64,000 nt of DNA, taken from assembly GCF_027595985.1 (NCBI RefSeq), contig NC_073308.1, forward strand, positions 12,298,566-12,362,565. The letters run 5' to 3'. The stretch comes from Sorex araneus. Its lineage: Eukaryota > Chordata > Mammalia > Eulipotyphla > Soricidae. The notes below the pieces were generated by a model. The model saw only the letters and a program-made list of their open reading frames with translations. It was not told where the DNA came from and made no database searches. Below, piece after piece: positions 1-64,000 of the stretch. Within the stretch, counting starts at the first letter, position 1; every line of letters begins with the position of its first letter. The position numbers and the translations under genes were made by a program.

Positions 1-47
1 GAAACTTGGGGAAGGTTCCTCTCTCAACTAGACCATTCTCTTTGCAG

Positions 48-916
48 GCAAGACTGAATCCCACATTTCTAGTGACCTGTGTGCCCTGGAGGTAAGGCCC
101 CCTGTGCTGAGGAAGAAGCACCCCCAGCCGTGAGGGAGCCTCAGCTCTCCTGGGCGCCTTTGCTCTTGAGCCCTTTATTCTGCTGACCAGGACTGGTTTG
201 TTTGTTTCTTTGCTTATTGGGTCACACCCTGCAGTGCTCAGGAGTTACTTCTGGCTTTGTACTCGGGGATTGCTCCTGGCAGGACTTGAAGGACCATAGA
301 AGATGCCGGGGATTGACACTGTTCGGCCACATGCAAGGCAAGCACCCTGCCTTCTGTACTATCAGTCTGGTTCCTCCTTCTGACCTTGAGGGCCTGCGGT
401 TACTCTTGTTTTCCGGATCTCCTGGGATCTTTTCTGCCCTGCTGCCCACCTGAACATCCCCACCTTACCCTCACTCTGGTCAACCCCTGCTTTGACCTTG
501 GCCCTGGAAGGAAGGGAAGTGTGGGGGGTCATGAGCCATGTGTGGGCCCTCATCTGTGACGCCAGACGCTGGATCACCCAGGAAGGGTGGCAGTGAGTTG
601 GCTGGGGTGGGGACTAAACACGACTCGGCGCTTTTTCTAGACAACAGTACCCTCTTTACTTAGTGCCTAGCAGGAGGACAGAAACAGGGAGGAGCAGCTC
701 AGCTTCACCCGAAGGGGCTGGGAGCCAGGGAAGCCAGTTCTTTCCTGCTTAAAACCTTCACCAGAGGACGATGCTGCAGAGACTGCATCTGCCCCACTTG
801 AGGACATACCAGAAGATATCCCGCAGATACCCCGAACAAGTGCAAGAGATTCCCCAGCAATGAGAACAGCCCCGGTTGCAGGGGAATGCACACAGGAAGA
901 AGCAGAGCCTTCCTGA
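48..916 (+). CDS. 3' end of an unidentified plus-strand gene (last two coding exons)
   Basis: Two exons can be read. The first is 48-91 (44 bp), preceded by a pyrimidine-rich tract ending tttgcag and followed by gtaagg. The second runs from 671, after tttacttagtgcctag, to a TGA at 914-916. Phases agree: exon one ends on a codon boundary and exon two is 82 codons including the stop. The peptide is hydrophilic. It starts KTESHISSDLCALE, continues through an Arg/Glu-rich stretch, and ends in an acidic, proline-containing tail with LEDIPEDIPQIP and a terminal EEAEPS. That composition suits a disordered or cytoplasmic C-terminus. I see no domain, membrane segment or signal peptide, and I do not recognise the family. 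Upstream exons lie outside the window. The gene runs tail-to-tail with the Ral exchange factor, 265 bp between stops. It could be chance, but two well-formed acceptors, one donor and closing phases favour a real gene. Confidence 0.5.
197..375 (-). mobile_element. tRNA-headed SINE (A-tailed form), intronic
   Basis: Reverse-oriented copy of the common A-tailed SINE: a T-rich start, then gggtcacacc, ctcaggagttact, gattgctcctggcagg and a degraded tRNA-like head near 320-375. It lies in the intron between the two exons of the plus-strand gene. It is well diverged, so an old insertion. Confidence 0.75.
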
Positions 917-1127
917 CCGTGGTGTCCACCTAAGCTTCCTGTGCAGAAAGGAAGTTACAGAAACCAAGGAGATGAAGGAAGTTTCTGCATAAGTATCTGC
1001 ACATCCCCCACCCCTGTGATAATGACATGGCTGCTGCTGGTGTGGGTGCCGAGTGTGTGGGGACGGCCAGGGAGGGACATTGTATCACTAGGAAATTGCA
1101 CTATGACACATTCTTTCGGTCAATTGT

Positions 1128-1133
1128 TTTAAT
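1128..1133 (-). terminator. candidate polyadenylation signal (ATTAAA) for the Ral exchange factor gene
   Basis: On the minus strand ATTAAA lies about 50 bp past the stop codon at 1182-1184. It is the best poly(A) hexamer in the short interval between the two convergent genes; no AATAAA is present there. A short 3' UTR overlapping the neighbour's 3' UTR is implied but not shown. Confidence 0.4.
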
Positions 1134-1181
1134 ACTAAACTAACTCAATGTTATTAACAAATATAATATAGTTGAGATTGT

Positions 1182-4100
1182 TTAAACACAAGCACAACTG
1201 AAGGATATGTTAAAGTAAGGGTGGACAGTGGCTTCCAGTGAAGCTCCTTCCTGGCGGAGGTGGTAGAAGAATGCCTCAAACGGGGGCTCCCGCTGGAAGG
1301 ACAGGACGAAGCTGGGGACAGAGAGGCAGCGCTTGGCGACAGAAGCCACAGTAGCATGGTCCCTCCCAGGCTCAGGGGGTCAGAAGGGCCCAGGCTGCAA
1401 ATCAATCTGGACTGTGGTGCAGGGACACGACGCAGATGTCCCAGGGACCGGAACCCGGGCCCTCCCCGATCCAGGCCTGTCCCTCCCACCTTTCCTCCAT
1501 GGAGATCAGCTCCAGGTCCTGGAACCAGGTGAGAAACTGGTCGTGGGGCTGCAGGCGGTAGTTCTCTGCGGCCTCCTGGAGCAGAACAATCTCCTGGAGG
1601 ATTTTAGTTTCCTGGGACATTGTGAAGGAAGGAAGGAAAAGGCCTGAGTGGGCTGTGGCGCCGTCCAGCCAGGGCTGCCCAAAGGCAGGCTAGAAGGAGA
1701 ATTTCCACAGGAATCCCCCCTTCACTCTGCCCGTCAGCATCTCCACTTGTCTGAGATCAGAAAACACCCCTCCACCAGGAAGTTCCCCTTGATGGATCTC
1801 TGCCCTCCCACACGCATATATAAGTTTCCATTGTTTCATTCTCCTACTGTGAGTGTCAGGCCAGAGGGACAGAGACTAGGAGGATCTGAGAGGGGGCCAG
1901 GGTACAGGGAAGTCGGGTCCCCTCCTCTGTTCCCCTGCAGAGTCCCACTGCTCACCTTTGTTAATTTCTCCTTGTTGATCACCTCCCCCTGGAAGCAAAC
2001 AGCCAAGTGCATGAGAAAGGGCCTCTGGGGGACCCTGTGACAGGCTCTGAGCTCAAAGGACACGGCTGGTGTCAGGTATGCCGACCCTCCCGCCCTGTGA
2101 CACACTGGGGTGTCCAGCGAGGACAAGCATCTTGTCCCTGAGGTGGATGCTGAGGTCCCTCTGCCCCACGCCTCTTGCTGAGGGAGAGGTTGGGGATGCC
2201 CTTGACCTCAGGTGGTTCTGCACCAGGGGCTCTGCTGATCCCTGGGAACTGGGTAACAAGGCCTGAGTGCCCCGTGCAGCTCCTGCCTCGGGTATCAGCC
2301 CAGCGCCAGGGGAGTTTCCCTCAGGGCTCTGCCCAGGGCTGAGGTGCAGGGGAGTGTCAGCTCCAGCCCGCCCAGCCCCCAGCTCACTCACCCCAAAATC
2401 CTCCATTTCTCTGTCCAGACTCTCCAGCTCCTGGAGGAAGGGCCCCAGGAAGGGGACCACACCCTGTGCCGAAGGGGCCGTTAGAAAGGGGCCCTGCTCT
2501 GGGGTCCCCAGGACACCCCCAAGCCTCAGCCTCCCACCACGAGGCTCCAGGTGAGCAGGAGCCCCTCCAGGACCTTCTAATGTCCTCCTCCTTGCAAAGC
2601 TGAGAGCCCTCCCGTGGGTCCCAGGGTCCCAGCCCTCTCCCTGGCTCCCCCACCCACCCTCCACACACCAGCTCTGCAGCCACCCACTCCACCCTGGGTC
2701 GGGACGGGGTCAGCCGGAAGCAGGGCTGGGCCGGGCCTCCTTTCTGAGGGAAGACCCCTGTGGGGGCCACCCCTCTGTCCCTGGGTCCTGCACATGCCCC
2801 TCACCTGGCGTCTCCCGAGGTTCCTCAAGCAGGACACAAAGCTGCAGCGCTGTTCCACCTGGGGATGAGCACCCGACCCTGAGCCTCTGTTACCCGCACG
2901 CCCAGCCCCCACTCTCCTCCCTCAGGCGCAGACTGAAGAGAACAGGGACAGCACTGAGCCTGCAGCCCCCACCCAGAGCAGCAGCCCCATGCAATGCCCC
3001 CAGGGCTGCCTGCCCTCGCAACCCCCAACAGGCCTCCACCCAACCCACACACCTGCTGTGCCCATACAGAGAAGACAGGAATGTCACAGAAACCTGAAGA
3101 GAACCTGCCCCTCCCTCCCTGCCTCCTCCATGCAGGCCTCCAACCCGCAGACTACCTGCGGGGGCTTGCAGCGTCTATGTTTCCGGGCCTGTCTGCACAG
3201 GGCCTTCAGCTTCCTCCGGCTCCACCTAGGGAGGGAGCACATTTGTCCCGAGGGAGCTGTCCCTGCATCCCTGGGGCCCCACTCAGCTGCGGGAAGCCAG
3301 GGTCCCACTCCCTGCCCAGCACCTGGCCCCCGGGCTGCTGTCCCCAGGGGTCTCAGCTCAGTGAGGGGCTCTGCAGACAGAGCCCTGAGGCCGCAAAGCT
3401 GGGGGCACCCACCAGGACACGTGGCCCCAGGTCTGGCAGAGTCGGCGGATGGCGGGGCTCTGCAGGGCACAGATGATGGCATAGGTGGACGCCCAGTTGC
3501 GGAGGCGCTGGCACTCCTGGGAGACAAGAGCAGGGGACAGGGCAGCTGGAGTCTGAGCTCCCTGCAGGCCTCGGTGCAAATTCCCATATGGGGGACACTG
3601 AGAATCTGGGGTCAATGGGGGACACAGAGATCCCCAAGGAACCTTGGGAAAATGTGTGCATAACTCAAGAAAGGAACAGGCAGGACGATGGGCCCCACTG
3701 GGACGGCCCCAGGACACAGTCCCTGCAGGAAACGCCCGCGGTCCTTGGAGCAGGAGACCATCTTCTCTCCCAAACTTCACAGGAGTACAGGCAGCTGCAC
3801 AGGGACCCCCACCCACTGCATACCCAGGCCTCTAGGGCCCAGTGCCCACAACTCCACAGGGATCACCGTCCCAAACATACCGGGCCACCAGGACCCAGTG
3901 CCCCCTACTCCACAAGGACCCAGCCACCACATACCTGGACCCCCAAGATCCAAGGACCCCAATTCCACAGGAAGCCCCCCAATATACCTGGGCCACCAGG
4001 ATCCAGTACTCCAGCATCCGTGCCCGCGCGGGCGGGCTCAGTTCCGAGAGGCAGGTGGTAAGGACACAGGCGGCCACAGTGTAGTACTGGCTCTCGATGG

Positions 4101-6711
4101 CCCGCACAGTGGGGCACACATGCTCGTAGCCCGGCTTGTTCCTGATAGATGAGAGGTCCCCCCGACAGTGGTTTGGCACCAGCTCCAGGAACAGCTCCTA
4201 GGGAGAGGGACAGGTTCAGCCACAGACACCCCAGGAGACAGAACAGAGGACAGGGCCAGTCCCACTCGGCCCTTGGGCTGTGCTGGGCACTGAGGGGCTC
4301 AGGACCCCGGAACCCAGACTGATGCGGGGTGCAGGAACAGGACCCCTCTGCCTGCTCCTGGGCCCTACCAGACTCAGGGTTCTCCCCGGCTCCCTCTCTG
4401 CACCCCTCAGAGGCACATTCCTCTGTGACAGCTGCACTGGGGGCTGGTTCCTGCGTCCCCCTTGAGGGGACCGCCCTCAGGGGCCTCATGGAGTCCAGGA
4501 TGCTCAGACCATAGCAGACACACAAACCCGCGACACTAGTCTCCGCGCCACAGGCACCCCAGCACCCCCCCCCCACACACACACACACTCAGACACTGCT
4601 CTCTGTTAAGCTCAAGGACATGAACCCCTCCCCATGCCTCCCCTGCCACGGGCCATCTTGGCCATCCCGGGACAGTGCAGGATCAGGGAGTGGGCACAGA
4701 GGGTGAGTGTGGGCCAGGAGAGCCACTGCTGGCAGAGGTGCCCGGGGAGGCAGGTGTGGGCGACGCTGCCTCTCACCTTGTCCATGAGTGTTAGCTGCTC
4801 GGCCATCAGCCGGGCAGGGAACGTGCTGACGGAGACCTGCTTGTTCCCCGGCTCCTCCAAGGGCCTGCTGCCGGGGCAGGAAGGCTCAGGGCCGTCAGCT
4901 GCCTCGCTGGCCCGGCTGGCAGCTGCCCACGAGCTGGCATCATGCGTGTCTCCAGGCCCGGCGTCCTCCAGCTCTGCCCATTGTGCTGCGGCCGCAGCTG
5001 AGGCTTCGAGAGGCTCCAGCTCTGGGGCATCCCGCGGAGGCAGGCCCAGCTCCTCAGGTGGTTCTGGGACAACTGCTGGGGCTGGAGCAACGTCTGAAGA
5101 GAAGGGCCCCGCCTCAGGGTCCCGCCAAGCCACAACCAGAAACAGCAGAGCCCTGTCCCCAGACCACGGCGTGCAGGAGCCCGGCCACCCCAGAGGGCAG
5201 GGCCTTTACCCTGAGCCCTGATCAGTGCGGTCAGGAGAAGTTCCTTCCTCAGATGAACTTGGAGGCCAGAGCCAGAAAAATGCACCAGAATGCAGCCCAG
5301 CATCAGTTGCACGGGGACACAGCACAGCCACTCAGCACAGCCCTCAGGCCAGGACCCCGACATGGGACTCAGGGCGCTGGGGGGAGTGCAGGGAGCAGAG
5401 TCAGGACCCTGGAACGTGCCTCCCCTGCTCCCACAGAAGGTCCCCTCACCTGGAGCCCAGCTGAGCCATCATGCCACTGAGAAGATCTAACAGAGAACCT
5501 GTGAGTGGGTCCCCATGCCCTCGACTCCAATGTCGTGAGAATGACCTTCCCCACCTGGGCCTGTCCTGAGCTGCTGGGAATTCTAGAGTACCTGCCGGGG
5601 CCCGTCTGCTGCTGCAGGCCCAGGGATGATGAGCAGGAGGGGGTGAGAGGAGGCCAGACGAGGGCAGTGGGACAGGGAGTGTGGGCCACTCAGGGAGACC
5701 CCAGCCCAATCTGCTGTTTCCTGAGCCCTGGGACCCCTCTTCAGCCCTCTGTGATGCAGGGACCCTGTCAGGGAGGTTCCCTGTTGGGGAAATGATGCCT
5801 GAGCTCTGGCTTCTGCCCACACACGGCACCAACACAGACCCGGCTGACCCTTGTGGATACTGGGGACCCTGGACCACTCACTGCTTCAGTGTTTTTTCGC
5901 AGTTGAGAACCTGCTCCAAGTATGGGAGGAGGCATCCAGACCTATGGGAAGCAGGAAAGTGTCCATGGAGTGTTCGGGACACACGGCAGGATCCTGAGGC
6001 TCAGACCAGGACTCAGTCCCAGGGAGTAGCTCTGTTTTTGCGTGACAATGTGTGGAGAAATGCTGTATGACCAGGTGCTGCTTTGACGTATGGAAAGACC
6101 AAACTACCAAACCCTTCTCCTGTCCCGTGGTGCTGGGACACCTGTGTGCCCCAGAGATGTCTAATCGCCCAGAGCAACACCAACAGGAAGACCAGGGCAT
6201 GGGTGGACAGAAATGCTTTGGAGTTCGGAGGGGGTTTCCTGTGCATGTACTCTGGGAGTCCCAAGCCACAGGCTCTGAGAGTTGCGGCTGCTGTTCCATG
6301 GGCAGGAACAAGAATGAACAGGAAGCTCATGGTCAGGAGACCAGGCAGCAGCCCAGCACTGTCACGGCCCATCCCATGTCCTCCTCCAGGACCTTGCGTG
6401 ACTCTCTCCACGCTGTGTTCAGAAGAACCAGCAGAAGCCCAGAGAGGCCCTGGCTCCTTCTGAGCACCCCAGGCGGGGAGGCAGGCAAGGCCCAGCGGCT
6501 GGCGGGGCGGCTCTCACCAACGCAGCATCTGCTGCAGGATCCGCGCGGGAATGGGGAAGGCCAGGCCGGTAGGAAGGATGGTGGTAACAGAGGAGAACTT
6601 CCGCCCAGGGGAGGTTTGCATCAGGGAGACCAACATCTCCACAGTTCTTTCGCCGAGGGTCAGCATCGTGCAGGCCTCATCCAGAGAGCTCGGGCACATG
6701 GGCTCCTCCTG
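1182..6711 (-). CDS. Ral guanine-nucleotide exchange factor, RALGDS/RGL family (RGL4-like), 5' end unresolved
   Basis: RalGEFs load GTP on Ral GTPases downstream of Ras. Eleven coding exons follow in transcript order: 6518-6711, 5210-5376, 4777-5093, 3988-4197, 3413-3516, 3156-3225, 2805-2858, 2392-2463, 1956-1988, 1490-1611, 1182-1311. All introns are GT-AG and all phases join, totalling 1473 nt (490 residues plus stop). Residues about 10-120 weakly resemble a RasGEF N-terminal domain. Residues 121-220 are a Pro/Ala/Glu-rich linker. Residues 220-485 are the CDC25-type catalytic domain: EQLTLMDKELF, CPTVRA, RARMLEYWILVAQECQRL, STYAIICALQSPAIRRL, GVVPFLGPFLQEL and AAENYRLQPHDQFLTWF. The frame ends soon after FQREPP with no Ras-association domain, as in RGL4. 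Divergence from RGL paralogues is high, including NW where NF is usual and an arginine-rich segment at residues 331-354. The region upstream of 6711 should hold the start exon, which I could not identify. Closest paralogue is not settled; a recent pseudogene is unlikely given the intact frame. Confidence 0.85.
3818..4015. repeat. 53-57 bp minisatellite spanning an exon-intron boundary
   Basis: Four diverged tandem units begin near 3819, 3876, 3930 and 3983. Each has a catac/tatac box followed by a ccag-type box and ccagt. The unit at 3983-4015 is the last coding part of exon 3988-4197 plus its splice donor. The other three lie just downstream in the intron (minus strand) and each carries a copy of the donor context, two of them with a usable gtatg. 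Confidence 0.65.
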
Positions 6712-8124
6712 CTGGTGGGCAGGGGGTGCAAGATGGTCAGTAGGTTCCCCAGGGTGCAGGTGCCAAGGGTCTGGAGCTCAGAACTGGGGGAAAACCAGCT
6801 CTTGGGGCAGAAACAGGAGCGCCCACATGTGCAAGGAATCGGGCTGAGGACTGCCCTTCTGACCAATGAAGTTTGCTGTTGTCAGTTGGGAGCATTCACA
6901 GGCCAGAGGACAGGCATGGCCCCGAGGGTCTCAAGGAACCCACCCCCTGCAGAGGACAGCAGGGGGCAGCTGGGCAGGTCCCTCCTCATCAGCAGAGAAG
7001 CTCCTGCAGCTGCTCTCAGGACCTGCCTCCTCTTCAGTTTGTTCTGCCCCCCGGTGAGGGGCTGGGGAGCCCCGCTGAGGGGCTTCAGAGCTGTGGCAGA
7101 TCCCTCCCCAGGTCTCCCCCTACCCTCTGGGCCCCTCCTTTGAGGCCCCCCTTTGCCCAGTGGCCACTGTGCTCCAGTGCTGCCCCTAGTGGAGAGAGCT
7201 GCCATGTGCCACCGAATCTCCCCTCCAGGAGTCCCTGGGCCAGCCCACAGACTCTGTCCCTGGCCACTAGGAGGCGGGGCCTCTCCTGCCTTGGGCCTGT
7301 GCTGGGGAAGCCTCAGACCCAGACTGCAGCAAGCAGCCACAGGAGGGCCCTGCTCTGCTGCTGAGATGCTCAGGGGCTGATGCCAGTTGAGCTGTCCCTG
7401 CTCTGTGGGCTGAGTCCTGTCCCCACGTGTCCTGACAGACTGTAGGGACTCAGCCAACACAGCTCCTTTCTCTGGGCCTCCTTCCCTGGAGGTGCATCCC
7501 AGGGATGGCAGTTTCAGGGAAATGAACACCGCAGCCCTCTGCTCCTTCTCTCTCTAACCCCCAACCTGAGCTGCTTCCTGCTTGGAGAGTCAGCCAGACA
7601 GGGAGCTGTCTGAGCCCCGTGTCCCTGGGCCATGAGGACAAGGTCAGACAGCAGTGCAGATACACAGTGTGACTGAGGGGAACGTGGGCGTGGCCCTCTG
7701 GGTCAGCTCCTTGTTCTGAAGTGGGTGGGGATGGACTTTCAGCTGACCCTGTGTCAGAGGAGCATTGGGGACTGGATCACTCTGAGATGGGCCGTGGACA
7801 CCCCGAAGGGTCACCATGGAAGAGTCTCAGGTGTCTTGGGCTCGGAACTGGGCTCTGCACCCACCTCCCCATCTCAGACCCTGAGTGTCACCTGCTCACC
7901 TGTGCCGGGCACTGGGTGTCACTGCATCTGTGCGGTCCCGGGCTCGTGTCCTGGCAGGTAGAACAGCTGCTTCCCACCAGGGGCTCCACCGGGATGTCCC
8001 GAGCTGAACTCTGTAACACAGCCTCTGTCACCCCTGGGAGGGACCTGACACGGGGCCCCCTTGAAGAGTCTTTTTGGTCCAACAGTGAAATAACATCTCT
8101 CACCACAGAGACTGCACACAGCGA
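6712..8124. other. upstream region of the Ral exchange factor gene; start exon not located
   Basis: GC-rich, low-repeat sequence. It should contain the first exon(s) and promoter of the minus-strand gene. I found open minus-strand frames (6882-7529, for example) but nothing resembling an RGL N-terminus with a matching donor. Confidence 0.3.
7261..7277 (+). promoter_or_regulatory. candidate CTCF site
   Basis: TGGCCACTAGGAGGCGG matches the CTCF core (CCACYAG then GGC) with one weak position. It lies upstream of the Ral exchange factor gene. Sequence match only. Confidence 0.35.
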
Positions 8125-8855
8125 ATGGAATAAGAACGACCAGTGCTGGCACAGATGCAGGGAGAGAGGGGGTCTCATTCATTGTTGGTGACAAGGCCGA
8201 CTGGCCAAGCCTTTTTGGAAAACAATATGGCCATTTCCCCCCTCCCCAAAATTAGAAATTGAATTCCATAGGATCTAGCAATGCCACTTCTGGGGATATA
8301 CCCCAGACTAAATAGGCACAGAGCTGAAACATCATCTGCACTTCTATGTTCACTGCAGCACTATTCACAGTAGCCTGAATCTGGAAACAGCCCGAGTGTC
8401 GAGAACAGAGGAGTAAATAAGGAGATTATGGTACATCTACACGATGGAATACTACATAGCCACCAGGAAAAACGTCATAATATTCACTTAGGATGACACT
8501 CGTTCCCAAGGACATTGGAAACAGGGCCAGGAGGACTGGTCCACAAGTTTTGGGAGAGACAGGGAAGGCAGTTAGGGTAGAGAAGGACCACTATGACAAA
8601 GGTAGTTAACTATGAATAAGAACTGTGAGCTTAAAGTAGGTAACGGAACAAACATGATAACCTCTCAGTACTTGTATTGCAGTCTATAATGGTCCAAAGT
8701 AGAGAGAGAGAGAGGAGAGAAAACAGAGAGAATCAGAGACAAAGAGAGAAAGAGAGAGAGAGAGAGAGAATTTCGTGCCATAGAGTTAGGTGTGGGGTGA
8801 GCGTGGTGGGAGAGAAACTGGGAACGTTGCTGGTGGGAAATATACACTCGAGAAG
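8125..8855 (+). mobile_element. L1 3' end, 5'-truncated (end of ORF2 and 3' UTR)
   Basis: Recognisable L1 ORF2 tail phrases, in order: cattgttggtgacaag, ggaaaacaatatggcc, ctagcaatgccacttctgg, tgcagcactattcac and atggaatactacatagcc. The UTR follows with gggaacgttgctggtggg. Many changes break the frame. Orientation matches the L1 at 25955-27520. Confidence 0.85.
8701..8769. repeat. (GA)n microsatellite inside the L1 3' UTR
   Basis: Imperfect GA repeat. The same UTR position in the L1 at 25955-27520 has a short gagagagaaaga, so this grew from an L1-internal seed. Confidence 0.85.
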
Positions 8856-10986
8856 GTTCCGTTTTTTAGAAACTCTGTTTTGTCAAGAAGAGTCCATGAC
8901 ACACACCAGCCTTCCCTCATGAGGCAGTTGCTCCTTCCCGTAAGAACAGGACTCATTCCCCTCAGACACCTTTGGACCATGACCCACAACTCACACAATC
9001 AAATTTCATTCACACACACAGACACACACACAGACACACGCAGTAACAGGGATGTGAATCTACCGAGGTGCATCACAACTGTGAACTATTGACCCTGTGG
9101 GCCCGGATTACCCTTGAGTTCCTCCTCACCTGGGACAGGTGTTGCGGGTGGGGACGAGCCCTCCTCCACAGTCTGCAGGGACAGCGATCACCTTCACTCT
9201 GGGCTCGCCTCAGCCCAGAGCCTCTGATCTTGGGCATACAACATGAAAACATGTCTATTGCTTCTCAGTGCAAGTGAACTAGACGGTCACTTTCTCGAGA
9301 ATGAGCTCACAGGGGAACCAGGGTTCTATGGCAGTTGGGGATGGTCACTAGGGAAGTGAGGTCATTTTCCAGGGTTCCATGAGCTGATGAATTCCTTCCA
9401 TCTGACCAAATGCCCTCCCCTGCTATGGCACCACAGACTGAAACAGGGAGTTGAGAGTTTTCCCCAACTACCTGCAAATAGAACGTGGTTCCTAACTCTG
9501 AGGATTCAGTGGAACTGGATTTTTCATGTCTCCCGTGTCCAGACCCCTGGGCCCTGGACTCCAGATTTGTGTCCCACAGGCTTGGGAATCCTCTCCCCTC
9601 TCTGGCTCCCTCCCCTCTGCAGAAGCAAATGTCACTGAAGTTTGGGACAGCCTGCAGGCTCAGGGAGGTAGGACTTGTTTATGAGACAAGGGCTGCTGGT
9701 GTCCCCCATAAGCACCAAACCTCAGCCCCCTGTCAGCTCACGACTTCCTCCCTCTCTTCAGCTACAGTGGAGGCAACTGTGCGTCAGAGTGTCCAGGACC
9801 CTGGTGTCCTACTCGTCTCTCCTCATTCTACTCTAGATGTTTCCACCCAAATTCCATAGCACACGGGGACTGCCTTTCCCCAAAAATAAGGCCATAATGC
9901 TTGAGGAACTTGGCCCAATTTGTGTCTATGCACATAGTTCCCGTGTCTGGGAACTTCTTAGGGGGCTGCCTTCCTGGATGGTCTACAGGAACAAGAGTCT
10001 CCAGATGCCCACTCAGAGGGTGGGAGCAGAGGTTTGGCTGTCCCCTGTTGGGATATGACTCAGCCATCCCTCCTTCAGGGACACCAACCTCTCCTGCCCT
10101 AAAACACCCTCCGTCCCTGCATCTTGCTTGATCAGGAGCTTTTTCTGAGGTTGAGACTCCCTGAGCCAACAGAGATGGCCCTGCAAGGGCACCTGCTTGG
10201 AAGCTGCTGTGGAGTCATGGATGAGAGGTGGGGTTCCAGTGGGAGGCAGCGACTCTTGCTTGCTAACTGCATCCAAAATATGAGCCATGTTCGTTGCCAT
10301 TGTAAGGGTGTCTGTGACAAAAGTCATGTTCAGGAGGCAACCATTGGCTAGTGCCCAAGTTAATGTGAATCTGTGGTACATACACAGTCGTATCTGTCAG
10401 CTCCTAATAAAAGAGGGCACCTCACCGTTAAAAAGAACCCAGAGAGAATTGGAGGGTCTCCAAAAGAAACAGAAATACTCAATGCTTCCACTGCTCTCAG
10501 GAAGAGAAAGAAGTGCAGTGGAAAGCCAGTGAGCCTAATCCTAAATCTGAGGACAGAGAGACTGACAACCGTGGACATGGTAAAGGGTTCCACTGGATGG
10601 TGGCAGAGTGCTTGTCATTCACAGTGGTCTGGGCATGGATCTGTTTTTCCTGAAGTACCTACAGTGATGTAAAACAATGCCATCTTTACTCAGTCTATCA
10701 CATTAAACTCTGGTGACAGTCATAGCTGTAAGGAGTCTGAGACAGGTGACTAAAAGCACTGAGAAGGCCACGGTGGGAACCTGGGATGGAACAGAGAAAA
10801 TAGGGCAAACCAAGTAACCTCTAAGGAAGGACTGCTTCACATTTATCACACGTTTCTATCAATATCAGACATTACTAGGAGGAGCCACTGTGGGTGGGGT
10901 ACTGGAACTCTCGTGAAATCCAAAGCTGTTTTAAAAGACTCATCCAAAAGGTAAGAGTGACCACACAAAAATATATGTGTATGACC
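8856..10986. other. intergenic sequence with no recognised gene
   Basis: Short CA-rich patch at about 9010-9045; otherwise unique-looking sequence. Open frames are short and none shows a domain or convincing splice structure. Confidence 0.5.
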
Positions 10987-11160
10987 TTTTGTGTGTGTCC
11001 CTGGGAATAGGGGTTGTTTGGGGCACCACCCCTCAGTGTTCAAGGTTCTATCCTGGTGCTGTGCTCAGGGATGATTCTGGCAGTGCTTGGGGGCGAAATC
11101 CAGGGTTGGGATCCAACATGGCTGCAAGGTGTCTTACTCACTGTGTGATCTCCCCAGCCC
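10987..11160 (-). mobile_element. old A-tailed SINE
   Basis: Degraded but collinear: gggcaccacccctcag, gatgattctggcagtgct, then a head remnant ending ctccccagccc. Confidence 0.65.
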
Positions 11161-11488
11161 GAGAAATGTGAACTTGATCTCACTGGACATGAGGAATAGT
11201 GACCACAGTCATTTAAGTGACTCGCTGATACAAAGTCAACTGGCTGCTCTACACTCACATCGTGCTAATAGTCCTTGGGGACCAGCAAGCAAAGCTGGAG
11301 CTCAGCGGAGCATGCACTCAGCCCTTGAGCCCTCTCCTACTGCAGAAGCATGGTTGGTTATGAGAAAACATGGAGTGAATTAAGTGGGATCTAATATAAT
11401 AGACATAATGTACGTATTATGTGGGCTGCTCCAGCAAAATTTATAATAAGAAGCAAAATCTTTATTAGCCAAAAATCATGTAGAAGCT

Positions 11489-11737
11489 GGAGCGATAGTA
11501 CAGTAGTAAGACATTTGCCTTGCACGTGGCTGACCCGGGTTCGATTCCTCCGCCCCTCTCGGAGGGCCCAGCAAGCTACCAAGAGTATCTCATCCACACA
11601 GCTGAGCCTGGCAAGCTCCCCATGGCATATTCGATATGCCAAAAACACTAACAACAAATCTCACAATGGAGACGTTACTGGTGCTCACACCAGCAAATCG
11701 ATGAGCAACGGGATGACAGTGATACAGTGATACAGTG
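11489..11737 (+). mobile_element. SOR SINE with RTE-type tail
   Basis: Full-length copy: tRNA-like head (gcacgtggctgacccggg with ttcgattcctcc), middle (gcatattcgatatgcc), tail (ggagacgttactggtgct, gatgagcaacgggatgac, then cagtgata repeats). An 11-bp target-site duplication, atgtagaagct, occurs at 11478-11488 and 11738-11748. Confidence 0.95.
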
Positions 11738-11748
11738 ATGTAGAAGCT

Positions 11749-13906
11749 AAACAATCCTGCTGACAAGCAGTCCTGCTTGGACGGGAATATAATATTTCAC
11801 TCCTTTCTGTCCCACACAGTAGCCATCTCTCACTTCTGGGAGTTGAGACACTGGCATGGTGCAGATGGGACTGAGGGCCCAAATCTTTCTTCTTCCTTCA
11901 ATGTGGTTCATTGACACGCAAAAATCACCTGAGCCAGCAGCCAGGGCATCAGAGCAGAGCTCCAGACAGCAGATATGAACTGCTTTTGGATGACCCTGTC
12001 CCCTCCTCTAGTGGCTGCTGCATGGTGACTGCCCAGGGCTCACAGGCCTGGCTCGGGGGCTCACACAATTCTAGCCGTGCTAGCTGGGTCTCACGTCAGG
12101 TTGTAGTGCTCCCCAGAGGTTACCACAGTGCTCACACATGGACACACCTCGGGTCACACTTCCCAGCTGTGGAGCACATGTATGGGCACTGAATAGAGAC
12201 CGTGGGCCCAAAGGCTGGCACAGCAGGCATTCTAAAGCCAGGGCGGGCAGAAACAAGATGCGTATCTGAGGCAGGAACCTGAAGAACCCTCAAGGGACGT
12301 TATTGTTGCTGATTTCTATGGACGAGATGATAGGAATTTGGAAACTTCCTTGAATGAACAACCCAATGCCCACTTGGGCAGGACAACACCAAGAAGAACC
12401 AGATTGAACTGACCAGACCAGTGGAAGCCCAGAGAGAGAGACTCACATTGACCTGTGAGTGTCAGTTCGCAGGGTCTGCACAGACTGGGGCAGAGATGGT
12501 TTCAGCCCAGGTTACAGAAATAATATTTCCTGTGAGGACATTGTAGACAACCTTAAGTTTTGGGGAGCAGGTCTGGACACCCCGGCTCCCTTACAGCCCT
12601 CCCAGAACCACACGAGGGAGGAGAGAACCTCAGCAGATCTGAGGTGGGAGGCAAATGTCACTTGATTCCTTAGGAACAGAGGGTGGGAGGCACCTGCCCA
12701 CCTCTCTCTCTCCCCTTTCAATCTCCCCGGGGACAGTTCAAATATCTCCTTATTTGAGTGCTGGAGGAGGCAGCACTCAAGCACCCCAGAAGAGAGTTGC
12801 ATCAAAAGGAAAGAGAGAGAGAGTTGCAAACTTGTAGGCCAGTGAGGATCCTGGAGGGGTCCCTCAGTACCGTGGCTAACACAAGGCTTTGCTGATCCTC
12901 CAGCCCCTTCCTGGGCAAGGACAGCCCCTTGGCTAAGCTTTCTTTCCCTGACTCAGGATCTAATCAATGTCTCATTCAGTGCACCTGGCCTTTGGCATTA
13001 CAAATCAGTGAAAGTGGGACACATATTTGCCTCTTCAGGTCCAATGAAAAATAATGGACATCTAAAGCAGAATTTTCTAATGATTTATAAGAAAGAAACA
13101 TATATTAACACGGATACGTCAATCTTGATGTCACTGCCACCTAATGCAGGTGTATCTAAGTTAATGTTAAGCTTCAGGAATCATTCCAAGCCTGTGGAAA
13201 CTTCTGGGGACCAGCATAGTCCTCTGACCAGCGTTGTTGACCACTGGTCTACTCTAAAGGACTTCCATTGAGTCTCTAATAGCCAACTCAGACCTTGGTC
13301 CTTATCTCACTTGTCTGGTGTGAGCTTGACAAGTCAGAGCTGACAGGCTGAGAGAAGATTTTACAATGCCTAGAAATGACTGTGGCTTAATCTCTAAAAA
13401 TGAAGGTGGGTTATTAAAAATCAGAAATCAGAAGAAGGAAATCTAATAGGGAAAGTAACAGAAGTAGAAGATGCAATGCAATAAGCCTCCAAACACCGAA
13501 TAAGTCCATAAATAGATTCTGACCACATCGTTATTAGAGAAATCCTGATTTTAGGTCACAGAGGTAGCCCTGGTACTCATCAGATGGTAGGAAATGAAAA
13601 CTGGACATGGTCTCGGTATTGGATGGAATGGGATAAAGTGTGAATCCTCTAGTCCTGCTGGGAGTTTCAGGAATGGGGAACAATCTGGATCTTAGGTGTG
13701 AAATCAGCATGTTGTTCTTACAATGGCAGGAAATCAAGGGTTTCCTGCATATGTTTTGATTTTGCCTTGCTGACCAGTGCAGGAAATAAACATACACCAA
13801 GGTCCTATTTTCTCTCTCTCTTTTCAAGTCTCTACTCTTGATTCCTGTCATGTTCAGTCTATGAATATGATATTATGGTCACTGATACACTGGGAATACA
13901 TTTTAT
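11749..13906. other. intergenic sequence with no recognised gene
   Basis: Unique-looking sequence. I see no clear repeats, domains or consistent splice signals. Confidence 0.45.
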
Positions 13907-13918
13907 CAATAGTGTGTG

Positions 13919-14169
13919 TCACTGTCACTGTCACTGTCATCACGTTGCTCATTGATTTGCTCAAGCGGGCACCAGTAATGTCTCCATTGTGAGACTTGCT
14001 TGTTACTGTTTTTGGCATGTTGAATACGCCATGGGTAGCTTGCCAGGTTCTGCCATGCGGGCAAGATACTCTCAGTAGCTTGCTGGACTCTCTGAGAGGG
14101 GCGGAGGAATCGAATCCAGGTCGGCCATGTGCAAGGCGAATGCCTTACCTCTGTGCTATCGCTCTAGCC
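13919..14169 (-). mobile_element. SOR SINE with RTE-type tail
   Basis: Full-length reverse copy. It starts with the complement of the cagtga tail and ends with the tRNA-like head. A 12-bp duplication, caatagtgtgtg, lies at 13907-13918 and 14170-14181. Confidence 0.95.
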
Positions 14170-14181
14170 CAATAGTGTGTG

Positions 14182-14820
14182 AAAAGGATAAAATTCTATT
14201 TTCCCCTGAAGATATCTAATTAATCACTCTCCTCAAATGGAAAGAGCTTCCCTTCCTCTAATTCTCAGAAACACCCTTGGGGTGCCTCAGATGGAAAGTT
14301 TCCCTTCCTCTAATTCTCAGAAACATCCTTGGGGTGATGGGAAAATTGCTCAGACTTGGGTGCTTCAAAATGTCTCATTTTTCCCCAGGCTTTTTGTCAT
14401 CCTTCTGTCTCTGGGACTATGCTCTATAAAGTTCTAATTTGTCTACTCTGAAAACACCAATGGAGATCTTGGTTCTAGCCTGCTTTTCGTCATCCATTGT
14501 CTGATTGGTTTTTGCTTAGAAGTCACATAGTAAAGCAATTTTGGTGTCTATTTCTAGGAGAAATTCAAATCCTGCACTCACATCACTTTGTAGACAAACA
14601 CCTACAAAGCAGTACAAATGTTGAACACTTAGATTTCTAGTTTAGTAACAAGGGGTATCTCAAATGCACAATGCTGACTGAAAACAATTTTGTTCTTGTT
14701 TTGTTTCTTATGGATAAACACTGATCATCAACAAACGTTCACTACCCATTTTTCATATTGGTAGCCAACTACCTAAGAACCACCGAGGAGTAGAACATCA
14801 CCAGACTACAGATCAGGACA
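14182..14820. other. AT-rich intergenic sequence; nothing recognised
   Basis: A short local duplication of ttcccttcctctaattctca occurs near 14250 and 14300. Nothing else stands out. Confidence 0.4.
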
Positions 14821-14933
14821 TCATCGTCATCTCATCATCATCATCATCATCATTATCATCACCACCATCAACATCATCCTCATCATCACCATCATCATTA
14901 TCATCATAATTGGCATCATCATCACCATTGTCG

Positions 14934-14964
<31 letters not shown>

Positions 14965-14992
14965 CATCATCATCATTATCATCACCATCATG
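14821..14992. repeat. (ATC)n trinucleotide microsatellite
   Basis: About 170 bp of atc/cat triplets with scattered interruptions. It produces spurious poly-Met or poly-Ser frames that are not genes. Confidence 0.97.
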
Positions 14993-15216
14993 TAATAATT
15001 ATATACAGCATTCTTATTCATGCTTATTCCAGAATGGTGGTGTCCTAAACTCTACCTTTTATCACTGCCTTTTATCCTCACAGTCACCCTGTCTTGCAGC
15101 TATATTAACGTCCCAGTTGTACAGACAGGAAACCTAGGACAGAGACAGTAAGTATTTTTTGTGAGAATCCCATTCTTCCATGGAGACCACAAAGTCTCAA
15201 GGGCATCTCTGCTTGC

Positions 15217-15330
15217 CTAGTGCTTTCCCTCTCTCTCCCTCTCTCTGTTTCTTCTCTCTCCCTCTCTCTCACCTCCCTGTCTCTTTCTCTCTTCCTATAC
15301 CTCCCTCCCTCTCCTCTATGTCTCTTACTT
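15217..15330. repeat. CT-rich low-complexity tract
   Basis: Runs of ctctctccct and related pyrimidine words on the plus strand. Confidence 0.85.
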
Positions 15331-15639
15331 TTTGTTTTGAGACACATCTGGAGGAAGAGCTTCCAGGACCATTTGTACTGAATGTCTGGAACCCAAGAGT
15401 TCACCCATCAAGGAAATGGGTGAAAGGGGTATAACTCATGTAACAGAATAAAATCCCCAGCCCTTTACTAACATCTGTGCCACCAAAGATGACCTAGCTG
15501 GATGTGAGTGATGTCTTTAGGCAGCTGAACATTGGCCCTGCCTGGTCCACTAGGTCCAGCATCTGTCTAGTATAGAGTTGTGAAGTTGAACTTAGTCCAG
15601 TTCTGCCCTGCCAGAGACATGGGGGCAGGGGCCAGGGTC

Positions 15640-16260
15640 CCGGGAAGCAGGGGCAGGGGTGCTGGGGTTGGAGAGGACAGCAGGAAATAGATCAGGGTGT
15701 CCTCTGGTCCAGTATTTCATCTACACACTGTCTTCAAAGGAAGGTATGTCCAGAGTGATCTGGGGGTGGAGGAGCGAAGTTCCCACCATACCAAAACCTT
15801 GGCAGCCACACTCACACCTCAACAGATGCCACCATGTCTCTACCAGACTCCACAGCCTTATGACTAACCCCACAGAGATGCTAACCTACCAAAAATTTCA
15901 GGTACACTGGGTGATTTGGGGGCTGAAACTCCAGACCTTCTTGGAGTCAGGGTGGGTGACCTCCCTCCATTTCCCTGTACTTCCGGAAACTCTGGCAGCC
16001 ACACCTTATCCGACTTCTGCTGCCATGCAAGCTCATCTACTGGCCCTGCTCCAGAGACTCATGATTAAATCCCGAAAGAGATCAACTTCCCACAAACATC
16101 TCTCATGTACCCAATCCCGGCTGGGACCTCGAAGGTGATCTCAGGGGCGGACGGCATCAGTGTCTGCCCTACCAAAGCCCCGGCAGACGAGATCACAGTC
16201 TTGGGCCAGACTGCCCACTTACATATCCTGAATTTTCTGAAGCTTGAAATCACCAAACTC
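15640..16260 (-). repeat. diverged GC-rich repeat module, probably L1 5' region
   Basis: On the minus strand this shares words with 44331-44750 and 47330-47990 (gatctctttcg, gtgtggctgccaag, the gtacaggga motif), pointing to one repeated module. L1-like AT-rich text follows to about 16500. Family assignment is inferred. Confidence 0.4.
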
Positions 16261-16716
16261 TAGAATACTAACATCCCAGAAGGAACACATCAGATTGGAT
16301 AGGAACGTAAGTAGACATTAACTAATTTCGACTAACAAAAATACTCATACAAAAGACTTAACTAGCAAAAGAGCTTAGTAAACTCTCAGACAAGGACTTA
16401 ATATCCCCATGGTGAGATACAACAATTTTCACAAATTTTCTTTTACTTAAGTATTTTTCTTATCATCCCATTAGCCAGTTAGTGTAACAAGCAATATAAA
16501 ATAAATTATTGTGGGCCTGCTACAGGGACAGGCTTGAAAGGTGGCTGGGAAAATGGAGACATGGTAGAGGGAAGGTGACAGTGATGGTGAGATTGGGGTT
16601 AGAATATTACATGCCTATAACAAATAATCACAACCAACTTTGCAAACCACAATATTTCAATATAGTGTTGTGGAAGGAGAGAAGGTTTGTTTATGGAGAA
16701 GCAAGAGGCAAAAATG

Positions 16717-16896
16717 TTGGGCTCTATGGGGAAGGAGCAATAATTCGGTAGATACAGTATTTGCTTTGCACACATCCAATCTGGGTTTGATCCCCAGCAT
16801 CCCATATGGTACCCCAAGTCTTCTGGGAATGATTCCTGAGAACAGAGCCAGAGTCAACCCTGAATACCGTCAAGTGTGGCTCCCAAACAAATCAAA
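16717..16896 (+). mobile_element. A-tailed SINE
   Basis: Diverged forward copy: tttgatccccagcatcccat, gattcctgagaacagagcca, gtgtggctcccaaac and a short A-rich end. Confidence 0.8.
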
Positions 16897-18374
16897 ATTG
16901 AACTCTTCCTGCTCTCTAGTCCCATGTGGGTAGACAGGTATGCAAATAGAGAAGGAGGACATGTGACAGTCCCCTCAAAGATGAGCAAGCAGCGAGGAGC
17001 CACTTCATTGGCTTTGTAACCAAAATCCCTCTTTTGCTCACTCAGGCCCTTGAAAGGAGACAGACTTTGGTCGGCCACACGCGGCCCACCACCAGGGTGG
17101 ACCAAAGACAATGAAGCAAACGGGCTTGCAGAGCTCCAGCTGCATCTCCCTGGGGCAGAGACACAGAGACACCTTCTTGTCTGGGGCTTCATGTATGCAA
17201 GGACCAGGGCAAGTGTCACTGTGAAGGGGAACCAGTGAGTGCTCGACACATTAGCCTTGTCATTACTGTCACCCAGCAGTTTCTCAGTCACAGAGCAAAG
17301 GAGTTTTGGAAGAACCGAGTACACTGTCCTTGTCTTATTCTGAGGTTCCCTCCGGGAGTGTACAGGGGCCAAGAGGGTCACACCCAGCCATGCTTGGAAA
17401 GCACAATACAGGGGAGAGATGGTCCAGGGGTAAAACTTGGGGTCACACACAGGTAAGGCATTTGTACCTGAGCTTTGAGCTACTTCTCATGCCCCAACTT
17501 TCTTGGTTGAACTGTTGAACTGACCAAAATCCATAAAGGAGCTCTGAAGTTCTCAGCAAGAGTTAGAACTTCCCCGGGACACTGATGAAGGCTTGGAGCC
17601 ACCCTCCACTCCCCCACCCCAGGGCTTCTCTCTCCCGAAGCAGCCCTCATGGTGGCTGGACCAGCACTGGCTGGGGCCCAGCCTCCTCTCAAACCTTCCC
17701 TGTTGGGGAACTCGCAAACACTCCCCTGTGCTCCCTGGCAGAGGGTAAGGACTATGGGCTCCCGGGCTGAGAGGTGGACCACGCACAGTACAGCCCAGGG
17801 CCTGCCTCTGCAACATCTCTGTCACCCTGATGAGGCTTCAGTGGGGAAATCCTCCAGCAGGTACCTGCACTCCTGAGCCCAGTTGAAATCTGCATTTCTG
17901 ATGTTTGTGCTCACCAGCGTCTCGGGGGTCCCTGTCTCCCCATCCACTGCCAGGTGTTGTGGCTGGAGGGGAACATCATGATGTTGTCAGTAGTCTGTGG
18001 TCTCGTTCTCCCCTTAAACCAGGCACCTTTGTTCCTCCTCTTCCTCTTGGCCTACAGTTTGGCATCCTAGAAGAGGAGAAATGGGCTTGGGCAAGGGTTT
18101 CTTCCTCCAGCACTGGATGCACCATCACAGACCAAGAGGCCGAGGCCTGGGGTGCTCAGCAGTAGACGCCCACCTGACCGGCTGAGGACCCCTCCAGTTG
18201 ACTCTCCAGCACTGCCCTTGGGTGGGACCCAGAATCATAGTAGCACCACGAGGGGAAATAAATATTAGTGGAGGGGCCTCTCAAGTGATGTTTAGGGAGC
18301 TCAGGGGCCCTCCCTGGAACTCTCCGTCAACCAAGTGATTCATCTGAAGGTTAGGCCCAAGGATGTGGTGCTAC
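16897..18374. other. GC-rich intergenic sequence with no recognised gene
   Basis: A weak SINE remnant sits near 17408-17475. Several open frames occur near 17480-18165 on both strands, but none carries a recognisable domain or a closing splice model. Confidence 0.4.
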
Positions 18375-18483
18375 CAGAGGTTGGGGGCCAGTCATGCTAG
18401 TGAGGCCACACTATGCTCGGGTCAAGCCAGGGTCAGGCACTTCAAGGCATGAGCCTTAACCCCTGTGCTGTCTCTCTGGTCAC
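18375..18483 (-). mobile_element. decayed SINE remnant
   Basis: Only the head half is recognisable: gcacttcaaggcatgagcc followed by ctgtgctgtctctctgg. Confidence 0.45.
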
Positions 18484-18964
18484 TATAAAATGGTTTTAAA
18501 TTGATTTATAAAAATAAAAAGAAAGAAAGCAAAATAGTGTAATGAGTTTTACCACCCAGATTTGTTCCTACTGGGTTTCCACAGATTTTCCTCCTGCTTT
18601 CTGGCACATAGTAGTTAATTCAGCTCCCCGTGGCCCTCATTGATATGCTTCCTCTCCTCTCCCTGCATATCATCTCCATCTTATCCCGAGAATCGTCTAC
18701 CTGGAAAGTTTCAGTTATTTCTCACCTTTTCTCTCCACATCCTCCTCATGACTCACCTGCATGGCTCCCAGCATAGCATCATCATCACACATCTGTCATC
18801 AAGTATTAGGCACACGTGGGACCCTAATCACAGGACTGAGGATGTCACACCTATCTCAGGACATCCCTGTATGCGTATGACATTTATAAATGATGAGAAG
18901 GACTCAGGGTTATGAATGGATTTTCTTGCTCTTAATTAATGTTTTAAATATATGTATTTAATTC

Positions 18965-19170
18965 ATTATTGTAATTTATTTTTATTAAGATACCATGATT
19001 TACAAAGTTGTTCATAATAGAGTTGTTTCAGGCATACAATACCTAAGAACAACCCCACCACCATTGTGACTTTCCCTCCACCAGTGTCCCCAGGTTCCCT
19101 TCTACCCATCAGCCTGCACCCCTGTCAGGCACAGAGCAAATTTATTTCACATTGTTTCCTCCCACAAAAC
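18965..19170 (-). mobile_element. L1 3' UTR tail
   Basis: Reverse-oriented tail: taccatgatttacaaagttg, ggcatacaatacctaag, and a cccaccagtgtcccc-type stretch. Only the 3' end is present. Confidence 0.55.
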
Positions 19171-19586
19171 GTGAAAGAAAGCTAAATGGGACTATCAGAA
19201 AATAAGTCGATTTGTGGTGGTCGAGTGCTATATGTTTTTAACCTATGTCGAGAAATTAAAATCATTTAACACAATATAAAGCCTATTCTCATTTACATAA
19301 ATGAGTTTCCAACTCTGGAATCTAAAATATATTGCATTAGATTTTAATATGTACTTGGACCTCATTTGTATTTATTTTATATTCCCCACCATTAATAAAA
19401 CATTTTAAATTATGTTATAATATATTTTAGAGTTTAAAATGAACTCAAAAGTTTGAAATAGGTAAAACCTCAAACACAAATTTAGTAAAAGTGAAAAGAA
19501 TTAAGAAAATATAAAGGAAAAATTCTGAATAGGCCTATAAATGTACTAAAGTGTTTTATCCTAAGAAAGAGAAGATTGATTTTATA
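19171..19586. other. AT-rich intergenic sequence; nothing recognised
   Basis: Very AT-rich, with no coding signal or clear repeat boundary. Confidence 0.45.
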
Positions 19587-19601
19587 CTAGAAAATATAAT
19601 G

Positions 19602-19776
19602 TTTTTTTTTTTGGTTTTTGGGTCACACCTGGCGATGCACAGGGGTTACTCCTGGGTCTGCACTAAGGAATTACTTCTGGCGGTGCTCAGGGAACCATAT
19701 GGGATGCTGGGATTTGAACCCGGGTCGGCAGCGTGCAAGGGAAATGCCCTACCCACTATGTTATCACTCCAGCCCC
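19602..19776 (-). mobile_element. A-tailed SINE with target-site duplication
   Basis: Complete reverse copy from a T run to the head ending ctccagcccc. The flanks ctagaaaatataatg (19587-19601) and ctagaaaatattatg (19777-19791) differ at one base, so the insertion is moderately old. Confidence 0.95.
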
Positions 19777-20511
19777 CTAGAAAATATTATGTTACAGATT
19801 TTAAGTGTCTGTATTCATAAGTAAAAGATTGTAATGAAAAATCACATTGGATGCAAAAAAATCTGATCAAACATAGAACTTTCAGTGTATGTGAGATGTC
19901 AATTCATCACTAAAACTCTTTAAAACACCCCTTAGGAAGCTAGGAATAAACGTACCTTTCTTAATCTAGTAGAGGGCAACCATCAGCATTTTTTTTTTTA
20001 ATTTTTATTAAATCACCATGTGGAAAGTTACAAAGTTCTCAGGTTTATATGTCAGTTATACAATATTCAAACACCCATCCCTTCACCAGTGCCCAAATTC
20101 CACCACCAGAAACCCCAGTTTACCCCCCGCCCCCACCCCCTACCCCCTACTGTATAACTAATGAATTTCACTTCATTTTTTCTTTACCTTGATTACATTC
20201 CATAATTCAACACAAAACTCACTATAGTTGACATAACTCTCTCTCTCTCTTTTTTTTCTCTTTTTCCTTTTCCATTTTTTTTTTTAATTTTTCCCCCTCA
20301 TCCCCCTTCCTGCGCCTCATAGTATGGTGTACTCCACGCCACGTTGGCCAGCGTGGGGCTTTTGCTTAGCTCATAGTCCAGAGGTGGCTGTTACATTAAG
20401 AACCTTCAATATTTCAACAAAAACTTACTGTTATTATTTGGAGTTTCCCCCCCAAGTCTGACCTGTTCAAATGGAACCCTTTCACATTGATGACAATTAT
20501 AAATGTTAAGT

Positions 20512-20537
20512 CGCGCGGACGCGGTAGCGTCCGCGCG
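20512..20537. other. perfect 11-bp GC hairpin
   Basis: CGCGCGGACGC, loop GGTA, then GCGTCCGCGCG: a perfect inverted repeat between the 3' tail and the tandem array of the composite element. Related elements have only a weak version here. Confidence 0.9.
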
Positions 20538-20590
20538 GTTTTGGATTTCTGTATAAAGTCCTGGGAAAATTCTGCCAGAAATTACATATT

Positions 20591-21811
20591 TCCTCCGTTA
20601 GCCGGAGTGGGGCAAAGGCTTAATTCACAGTCTCCATACATGGGTGCAGGCACTTGCTGGAACCCCAATTCCTAAAGCTGTCTCTGGTTCCCGCTTGTTC
20701 CACATCCACCGGCTCTGCAGGGGCATGGGCGCCCGGGCCGAAAACCCGGCCGGCCGGAGCCGAGCACGGGCCCGACTAGGGCTGGCTCTGTATCCTGCGG
20801 CTGTTTCAAGTTCAAAGCACACATTTTTTTTTTTTTTTCCGCGCCACCAAGTTCGTACCTTCTCAACGGACCCACAAAATGTCGGACTCCACGCCTTCTC
20901 CCGGAGGGGAGAGAGACCCAGAAGGAAGGTTCTTTCCTCCGTTAGCCGGCGTGGGGCAAAGGCTTAATTCACAGTCTCCATACATGGGTGCAGGCACTTG
21001 CTGGAACCCCAATTCCTAAAGCTGTCTCTGGTTCCCGCTTGTTCCACATCCACCGGCTCTGCAGGGGCATGGGCGCCCGGGCCGAAAACCCGGCCGGCCG
21101 GAGCCGAGCACGGGCCCGACTAGGGCTGGCTCTGTATCCTGCGGCTGTTTCAAGTTCAAAGCACACATTTTTTTTTTTTTTTCCGCGCCACCAAGTTCGT
21201 ACCTTCTCAACGGACCCACAAAATGTCGGACTCCACGCCTTCTCCCGGAGGGGAGAGAGACCAAGAAGGAAGGTTCTTTCCTCCGTTAGCCGGCGTGGGG
21301 CAAAGGCTTAATTCACAGTCTCCATACATGGGTGCAGGCACTTGCTGGAACCCCAATTCCTAAAGCTGTCTCTGGTTCCCGCTTGTTCCACATCCACCGG
21401 CTCTGCAGGGGCATGGGCGCCCGGGCCGAAAACCCGGCCGGCCGGAGCCGAGCACGGGCCCGACTAGGGCTGGCTCTGTATCCTGCGGCTGTTTCAAGTT
21501 CAAAGCACACATTTTTTTTTTTTTTTCCGCGCCACCAAGTTCGTACCTTCTCAACGGACCCACAAAATGTCGGACTCCACGCCTTCTCCCGGAGGGGAGA
21601 GAGACCAAGAAGGAAGGTTCTTTCCTCCGTTAGCCGGCGTGGGGCAAAGGCTTAATTCACAGTCTCCATACATGGGTGCAGGCACTTGCTGGAACCCCAA
21701 TTCCTAAAGCTGTCTCTGGTTCCCGCTTGTTCCACATCCACCGGCTCTGCAGGGGCATGGGCGCCCGGGCCGAAAACCCGGCCGGCCGGAGCCGAGCACG
21801 GGCCTGACTAG
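20591..21811 (-). repeat. 344-bp tandem repeat, 3.55 near-identical units
   Basis: The word tcctccgttagccgg starts at 20591, 20935, 21279 and 21623, an exact 344-bp period. Only a few substitutions separate the units (for example ggagtgg against ggcgtgg, and gacccagaag against gaccaagaag). The array ends mid-unit at the 5' edge of the element. The units are rich in CpG and encode nothing plausible. Confidence 0.97.
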
Positions 21812-21825
21812 ACCATCAGCATTTT

Positions 21826-22669
21826 GAATGAGAGCCACACTCAGAGTTGCAAAACACAAGGGAAATCTTTCCTGTCCTTTACAGAAGCTCTTCTAATGCT
21901 TCTTGAATAACTGGTTTCAAGACTCTGAATTCCCTCCATCTGCGGGAAATCAAATGGGTCGCTTGACTTTCCACCACCACCCTCCCCCACCACACACACA
22001 CCCCATTCTTGCCTGCATTCTGGTGCAACTGTGAGCTGTCCACCCTGGGGCCCCTTTGAATTGCCAAAGGGTGTTGAACCATCTCTGGTCTGCCTGTCCT
22101 GGAACAATCTGCTGTCAAATGACTTGGCAATGAAGTAGGCTGAGGGGGGCTGTGATGAGCAGAAGCAGCTGCCCGAGGAAAGTGCAGCGCAGGGACCTGC
22201 CCCTGGGACAGCATCCTTCCTGTTCTCAGAGTGTCACAGGGGGCTTGAGCAGCACTCAGGCCTTTCCGGTGCCCACGCTAGCATGTCTGTGCCCACCTAA
22301 CGTCCCACCGCTCTGCTCACCCTCTCAGGCACTCGAGACATTCTCCTCACTGACCACAGCCCAGGCCATCTGCAGCACCGCTCACTCTCCCTGCTCAGAA
22401 GGCTCCTGTGCATCCTCGTTTGACGCACCTTTATGGCCCCTTCCAACCTCTGGCATGAGCCACCCATCTTCCTGAGTCTGTCTCCACGTCCGGCTTCTCC
22501 AGTGGGAACAAGTGGCGAAACGCTTTGGAAACTTGGCAAACAGGACAGGCCTGCACTCCAGTCCCTGACTTAGTGAGTCTGGGGAGATCCAGGAACCTCA
22601 ATTAGACACAAAGTCAAGACAATTCTGAAGCCAGGCCCAAAGAGAGTTGCCTATAAAAGTTCTGTATGG
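21826..22669. other. intergenic sequence with no recognised gene
   Basis: The plus frame 22152-22475 and minus frames 21841-22214 are open but lack domains. No repeat is recognised. Confidence 0.4.
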
Positions 22670-22805
22670 GGGACCAGGGAGACTGTATAGGGGTTAAGAC
22701 ATATGCCTTGTATTTTCTGACCCCAGCTCAATCCCAATGCCACCCCCATGGCACCCCCACACCAAGTATTGCTAAGTGAAGCTCTGGAGGCCCCCCAAAC
22801 ACCAC
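22670..22805 (+). mobile_element. diverged A-tailed SINE
   Basis: Forward copy with a degraded head (gggttaagacatatgccttg), then ctcaatcccaatgccac and ccccccaaacac. Confidence 0.6.
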
Positions 22806-23104
22806 TGGATGTGACCTTAGAGGCATCTGAAAATCATCAGAGTCGCGCTGATATTCCATGGCACCTCAGGTAGTAAGCAGCACTGCATCCTCATTCAACC
22901 AGAAGCCAGGTGAGTCAAGTTAGTACAGAGTCTGGTGTTTCATTCCAAAGCTGTGTGAGTGACCACCTATGTCTATCAGTCCTAGGACTGCAGAAATGGG
23001 GGCTCAATGAGACTGAGCGATCCAACTGTGTTCTTGATCATGGTAATACAATCTTAAATATGAGTAATAAAGTGAACTTTACCGTCAAAGTATCTGCAAT
23101 AGGT

Positions 23105-24535
23105 TTTTTGTTTTGTTTTGTTCTGTTGTTTATTTATTTCATTTATTGAATCACCATAAGATACCGTTACAAAGCTTACGTGTTTGAGTTTCGATCATAC
23201 AATGATGAAATACCCATCCCTCCACCATTACACATTTTCCACAACCAAAATCCCCAGTATTCTGCCCTTGCCCCAGCCCAACACTTTCCCTGCCTGTGTG
23301 ACAGACAATCTCTTTCTCTACTTTGATTACATTTAATATTTAGATATTAGTCCCACATTATTTTTTTTTATTTTATTAAATCACCGTGTGGAAGATTACA
23401 ATGCTTTCGGGCTTAGGTCTCAGTTATACAATGCTGAAACAACCATCCCTTCACCAGTGCCCATATACCACCACCAAAAAAAAATAAAAAACCCACACAG
23501 TACACCTCCCATCCCGCCCCCCCACCCCCTACCTTGTAACTGATAAGTTTCATTTTACATTCTGTTTACTTTGGTTACATTCAATATTTCAACACAAACC
23601 TCACTATTGTTGTTAGGAGTACCCCACTAGATTCAGACCTACTGTGAAGACAAATACGGGCTACCGCGGCTGCACGGTTTTGAATTTCTGTACTTTAACA
23701 AGAAGTCCAGGGAGATTTCTTCCAGATATTAGATAATTGCAGGCTTGAAAACCCAATCTGTGGTCGTCTTAATATGGCGGCCACCACGCCCTTCATCCCC
23801 GGAGAGAAAGAGGCGAGAGAGAGAAATACCTTTCCCCTCCTGGGCGGGCACGGGGCCGAGGCTTAGTTCTCAGGCTGGAGACATTCTGCGAGGAGTTGCC
23901 CACGCCGAAAGGTTTTGCTGGGTCTGGATTCACGCTTGTGCAGCTGCGGAGAGGCCGCACATGCGTGCGGCCTCCGGGATCACATCTCGGCCACATTATT
24001 ATTGGGAATTTTCCCAACACCACTCAAACCTGCTGAAAAAGCAATGCTAGACAATTTGTTTTATATTGCTTATTATGAATAAGCAATATAATATCAAGCA
24101 GCTTCTCTCCTGGAATTCTAAACTTTTAATATGTAGGTTCTGGAGAGATCTCTGCAGCGAGCTGCTCAGTTCTGGGGTTCATTTGTATGTCTCTGGATCA
24201 TGGTCATTTAGGTGCTTAATAAGTAGCCGGGGGCATTTTGTGGGTGTCATCTCAGAGTCCCATCAGGGCAGTGGGAAGGAGAGGGACCAGCTCCTCCCCT
24301 GTCCTGTGAGGCGTGGCGTTTGCTGCTACTGCTCTCACATACCTGGGCTTTTTGTTGAGTTCTGGAAGATGGCGGCTGCTGGATTTTCTAGGGGGCAGGA
24401 GGAGGGACAGCACTTGCTCCCATCTGGAGTAGCCCGGTGAAAGTGGCCTATTACAAAATCTGGAAGCATCTCTGCAGCTAGCTGCTCAGTTGCGAGATTC
24501 GTTTGAGTGTCTCTAGTATCTGCAGTAGTTAGAAA
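23105..24535 (-). mobile_element. older L1-tailed composite element, interrupted by a younger one
   Basis: An L1-type tail occupies 23105-23352 and a GC-rich part 24001-24535; 23363-23990 is a nested insertion. The GC part contains two copies of a word block (tctgcagcgagctgctcag at about 24151 and tctgcagctagctgctcag at about 24470) roughly 320 bp apart, so it also had tandem 5' units. It carries a YY1-like CCGCCATCTT on the minus strand near 24370. Confidence 0.6.
23363..23990 (-). mobile_element. short L1-tailed composite element, target-site duplication present
   Basis: 628 bp between direct repeats ccacattatt at 23353-23362 and 23991-24000. In sense orientation a CpG-rich 5' half (gccgcacgcatgtgcgg) contains CCGCCATATT, a YY1-type core. 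It is followed by an L1-like tail ending gtgatttaataaaa. Same structure and length as 61743-62366. Confidence 0.85.
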
Positions 24536-24734
24536 ATTATAGGACTAGTATGTAACAGCAGACTGCCCACTTAGATAGATGGTTTTCTAAGTAAATATAG
24601 AATTCAGAGAGCCAATGAATACGACGAAAGGATTGCAAGTATCAACCATAGTCTCAGAAGAGCAACTTGACCGTCAGACAACTTCAAAGTAAGTCAATGA
24701 ATGACAAATATTGGTAACGGTGACTGTTTTGTGT

Positions 24735-24886
24735 CATTTCTTTGTGACACACCAGGCAGCACTGGGGGACTACTCCTGGCTCAGGGCTCAGGAACCACAT
24801 TGCATATGGAGAGCCAGGGATCAAACTTATTATGGGCTTGTGAAAGCAAAGTGTCTTAGCTGTTATAACTTTGCTTCAGGCCCTGA
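24735..24886 (-). mobile_element. decayed A-tailed SINE
   Basis: Words gactactcctggctcagg, gagccagggatcaaac and a head remnant remain. Confidence 0.55.
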
Positions 24887-25954
24887 TTGAAGCACACTTA
24901 AAGAATATGAAATGAAAATAATATTGCACTGGACTCTGTAGAGAAACTTGGCAGGCCAAGAGAACAAAACTGCTAGACATGGTGAAGAATGAAAGGGTGC
25001 AGGGTTTAGTGTTCTCTGAAGCAACTGCTGTGTCAAAAACAAATGGGAAATTTGTCAGGTTAGGATCAAACATAATGTGAGACTCAGGGAAAGGAAACAG
25101 TGTGCCCAAAGCACTTGGCATGGGCCCGAGTCCCCTGTGAGGATGATCCTGAGCTGGGCCTCCACCCCCAGCGCCCAGGGCACCTGCTGTGCCACAGGTT
25201 CTACCTGAAGGGTCGACTTGCAGCGCTGTCTCCAGGGGGCGCTGCTCCCCCTTGAAACACCAGCAGGGCTCCAATAAGCCAATGCTATAGGAAATCATTC
25301 CATAGAAAAGCTCCACCACAGGGAGGGAATGGGGAAGGGCGGGGTGGGGTTTGAGCCCACTAGAAGGTTCTACACAAGAGACTAACTTCTGAGCAGAGAA
25401 TTAAGTCTTAATATTCTGGCACGTCCTAGACCCCAGGATTCCGACAGAGAGGCCTGTGCTGCAGATGCCTGTCCCTACCCCACCTCCCCACTCTTGGTGG
25501 ATACTTAGTGTTCCCCTAATAGGGCTGGGACTTTGTTGCCACAGAGAAAGTGTAGCAGTTTCAACTCAGATGAAACCAACCAGTTCCCAGGTCCCAGCAA
25601 TTTTCTAATATCAGGAAAAAAATAACAGAAACCTGGTCTTAGTGCTGATTGCACAGTCATTTCCCAAGAAGCTGCAAGGCTCAGATCCCTCTCTACATCC
25701 CTTGTGTTGGAGAAAATAGAGCTTCCAGGACCAGTACTCAGTGGCCAGAGGTCTATGGGTAATTCTTGAAACTATTGATCCCTGTCACTTCCCCATTACA
25801 GACACATTGCCACCTCTGGAAACCACTGATCTCTGGAGAAAACAATATACGGGATAGACAAACCAGCTACTATTCCACACCCAGCATGGTGTTGGAACAA
25901 AAGCAGATCCATAGACCAGTGCAATAGGTTTCAATATTCTTACACATCCCCTCA
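24887..25954. other. intergenic sequence with no recognised gene
   Basis: Unique-looking sequence with a candidate CTCF site at 25228-25245. No coding signal. Confidence 0.4.
25228..25245 (+). promoter_or_regulatory. candidate CTCF site
   Basis: TGTCTCCAGGGGGCGCTG is a close match to the CTCF consensus core CCAGGGGGCGCT. It lies outside any recognised SINE. Confidence 0.45.
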
Positions 25955-27520
25955 AATATGAGATCATCTAATCTTTGATAAGGGAGCAAGAAATGTAAAG
26001 TGGAGCAAGGAAAGGTTTTTTTTTAACAAATGGTGCTGGCAAACCTGGACAGCTACATTTAAAAAAAATGGCCTCAGACCTCTACCTAACACCATGCACA
26101 AAAGTCAGATCAAAGAGGACTAAAGACCTTAACATTAGTCCAGAATCCATCAGGAACATTGAAAAAAAATCAGAAAACTCTCTAGGATATTGAAGTTTAA
26201 AGGTATCTTTCGAGACAAAATGCCATTGACCAAGTAAGTGGAAAAAGAGATAAACAAATGGGACTACCTTAAACTAAGAAGTTTCTGCACCTCCAAAAAC
26301 CCAAAAAAACAGTGGCAGTCTGTTTACAAAGAATGCAATGACAGTCTACAGGATGGGAAAGGATATTCACCCAATAACTCTCCAATAAGGGGCTAATAAC
26401 TAGAATATAAAAGGCACCGGTTGAACTCTACAAGAAGAAAACTTCCAATCCCAGTAGAAAATGGGGCAATGAAATGAACAGAAACTTTCTCAAAGAAGAA
26501 ATCCAAATATTCAAAAGTCACATGAAAAAATGCTCTTCATCACTAATTATCAGAGAGATGCAGATCAAAACAACAGCCAGATATCATCTCACACCATAGA
26601 CTGGGACATATCCATAAGAACATAAGTGTTGGCGTGGACGTGGGAAGAAAGGGACTCTCCTTAACTGCTGGTGGGAATGCAGACTGGTCCAGCCTTTTGG
26701 GAAAACAATATGGATATTTCTCAAAAAACTAGAAATTGACCTCCTATTTGACCCAGCAATAACTTTTGGGAATATATTCTGGAGATGCAAAAAGTACAGT
26801 AGAAATGACATCTGCATTTGTATGTTTATTGCAGCACTATTTACAATAGCCAGAATCTTGGAAAAACCCGAATGCCCAAGAACAGACGACTCGTTAAAGA
26901 AACTTTGATATATCTACACAATGGAATACTATGCAGCTGTTAGAAAAAATGAAACCATGAAATTTGCATGTAAGTGGATCAACATGGAGGGTATCATGCT
27001 AAGTGAAATGAAACAGAAAGAGAGTGACAGACATAGAAGGACTGCACTCATTTGTGGAATATAAAGTCACAGAATGGAAGACTAACACCCAAGGATAGCA
27101 GAGATAAGGGCCAGGAGGTTCACTCCAGAGCTTGGAAGCCTATCTCATGTACTGGGGGTAAAGGCAGGTGGGATGGAGATGAGACCACTAAGTAAATGAT
27201 GGTTGAAGGGATAGCTCAGGTTGGTAGATGAGTGCTGAGAGTAGACTATGGATCAAGCATAATAGCTGCTTAGTACCTATACTGAAAACCATAACACCCG
27301 ATAGGAGAGAGAAAGAGGGAATGTGTCTGCCACAGAGGCAGGGGGTGGGAAGGGGTGAGGGTGGTGGAGGGACACTGGGAACATTAGTGATGGAGAATGG
27401 GCACTGGTGGAGGGATGGGTACTCCAACATTGATTGAAGCGTAATCACGAATGCTTGTAAATTTGTAACTGTATCTCATTGTGATTCTTTAAAATTTAAA
27501 AATAAATCGGTAAAAACAAA
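25955..27520 (+). mobile_element. L1, 5'-truncated: last third of ORF2 and 3' UTR
   Basis: Long collinear L1 text: aaatggtgctggcaaacctgg, ccatgcacaaaagtcagatc, acaatatggatatttctcaa, gcagcactatttacaatagcc, atggaatactatgcagctg. A UTR with gggcactggtggagggatgg and an A-rich end follows. Frameshifts and stops break ORF2. This is the best L1 3' end in the window and the reference for the tails of the composite elements. Confidence 0.93.
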
Positions 27521-27534
27521 AGAGAAAAGAAAAG

Positions 27535-28015
27535 GAACCGAAGACATAGTACAGTGGGTGGGCACTTTATTTTATTCAGCCAAGCTGAATTGAATCCCCA
27601 GTACACCATAGAGTCTCCTGAACCCACCAGAGGCCACCCCTGAATGAAGTGCAGTAAGCCCTGGGCTCCTGAGGATGTGCCCCACCCCAAATTAATGAAA
27701 ATAAATCTGCCCAACCTATTCAAGCCCGAACAGCGAGGAATCCTCACAGCACATCGGGGATCTGGGTTTTTGTGCAACAGAAGACAGCACCATCAAAGCT
27801 ACATGACCACAGACAGGGAGATAGCTCCTCGATCCGAACACTGCATGTTCCCAGAGCAATGCCTGGGGTGACCACTCACCCCTACCCCCAGATCCCAAAC
27901 CGACCCCACACCACCCATATACCCACACCCACAAGAACCACACCCCACACAGAGCCAGCTGTGAGTACTCCTTGAGCACTGCTGTGTGTGGCCCCCAAAC
28001 CAAAATAAATAAATC
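27535..28015 (+). mobile_element. two decayed A-tailed SINEs
   Basis: The first (27535-27700) has ttgaatccccagtacacc and a decayed head. The second (about 27800-28015) ends gcactgctgtgtgtggcccc with an A/T-rich tail and holds a C/A-rich internal patch. Confidence 0.5.
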
Positions 28016-28067
28016 AAACAAAGCTAAACAAAGCTGAAAGGCTGCAGTGACCATATTAGGAACTCTG

Positions 28068-28518
28068 TGTTAGTAATGGCTCTAATTTGAACAGGCATAG
28101 TGAACAGGATATCTGGGTTTATCTTTAATCTAGTTGAGACCATCCCTGGCATAAGTCCTGGGAAGGCATGCAAAAGCAGAAGAATAAGCAACAGTCCAAG
28201 ACCATAAAAGGTAAAACACCCAACAGCAGACAGGGCAGGGGAAAGGAAGTCAGGTAGAGTTACCTGAGATTTAGGGCCAGGGTTGCAAGGAAGGAATAAG
28301 CCAATCAGACAAAAACACCACCCGAGGGTCCTGGGGGGAGTCAGTCCAAGGAAAGCAGGTGCAAGCCAAGAGGGCATAAAAGGGGCTGCTTACAGCAAGG
28401 CAGGGTTCCACTCTACGCAGGGGAACTTGGTCGACCAGTCACATATGCTTGGCGTGAATAAAGGAAATCTGCTCACAATTTTTACTATGTCTCGTTCCTC
28501 GAATCACGGACCCTAACA
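28068..28518 (+). mobile_element. complete retroviral LTR without internal region
   Basis: 451 bp bounded by TGTTAG and CTAACA. In order it has a CCAAT box (gccaatcag, about 28291), a TATA-like cataaaagg about 85 bp on, and a poly(A) signal gaataaagg near 28455, followed by a T-rich U5. That is the order U3-R-U5. No primer-binding site or ORF follows, so it is a solo LTR. I see no flanking duplication. Confidence 0.65.
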
Positions 28519-28814
28519 AAAACCAACAACAAAGAAAACTCCATGAGACAGGTGGAGGGTAGTGGATGGTTCACAATGTTTTGCAAGCAGGGAGGGTAGC
28601 TCAGGGTTCTGGAACATCTAACGAAGCAGTTTCCTGGCTGACAGGGCAGACTTGGAATACTGAGTCAGAGACTAGAGATATGAGTATAGAAACAATCCTT
28701 TAGATGTTCTGTTAGATCTGTGTCAGAAGGGATTAGTTAAAGGATGGAGGTACTATGCTGTGATGTGGTGGCAAAGATGTGTATGAGGTTGGGAAAATCA
28801 AATGAAGAAGATTC

Positions 28815-29000
28815 CAAATGCAGAGAAAGGAGGAAAGGGGGGGAGAGAGAAAGAGAGGAAGGGGAGGGAGGGAGGGAAGGGAAGGGCAGAGAGAAGGGGA
28901 GAGACAGGAGGCAGGTGGGATATGTAGGAGGATGAAGAGGAATGAAAGGAATGGAGGGAATGGAAGGAGAGGGAGAGGGAGGGGATGGAGGAGACTGTGG
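28815..29000. repeat. purine-rich (GGA/GA) low-complexity tract
   Basis: Nearly all purine on the plus strand; the frames it opens are Arg/Glu/Gly artefacts. Confidence 0.9.
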
Positions 29001-30620
29001 CAGGAGGGGGCGGGTGGTACGAAGCCCTAAGCTCTGGTCTAATAGTGACTGTGGCTGAGTCTGGGTGTTCCCAGGAGCGGGAAGGGGAGGCTGTGCTTGC
29101 TGGCCTTGGTGTGTTGTTAATGGTTCATATAAACAGTGTCCAGAGCACTTTGTTGTCCCAGTTCTGTTGGGAGGAAGGAGGGCGAATGGTCTGAGTAGAA
29201 CCTGGCAGGTGTGGGGAGCTGGGTCAGGGAATGGACAGTACTCAGTTCCCTGCAGAAGGCCCTGACCAACCCTCCCACCTCTCTACCCCACAGGACTGAG
29301 GCAGGAAGTGGGGGGGAATCCCCCACCGGGCTCAGCCTGCCTCTCTGGCCTGCGGAGGGAGCTGGTTTGTGGGCTGGGGGCTGAGACTGGAGGGGTCCAG
29401 CAGCCTGCAGTCCCTCACAGTGTGGCAGTCAGGCGGGTGCTCAGCAAGGCTCCAAAGACAGTTCACTACATCCCCACCAGAGAGCTGGAATAGCTGGAAA
29501 CTGGGCTGCAGGGCCAGAGGAGGAGGCGGTGTCTCAAAGTAGACCGGCCTCAGTGTCTGCCGGGGAAGGAGGGCAGCATCCAAGAGCAACAGAACCCCAG
29601 CTCCTCAGCCTGGAACTCTGGAACTTGAGGTGCCCAGAGCTCAGTCACCTCTGAAAGCCATAGGAGGACATCCAGTGGCCCCTCCGGGCCCTCCTACAGT
29701 CCTGCTTTCTTCTGCTTCAGCAGAAATACTGAAACATCTTAGCTGAGACGTTGGTTCATGATCAAAGAGACGAGCTCAGAGGAGCTGTGGGCTGCTGAAG
29801 TGAGCAGACCGTGGAACAGAGGACCAGACCGCACACACACTTCCACCCGCCAGCTGGCACTTGTCAAAGCAGGCCAGAACACCCGCCCCCCCACAACCAC
29901 CACTCATGGATGGTCTACGGGGCCAGGGGGTGGCACTGTGCTTTCAGGGTGAGGCTCTGGGTTCACATTGGCCTCAGGGTGCTGCGTGTGAAGTGTGTGT
30001 CACAGGACACATCTCTAGGTATCCTGCTGACAGTCTGACCCTGGAGCAGGGAGGAGGCCTTGGGACTCACAGTTAAGGTGGGAATGTTGGTTTCCTGGGG
30101 GAGTTCGAGTTCTCCGGGGTCAGAGGATTGTGAATCAGGCGAATCCAGAGGGTCTAGAAGGAATCGCATCTGACATGGGCAGGGGCACGGGGGGGAGTGG
30201 AACAGCTGCCAAGAATCAGTATAGACCAGCCCCTCCTGGGCTTGGTGCTGCAGGCGCCATGACAGAAGTGCCTGTCGGACCCAGGCAGACAACTGAGCTT
30301 CTTCCTCTGACTCCCACACAGAGAGGAGCACCGTGAACTCCCCTGTTCGCCCAGGTGAGCCCCACTGTGCCTGGCACCAACGCTGGCTCACTGCCGTAGG
30401 AGGCATCAGAGAGAGAAACCCCTGTGTCCCCAAGGCATGACACTAGCCGTTCCAGGGAGCAGGGGCTCACCCTCCTTGAGGCCTGGTGTTGGGAGGAGCC
30501 AGGGGCAGGCCACCTTGCTTCGGGAATTGGTACTCCCAGACCTGACCCTGGCACCTCCTCTGAGGTGTCTGAGGTTCAGAGCATCCTAAATGCCCCCAGG
30601 CAGATAGGCCAGGAGACAGG
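29001..30620. other. GC-rich intergenic sequence with no recognised gene
   Basis: No clear repeats. A 156-codon minus frame (29963-30433) has protein-like composition but only weak splice signals; see rejected items. Confidence 0.35.
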
Positions 30621-30624
30621 TCAA

Positions 30625-30684
30625 AGGGTGAAACACATACCTCACACAGTCAAGGCCTTAAGTTTGATCCCCAGCACCAAATGC

Positions 30685-30738
<54 letters not shown>

Positions 30739-30746
30739 ACACTCAC
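30625..30746 (+). repeat. SINE fragment leading into a (CA)n microsatellite
   Basis: A SINE head-to-middle remnant (gtttgatccccagcacc) at 30625-30690 runs straight into about 28 CA units, a common origin for CA repeats in this genome. Confidence 0.8.
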
Positions 30747-31774
30747 ACCAGCACCTCTAAGGGGGACATTAGTGAACCAACATCACCTTATTTAAAACCA
30801 AATAAATCTCCTCACTGTGCATAGAAGAAAGAAGAGTAAGGAAGCTGTCCTGACCAGGAAAGTCAGTCAGTTGCTACTGACCAGGAAGTGAGAGTGATGA
30901 GGAGCGAGGGGCTGTCTTAGGCTGAGAGTGTATGCACCTGTGCGCTGCTTATGTGGGGAGTGGACAGTAATCAGGGACTGGTAGACCTTGCTCAGGAGGC
31001 ATTTGTGGGGAGAGAACAGAAACAAGAGCCTGGGGCCAGAGATAGAGGTCCCTGCTGACACAGTCCTGTCCCCAGCCTGCGCCCCCTACGCATACGAGCT
31101 AACTAGAGTGATTTGAATGCAGAGCCATAGGTAAACCCTGAGCTAAGTCTGGGGTGGCCCAAACCCGGTCCTCACAAAACAGGCAGTGGGGAGAGATTGC
31201 TTTTCATCCTCCAAGGATTCAGCTTCCCATGCAGAAGAGGAAACCGAGCCTCAGGACACAAGGCGAAGACCCCATGGCACCTCCATCAGCCTCCGCACCA
31301 GCCTAGCCCGTGTCCAGGGTCCAGCCACTGCGGGCTCAGTTGGGAACAATGCACCCAGTATCTCCACCTATTGCCACTGCTGGAAGCCCAGGCAGACGTG
31401 CAGCAGGACCAGTGCTCCCTGGGCAGCACGAGTCCTATGGGCTGAGTGACAAGAAATTAATCATTTCTGTTTGCAGCTCCCACAGCCCCTCTCTGAGTCT
31501 CTAAGTCCCTTCTTCAGCTCCTCAGCTCCATTCAGCCAAGTGTCTCAGCACCACACCCATGTGCATGGCAGCTCTGCCGGCCGCTGTGAGGCCAAGACAC
31601 AGCCCGGATACAGGGCACAGACAGACTGTCAGGGGAGGAAGGGATCTGGAGGCCTGCTTGGAGGAGGGTAATGCTGTGAGTCCTGAAGACAAGTAGGTGG
31701 TCACAAGGTCTGTGTCCTCCAGGAAGACTGGGCATCTGGGGCCACAATTTTCTTTAAAATTAGAAGGAGTGGTC
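30747..31774. other. intergenic sequence with no recognised gene
   Basis: Overlapping plus-strand frames at 31186-31671 are open but contain no domain. Confidence 0.4.
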
Positions 31775-31925
31775 AGAGTGGTCATTCGAAGGCCAAGGCC
31801 ATTGCCTTGCTCACAGCCGACCCACTCAATCCCTGTTACCCCAGATGATCCCCGGAACCAGGAGTGATCCTGTAGTGCAAAGCCTGGGGGAAGCCCTGAT
31901 CACAGCCAGGTGTGTCCTAAAAAAT
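31775..31925 (+). mobile_element. diverged A-tailed SINE
   Basis: Head words ccattgccttgctcacagcc and body word ccaggagtgatcctgtagtg. Confidence 0.6.
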
Positions 31926-32033
31926 AGAATGACTGAGATCAGAAGGCAAAAAGGATGGTAACTATTATTGAATCATAAATCAGACTGGCCTACATTCGTC
32001 ATTATACCAGTATGGTAAAAACCTAATGTGAGG

Positions 32034-32170
32034 GCTGGAGAGATAGGACAGCAAGTCGGATGCTTGCCTTGCACGCGATTGAGCCCTGGATCCACCTAGG
32101 ATCCCTTACGTCCTGCCATGAATGGTCCCTGAGCACAGGGCACCGAATAGCCAGAGGCTCGGTGTGTGCC
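32034..32170 (+). mobile_element. A-tailed SINE, 3' part diverged
   Basis: Good head: gggctggagagataggacag, gcttgccttgcacgcg; the middle has atgaatggtccctgagcac. Confidence 0.75.
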
Positions 32171-32595
32171 ATCAGGAGCAGGGCCTCTCTGTGGGGCAGC
32201 CCGCATCCACAGGACAGACAAGATGACTCAGGGATGCCACCAGCGCAAGGCAGCGGGGCAGAAAGTGTCTGCACAGTCGCCAGGCACTTTGGCCCAAACC
32301 GCACACCGCGCAGTATAACCTCTCACCCTCACACAGCCTGCAAAGGGACAGCAGTGCATGGTCCCCGCCTCCCCAGGGAGCCGACCCAGCCCCGGACCTG
32401 TGCCTGCCCCAGGTGGGGTCCAGGACTCCCAAGTAGAGACTCCCCTAATAGCAGTCCCCGCAGGCATATCCCACCTGGCTGGCTCACAGCAGCTCCTTCC
32501 CGCCACTCGTCCTCTCGCCCCTTTGGACTGGGCAGTGGGCGCTGCCCTCCCCCATGAGTCCTGCTGCCCCCCTTTGGAGCCCGCGCCTGGGCCTT
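32171..32595. other. GC-rich intergenic sequence; nothing recognised
   Basis: Frames on both strands are open because of GC content; no domains. Confidence 0.35.
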
Positions 32596-32652
32596 TTTTT
32601 TTCTTCTTTTTGGGTCACACCTGGCGATGCACAGGGGTTACTGTGCATGAGG
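32596..32652 (-). mobile_element. SINE tail fragment
   Basis: Only ctttttgggtcacacctgg and cgatgcacaggggttact survive; the head is missing. Confidence 0.8.
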
Positions 32653-32947
32653 GGAAGCTCAGACCTGTGCTTAGTTCCACCAGGCCAGCTCCTGAACTGT
32701 CCTGAACAGTCACCTCTCTGGGGCCCCTGCAATGAACCCTCATAGCTTGCAGACTCACTTCCTCACAAAGACTGTCTCTACCCCTCTCAACCTGGTGCAC
32801 AGATATGTGCACACCTCACAGCCACACACACAAACACAGACCAGCTGTGTGCTCATCTCAACCACCAAACACACAGACTCGCCAGGTATGTGTACTCGCA
32901 CAGTCACACACACAATTCCCAAGACATTCTTGGTTTATTTTTCCTTT

Positions 32948-33128
32948 TCTTTTTTTTTTATTATTTTTCGGTCACACCCAATGATGCTGACTCCTAGGGC
33001 TGACCCCTGGCTCTCCACTCAGAAATCACTTCTGGCATTGCTCAGGGAACCATATGGGATGCTGGGAATCGAACCCGGGTCAGCCGCGTGAAAGGCAAAC
33101 GCCATACCTGCTGTACTATTGCTCCAGC
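32948..33128 (-). mobile_element. A-tailed SINE
   Basis: Near-complete reverse copy: cggtcacacccaatgatgct through to cgaacccgggtcagccgcgt and a head ending ctccagcc. Confidence 0.9.
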
Positions 33129-33149
33129 CACCCCCCTCCCCCCAAGACA

Positions 33150-33248
33150 TTCTTTTGGGCCACACCTTGAGAGACCCAGGGTGGTGGCGGGAACTGAGGC
33201 GGGGCTTGCAAGGCAGCTGGCCCACCTGCTGTGCTGCTGCTCCAGCCC
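33150..33248 (-). mobile_element. SINE fragment
   Basis: gggccacaccttgagagacc and the head ctgctgtgctgctgctccag remain. Confidence 0.5.
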
Positions 33249-33289
33249 CTCCCCATACCCTCTTCCTGGCCTGCTAGGTCCAAATGCAC

Positions 33290-33930
33290 CTGGGTTCTTG
33301 AAACGCTTCTCCCGGCCTGTTGGCGTAATGCCAGCGGTGGCCACGAGAGGGCAGTGGAGAAGCCGTGCGGGAGAAGGAGGCGCCTTCCCAGGGGTCCTGG
33401 CCGCGGGGGGCTGCTGCGGGCCTGAGCTCTCTCCGCAGGGTCGCCGGGGACTGCTCCGCTGAGCCGTCTCGGGTCTGGGGCTTTCCCAGGAGCCCAGGGG
33501 GAGTCGGGTGGTGCTCAGGAGACTCGGCGGTGTCTCCTGGCGGTACCTGGTGAGCGCAGAGAGGCGCGTCCTGCGGGGTCTGCAGGACTCGGCAGCAGCG
33601 GCCCGGCCTGGCGGGGCCCAGGGGTCCAGGGCCACATGCGGCGCTTCGGCCCGAGCCTTTCTGGGCATGGACACCGGGCCCGCTGTGCGCCACCTCCCGC
33701 CCCGAGCCTCGGCCCGCGACCCGCGGGTCACCAACAGTCGAAGTTCCGAAGGCGCGACCAGGGCTCGGTCACATCAGATCAGGGACGCGAAGGTGCCCGG
33801 GTTCCTGGCGACCCCCAGGAGCTGCGTCCGTCTCTCCTGGAAAGGGCAGAGCCGGGAGAAGGGCTCAGTGCTCGGGCACATCCCGGCAAGCCCACCCCAC
33901 CCGCCCCCAGCACGGAGGCTTGACCCCCCA
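33290..33930. promoter_or_regulatory. CpG-rich block, possible CpG island
   Basis: About 640 bp of dense GC and CpG in a CpG-poor surrounding, and not a recognised repeat. It contains a strong CTCF-type site. No transcript start can be placed. Confidence 0.4.
33338..33354 (+). promoter_or_regulatory. candidate CTCF site, strong match
   Basis: TGGCCACGAGAGGGCAG fits the consensus TGGCCAC-N-AG-R-GGGC at nearly every constrained position. Confidence 0.55.
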
Positions 33931-34134
33931 GGCCACAGCTGCATCCCCCCAGCAGGCGGCCACAGCTCGGCCTGGGGGTCTTCCTTGGGGCCCTCCAGCT
34001 GGGCCTTGTCTGTAGCCGTTTCTACCTGCTGTGTCTGTCCTATTCCTGGTCCTTTATGTGTGTGATTTGTTTATTCCTTTTTTCTGCTTCACATCTACTT
34101 TTTTAAAACTATTTTTAAAATACGGGTCATTCTT

Positions 34135-34309
34135 TTTTTGCTTTTTTGCTTTTTGGGTCAGACCCGGTATTGCTCAGGGGTTAGTCCTGGCTCATGCAGT
34201 CGGGAATTACTCCTGGCAGTGCTCGGAGGACCATATGGGATCCTGGGAGTCGAACCTGGTTGGCTGCATGCACAGCCTTACTCTTTGTGCTATGGCTCCA
34301 GCCCCAATA
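34135..34309 (-). mobile_element. A-tailed SINE with target-site duplication
   Basis: Complete reverse copy. The direct repeat gggtcattctt is at 34124-34134 and 34311-34321. Confidence 0.92.
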
Positions 34310-34567
34310 GGGGTCATTCTTAAGACACTCAGGAGGGTTACCTTTATTAAGATATCTGGGTCCCCCTTATGCCCCCTTCGGGTCAGGATGCTCAGTGGCC
34401 AGGCCTGGCAATGGGAGCAACCAAGGCTACATCCTGTGCTGCTAAGGCCCAAGCACAGAACACAGGTGCTATGGATGCTATGCATTCGCTCTAAGATGAA
34501 TGCTCTAAGATGAATGATCCTGGTTTTATTGAAGAATTTCATTTATATGTATCATTTATAAACATAG

Positions 34568-34803
34568 CACATGTGTTGAGTGTTTGCCTTGCATGCAGCC
34601 GACCTTCTTTTTATTCTTTCATCCCTCTCAGAGAGCCTGGCAAACAACCAAGAGTATCTTGCCCAAACGGCAGAGCCTAGCAAGCTACCCGTGGCCTATA
34701 TTATTTGCCAAAAACAGTAACAAGAAGTCTCACAATGGAGACATTACTGGTGCCCACTCAAGCAATTCGATGAGCAACGGGATGACAGTGACAGTGACAG
34801 TGA
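34568..34803 (+). mobile_element. SOR SINE with RTE-type tail, head diverged
   Basis: The head is partly replaced by T-rich sequence. The middle and tail are intact: tcacaatggagacattactg, gatgagcaacgggatgacag, three cagtga units. It abuts the retroviral pol remnant. Confidence 0.88.
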
Positions 34804-34805
34804 AT

Positions 34806-36900
34806 TAGTGCAAGCAATGTGCTACTCTTCATCAATTTCCCATAGCGCTTGAATTTGTTCACTAGTCAGTGGTACAATAATTTCAGTAGGATTGCTCCCT
34901 ATTAATTGTCTAGTTCTTCTTCTTCCTTTGAAAATTATTTGAGATATTTTATTTACATAAGTAACCAATGTTTTACTAGACTTGTTATGTAAAAAACTTC
35001 ATTCCACAATATTAGTTCCTTGTGCCAAAACCCCAGTAGGAGAATGTGAAGTACATAATACTATCATATATAAACTTTCTGAAGAGTCAATTCTATCCAG
35101 CTGAACCTTATTAACAATTTCCTCAATTATTTCTAATTCTTTTTCAGCTGCTGGGCTAAGTTGTAATGGACTATTTAAAGAGGATCACCTTCCAATGTTT
35201 GAAACAAATTTTGTAGGGCATAGGTTGGAATACCCAAAAAAGGGCATAGCCAATTTATATATCCGAATAGTTTTTGTCTATATTTTTATAAACAAAATTT
35301 AGTTTGTATTTAAAGTTTTTCATTTATCTCTCAGAATTTGGACATTTTGAGGTGTAATTTTACTCTCCCATACAATTTGTCCCCAAAATTCCCAAGAAAC
35401 CTGACATTGAATTTTATCCCGTGCAGTTTTTAAACCCCATGATTCTAGTTCATAAGTTATAGCTTCATAAACTTTCTGCAAATTTATTTGCAGTGATTAG
35501 TGATTAGAATATCATCCATAAAGTGAATAATTTTATTTATTTATCTATTTTTAATTAGTGAATCACCGTGAGAGTACAGGGTACAGTTACAGATTTATAC
35601 ACTTTTGTGCTTATGCTTCCCTCATACAAAGTTCGGGAACCCATCCCTTCACCAGTGCCCATTCTCCACCACCAGTAAACCCAGCATCCCTCCCACCCTC
35701 CCCAATCCCATCTCCTCCCACCCCACCCTGCCACTGTGGCAGGGCATTCCCTTCTGTTCTCTCTCTCTCTCTCTAATTAGCTGTTGTGGTTTGCAATAAA
35801 GGTGTTGAGTGGCCACTGTGCTCAGTCTCTAGCCCTCATTCAGCCTGCAACACCCTTCCCCCCGCATGGCCTTCCACTACATTATAGTTGGTGATCCCTT
35901 CTCTGAGTTGCCCTTTCCCCAGAATGTGAGGCCAGCCTCCAAACCATGGAGTCAACCTCTTGGTACTTATTTCTACAATTCTTGGGTGTTAGTCTCCCAC
36001 TCTGTTATTCTATATACCACAGATGGGTGCAATCTTTCTATGTCTGTCTCTCTCTTTCTGACTCATTTCACTCAGCATGAAACTTTCCATGCCGATCCAC
36101 TTATATGCAAAATTCATGATTTCCTTTTTTTCTAACAGCTGCATAGTATTCCATTGTATAGATGTACCAAAGTTTCCTCAACCAGTCATCCGTTCTAGGG
36201 CATTCGGGTTTTTTCCAGATTCTGGCTATTGTAAACAGTGCTGCGATGAACATACATGTGCAGATGTCGTTTCGACTATACTTTTTTGCCTCTCTGGGAT
36301 ATATTCCCAGCAGTGGTATTGCTGGGTCAAATGGGAGCTCAAAATAAGTGAATAATTCTGACTTCAGGGTACTGTGTCCTAATTATATCCAATGGTTGAT
36401 TAACAAAATATTGACACATCCGTCGTGGGACTATTCATCATCCCTTGAGGTAAAAGAATCCAGTGATATCTCGTAGCAGGAGTTTCACTATTTAAAGAAG
36501 TCACAGTAAAAGCAAATTTTTCTCTATCCGCTTCTCTCAAAGGGATGGTATAGAAATAATCCTTTAGATCAATTATAGTAATATTCCATTGTTTTGGAAT
36601 AATGGCCAAATTAGGTAGGCCCATTTGCAAAGGGTCCATTGGTTCCATGCAGTCATTAACTTTTCTTAGATCACTTAACATTCGCCATTTATCAGTCTTT
36701 TTCTTGATAACAAATACTGGTGAATTCCAGGGACTGGAGCTAAAAACGATTTGTCCCAATTCAAACTGTTCTGTAACTAATTCAGTTAAAGTCTTAAGTT
36801 TTTCTTTTGTTAAGGGTCATTGCTCAACCCAAACAGGCTGAACCTTTTTCCAGACTATTGGGAGAGCAGTTCTTCGAGCAGCGGCCCAAATTAAAAAGGC
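34806..36900 (-). pseudogene. retroviral pol remnant (reverse transcriptase)
   Basis: The fingers/palm part is open at 36400-36759 with the WNSPVF-type and LPQG motifs. The YMDD catalytic box and the thumb/connection follow on the far side of the L1, below 35532, in a frame with stops. The L1 lies roughly one duplicated target site (12 bp) upstream of the YMDD codons. RNase H and integrase are missing. Confidence 0.88.
35533..36345 (-). mobile_element. L1 3' end inserted into the retroviral pol
   Basis: Reverse-oriented ORF2 end and 3' UTR. The direct repeat aagtgaataatt lies at 35521-35532 and 36346-36357. It is 5'-truncated. Its position shows that L1 was active after the retrovirus had fixed. 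Confidence 0.95.
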
Positions 36901-36904
36901 GATT

Positions 36905-37700
36905 GCTGAGACACCTCTTTTTCTTTAATGTACTTCACACAAGTTTTTGCAACAAATCTCGTCCCCATAGGGTGATAGCTATTGGAGCAATATATGGCTG
37001 GATGACTGCCGTGTATCCAGCAGGATCACCACAATGAAGAGGTTGCACACTCTGTTTAACATCAGTGACCACTCCCATACTAGAAAAAGTAACGTCCACA
37101 CACCGCTTTTGCCAAACCATAGGCCAATGGAGAGAGGCGATAAAATTACATCAGCACCTGAATCTAACATACCCTCCAGTTTTGTCCCATCCTTAAAGGT
37201 CATAACTAGAATAGGCTTATCATCAGTAATCTTTCTGCCCCAAATATTTCTGCATTAGTGCTTCCAAAATCACTTCTTCTTTTCATGCCTGTATTTTTTC
37301 CTAGTATACACGGAAGCAAAAGCAGTTGAGCAATATGTTCCCCTTTAAATATTCTGATATCCGCTTGAACAGTGGCTATAATTGAGATTTCATTCACAAA
37401 ATCACTGTCAATGAGTCCCACTTTTACGTTAACACCTCGCAAACTCATACTGCTTCTCCCTAGGATAAATTCTGCTGTTCCTTTTGGAAGGGGGCCATAA
37501 ACACCAGTTGGGATTTTATAAATTTTATTAGGAATCAGAAACAAATCCTGTAAAACTGAACTATCAGAGGCTACACTTCCTTCTGTTGCTCTCATAAGGT
37601 CAATATAAGACAGTTTTTTGCCAGTGTTCTTGGGTTTATTAATTATTATCATTGTAGGGGATGAAAAACTTTTGAATTTAATTTGAAGTTTTATTGACAA
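36905..37700 (-). pseudogene. retroviral dUTPase-protease remnant
   Basis: 37206-37700 is open and has dUTPase motifs: a GRSS box and a GLIDSDF-type box matching motif 3. 36979-37203 follows with the aspartic-protease active site DSGAD; the flap and C-terminal part lie in another frame. dUTPase ahead of protease is typical of betaretroviruses and some class II endogenous elements. Confidence 0.85.
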
Positions 37701-37734
37701 TTTCCTGTATTGTTGAAGGGGCCCCGGGTCGAGC

Positions 37735-39040
37735 CCCGACTCCCGTTTCCCAATGACTCATTAGCTTTCTAAATTTTTCTCTTTTCTAATGACATTTATT
37801 AGCCCAATGCTTCCCCTTCACACATCGTCTACAGATGCCTGGTTCTTTCCTTACACTCTCAGACTTAACACGAGAACAATCTCGTCTGAGATGTCCAAAG
37901 GCTCCGAGCCGTAACATTTTACCTGGTTTATTGTTTTAAAAGCAGCAGCTATTATTTGCACCTGATGGGTTGGTGTTCCGACTTCCCTACATACTTTAAT
38001 AAAATCATCTAAAGAGTTTTTTTCCCATTAGCTTAGCAGTTTGAATTGCCTTTTGGCAATCTGCTGTAGCATTTCCCACCACTAAAGTTAGCATAAGCAT
38101 TTCACGAAGGCCTTTGCCAGGTATAGCCTTTTCAAGAGCGTCCTGGAGTCTGGCAATAAAATCTGTTCATTTACTTCCTGAAAGATTTTTGTGAATGACA
38201 GTACATTTTGCAGAGGTTTCAAGATAACACCATGCCTTTAGACAGGTCTTATTAACAGCTTCTAAAATGTTTGCCTCCAAACGGACTTGTTCTTCCGCTA
38301 AAGCCCACTTGCCAGTGCCTAAAATCTGGCTCACAGTGATATCAACATGTTTTGGTGTTTGAATTCTAGCATATTTCCCAGCCTCTTCTTTCCACCAAGA
38401 TTTGAATTGTACATATTGAGAATTTTCTAACACTGCCTTTGCAAGAGTTTGCCAATCAAGTGAAATTACAGTATTAGCTTCTGCAAAATTTTCAAGAAGG
38501 GCTAGCACATAGTTAGAAGTAACACCATAGGTGGTCACAGCTTGCTTGAGCGAGGAAAGAAACTGAAAAGGAACAGGCCCATATTCCCCTGCCTGTCTTT
38601 TTCTTTGCTCATCAGGATTACAAACGACTGGAAAAGCCATAAACTGAGCAGGCTGTTGGCTCAATTTTGCCTTATATAAAGGAGCTTCAGATTTTTGCAT
38701 CAGAGAATGCAACTCAGGAGTAAGCTTAGAAGGGCAACACAGAGATTCCTCTTCCCTGTTTTTATATAAGCAAGGGGAAGGAGCTGCCAAAGGGTCAGGA
38801 TCAGTGATACCCTGTACAGCAGGCATTATCCTTCTTTCAGAAGGGCGGTGCATCTCAAGGCACTTCATTTGACTAACTGATTCATCTAATTTTTTATTAA
38901 CTTTTCTCAACTCTTGGGCGCTTACAATCTCTTTTGAAACTGAATTCTCTGTGTCTGACTCAGAAGCTGTCAGACTCAGAACAGGCAGGTGAATCATCAA
39001 TTTGATATGAATCACCAGATAATATAGATGCTGTCGGCTT
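37735..39040 (-). pseudogene. retroviral gag remnant (capsid and nucleocapsid)
   Basis: An open stretch below 39040 contains a betaretroviral-type capsid (the segment with PVPFQFLSSLKQAVTTYG, then a DWQTLAKAVL-type segment). Beyond 38167 the frame breaks. The nucleocapsid keeps one CCHC zinc knuckle (about 37810-37850), while the preceding knuckle has lost its cysteines. The open frame above 39040 on this strand is antisense to the collagen-like exons and is not gag. Confidence 0.82.
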
Positions 39041-39085
39041 AGCACAAAATTTAGGGGTTTCTTAACCCCTCTCCCCTCCCCCCAG

Positions 39086-39749
39086 GGCGAAAGTGGCCCT
39101 CCTGGGCCCATCAGCAAAGACAGGACCCCTGGGCCACTGGGACCTGCTGGGCCTGCAATTGCAGCCAGTCCTTCTGGTGAGGAGACAGACAAGGTGAGAG
39201 AAGGATGGGAGAGCCCCCCGGGGTGGGGGGATGGGTCCTTCCTCGTGTCCATTCCTGTGCGGGGAGACATGGGCACACCTGGCCACAAGGGGAGCAGAGG
39301 CGACAAGGGCGATGCGGTGAGTGGGGCCCAAACGGAGCAGAGGTGAGGATTGGGGGGAGGGCAGGCTGTCTCCCCGAGGTGGGGACGCTCATTCCTGTGG
39401 GGGCGCATCTGCACCCCCTGCCCGTCTCCAGGTACCCCAGGGCAGAAGGGAGGAGTTGATCAGGTCAGCCTGGAGCAGTGGGCGAGAAGGTGAGATTGTG
39501 GGTGGGGCAGCGACAGAGACTTTCCAGGTCGGCTGTGTGGGTGGGCGGGGCTTGTCTGGGTGGGCGGAGCTTCTGTTGGGCGGGGCTTTGCAAAGAAGGT
39601 TTCTGTGGAGTGGGCGGGCCGTGCTGGAAACCCACCCTCATTGGAGCTGCCTGTCCTGGGGAACCCCTCCGGGCCCTCCCTTTGCTTCCTGCAGGGTGAA
39701 TCTGGACACACTGGAGACTCGGTACCCCCCAGGAACCCCTGGAAGTGCT
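39086..39749 (+). pseudogene. fibrillar-collagen-type exon cluster, broken
   Basis: Collagen helix exons are multiples of 9 bp, classically 54 or 108. Here 39086-39193 is exactly 108 bp with acceptor and gtgaga donor and twelve triplets starting GESGPPGP, but five of the twelve glycine positions are replaced. 39263-39316 is exactly 54 bp with six perfect Gly-X-Y triplets (GDMGTPGHKGSRGDKGDA) and a gtgagt donor, but its acceptor AG has become GG. 39432-39489 begins after an acceptor one base short of a glycine codon. 39695-39749 is 55 bp, one base over 54, so frameshifted. A further GETG-starting piece follows at about 40028. Substituted glycines, a lost acceptor and frameshifts mark a pseudogene or dead gene segment. 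The chain type is not determined. Confidence 0.72.
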
Positions 39750-40369
39750 GTGAGTGAGCGTGCGATCTGAAACCCACATTATGCTCAAGGAATCCCCCAC
39801 CCCTGGGTGTCTCTGGACCGAATTTTGATCCATGGCACCACACGTGCCCCACTCACAAGTATGGCCCTGGTGGCCCTCAGCACCTCACGGCCTGAGCAAC
39901 CAACTCTCACCAGGAGGGGCCCCCAAACCTCTGAATACTGCTTACTAAGTTGACCCCTTCCCCCAAACAAACGACGCTGGTGGGGGACACCAGAACCTGG
40001 GTTCCCCTGAGCCCCTGTGTCCCCCAGGAGAAACTGGCCTCATGGTCCAGGGAGAAGCCAGGAAGCTGGTACAGCTCCTTCCTTCTGACGAGGGTAGAAG
40101 GTCAGTCGCGGTGTTGGGACGCAGGCGGGCTGGGAGAAGAGAGGTTGGCTCGTGGGAGACAGCGGGGGACCCACAGGTATAGTGGGAGTTTGGGGGACGT
40201 GCGTGCTGGAAGGACCCACAGGTCTCCCGGGGACAAGGTGAAGCCTGACTGAGACCTCAGCACTGACTGCGGTCAGTGACTGGGAGAACAGGGACGAGTG
40301 TGCCAGGGCAGGAACAGACTCTGCAGAAGGTCAGAATCGAGAGAGGCTCAACTGGATTTTTAGAAATTC

Positions 40370-40626
40370 GGGGCTGGAATGATTACACAGCGGGTGGGGC
40401 TTTTGCCTTGCACGTGGCCGACCCGGGATTGATTTCTCCCTCCACCTCAGAGAGCCCAGCAAGCTACCGAGAGTATCCCGCCCACACAGCAGAGCCTGGC
40501 TAGCTACCCATGGCGTAATCAGTATGCCAAGAGCAGTAACAACAAATCTCACAATAGAGACGTTACTGGTGCCCTCTCGAACAAATTGATGAACAACAGG
40601 ACAGCAGAGCTACAGTGCTACAGTGG
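40370..40626 (+). mobile_element. SOR SINE with RTE-type tail
   Basis: Head ggggctggaatgattacaca, middle gctagctacccatggcgtaa, tail caatagagacgttactggtg and ctacagtg repeats. Confidence 0.92.
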
Positions 40627-40649
40627 GGGGTGTATGTGTATGAAGGAAG

Positions 40650-40828
40650 ATAGCTTTCTTTTTCCTTTTCCTTTTAGGACTACACCCAGCGATGTTCAGG
40701 ACTGACTGCTGTCTCAACACCCTGGAATTACTCCTGGCTGTGCTCAGAGGAACGCTACGGGATACTAGGAGTCGAACCCGGGTTGGCTGTGTGCAAGGCC
40801 CACACCTTCCCCACTGTACCCATACTCA
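40650..40828 (-). mobile_element. A-tailed SINE
   Basis: Reverse copy: ttaggactacacccagcgat through to gagtcgaacccgggttggct. Confidence 0.85.
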
Positions 40829-40829
40829 G

Positions 40830-40935
40830 TCAGGGGACCACTGGAAACGGCCCACAGCGCCATCTGGTGCCTATTCTGTGGAACTGCCACAGCCTGACTT
40901 TCCCATGGTAAAGATTTCCAGCCCTTTTCTTTGCC
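40830..40935 (+). repeat. short repeated module, copy 1, with CTCF-like core
   Basis: Shared words are ggaaacg-cccaca, a gccat-tggtg core, and gaagatttccagcccttt-like text before cttcagtg. The core read on the minus strand, GGCACCAGATGGCGC (40857-40871), fits the CTCF core. Confidence 0.6.
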
Positions 40936-41014
40936 TCAGTGTTAAGTGATGGGGTCATGAAGGGTCAAGCACCCAGCCTAGGGTCATGGATCAAATACTG
41001 AACCAGAAGGCCCT

Positions 41015-41160
41015 TGCCTTGAAAAGGGCCTGGGGAGGGACGGAAACGCCCCACAGTGCCATATCCTGGCGGTTAGGCAGAACTCACCTTGCCCGAGTTT
41101 CCCACCCTGAAGATTTCCAGCCCTTGAGTTTGCTTCAATGCTTCAAGGTCATGGAGCATC
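41015..41160 (+). repeat. short repeated module, copy 2
   Basis: Collinear with copy 1: gggacggaaacgccccaca, tttcccaccctgaagatttc, cagcccttgag, tgcttcaatg. The CTCF-like core here is disrupted. Confidence 0.6.
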
Positions 41161-41165
41161 AGGCA

Positions 41166-41335
41166 CACAGTCTGGGGCAATAGTGGGATAACCGTGGGTA
41201 AGGCCCTTGCCTTGCATCGGTTTGGAACTCTTGCACCCCATAGGGTCCCCTGAGCAGCCACAGGAATAGCTAATGATTGGTGGGAGCAACCCCTGAGCAC
41301 TGCTCTGTGTGGCTCCCCCAACCAGGTGATTGCCA
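41166..41335 (+). mobile_element. diverged A-tailed SINE
   Basis: aaggcccttgccttgcatcg, catagggtcccctgagcagc and caacccctgagcactgctct. Confidence 0.7.
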
Positions 41336-41799
41336 CCCTACAGAGCCCCCCACACTGGCCGGCCCCACAAGCGTCTCTGGGGTTTTATTTGGGTGTTCAG
41401 GATTTGCTGTTCCTAGTGGGGTTTGGGGGAACATAAAGAAAAGAGATGCTCATCCCCTCCCCACCCACCATACTGACTCTCTGGGCAAGTGAAACTGGGT
41501 TCTTTATTGAGGAGGGGTGTCAGTGGCCAGAGCAGAACTTCTGTGGGCGCTCAGGGTCCCTACATAGTGCCGGGAATTGACTGTGTCGAGCACAAAGCAT
41601 CGCCTCCCCCGTATGCTGTCTCGAAGAACCCCATCTGAAAGGTTTCCTGTCTTGGTCACCCCCATACCTCATCACCTCACAGTTCAATAAATGCCCTTTC
41701 CTGTTCTAGGTGTAGGTGGCAAAGGTCGAAACAAGATTCAGCTCTGTACCCTGGGCCTGGGGTGAAGGAACCAGCTGACGATGAAACTGAGGTCATGGG

Positions 41800-41950
41800 T
41801 TTTTGTTTGCTAGTTTCTGTTTGGGGGCCACACCTGGGAATGTTCCGGGGTGACTCCTGGCTATTCCTTCATGAATTACTCCTGTAGGTGCTCAGGGAAC
41901 GCTGTGGGGGTGACTAGGTGGGCACCCGGGTTAACTGCTGCGAGGGGGGC
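41800..41950 (-). mobile_element. A-tailed SINE
   Basis: gggggccacacctgggaatg, gtgactcctggctattcct, gtgctcagggaacgctgtgg; the head end is diverged. Confidence 0.75.
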
Positions 41951-41989
41951 GCTTTTCTACCCACTTTTCTCCCGCTCTCTTGCCTGAGT

Positions 41990-42105
41990 CTTGATCCTTA
42001 ATCATTGAAGCCAAACCCAGCGCTGGAAATCTTCCCTGTAACCCCAGACGAGGCACTTCCTCTCTTCGCCACAAGATGGCGATGTGGGGCGTTTCCGTCC
42101 CTGTC
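41990..42105 (-). repeat. short repeated module, copy 3 (inverted)
   Basis: Inverse of copies 1 and 2: cattgaagccaaaccca, ctggaaatcttccctgta, and gccacaagatggcgatg (42068-42084), a CTCF-like core, ending ggggcgtttccgtccct. Confidence 0.6.
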
Positions 42106-42244
42106 CCAGAACAATTCTCCCAGGATTGTCCACCCCTGCTCCTGACCTTCCTCCAGAACCTGCTGAAGCTCCCCGGACCGTACGAGCTCTTCGTTGAGGG
42201 ACCCCCGATCCTCGCCGACCTCTGCAGCCCCCCAACTGTCACAC

Positions 42245-42390
42245 TGCTCACAGTGCTCTGGCTTTATTTGGGGGTGGCCACAGCAGAGCTAAAGGTGTGG
42301 GGGGTTCAAGGCTTCCTATGATGTGGGGGATTGAACCCAGGTGCGCTGAGGCAAGGCAAGAGCCTGCCCACATTCCTGACCCCTTTTCTT
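42245..42390 (-). mobile_element. decayed A-tailed SINE
   Basis: tttgggggtggccacagcag and gggattgaacccaggtgcgc. Confidence 0.55.
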
Positions 42391-42449
42391 GACCCTTTTT
42401 TGAAGGTTTCCCATCACGGTCATCCTCACACCTTTTCCCCCTCCGTACA

Positions 42450-42625
42450 TTTCCTTTTTTGCTTTTTGGGGTCACACCCAGCGTTGCTCAGGGTTACTCC
42501 TGGCCTGCACTCAGGAATGATTCCCAGCAGTGCTCAGGGATGCTATGGGATTCTGGGGATCGAACCCAGGTGGGCCGCGTGCACGGCAAACAGCCTCCCC
42601 GCTGTACTCTAGCTCCAGCACCCCA
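42450..42625 (-). mobile_element. A-tailed SINE
   Basis: Nearly complete reverse copy: ggggtcacacccagcgttgc through to gatcgaacccaggtgggcc and a head ending ctagctccagca. Confidence 0.92.
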
Positions 42626-42964
42626 CTCTGTACATTTTGAAGGACCCCCAAACACTCTCACTCCCTGCCAGAGTTTTGGGGATTCCCACAGATTTCAGAT
42701 GTTCTAAACATTGTGCTTGCCCCTGTTCGCCGCAGTGGAGGGGTGTGTGGGGAAATTTCAGTCTGGTAACCCCCGGGTTTTGGGGTGAAGTCGGGGGGAT
42801 TGTTTAAGAATGAATGTCCAGCATCAGCACATGGAGATAGAGCACAGATACATCCAAAGTGCTCGAAGGATTTTTCCAAAAGTTTGTTCGGGGGTTCAGT
42901 GGTTCCTCCAATGGAGGGGGGTGGGAGAACGACTTGGAGCTCCCCCTGAATCTTCCACCCCAGA

Positions 42965-43074
42965 GTTCCTTCCTTCCTTCCTTCCTTCCTTCCTTCCTTC
43001 CTTCCTTCCTTCCTTCCTTCCTTCCTTCCTTCCTTCCTTCCTTCCTTCCTTCCTTCCTTCCTTTTTCTACCTAC

Positions 43075-43166
<92 letters not shown>

Positions 43167-43445
43167 TCCTTTCCTTCTTCCTTCCTTCCTTCTTGCTCTC
43201 TTGCTTTTCTTTTATTTTCTTTCTTTCTCTCTTTCTTTTTTGCTTTTTTCTTTCCTTCCCTTCTTCCTTTCTTCCTTCTCTCTCTTTTCTGTCTCTTTTT
43301 TGAGTCCTGTTCTTTCTTGCTTACTTGCTTGCTCACTTTCTTTCTTCCTTTCTTCTCTCTTTCTCTCTCTTTCTTCTTTCCTCCCTTCCTTTCTCTCTTC
43401 ATTCTTTCTCTCTGTCTATCTTACTTTTGAATCTTTCTCTTTTTC

Positions 43446-43541
<96 letters not shown>

Positions 43542-43560
43542 TTCTTATGTCTTTCTTTCT
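42965..43560. repeat. long pyrimidine microsatellite, (CCTT)n and (CTTT)n
   Basis: Pure cctt units at about 42968-43062, pure cttt units at 43075-43170 and 43440-43540, with mixed pyrimidine words between. All long frames across it (poly-Ser/Phe/Leu on plus, Lys/Arg/Glu on minus) are artefacts. Confidence 0.98.
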
Positions 43561-43725
43561 TGGCTTTTGGGGTCACACTCTGTGATGCTCAGGGGTTACT
43601 CCCAGTTCTGCACTCAGGAATCACTTCTGGTGGTGCTCGGGAGACCATATGGAATGCCAAGCGTCAAACCCAGGTCACCTGCGTACAAGGCAACTGCCCT
43701 CCCTGCTGTCTATCACTCAGAGCTG
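43561..43725 (-). mobile_element. A-tailed SINE beside the pyrimidine tract
   Basis: ggcttttggggtcacactct through to cgtcaaacccaggtcacctg. The T/C-rich side of this SINE borders the microsatellite, which probably grew from its tail. Confidence 0.88.
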
Positions 43726-44055
43726 ACCTGCTCCCTTTCATTGCAGATCCTTGCACCCCAAGCTTTCAGAGTACTTGATCTTAATCTCCCCTTTATCCTT
43801 CATCAGTAGAGGACAGAGAGAAATAACTGGACTGGGGCTTTTTGTTCTCCAGGGAGAGGGGAAGGGGCACCCTCAGACATGCAGGGAGATGGGGTACGGG
43901 TAAGTCCATCACAGCAAACCTTAAATAACAGGGTTCAGGACAGGGAGATTGGAGAGCCTGGCAGGTGTTTTGATGTTTGTGACCGACCTGGGCTCTCACA
44001 CCCTTTCTAGTTCCTTGAGACCCCTGGAGCGGGGAAAGTCTATTTCGAGACCCCC

Positions 44056-44330
44056 GAGTCACTGTATCACTGTATCGCTGTCATCCTATTGATCATGGAT
44101 TTTCTCGAGCAGTCTCCATTCATCCTAGCCCTGAGATTTTAGCATCTTCTCTTTTCTCATTCTTGCCAGCAGTACCGCATTGGAGGCTCTTTCAGGGAAA
44201 GGGGAATGAGACCCATCATTGCTACTGTATTTGGCATATTGAATACACCACAGTGAGCTTGCCAGGCTTTGCCATGCGGGCAGGATGCTCTTGGTACCCT
44301 GACAGGTTCTCTGAGAGGGAGAACTAGGGT
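44056..44330 (-). mobile_element. SOR SINE, long variant with RTE-like internal segment
   Basis: Starts with the tail complement (cactgtatcactgtatcgct), then ctccattcatcctagccc and an extra ~90 bp absent from ordinary SOR copies, then the usual middle (ggcatattgaatacacc) and head side (ggttctctgagaggga). Confidence 0.7.
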
Positions 44331-44750
44331 ATAAGAGGTTACTTCTGGGAGCTTTCTTTTGTAGTCTCTGGATCTTGGCTGTTGATGGGATGACATGGCG
44401 CCAGGGGCAGTTTGTGGTTGTGGCTGCCAAGCTACTGGAAAATGGGGGATCTGGGTGGAGGAGGTCCAGTCCCGATCTGAGCAGGCTTGGAGATCTCAGT
44501 CGTGAGTCACACACACCTGAGTTCTTCTGCCGATTCATTCATGCGTAAGGCTCACCGGAATGTGTCAAGAGGGGCCTTGACCATGGCTATGACTGGGTTC
44601 CATAGGTCTTTGGCTGTCGGGGCTCTGCTCAGGGTGGGGAGGGAAAGTTAGTCCGCTCCCCTCCAAGGGACCCTGGTGAAGACAGCCAGACATGGGGGCG
44701 CGAGACTCTGCCAAGACCCCCAAATGCCTAAATAAAATAAGGAAGCCAAA
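44331..44750 (+). repeat. GC-rich repeat module, probably L1 5' region
   Basis: tctctggatcttggctgttg, gtggctgccaagctactgga, gatctcagtcgtgagtcac. Related text occurs at 47330-47990 and inversely at 15640-16260. Family assignment is inferred. Confidence 0.4.
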
Positions 44751-44772
44751 ACCACTTTGGCAAGTTCCTGTA

Positions 44773-44852
44773 GTAGTCCGGGGAGATGGTGCAGTTCAGA
44801 CTCTTGATCTCTAATTCCCAGCACCGTTTGCTGTGGCCAAAAGGAAACAACC
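44773..44852 (+). mobile_element. SINE fragment
   Basis: gtccggggagatggtgcagt and ctctaattcccagcaccg, then a short A-rich end. Confidence 0.5.
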
Positions 44853-44873
44853 TTAATTTAAAAAATAATGAAG

Positions 44874-45062
44874 GGCTGGAGTGATATCACAGTGAGGTAT
44901 AGTGACTTGCACGCTGCAGACGTGTCATCCAATAAGGTCCTCCTGACATCACACATGGTTCCCCCCTGGACTGCCAGGAATAATTTCTGAGGAAGAGCCA
45001 GGAGTAAGCCCTGAGCACTACTGGGTGTGGCCCAGAAATAAAAAATAAAATTAAAAATATTT
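44874..45062 (+). mobile_element. A-tailed SINE
   Basis: agggctggagtgatatcaca, gagccaggagtaagccctga, gtgtggcccagaaataaaa. Confidence 0.85.
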
Positions 45063-45135
45063 TAGAAAGCATGCACATACACACACGCAACACACACACA
45101 CACACACACAGATGCAGGGTTAAATGCACACGGCC

Positions 45136-45312
45136 AAGGGTGGGCAGAATAGTACAGTAAGTAAAGCACTGACCTTGCATGCTGCTGACCAGAGTTTGAT
45201 CCCCAACATCCCAAGGGTCCCCTGAGCATCTCCAGGATTGATTCCTGAGTGCAGAGCCAGGGGTGACCTTTGAGCAATGCCAAGTGTGCCACCCTCAACC
45301 ACAACAAAAGCC
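45136..45312 (+). mobile_element. A-tailed SINE
   Basis: Head diverged; body clear: gtttgatccccaacatccca, gattcctgagtgcagagcca. A (CA)n patch at 45080-45110 lies just upstream. Confidence 0.8.
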
Positions 45313-45351
45313 TATTAATTTCATGACTTATTACCTCAGTTTTTAGCTGTT

Positions 45352-45515
45352 CGGGCCAGAGCCATAGTTCAGCTTGGGACGCATTTGCCTTGCATGTGGT
45401 CCACCTGGGTTTGATCCTCTGCACCCCACATGGTCCCCCAGTCTGCCAGAAGCGATCTGTGCCCAGAACCAAGAGTAAGTCCTGAGCATGGCCAGGTGAG
45501 GCCCCCAAACAGTAC
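45352..45515 (+). mobile_element. A-tailed SINE
   Basis: catttgccttgcatgtggtc, gggtttgatcctctgcaccc, gagtaagtcctgagcatgg. Confidence 0.8.
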
Positions 45516-45889
45516 TGAGCACCAAGGTTCCAAGCTGCCAAACAGTCCTGCAAGGACCTTTCATTCCCAGCACCTCCAAACCAGGGGGTTATCTAGAAGT
45601 GGCCGGATACTCAGGGGTCCTGGAACTGTGCCAGAGCATACAGCGAAGTCCACAGTTTCCAGTTACCCACTGCCCGGGCCTGTCCATACCCAGAGACACC
45701 CCTACTGAGCCCCTCCAGAAGGAGTACCACACTGTGGCTGGGTCCAGACAAGGCTGCCTGACCCCCTCATATATATTTTTAAATCAAATGATGTTGTAGC
45801 TGGAGCTGGAGCTGTGGATGAGAGCCTGCTTCACATGTGTGAAGTCCTGAGTTTACACAGAGACAGTTTGATAAAACAATGCATGTCTA

Positions 45890-46035
45890 AGGGCTGGAGA
45901 AGTAGCCTTGCACGCTAGCGACCAGGATTCGATCCCAGGCATTCGTAAGGTCCCAGAGCCTGCCATGAATGGTTCCCGAGTGCAGAGCCAGGAGTTATCC
46001 CCGAGCACTGCTGGCTGTGACCCTCAAACCAGAAG
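45890..46035 (+). mobile_element. A-tailed SINE, head shortened
   Basis: gggctggagaagtagccttg lacks part of the usual head; gattcgatcccaggcattcg and gcagagccaggagttatccc follow. Confidence 0.82.
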
Positions 46036-46614
46036 CAACTTCTGTATCAGATGGAGCTAAAGAGACCAGAGCCGAGAGAGCAGGAAACTGTTTTGAAGGA
46101 AGAGGAAGTCCTGAAATTTAGTGGTGATTCTGGCAGCCAGAGAGTGAGTCTGAGCCTGCTCAGGGCATAGCAAAAGTCAGAGCACACTGATTAGATGACT
46201 AATCTCAGTCATCAGAGGAGAGCACTGTGATCTCCGAATCACCCCTGGTCTTGCTGCACAGTAGGAAAGGAATCCCTCAGCGTTCTCCAGGGAAGCCCAG
46301 AGTTCATGAGTCCTTCCCCCTCCCCTGTGTAGGTTGCCTAGGAGAAGGGCAGCATCCCTGAGAGTGGCAGCTGCGCCGTGGCCCCGCCCCCTCCCTACTT
46401 GAGGCGGGCTGCTAGTTCTCCAGCTTGGAAAGTGCCTCACCTGGGCTTGCCTAGTCGCTGCCAAGCTGCTTGAGTGCCATGCCCAGGTCGCTGCCATGTC
46501 CCTTTCTGCCCCTGCAACTCTGTCTCTCCTGCTCCCGCCAGACTCTAGGCTGAGGCCAGCCTCCCATAAGCTTGCCCTGGACCACTCGGAACTGCTGCCA
46601 TGGAGCCAGTGTGA
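46036..46614. other. intergenic sequence with no recognised gene
   Basis: Contains a GC box (ggccccgccccctcc near 46380) and an ATG at 46602, but no exon model could be supported. Confidence 0.3.
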
Positions 46615-47145
46615 GTGTGAGGCAGTCGTGCGGGTGCGGGGTGTGGGGTAGGGGTGCACGGTGCGCAGTGCAGGGAGCTGCGTGGGCATGGCTGGGTGGG
46701 GATGTGCGGTGCGGGATGGGGGTGCACGATGCGGGCTGTGAGGTGCACGGTGCAGAATGGGGGATGCGGGATGCGTCTTACGAGGTGGGGGTGCTGGGAG
46801 GAGGTGTGTGGTGCGCATTGCAGGGTTTGGGTGCGCAGTGCGTGATACGCAGTGCAGGGTGAGGGATGCACATGACTGGGTGGGGATTCGAGTGGGGGAT
46901 TCAAGTGCGGAGGCGGGGTGGGGTATGGGGTGTAGGCTGGGGGTGCGCGGTGCATGGTGCTCAGTCCGGGGATCTTGGTGCCAGAGTGCGAGGTGATGGC
47001 TACGCAGGGCTGGGTGGGGGTGTGGTGCGGAATGGGGATGCAGTGTGCGAGTGGAGGATGTGCAGTGCAGTGCGGGGTGCAGGCTGCCGGGTGGTGGTGC
47101 ACGGTGCGGGGTGGGGTGGGGGTGCACCGTGCACCCTGGGGCCAG
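46615..47145 (+). repeat. G-rich degenerate minisatellite
   Basis: About 530 bp built of short words such as ggtgcgg, gggatg, gtgcacggtgc and gggtgggg, with no fixed period. The long minus-strand Pro/His/Ser/Thr-rich frame across it (46177-47169) is a product of this composition. Confidence 0.85.
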
Positions 47146-47329
47146 GTTCCCTTTAGACTTGCCCCACACCCCATCCTGGGGGGTCCCCCCATTGCACCTT
47201 CCAGGCTATGGCAGTGCAGGGCTTGCAAGGGGACTGAGTCCCAAGTTCCCAGCCTGGTTCAGGGCGGTGGAATTCCCCAGTTCTTGGTGCGAGACTCTTC
47301 CCTGAGGAGAGCCCCACTCCGGGTTGGGG

Positions 47330-47990
47330 GGTGGCAGTTACTTTTGCTCTAATTTTGGCTGGGGCTCCCGAATTAAGGGTGGAGCCGCTTTTTAACTGGG
47401 TGGCAGCTTTGGGGTGTAGATGTGACTGCCAAGGCTTCTGGAAGTACAGGGAGGTGGGGGGCAGTAGCCCATCCTGACCCCCCAAGAAAACCTGGAGATT
47501 TCAGTCACAAAACTCCATATCAGAATTTTCAGCAAATTATATCTTGGTGAGGTCCGTCCTGAGACCATGGAGTCAGGCCGTGGGTATGGCGGTGATTTTG
47601 GATTGTGGAGGCAAGTGGCTGTTGAGGGCTCTGCTTAGGTGGTCACCAAGTCAATATCCTCCCCTCTGATTTACCCTGGTATGTTCAGCCATGTGCAGGT
47701 ATGAGATTAACTGTGTTTTTTGATCTCTTTCGAGATTTATTTATGGGTCTCTGAAATAAGGCTGATAATTGAGCTTGTATAGCTGAGCCAGAGGTGGTCT
47801 GTGGGTGTGGCTCCCCCACACAGAGCTTTTGGCCTTTTAATTTCTTGGGAAACTTGATCCCAAGTTGTTGGGGTCCGGTCAAAGGTATGGTGACAATTTC
47901 GGGGTATCAGAAAGCCTGAAGGCACCATCAGGCTGCTGATGCACTCACCCTGCAGGTATAGGTTGACCTGCTGGCGGCACCATACCCCCA
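47330..47990 (+). repeat. GC-rich repeat modules, probably L1 5' region
   Basis: tgactgccaaggcttctgga, ctgatttaccctggtatgtt, gatctctttcgagatttatt; related to 44331-44750 and inversely to 15640-16260. Confidence 0.4.
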
Positions 47991-47994
47991 TTAT

Positions 47995-49130
47995 TTTCTT
48001 CCTTGACCAATCTAAATACTTGTCAATTTTGTTGATCTTTTTAAAGAACCAACTTTTTTGACTTTATTGATTTTTTCTCCCATTGTCGACTTTATCTCAT
48101 TTGTCTCTTTTTAATGTTTATGTTTTGGTTCTGCTTGATTTGAGTTGAACTTTCACTTCCTTTTTTCTAGTTTCTTAAAATGGAAATGTAGATATTGACT
48201 GGAGATGCTTCTTCTTCACTAGCATAAGCATTTGCAGATGTGAATTTCCTTCCAAACACCGATTTAGCAGCATCCTAAAAACCCTGTACATTGTGGTTTT
48301 CTTGCATCCATCTTAACTTGTTCTCTAATTCCCATATGATTTCTTATATGCATTTGTCAATACCCCAACATTTTTAATTTTCTATGTATGTGTGAATATC
48401 TAATTTTAATTATTGTTATTTTTTAATCCTAGAGTGCATGCATTGAATAATTTCAGCATTTTTACACTTATTACGACTTGTTTTATGGCCTTTACCTTGT
48501 GTGCTTGAATGGATCTATTCTGCTGTTGTGCGGGACAGTATTTTGTGTTTGTTAGATCTAGTTTGTGGTGTTGTCATATCTTCTATTTCATTGTACATAT
48601 TGTGTTATTTGTCCTATCCACAATTGAAAGTAGACTTTGGAGTATTTCTTCACTTCTTTCTGTCATTTTTTCCTTTAGTGGAATTCTGTTGTAAATATTT
48701 TAATATTAAAATTTATTTTACCAGCATTGATATGCCCATAGAAACTCTATTATTGTTAGTTTTACATTGTATAGCTTTTCCTTACATATATTGTATGAAT
48801 TTATTCTTTTGCATATGTTCAGTTATTTTTTTCTTTGACTCTAAAACCTACAACTTGTAGAAAGTTATAGAGCTGGTTTTTCTTTCATTTCTTCAAATAT
48901 CTTCTTTTTGATTAAAATGTTTACTCCATAAACATTTAATATAATTCCTAACCAATATTTTTGTATTTTATTTTATAATTACTTTTCTACTCATCCACTT
49001 TCTTGCTCCTTTATTCCTCCAGGATTTTCATTTTGTATTAAATACATATTTTGCTTAATCTTAATGAATTTGCTATTTTTTCCACCATAAATGTTTTTTA
49101 TTTTCTGGGATTTTATGTCACGTGTTAAGA
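47995..49130 (-). mobile_element. L1 ORF2 fragment, strongly decayed
   Basis: Complement of the L1 ORF2 5' part: gttgatctttttaaagaacc, ttgattttttctcccatt, cttgttttatggcctttacc, atctattctgctgttg. T-rich, many stops. Confidence 0.75.
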
Positions 49131-49139
49131 AATTGTGTG

Positions 49140-49306
49140 GGGCTGGAGAGATAGCACTGAGGGAAGGGCATTTACCTTGCACGTGGCTGACCCGGTTCAA
49201 TTCTCAGCATCCCATATGGTCCCCTGAGCACCACCAAGAGTAATTCTTGAGTGCAGGAGCCAGTAATAATCCCTGTGCATCACCAGGTGTGACCCCCCCC
49301 AAAAAA
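49140..49306 (+). mobile_element. A-tailed SINE
   Basis: ggggctggagagatagcact, gcatcccatatggtcccctg, catcaccaggtgtgaccc then an A run. Confidence 0.93.
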
Positions 49307-49308
49307 TG

Positions 49309-49440
49309 TGTTCTGAGTATACTGGTGGAGGGATGGATGTCAGAATACTGTGTGACTGAAATCCAATCATGAACAGCTTTGTAAAGGTCTGTCTCACATT
49401 CAATAAAAAAAGACTTTTTTTTTAATTCAATAAAAAAGGT
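49309..49440 (+). mobile_element. L1 3' tail fragment
   Basis: ctggtggagggatggatgtc and cattcaataaaaaaag match the end of the L1 3' UTR at 27400-27510. AT-rich sequence of no clear identity follows to about 49890. Confidence 0.6.
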
Positions 49441-49892
49441 TTTAAAAAAGTTTTAAAAAGTTTAAAAAATACTATTATTTAATTTTCTCATTTTACTTTT
49501 TACCTTGCACATTTCATCTTTAAACAGTATAACCCATCAACATGGTTTTATAGTTAGCGAGCATGTAACTATTTTATAATGAGATTAGAGAAAAGTTATA
49601 AAAAAAAACACATTGATAGAATTTTTATATACGCCCATGTATATAGTAATTGTCTTCTCATCTATGTTTCTTCATGAAAATGTGAGTTAGTGTCCAGCCA
49701 GTGCACTGTGTCTTGGCCTTTTTTCTGATCATGATGGCTTTTGACCTTGTTTCCTTCCTGTGTCTCCCTCCCACCCCATTCTACCAATTAGCTTCCTGGT
49801 CTCATGCTCTGGCTCCCCAGTTATTGACTTTTTACCTGTGACCCCCTAAAATATCTTATGGTCCCTGATTGAGAAATACTTGTTTAATACCT

Positions 49893-50128
49893 AGCACAGC
49901 GGTAGGGCATTTGCCTTGCATGTGGCTGACCCGGGTTCGATTCCTCCGCCCCTCTGCAGAGCCCGGCAAGCTACCGAGAGTATCTCGCCCGCACGGCAGA
50001 GCCTGGCCAGCTACCCATGGCATATTCGATATGCCAAAAACAGTAACAACAAGTCTCAAAATGGAGACGTTACTGGTTCCTGCTTGAGCAAATTGATGAG
50101 CAGTGGGATGACAGTGACAGTGACAGTG
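49893..50128 (+). mobile_element. SOR SINE with RTE-type tail
   Basis: Very well preserved: gtggctgacccgggttcgat, gcatattcgatatgccaaaa, aatggagacgttactggtt, gatgagcagtgggatgacag and three cagtga units. The first ~25 bp of the head are diverged. Confidence 0.95.
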
Positions 50129-50349
50129 AATTTGGTTTTAGTTGTAGGGCAGACCTGCTAGATAAATTTTTTTCCAGTGCTCTTTGAATTTCTCTTTCGT
50201 TTTTGAAGGATGCTTTTGTTATACAAAGAACTCTCTAAGGTCTTTTCCTCCTAGAAATTCAAATCTGTAAGCATATTTGAGAGAATTTATAAATAAATTC
50301 CTCTATAGGTAGTGAAAATAATATGTAGGTCTAAAGATCTGTGAGCCGT

Positions 50350-51552
50350 ATGGTGAGGCACTACTGCTTACCCACCCCATCTCCCTTCAGTCTGCATTGA
50401 GACAGCCCTTCCTCCCACACCTGGACTGTGGAACCCACTACCACCACCCTGTGCCTCGATACCATCTCTTTGGACTTCCCTAAGCTGACCCTGTCTCTAA
50501 ACCCAAGCAGTTCCAAGTGGACTCAGTGGCTGCACTAATACCCCCCCAACACGTGGGCATATCAGCATACTTGCAACAACTCTACTCCCTCAACACCACT
50601 TACAGCATTTTCATAATTCTCTCCCACAATCCTTCCACAATAACCCTGGTATCTAAATGGGAGTAACTAGACCTACACTTGCCTGTCAACTGAAATGTCA
50701 TCTCAAGATCATGGAACTAGTTAGAAAACAACAGATTACAAGTGGTAGCCCTGGAAATAATGAATTAGATCAGTTTAATGACAAATAAGGTCAATATTCA
50801 GATAAACAGAATTCTAAAGCTCACCTGCAGCATCCACAAAGCTCTAAGGAGGTGGGGATACAAAAAAAAAATCATCTGCAATGGCAGAAAGAGAGAGAAG
50901 TCCAGGCAAATTCTCATGCTCAATTCAAATTTTGAGCCTCATCAAAAAGACCCTCAAATCAACACTTTATGAAATGGCAATAGAAATAAAGCAAGGGGAA
51001 GAGAAACTCAATCAGATCAAGGAAGAATTGATACGTGTTATTAAAGAGTCCACACAAATGGAATTAAAGGAGGTAAAGAATGCAAGGATAGCACACCACA
51101 AAAACAGAATTCTGCATGCAGAGAACCATATCAGTGACAGTGAAGACAAAATGCTAGCCAACCATGATAATGATGTTGCAAAAGAAAAGAGGTAAACAAA
51201 TAGAAGATAAAATAAGATTATTGATGAACAACAGCAAATGGATTATTATAGGAGTAGCAAATGGAGAGGAAAGGGAGAAAGGGGAATAATGACTAGAGGA
51301 AGAAAAAATAACTGACAACTTCTCCAGTTTCTGGAGGGAGGCTTTTGCACAGATTCAAGAGGCTCAGAGACTAAACAAAATAGAATCAAGCAAACTAACA
51401 CCAAGGCACATAGTAATAGAAATGAAAAAAGCAAAAGACAGACAACTTAAAGCATCAAGAAAGAATAAAATTCTCTGGTACAAGGGAAAAAACTAAAAGA
51501 TCTCCCATATGACACATTTCAGGCCAAAAAAAAAGAATGGAATAACATACTC
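50350..51552 (+). mobile_element. L1 5' part (5' UTR and ORF1-like, decayed)
   Basis: The stretch 50881-51195 stays open and encodes a coiled-coil-rich, Lys/Glu-rich piece with ELKEVKNARI and ISDSEDKM, like L1 or half-L1 ORF1. Downstream text (agattcaagaggctcagaga, acaccaaggcacatagtaat) matches the L1/half-L1 ORF1 3' side. It is broken by stops. Confidence 0.65.
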
Positions 51553-51905
51553 AACGTATCACTTGTACCACTTGTCATCAGTTGTTCATTAATTTTCTCG
51601 AGTGGGTGCCAGTAATGTCTCCATTCATCCCTGTCACATGCTAGTGTAGTCCAATGGCATCTGCTCACTCCAGGAACACGAGGAGCCTCAAACCATTCAC
51701 TCAGGGTACTGACGGAGAAGTGTGACCATCTCGTAGGTGGGTGGCTACACGTTCTTTTGACATCCCGTGGAATCCAGTCAGTAACAGCTCTAGTCCAGTG
51801 GTCATCTCTAAATTGCATTACGTGTCTGGCCCATCTGATTTTTGATGCCTTGGCAAATGAGCAGCAACCCTGATTCTTGATTGTTGATGGAGGTATTCAA
51901 CGTAC
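51553..51905 (-). mobile_element. RTE-type LINE, 3' end (nematode-like RTE), 5'-truncated
   Basis: On the minus strand the frame reads through KIRWARHVMQFRDD, DHWTRAVTDWIPRDVKRT, PPTRWSHFS and HWTTLACDRDEWRHYW. This is the C-terminal signature of RTE reverse transcriptases of strongylid nematodes (RxxRWxGHVxR, RWTRAVxDW, RPPTRW, HWxTLARDRDxWrxYW), unlike the BovB ending of ruminants. The 3' untranslated end (complement of 51553-51640) contains ctccattactggcac-type text shared with SOR SINE tails. It is inserted in an L1. A related element in the common shrew has, as I recall, been reported as a horizontal transfer. Confidence 0.85.
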
Positions 51906-52360
51906 CAAATGAAAAAAGAAATTTTTTTCATCTTGGACTACAGCAGCTGCCTCATCCAGCTGTCATTTACATTGCAGGGATGGATAAGAATCTTATCAGA
52001 CAAACAAGACATAGTAAACAAATCCTGCAAGAATTACTGAAAGGTTTCCGATAAAAAGCATTTGAAAAATTAATCCCCCACACATATATAAAATAGCAAC
52101 ATAGCCCTTTATATCAATAAGCTTTCTATATTTCAGTGGACTAAACTGTCCTACCAAAAGGCAAAGAGTAGCTGGATGGATTAGGAAAGAAACTTCTATT
52201 GCTCTTACAGAAAACACTCCTAAACTCACAAGGAAAATATAGACTCTGAGTGTAAGGATGGAAAACTGTCATACAAGCCAGTGGGAGACAGAATAAAGCT
52301 GGAGTCGCCATACTTATAATAGACCAAATAGCATCCAGCAGACGCATATAGGAGGGCACA
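51906..52360 (+). mobile_element. L1 or half-L1 fragment, continuing after the RTE insertion
   Basis: agacagaataaagctggagt, cgccatacttataatagacc and aaatagcatcc match the region where L1-type elements have a camptothecin-free ORF1-ORF2 junction text. It is the likely continuation of 50350-51552. Confidence 0.5.
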
Positions 52361-53405
52361 GGGCTGCCAGGTTAGTTGGTGACCAGTTGCTGTTTATTCC
52401 AGTCTCCCCATGCACCCCGTTCCAGTCTCAAACTGACCCTCATTCCCTCATTCCTATCTCCTCCTATCCCCCGTACCAGTCTCTCCACACACACTCCTGC
52501 AGCCTCTTCTAGAGCCCAACTTTCCAGCATTCAGGGTAGCAAGGACACCTAGGTGAGGTTGCACAATCAACATCTGCAAGCCCTTCCTTCTGGGGAAGCT
52601 CTTCTAAGACAAAGATGTCCTCCTGCTAGGAGATCAGCCCAAGGGCTTTTTTTTTAATCTAAGGACATATTTGTCCTTTTCTTAGTCCACAAACAATCAT
52701 CTTAGATCTACTTACTTCTTAATAATCTTTCTAGTCATTTTGTATGGACACAGTAAGAGATATGTTAATCTTATAGGGTGACTCTGCTGGGGACATCTCG
52801 CTATAGATCCCAGACTGCATTTCTCAAGCCAGATGAGCCCTTCCTAACCCTAGCAGGGTCCTTGTCCAGTCATTTCTCTTTGGGCCATGACAGAATTCAT
52901 CCACGACCGTGCCCTTGAGTTATAGTTAAGTATTATGGAGCTTGGCCTGTCCTGTTTCGTGCCAGGGTAGCTCACAGCTTGCCCTAGGTCCAGCCAGTCC
53001 TTTCGTCAGGACCCTGTTTCTGGGATGCTAGGAACTAAAGGGAAACTGAGTCTTAAGTCGAGTTATATATATGACAGACATCCAGGAGTAAATGTTATTT
53101 GGAATCAATTAACTCCCAAGTTACAAAAGCATAGCATTAACTGTCTTCCTATGTTTATACAAAAAGGACATTGCTAGGAAGTACTATGCAAAAGACATAA
53201 GGGAAGAAGAAAAGCAATATTTCACATAAAATACAAAATCCAGAGTCGTTAGAAGGATCTGACCTTACAAGTCACAGGGTCTGATTTAGGGATATAGGTG
53301 ATTGGAGAGGAGAGCAAAGAGAAGTTAAAGATAAACATAGAGGAATGGGAGTGCCTCAGGAGCACTGTGATGGGTGTAACCCAATAAACCTAAGCTCCCT
53401 GCAGC
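52361..53405. other. unassigned block, possibly an old LTR
   Basis: About 1 kb between L1 pieces. On the minus strand ctggaataaacagcaactgg near 52400 looks like a poly(A) signal close to an LTR end, but terminal TG/CA and a target duplication were not found. Confidence 0.3.
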
Positions 53406-54004
53406 CAGGGAGAAAGGACTAACCAATGTTATCCTACATTCAGACACCTCCACCAACCTCCCCAAAACTGAGGATATATTTTTCTCTAGTGCATGTGGAA
53501 TTTCTCCAGGATAGATAACATATTAGGTCATAACTCAATATGTATAAATTTACAAATATAGAAATCATGCAAAGTATTCTCTCAGACCACAATGACATGA
53601 AAGTAGAAAATGATTATAAAAAAGGGGAAAACTTCAAACTTTTGGAAGCTGGACAAGTCACTGTTAAATAGCACTTGGATCAAAGAGCAAATCAAGGAAG
53701 AAATAAAAATATTTCTTGAAACTAATGAGAATGAAGGTACAAGATACCAAAATATATGAAATGCAATGAAAACTGTACTAAGGGGGAAATTCAGCGTAAT
53801 GCAGGCCTACATTGAGAAAGAAGAAAGCACCCAAATAGATGATTTAAGCACATATCTCAAAAATCTGTAGAGGAAACAACAAATAAACATAAGATATAAT
53901 AGACTGAAGGAAGTAATAAAAATTAGAACAGAAATTAATGTTATAGAAAAAAAAGAGAATAAATCAAACCAGAAGTTGGTTCTTTCTTCAAAAGAATAAA
54001 CAAG

Positions 54005-54200
54005 GGGGCTGGAGTGATAACACAGCAGGTAGGGCATTTGCCTTGCATGCGGCCGACCCGGGTTCGATTTCCAGTATCCCATATGGTCACCTGAGCACCG
54101 CCAGGAGTAATTCCTGAGTGCAGAGCCAGGAGTAACCCCTGTGCATTGCCAGGTGTGACCCAAAAAGCAAAAAACAAAAACAAACAAACAAACAAACAAA
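54005..54200 (+). mobile_element. A-tailed SINE, young
   Basis: Close to consensus: ggggctggagtgataacaca, gcatgcggccgacccgggtt, gagcaccgccaggagtaatt, ggtgtgacccaaaaagcaaa, then a (caaa)n tail. Flanks gaataaacaag and gagtaaacagg suggest a target duplication. Confidence 0.97.
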
Positions 54201-54926
54201 AAGAGTAAACAGGATAGACAAACCCTTAGACTCATAAGGATAAGAAAGAAATGTCCAGATGAATTGAATCAGAGATGAAAGATGAAACATTACAACATAC
54301 TCCTCAAATATTCAAGATATTATGAAAGGTTACTACAAACAACTTTGTGATGTTAAGCTGGAGAACGTAGAAGAAATGAACAGATCCTTAGAAACATCTA
54401 ATCTCCCATGAGGAGAAAGTAGAAAACTGAACAAGCTAATCACAAATAAGGAAATTGAAATAGTGATTAAGACCATCCAAGAATGAAATTCCCCATCAGA
54501 ATGGGCTGGCTGGTGAGTTTTATCAAACCTTCAGAGAAAACTTACTGCATTTACTTTTTCAACTCTTCCAATATGTTGAAGAAGCTTCTAACTCAGCTAA
54601 CATTGCATTAATACCCAAAGTAGATAGAGACACATCCAGAAATGAAAATTTAGACCAATCTCCCTGATGAACATCAATGCAAAAATCCTCAACAAAACCT
54701 TAGCAAACTGAATCCAACTGCACATCAAAAAATCATATATAATTATCAAGTGGAATTCATCCAAGATGGTTCAATATATGCAAATCAATTAACATACTAT
54801 TCCACATCAGTAAAAGGCAAGGCAAACATCATATAAACATAGCAAAAGATGCTAAAATAGACTTGACAAGTTTCAATTTGAATTAATGATAACAATTCTC
54901 AATGAAATAGAAGTGGAAAGAACCTC

Positions 54927-55534
54927 TGTTGCGTGAAGCTATATATCAGTCGGTCAGAAGCGCAGAGGCAAGACACGCGAGAGAAATGTAGAGAGCAAGG
55001 AGGGACAAGGCATCAATCTGGCTTGAGGCGAAGAGCGACTTCCAGAGGCCTCCCTTTCTTCTATTTTTTATCAGTTACATCTGAATGACCTCATCACAGT
55101 GAGAGAACCACTAATGAGAGTACAGTTATAGGATAAGCATTCGTCAAAAGAACATCAGGGTATACATCGTCCTGTCAAAGCTATGCTGTCAAAGCTATGT
55201 TGCAATGATTTAAAATGTCAGAGGAAGATATGGAACTGGACACATAGGCTCTACAGATTACGTCCCTCACACTCTTGTGGTCGGTTACACATAGGGCAAA
55301 GAGAAGGCCCAGACTGATACTTGGTCACACCAGATTAAGGATGTGTAAGCAGGGGGAAACTGCTGCTTTGTACTGCCAAGATGAGGTATGTCCAGGCGGG
55401 CCTATGAGAGCATGCTGTACTCCTCCAGGTCATCGGACTCACAAGTTTAGCTTGCCCACTTATTTTAAAGTGGGGCCTCGGCTCTGCTTCCTGCTTGCAG
55501 GGCAGCGTCCTAATGTCCTGGCTTAGCACCAACA
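54927..55534 (-). mobile_element. solo LTR, class II (ERVK-like), with 6-bp target duplication
   Basis: 608 bp with TGTTG and CAACA ends, flanked by aacctc at 54921-54926 and 55535-55540. A 6-bp duplication is typical of class II endogenous retroviruses. On the minus strand an A-rich poly(A)-signal-like region near 55065 is followed by a T/C-rich U5. No internal region. Confidence 0.82.
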
Positions 55535-55585
55535 AACCTCCCTCAAGAGAGTAATGGCTATCTATAACTAACCTACAAACAGTAT

Positions 55586-56012
55586 TGCTGCAGAAATTCC
55601 CACCAGAAACCTGTGGAGAAACAATCTGTACTGAGAAGTAGGAAAACGTGCCAGCAGATCCGGTGAGCTTGTGCTCAGAACTGGCTCCAGTCCAAAGGCA
55701 AAAGCTTCGTTTGATAGCCTATCTGATGGAGGTTGGGGCATTTGCAGGCACCTGGCAGGAGAGGACAGAAGTAGAAATTCCAAAGTGTGTTATTTTGCAA
55801 AGCTGGGTCTGGATAACGTCAAGGACCTGAGCACATTTGACAGGTGACCAAGGTGACAAAGCGAGACTCAAACCATCTTATGAACATCCCAAATACACCC
55901 CATGGCTCTATGGCACAGCCCAGACTCAGTGGTTCCTTGGCAGGTCCTGCTCTTTGGGGTTAACCTCCTTGAAGTGAGACTGTTTGAAATACAGGCAGGG
56001 GGTTCTTCTCAT
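55586..56012. mobile_element. unassigned insertion with possible 6-bp direct repeats
   Basis: L1 text stops at about 55585 and resumes after 56013. The word cagtat occurs at both edges (55580-55585, 56013-56018). The insert begins tgctgcag. It could be a short LTR, but no internal signals are clear. Confidence 0.4.
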
Positions 56013-56029
56013 CAGTATCACTCTTTTGT

Positions 56030-56200
56030 TTTGTTTTGGTGTGTGTGTGTGTGGGGGGGATCATACCCATGAGGCTCACAATTTTCTATTGACTCTGCAA
56101 ACAGAAATTACTCCTGGCAAGACTTTTTAAGACTATACAGCATACCGGGGATCAAGCCTGGGTTGGCATCATGCAAGGCAAGTCCTATCTCTCTGGTCCA
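56030..56200 (-). mobile_element. old A-tailed SINE
   Basis: gggatcatacccatgaggct, aattactcctggcaagac, gatcaagcctgggttggcat. Flanks atcagtatcactctt and accagtatcattctt look like a diverged target duplication in the L1. Confidence 0.78.
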
Positions 56201-56690
56201 CATCACCAGTATCATTCTTAATGGTGAAGAACTGAAAGAATTCCCACTGAAATCAGGTACGAGGCAAGGATGTTCACTGTCTCGTTTTTCATTCAGTATA
56301 GTATTAGAAGTTCTAGCAACAGCAATCAGGCAAGGTAAGTAAATCAAAGATATTCAAATTAAAATAAAACAAAGATATTCAAATTGAAAAAGAAGTCAAA
56401 TGATCACTATTTTCAGGTGGCATAATAATATACATAGAAGACCCTAAATAATTCACCAAAAACCTCCTAGAAACAATAAAGCAACACAGCAATTTGACTA
56501 GCGATAAAGTTAGCCACATAAACACAAAGCACAGAAACACATAAACATAGACAAAAAATTGGTTGTGTTTCTATATGCAAAAAAGAATCATAGAAGAAAG
56601 AGATTTAAAATAGTGTCCCAAAACATTAAATACCAGGAATGGACTTAATGAAGGACGTGGGAGATCTATATAACAAAATACATAGGGACT

Positions 56691-57100
56691 GGGGGGCTCA
56701 GTGACTGAGAGCCGCCTCTCCAGACCAGATGGTGGCAACAGACGGACAAAGGACCTGGGGAACGGAGAAACAGGGCCCCAGACTGTTGGGAGTCAGTTTA
56801 TTTCTCTCTCCTCCCCAGCATAGTTCGATCTCTCCCCTCACCGCACAATTGTAGTCGTGGTCGTAGTCCCAGGCATCATAGTTCCCTCATCCTAGTCCTC
56901 ATCTTGTCTTTTCGTCCCCTCTCTCCCCTTACAGCACAGTTACAGAGACACCATGAAGGGTGGGGTACTCATGGGTGGGGTTGAGTGTTGTCAGAACAAC
57001 AAACAGAGGTAAAGCCACCCCTTCAGGGGAAGGTCTAGGAGATGAACTCAAGGTACAAGTCTCATCTGAGGGTTCTCCAGATGACTAGGAGATCTGCTCA
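56691..57100. other. unassigned sequence between L1 pieces
   Basis: Starts at gactggggggctcagtgact. It is C/T-rich in the middle and resembles LTR sequence, but the ends are not resolved. Confidence 0.3.
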
Positions 57101-58015
57101 GGGTTGTTTGCAGATTTCGGTTCTATTGAATAGTGCTGCAATGAACATAGGAATGCTGATGCCCTTTCTGTTTGTGCTTTGGGCCCTTGGGTATGTTTCC
57201 AAGAGTGGACTTGTTGATCGTATGGGAGTTCAATTCCTAGTTTTCTGAGGAATGTTCGATTGTCTTCCCAAAAGGCTGGAGCAGTGGACATTCCCCAGCA
57301 GTGAAAGAGAGTCCTTCTTTCCCTCTGCCCATGCCAGCACAGGAGGTTGTGTTCTCCGTGATGAGTGTGACTCTGGTGTGAGGCGATATCTCATTGCTTT
57401 GATTTGCATTTTTCTAATGCTTTGTGAAGTTTATTTTTCATATGAGTTTTTTTGCCATTTATTTTTACTTTGAGGAATTTTCTGTTCATCTTTTCTTGCC
57501 ATTTTTTTGATGGGGTTGTATTTTTTTTTCCTTGTACAGTTCTACCTGGGGACTGGAGTGATAGCACAGCAGGTAGGGCATTTGCCTTGCATGTGGCCAA
57601 CCCGGGTTCAATTCCTCCGTCCCTCTTGGAGAGTCTGGCAAGCTACCGAGAGTATCCCATTGTGAGATGAGTATCTCCATCTCACAATGGAGATGTTACT
57701 GGTGCATGATCGAGCAAATTGATGAACAACTGGATGACAGTGCTACAGTGGTACAGTTTTGCCAGTGCTTTGGCTCTCTTGGATATAAGCTCTTTATTAG
57801 TTTCAGGTAAGCAAATAATTTCTCTCAGTTTTTGGACTGTCTTTATATTCTGATCATTATTTTCTTTGAGGTGCAGAAGCTTCTTAATTTAATGTAGTCC
57901 CATTTGTTTGCCTTTGCTTCCACTTACTTGGTTAGTGGTATTTCACCCTTAGAGATGCCTTTAGCTTCAATGTCTTGTAGACAATGAATTATGTCTACAT
58001 TTTTCTCTTTATTTT
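57101..58015 (-). mobile_element. L1 ORF2 3' part, interrupted by a SOR SINE
   Basis: Complement of L1: tattgaatagtgctgcaatg, gaggcgatatctcattgctt, tgatttgcatttttctaatg, cttttggactgtctttatat-type text at 57760-58010. The SOR copy lies at 57549-57757. Confidence 0.88.
57549..57757 (+). mobile_element. SOR SINE with RTE-type tail, internal deletion
   Basis: Head gtgatagcacagcaggtagg, then ctaccgagagtatcccat runs directly into tctcacaatggagatgttac, skipping the usual middle; the tail ends in ctacagtggtacag. Confidence 0.92.
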
Positions 58016-58029
58016 TTTTAATTAAAATT

Positions 58030-58562
58030 TTGAGGGCCTGTGTTCTCTGGTCTGTGTTCTCCCCTGAGCTACACTGCACTGCACTGTCGTCCCGTTGTTC
58101 ATCGATTTGCTTGAGTAGGCACCAGTAATGTCTCCATTGTGAGACTTCTTGTTACTGTTTTTGGCATATCGAATATGCCACGGGTAGATTGCCAGGCTCT
58201 GCCATTCAGGCGGGAAACTCTCCATAGCTTGCTGAATTCTCTGAGAGGGATGGATGAATTGAAAGCAGGTCGGCTGCGTGCAAGGCAAACGTCTTACTCG
58301 CTGTGCTTTTGCTCCAGTCCTCTCCCCTGGACACATATCTTTATTGCTTGCCTCTATGTCTCTTTCTTTGCTTCCTTAATTGCTCTCCAAGCCTGTGTTC
58401 TCCCTTAAACATGGATCCCACTTGCTTATCTCTGAGTCTCTTTGCTTGGGCTTCTTTCCTCTCTGGAGAAGACTGTGTTCTCTCTTTAACACATGTTTCT
58501 TCTTTCTCCCTCCTTACATCTTTCTAAGTAAGTTTTGTTCAATAAAAACTATCTTTCTTTGG
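58030..58562 (+). mobile_element. possible LTR fragment, interrupted by a SOR SINE
   Basis: Text with gtgttctctggtctgtgttc resumes after the SINE, with repeated tgtgttctc words and an end containing caataaaaactatctttc, like an LTR R-U5. The 5' end is not defined. Confidence 0.35.
58072..58322 (-). mobile_element. SOR SINE with RTE-type tail
   Basis: Reverse full-length copy: cactgtcgtcccgttgttca, ggcaccagtaatgtctccat, ggcatatcgaatatgcca, ending gtgcttttgctccagtcc. Confidence 0.94.
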
Positions 58563-58690
58563 GGGTCAGGTGATAGTACAGCAAGTGGGGTGCACATGGC
58601 CAACACAGGTTTGATTCCCCAGCTTCCCGTATGGGCCCCCAAGCCAGACAGGAGGGACCCCTGAGTGCTGTTGTCACTCAAAACCAAAAC
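58562..58690 (+). mobile_element. A-tailed SINE, shortened
   Basis: gtcaggtgatagtacagcaa, gtttgattccccagcttccc, gacccctgagtgctgttgtc and an A-rich tail. Confidence 0.78.
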
Positions 58691-58734
58691 AAAACAAGAC
58701 AAACAAAAAAACTTTCTGCTTCACTGAAAAAGTA

Positions 58735-58940
58735 TTTTGTGCATATCCGTGTTCGATTCTTCCGCTCCTCTGGCAAGCTACCGAGAATATTGAGCCTGCA
58801 CGGCAGAGCCTGGCAAGCTACCTGTGGTGTATTCAATATGCCAAAAACAGTAACAATGAGTCTCACGATGAGAGATGTTACTTTTGCCCACTCGAACAAA
58901 TCGGTGAGCAACGGGATGACTGTGACAGTGACAGTAATTT
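58735..58940 (+). mobile_element. SOR SINE, head-truncated
   Basis: Begins within the head (tgttcgattcttccgctcct); middle and tail are complete (gatgagcaacgggatgac-type tail, cagtgacagta). Confidence 0.9.
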
Positions 58941-59278
58941 TATTTTATTCTACTTATTTTAGGTTTTATTTAGGTTAAATAGTATGGTTGTAATGGTGTT
59001 TAAGTTCATAGTATTTATAAACAAAGTTACTATGTGCTACCACCTCCAAAACGCCCTTGACCTTCCACCTCTGTCCTTTTGTTATGTCAGGAAAGAATAA
59101 TATAACCGTAATATCAATGTTTCTAAAACAGCCAACTTCTCTCTACTAGCCTCCTCCTCCTCATCATCATCTTATATAAGTATATAAGCATATAACTACC
59201 TGTAAGTATTCTGCTACCTTCTTCATCAAACTGTAAGCTGTTCATTAGAGAAAAATCACTATTAAAAAAAATTCAACA
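58941..59278. other. AT-rich sequence; nothing recognised
   Basis: No coding signal; short runs of cct and atc. Confidence 0.4.
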
Positions 59279-59282
59279 TTGG

Positions 59283-59451
59283 GGCTGGATCTATAGCACA
59301 GTGGGTAGGGCATTTGCCTTGCACGGGGTTGACCCGGATTCAATTCCCAGCATCCCATATGGTCCCCTGAGCACCACAAGGAGTGATTCCTGAATGCATG
59401 AGCCAGGAGTAACCCTTGTGCATCGCCAGGTGTGACCCAAAAAGCAATGAA

Positions 59452-59498
<47 letters not shown>

Positions 59499-59505
59499 AA
59501 TAAAA
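59283..59505 (+). mobile_element. A-tailed SINE with (AATA)n tail microsatellite
   Basis: gggctggatctatagcacag, gcatcccatatggtcccctg, gcatcgccaggtgtgaccca, then about 14 aata units (59450-59500). Confidence 0.95.
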
Positions 59506-59518
59506 ATTTCAACATTTG

Positions 59519-59562
59519 GGCTGGAGTGATAGCACAGCAGGGAGGGCGTTTGCCTTGTTCTT
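59519..59562 (+). mobile_element. SINE head fragment
   Basis: gggctggagtgatagcacag then ggagggcgtttgccttg, after which L1 text begins; only ~44 bp of head is present. Confidence 0.8.
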
Positions 59563-59887
59563 TCCTGATTTGGGCTTATGAATAGTGCTGCAATGATCAT
59601 AGGAGTGCCATATGTCTTTTCTGAGTAGATTTTGGGCATCTGGGGTACATACCAAGAAGCGGGATTACTGGGTCATATCCCCAGCAACAGAAGCTCAATT
59701 TCTGTTTTCTTTTGGGAAGTGTCTATATTGTTTTCCCAAAAGGTTGCACATTTTGACATCCCCTCCAGCAATGAATGATGGTCTTTTTCCCAACATCCAT
59801 ATCAACACCAGTCATTTTTGTTCTTTGTGATTATGATGTGTGAATTATAATAAATGTAGTTTTCTATCATTTGTTTTTAAAATTTTA

Positions 59888-60246
59888 TGACAGGTATTCC
59901 TTGGACTTATGATTTTGCTGGTATGGGTGACCAATTTTACCTTTGAGAAAGGTCCTAACTTGCAGTTTGAATACAAACCACAAAACCCCTGGCTTCAGGA
60001 AACTCCCTTCCTTTGCTGTGAGCTGTGCTGCCTGTCGCCTGATAAGAGCCATGTTGTAACCTGCCCTGCCTTGCTGATGCGTGATAGACTGTGAAAGAAT
60101 GGTGAGCTCGTACGATTACCCTATAAATGCTCTTGAGAGCCTTGATTGGCACCGAGAGCTTCAGGTGCTTTGCCGGGGTCTGGTCAGCCACAAGACTCTG
60201 TCTTAGTGAGTGTGATTAAACAAACTTTCATTTGACTATTGCAACA
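59888..60246 (+). mobile_element. short LTR-like element in L1
   Basis: Contains a TATA-like ccctataaatgctcttgag near 60118 and a 3' part gtgattaaacaaactttcat ending gcaaca. L1 text flanks both sides. The 5' end lacks a matching tgttgc, and no target duplication is clear. Confidence 0.5.
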
Positions 60247-60397
60247 TGATATGTGCTGGTCTTCTATGAGATGTTGTATTGCTGGTTTAATTTGCATTTA
60301 CCTAATGATAAGGGGTACAGTATATTTTTTATATACCTGTTGGACATCTGCATGCCTTCTTTGAAGAAATATTTGTAAATGACTCCACCCCATATTT

Positions 60398-60566
60398 TTT
60401 TTCTTTTTGGGTCACACCCAGCGATGCTCAGGGGTTACTCCTGGCTTTGCACTCAGGAATTGCTCCTGGCAGTGCTTGGGGGACCATATGGGATGCTGGG
60501 GATAGAACCCAGGTCGGCCGCGTGCAAGGCAAACGCCCTACCTGCTGTGCTATCGCTCCAGCCTCC
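60398..60566 (-). mobile_element. A-tailed SINE with target-site duplication
   Basis: Very well preserved reverse copy. ctccaccccat flanks it on both sides (just before 60396 and from about 60563), marking a young insertion into L1. Confidence 0.96.
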
Positions 60567-60627
60567 ACCCCATTTTTTGAAGTGGTTGATTATTTTCCTT
60601 CTTGTAAAGTTCTACCAGTGAGGAGGA

Positions 60628-60716
60628 TACATATGTATGTGTGTGAATACATATATATGTGTGTATATATATGTAATGAGATGTATATATTTATATATAC
60701 ATATGTATGTGTACAT
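60628..60716. repeat. (AT/GT)-rich microsatellite
   Basis: Imperfect atgtgt and atatat units. Confidence 0.9.
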
Positions 60717-61507
60717 CTTAACCATTTGTACCATGAGTGGTGGGCAACTATTTTCTCCCAGTCTGTGTAGTATCTTTATATTCTCGTCGCTTCTTTCACT
60801 GTGTAGAAACTTCTTGCTCTGATGCAGTGCCGTTTACTTATTTTTGGTTCCATTTACTTGGCCAAAGGCATTGAATCATTGAAGATATCTCTAAATCAAA
60901 TGTTCAAAAGTGTTCAGACTATGTTTTCATCAATATAATTTATGGAATCCTGTATGATACCAAGATCTTCAATTTTAATTTAACTTTTATGTGTAGTGTT
61001 AGAAAGGGGTCTGAGTTTGTTCTTTAGCATGTGACCAACCAGCTTACCCAACAACAGTTGTTGAAGAGGCTTTCTGTGACCGCTTCATACTTTTTGGTCT
61101 TTTATCAAAAATAAATTGTTCATATACCTAGGATCTGTCTCTGCCCTTGGGTTCTATTCCAAGGTCTGAGTCTGTCCTTAATCCAATGTTACATGGTTTT
61201 GATTCCTGTAACTTATAGTAAGGTTGGACGTTTAGGGAGAGTGAACTCTCTCATTTTATTTTATCCCTAAGATTGTTCTGGCTATTGTGAAGAGAGGATG
61301 TTATTGCACAATATAAATTTCTAAACTGTTTGATTATATCTTTAATGAACGTCAAGGGTTTTTTTTTTTAAATAAGGACTACAATGAATATGCATAATGC
61401 TTTGGGCTAGGTTGTCATTTGACATTATTAATCTTTCCCATCCATGAACAGGGGATATATTTTCACTTTCTCCTGTGTTTCAAAATTTATTTTAGTCGTG
61501 ATTTGTA

Positions 61508-61690
61508 TTGTCAGTAGCTTGCGGGCTCTCCAAGAGGGGCGGAGAAATCGAACCTGGGTCAGCCGCAAGCCTGGCAAGCTACCCGTGGTGTATTCTATAT
61601 GCTAAAAACAGTAACAACAAGTCTCACGATGGAGACGTTACTGGTGCCCGCTCAAGCAAATCGATGAGCAACGGAGTGACAGTGACAGTG
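61508..61690 (+). mobile_element. SOR SINE with inverted 5' segment
   Basis: 61510-61566 matches the reverse complement of the SOR head and early middle (gtagcttgcgggctctccaa, cggagaaatcgaacctgggt). It joins directly to a forward middle and tail (cctggcaagctacccgtgg to gatgagcaacggagtgac). A short duplication gtgatttgta flanks it (61498-61507, 61689-61698). Confidence 0.9.
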
Positions 61691-61742
61691 ATTTGTACAT
61701 TTCTTTTTTTTTAATTACTTATTTTATTTAAAATGCAATACT

Positions 61743-62366
61743 CACCGCCGAGATGTGATCCCAGGGGCCGCACGCATGTGCAGCCTCTCCGCAGCTGCAC
61801 AAGCGTGAATCCAGACCCAGCAAAACCTCTTTCGGCATGGGCAACTCCTCGCAGAATGTCTCCAGCCTGAGAACTAAGCCTCGGCCCTGTGCCCGCCCAG
61901 GAGGGGAAAGGTATTTCTCTCTCTCACCTCTTTCTCTCCGGGGATGAAGGGCGCGGTGTCCGCCATTTTAAGACAACCACAGATTGGGTTTTCAAGCCTG
62001 CAATGATCCAATATCTGGAAGAAATCTCCCTGGACTTAGTGTTAAAGTACAGAAATTCAAACCTTATTTGTCTTCACAGTAGGTCTGAATCTAGTGGGGT
62101 ACTCCTAACAACAATAGTGAGGTTTGTATTGAAATATTGAATGTAACCAAAGTAAACAGAATGTAAAATGAAACTTATCAGTTACAAGGTAGCGGGTGGG
62201 GGGGCGGGATGGGAGGTGTACTGTGTGGGGTTTTTTTTTTGGCGGTGGTGGAATATGGGCACTGGTGAAGGGATGGTTGTTTCAGCATTGTATAACTAAG
62301 ACCTAAGCCTGAAAGCATTGTAATCTTCCACACGGTGATTTAATAAAAAAAATTTTTATTTAAAAA
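61743..62366 (+). mobile_element. short L1-tailed composite element with target-site duplication
   Basis: 624 bp between aaaatgcaatact at 61730-61742 and 62367-62379. It has a CpG-rich 5' half with gccgcacgcatgtgcagcc and CCGCCATTTT (YY1-type core), and an L1-like 3' half with atgggcactggtgaaggga and gtgatttaataaaa. Collinear with 23363-23990 in the opposite orientation. No ORF. Confidence 0.88.
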
Positions 62367-62439
62367 AAAATGCAATACTAAGCCTTCAGGAATGCCTGAT
62401 GAACTCTAGTTGACTAATCTGCCAACCCCTAAAAGACAC

Positions 62440-63386
62440 TGACTTTTCTTTCTTTTTTCTGTGTGTTTTATTTTATTGAATCACCATGTGGAAAGTTACA
62501 AAGTTCTCAGGCTTATGTCTCAGTTATACAATACTCAAACACCCATCCCTTCACCAGTGCACATATTCCACCACCAAAATCCCCAGTATATCTCTCACCC
62601 CTGCCCCCCCACCCCCACCTGAGTAACTGATGAATTTCACTTCATTTTCTCTTTACCTTGATTACATTCCATATTTCAACACAAAACTCACTATTGTTGT
62701 TGGACTTTCCCCCAAAAAAAGACAGCCCTACTACCAAGGAAGCATTTGATAATTAGTTTTCCATTGCTGAGAATGAAGAGATATGAAGTCCCACTGCTCC
62801 AAGTACATAATTATTTTTTTCCCTTTTTTTTTCTCTTCCCCCTTCCCTCGCCACTCAGTTCATACCTGTTTGATAGACCTCATAATATGGTGGACGCCAC
62901 GCCGCGTTTCTCCCCGAAAATGGGAAACAACTGGGAAAGAGGGAGATTTCCTATCCTCGGCCCACGTGGGGCTATGGCTTAGTTCACAGTCTAGAGAAAT
63001 GGCTGCTACTTTGATTATCTTCAATATTTTAACAAAAAACTCACTATTACTATTTGGAGTTTCCCCCCAAAGTCAGGCCTGCTAAAAAGGAACCGTTTCA
63101 CATTGCTGACGATTAAGAGATGTTAAGTTGCGTGGCCGCTACCGCAGCCTCGTGGATTTGGATTTCTGTATAAAGTCCAGGGAAAATTCTGTCAGAAATT
63201 GCATCCCTGCAAGCTTTTACTTCCCTTTTCCATAAGATGGAAAAGCCTGGAGAGAGAACCCTTCCCTGCGGGTGCCGCATGGGGGCAGCGGCTCAGCTCA
63301 CAGTCCAGAGGCCTCTCTGGGAGCTGCTAGCGTCCAAAGTAGTTCAGTTGGCCTCTGGGATCATGCTCGTGCAGCAGCTGAAAGGG
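62440..63386 (-). mobile_element. L1-tailed composite element, longer form
   Basis: Tail complement (attgaatcaccatgtgga) leads to a CpG-rich part (ggtggacgccacgccgcg, cacgtggggctatggcttag) homologous to the 344-bp unit of 20591-21811. Direct repeats atttgtacatttcttt lie at 61691-61706 and 63387-63402, so this element plus the nested 61743-62366 may be one insertion site in the L1. Confidence 0.7.
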
Positions 63387-63402
63387 ATTTGTACATTTCT
63401 TT

Positions 63403-63960
63403 CTGTGAGAATTTTATTCTTTTCTTAGGTTAATTCCGAAATACTTGTTTTATTTGAGGCAAAGTTGTGAATGGGGATGTTTAAAAATTTTTCTCTCTCT
63501 GGGTTGGAGAGAGAGTACAGCAGGTAGGGCATTTGCCTTGCATGCGGCTGAGCTGGGTTCGAGCCCCAGCATCCCATATGGTTCCCAGCACCGTGAGGAG
63601 AAATTCCTGAGTGCAGAGGCAGGAGTAACCCCTGAGCATTGCTGGGGTATGACCCAAAAAGAAAAAAAAATTCTCTCTCTTCTATTTTATTACTTAGAAA
63701 TAGGACCATGGTTTTGGCAAATTGATTTTTTTAGCTTGCCACTTTACTGAACAAGTTCATAGTTTCTAGCAGCTTTTTGGTATAGATTTTAGGGGTTCCT
63801 AGGTATAATATCGTGTCCTCTGAAACTACTGAGAGTTTTGTTACTTTTCTAGTCTGAAAGGCTTTACTATCTTTCTTGCCTAACTTTATTGAAAAGATTC
63901 ATTTCAACTTCTCAGGCTATTGAGAACCTTCACTTGGATCCAAATGTCACAAGTGGAACG
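63403..63960 (-). mobile_element. L1 ORF2, continuation after the nested block
   Basis: ggttaattccgaaatacttg, gccactttactgaacaagtt, agcagctttttggtatagat, taggtataatatcgtgtcct are complement L1 ORF2 text collinear with 59563-61505. A SINE at 63505-63667 interrupts it. The last ~40 bp of the window are not clearly L1. Confidence 0.85.
63505..63667 (+). mobile_element. A-tailed SINE
   Basis: gggttggagagagagtacag, gcatgcggctgagctgggtt, gcatcccatatggttcccag, tatgacccaaaaagaaaaa. ttctctctct words on both sides suggest the target duplication. Confidence 0.93.
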
Positions 63961-64000
63961 GCAACCACAGCAGCCAGATACCTGGCGGAGAGGACTGACA

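Follow-up and report, generated by a model that had tools for sequence, protein, structure and literature searches.

In a 64,000-nucleotide stretch of the Sorex araneus genome (hereafter the window), we identified a complete ORF-less element, copy A (19993-21811, minus strand), which very likely represents a young, replicating family that carries no coding sequence, is mobilised by L1 and has had its start region enlarged by tandem duplication. In copy A, 3.55 CpG-rich units of 344 bp (U) lead into a middle part, M, and then into a tail of L1-like type, T; this layout, U(n)-M-T, recurs at 19 other loci.

The limits of copy A are given by its target-site duplication, an exact 14-bp repeat (accatcagcatttt) with a left copy at 19979-19992 and a right copy at 21812-21825. 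Between them lies a single retrotransposed unit with its 5′ end at 21811 and its 3′ end at 19993; since the minus-strand poly(A) is seen as a T-run at 19993, the element is read from 21811 down to 19993, and all of its parts are given here on the minus strand. Tandem Repeats Finder assigned the array (20589-21811) a period of 344, 3.6 copies, 99% matches and a score of 2425, and neighbouring full units (1 versus 2, 2 versus 3) differ by one base per pair. A sequence-only reading had described 3.55 near-identical 344-bp units, an L1-like tail and a 14-bp flanking repeat beginning at 19979 and 21812, all of which were confirmed. Unit 1, the 5′-most (21468-21811), begins with the bases that form the 5′ end common to 9 of the 22 copies read; units 2 (21124-21467) and 3 (20780-21123) were delimited by the tandem repeat analysis, and a partial unit, comprising the first 191 bases (20589-20779), is joined to M. 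The tail (19993-20245) has a G-rich tract and a poly(A) end, with AATAAA at 20004-20009, and is homologous to the 3′ ends of L1 remnants. Against an observed/expected CpG ratio of 0.30 for the entire window, the array had 0.76, M had 0.87 and the tail had 0.18.

Copy A is more than an array and a tail, because M intervenes with a GC-rich palindrome and a degenerate remnant of the unit. M (20387-20588) is homologous to the corresponding part of three older copies in the window (B, C and D, see below). Its palindrome of 28 bases (20512-20539) is predicted to form an RNA hairpin with an 11-bp stem, and the predicted fold reached z -3.2 over a 221-base stretch; the unit remnant lies downstream of M (20340-20384) and matched the U profile at E 3.5e-5. 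Among the 20 copies matched by script, the palindrome retained all 28 bases in 16 and was shortened in 4, with L045 unmatched by the script and L047 lacking M. The loop bases appear as reverse complements of one another among loci L031-L050 (TACT/AGTA, TGCT/AGCA), as if the centre of the hairpin flips.

Searches of copy A for known classes gave negative results. No Pfam domain was found at E ≤ 0.001 in six frames with stops read as X, and coding potential was rejected for copy A. Rfam returned 8 matches at E ≤ 1, all far under the gathering score, and a known structured RNA was rejected on that basis. Neither the tRNA, 7SL nor 5S families occurred in this E ≤ 1 list, and ARAGORN found no tRNA in 19900-21900; a SINE assignment, which calls for a Pol III promoter of tRNA, 7SL or 5S RNA type, was accordingly dropped. 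An autonomous LINE-1 was likewise dismissed, given the lack of Pfam domains in copy A and the finding that 0 of 22 arrays are joined to ORF1 or ORF2. The proposal of the sequence-only reading that this is a non-autonomous L1 partner without coding sequence is supported.

Family searches were performed on the assembly from which the window was taken (2.41 Gb, 65 contigs). An exact 23-mer of the unit occurred 902 times, against 0 for the reversed control, and a viral contig set scanned with a 24-mer of the unit gave 0 matches. The unit search reported 118 matches from 1348 first-look candidates, grouped into 38 places, and the first 100 unit matches listed, all on contig C1, represent 77 separate places. 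In the M-T search, the best 40 of 2331 candidates were scored, and 40/40 were at 99-100%. We then read 22 loci, namely the window copy, 20 fetched stretches and L029; these were selected for the closeness of their unit match (21 come from the 38 scored places, themselves drawn from the 1348 candidates), so the sample is non-random. The layout U(n)-M-T was present at 20 of them, L043 being without T and L047 without M and T. Three copies lie inside an older L1 (L029, L032 and L040), and at L047 a piece of L1 was seen beyond the duplication. Arrays hold about 1.1 to 7.6 units in the loci read and about 1 to 21 in young copies overall. One array, at G000:C1:30121427-30128365, has at least 21 units at steps of 344-349 bp and is longer than the other arrays read. 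In another array (L041, positions 1575-3827), successive units switch back and forth between two types of score, which suggests growth of that array in two-unit blocks. The last unit joins M at one of two positions, unit base 191 or, in L038, L042, L048 and L050, unit base 115. Relative to copy A, the M-T part at 19 loci showed 1-7 substitutions and 0-33 gap columns over 569-604 aligned columns, in line with the recent amplification that had been proposed from the window alone. Units differed on average by 0.33% within arrays and by 0.48% between loci (46 full units, 14 loci).

The copies bear the marks of an L1-mobilised retrotransposon, that is, duplications, poly(A) and an A-rich target start. 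Target-site duplications of 13-20 bp were found at 20 of the 22 loci (19 by script, L029 by eye); they were looked for and not found at L046 and L050, and L044 has an irregular 3′ side. Insertion by the L1 endonuclease is expected to give a duplication with an A-rich start, and 13 of the 20 duplications begin with AAA; owing to the adjoining poly(A), however, it is ambiguous where the match starts on its left side. Poly(A) is present after T. A paralogous empty site was identified for L032: the L1 that this copy interrupts is continuous in the L046 stretch, which holds the first 14 bases of the duplicated word once. The joint arrival of array and tail by L1-type retrotransposition, claimed earlier for copy A, is supported, and the count of ORF-less copies with duplications that had been suggested as a check stands at 20 of the 22 loci read. 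L043, which lacks T, stops at an A-rich stretch within the element and is flanked by a 20-bp duplication, so that an A-stretch, not T, seems to be enough for priming. Any special role of T stays hypothetical: its identity to L1 tails is no more than about 68-83%, and 2 of the 22 copies moved without it.

The 5′ ends point to a preferred start within the unit. The first base of the copy falls within unit bases 1-4, a single 4-base stretch, in 9 of the 22 copies and elsewhere in 13; when 5′ ends were placed at random, 0 of 2000 trials reached 9, with a maximum of 6. These positions were derived by script, except for L029, L042, L043 and L050, where they were read from the sequence. Unit bases 1-4 therefore mark a 5′ end. 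A second apparent common end, at query base 52 in minus-strand matches, was traced in the DNA of the loci to clipping by the search tool. L032 and L033 carry an extra G between the duplication and the first base of the element; such a G is expected when a cap is copied. Candidate YY1-like sites, recognised by eye, are CCGCCATATT and CCGCCATTTT in the older copies C and D and GACATTTT in the young unit.

The clearest evidence on transcription comes from L047. Here 2.66 units are cut exactly before GTACGA and joined to about 130 bases of exon-like sequence from elsewhere, with poly(A) and a duplication on the chimera. The joined sequence has its source at C4:129083892-129084020 (98% identity), where it follows a long polypyrimidine tract and AG. 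A splice donor, AAG/GT, lies in unit 1 of copy A (21545-21549, minus strand) and again, at 344-bp spacing, in the next two units; it is apparently the site used in L047. It is intact in 51 of 52 matches from the fetched DNA and the window copy, the exception being L047 itself; six sites in the genome have a non-G base after the donor stem, and the five that were read comprise four point changes and one chimera, L047. To judge from these sequences, L047 appears to derive from a spliced chimeric transcript that either started within an array or read through one, with the qualification that the acceptor is the second of two AGs and that a few bases are different in the source copy. Alternatively, the join may have arisen by RNA template switching at a short shared AGAG. 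As L047 is apparently a spliced and polyadenylated chimera, the RNA of the array is very probably a Pol II product.

The window also contains older relatives, whose U and M align with the young unit and M. Copy C (23363-23990, minus strand) is a single-unit U-M-T with a 10-bp duplication, nested in copy F, and copy D (61743-62366, plus strand) is a single-unit U-M-T with a 13-bp duplication (AAAATGCAATACT). The two are 92% identical over 627 columns and share a common 5′ end, with separate duplications. Copy B (62466-63400, minus strand) is an older ORF-less relative in the order U-M-U-M-T, with an uncertain 5′ limit; a target-site duplication was looked for and not found. Copy F, interrupted by C, retains weak older remnants of U and M in its 5′ part (23995-24520, minus strand), with U matches at 24520-24400 (E 1.4e-4) and 24216-24139 (E 0.004) and an M match at 24155-23995 (E 4.1e-5); its 3′ part corresponds to T (23141-23356, minus strand, E 2.2e-24). 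Because the older copies C and D have a single unit, B has two U-M blocks and the young copies have tandem units, the array was apparently acquired late, by an ORF-less lineage that was already old.

The relation to the L1s of this genome differs between the two ends of the element. At the 3′ end, T has the G-rich tract and poly(A) of an L1-type 3′ end, and in six L1 remnants a T match follows the ORF2 C-terminus in the same orientation. Two of these remnants are in the window (26537-27499, plus strand, and 35551-36343, minus strand, each with a 3′ end homologous to T behind the ORF2 C-terminus) and the others are in L032, L040, L044 and L046; the identity of 68-83% given above applies where blastn gave a figure. 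Also in the window, at about 36421-38590 on the minus strand, a broken endogenous retrovirus has Gag p24, dUTPase, protease and a partial RT in different frames, and its pieces adjoin an L1 ORF2 C-terminus. In the L046 stretch, an L1 insertion (5300-7480) has the endonuclease start of ORF2 fused to the C-terminal part; much of the interior is deleted, and the deletion lies at a short word that is repeated. Among the matches listed, 5 of 118 ORF2 C-terminal matches lie in open frames of 1296 aa, and L1s with such frames are possible helpers of the family.

At the 5′ end, no source of U or M was detected in the L1s examined. The 344-bp unit was absent upstream of ORF1 in both L1 5′ ends read (L051 and L052, each with a 1296-aa ORF2 frame): the best match of the L051 5′ end to copy A was 20 bp at E 0.016, with nothing significant, and the only match in L052 was to T, in an older tail that precedes the L1. 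The sampled L1s instead have their own 5′ UTR of about 420 bp. The best 40 of 2510 candidate places for this 5′ UTR were scored (e.g. G000:C2:81936541-81937258), and at 18 of the 40 its first part recurs upstream, in at least one extra copy, about 150 bp away. The nearest distance between the 38 scored unit places and these 40 places was 203 kb. The unit was therefore rejected as a promoter monomer of shrew L1s, which is one of the two possibilities that the sequence-only reading had put forward: 0 of 22 arrays lead to L1 ORFs, and 0 of 2 L1 5′ ends carry the unit. Its expectation that shrew L1s have tandem 5′ repeats fits, as they seem to carry repeats at about 150 bp, but in these samples they are not the 344-bp unit. 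It had further named, as a contrary outcome, a unit occurring only as a satellite unrelated to L1 5′ ends; half of this came true, in that the L1 5′ ends seen bear no relation to the unit. The unit is no satellite, though, being dispersed and accompanied by duplications and poly(A).

Four other explanations of the copies were weighed against this background. An origin in the manner of SpIREs, by splicing or deletion from a full-length L1 of the shrew with the 344-bp array as its 5′ UTR, would explain the homology of T to L1 3′ UTRs, and tandem 5′ repeats are an L1-like trait found on L1s of the same genome. We nevertheless regard this origin as improbable: L1 ORFs are joined to none of the 22 arrays, both L1s read with a long ORF2 have another 5′ UTR, the scored L1 5′ UTR places lie far from the scored unit places, and the older ORF-less copies with common 5′ ends have a single U. 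It is conceivable that the first ancestor was an ancient L1 with U-M as its 5′ UTR, or that an L1 lineage outside our samples uses the 344-bp unit. A model in which one or a few master non-coding genes give rise to processed retrocopies, with every new insertion dead, accords with the high similarity of the loci and with the small differences between units within arrays and between loci. It seems unlikely all the same, though less so than a SpIRE-like origin, as the start region is kept in inserted copies, at least two types of junction to M exist (unit base 191 or 115), and L047 joins RNA of the array to the C4 sequence, for which an array near the C4 source would be needed.

The remaining two explanations are far weaker. 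A satellite that captured an L1 tail once, or was captured by one, would account for 21 units at 344-349-bp steps in one place, yet the 77 places among the first 100 unit matches listed and the same U-M-T join at 20 of the 22 loci, together with the duplications and poly(A), largely refute it, and we consider it very improbable. Near-identical units and copies could also suggest an assembly artefact or a segmental duplication; this is largely refuted by flanks and target-site duplications that differ among loci and by the empty site for L032, which leave it a negligible chance.

A young family mobilised by L1 thus remains the preferred reading, and its cycle may be pictured as follows. RNA would start within the 344-bp unit at one favoured base, as the common 5′ ends show, from a promoter presumably inside the unit. 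The putative Pol II transcript would pass through array, M and T and be polyadenylated at AATAAA. L1 proteins acting in trans would cut the target at a TTTT/A-type site and insert a copy of the RNA, primed on its poly(A), a step to which the duplications and poly(A) point. New copies could in turn be transcribed, since the RNA carries the start region along. The 5′ end would have grown by tandem duplication, from one U (C and D) through two U-M blocks (B) to the young arrays of about 1 to 21 units.

At title and abstract level, the literature gave no description of a U(n)-M-T family, and a Repbase or Dfam entry may exist; PMC6542046 concerns an RTE element of the common shrew. Among known systems, HAL1 keeps ORF1 and SpIREs are splice products of L1s with the same 5′ UTR. 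The shrew copies resemble both as shortened elements propagated by L1, with the difference that a parent L1 carrying the shrew unit was not found in our samples. The trypanosomatid elements RIME and NARTc are short non-coding LINE partners that keep a promoter and a 3′ end and are not known to have a tandem array. They share with the shrew family the state of a coding-free LINE partner and differ in clade and host, and the shrew start region, unlike theirs, differs from that of the sampled L1s. As outlined in PMC9022269, mouse L1s have tandem 5′ UTR monomers, variable in number, followed by a non-repeated part. These monomers and their tether are the closest layout to U(n)-M, namely tandem 5′ units on an L1-propagated element; the comparison is one of layout, and the shrew unit, in contrast, occurs among the loci read only in ORF-less elements.

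In life style, the nearest likeness is to the hominoid SVA, LAVA, PVA and FVA elements, whose VNTR composites have GC-rich repeats and poly(A); in SVA/LAVA elements the VNTR lies among an Alu-like region and SINE-R or L1 modules. Non-autonomy and tandem repeats are common to both, as are, presumably so in the shrew family, L1 mobilisation in trans and the joining of host exons by splicing. PMC4432496 and PMC7353768 present SVA and LAVA as non-autonomous elements with a tandem-repeat part that are mobilised in trans by L1, the former describing VNTR composite retrotransposons as hominoid-specific, and PMC6139936 reports that one SVA subfamily originated when a host exon became linked to the element by splicing. 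What the SVA element gained there was a first exon of the host, whereas in the shrew family the unit was joined onto downstream sequence. Compared by description, the shrew element also differs in its 344-bp units, which form the 5′ end, in its L1-like tail and in its non-hominoid lineage, and the Rfam list for it contains no Alu/7SL-type match. On balance we favour the view that the shrew lineage independently evolved the SVA/LAVA life style, as an ORF-less L1 parasite with its own mobile, splice-competent start unit. This unit would form tandem copies at the element's 5′ end, would not depend on the promoter that the present L1s use, and would spread promoter/first-exon units through the genome. 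Such a life style is otherwise described from ape elements. A second VNTR-type case, with very young copies, would offer a testbed for why L1 parasites keep tandem GC-rich units; it could be used to test whether the units are promoters that buffer 5′ truncation, and could show how such elements bring new first exons to host genes. Within this one genome, moreover, an L1 with 5′ repeats at about 150 bp can be compared with its presumed parasite, which carries 344-bp units.
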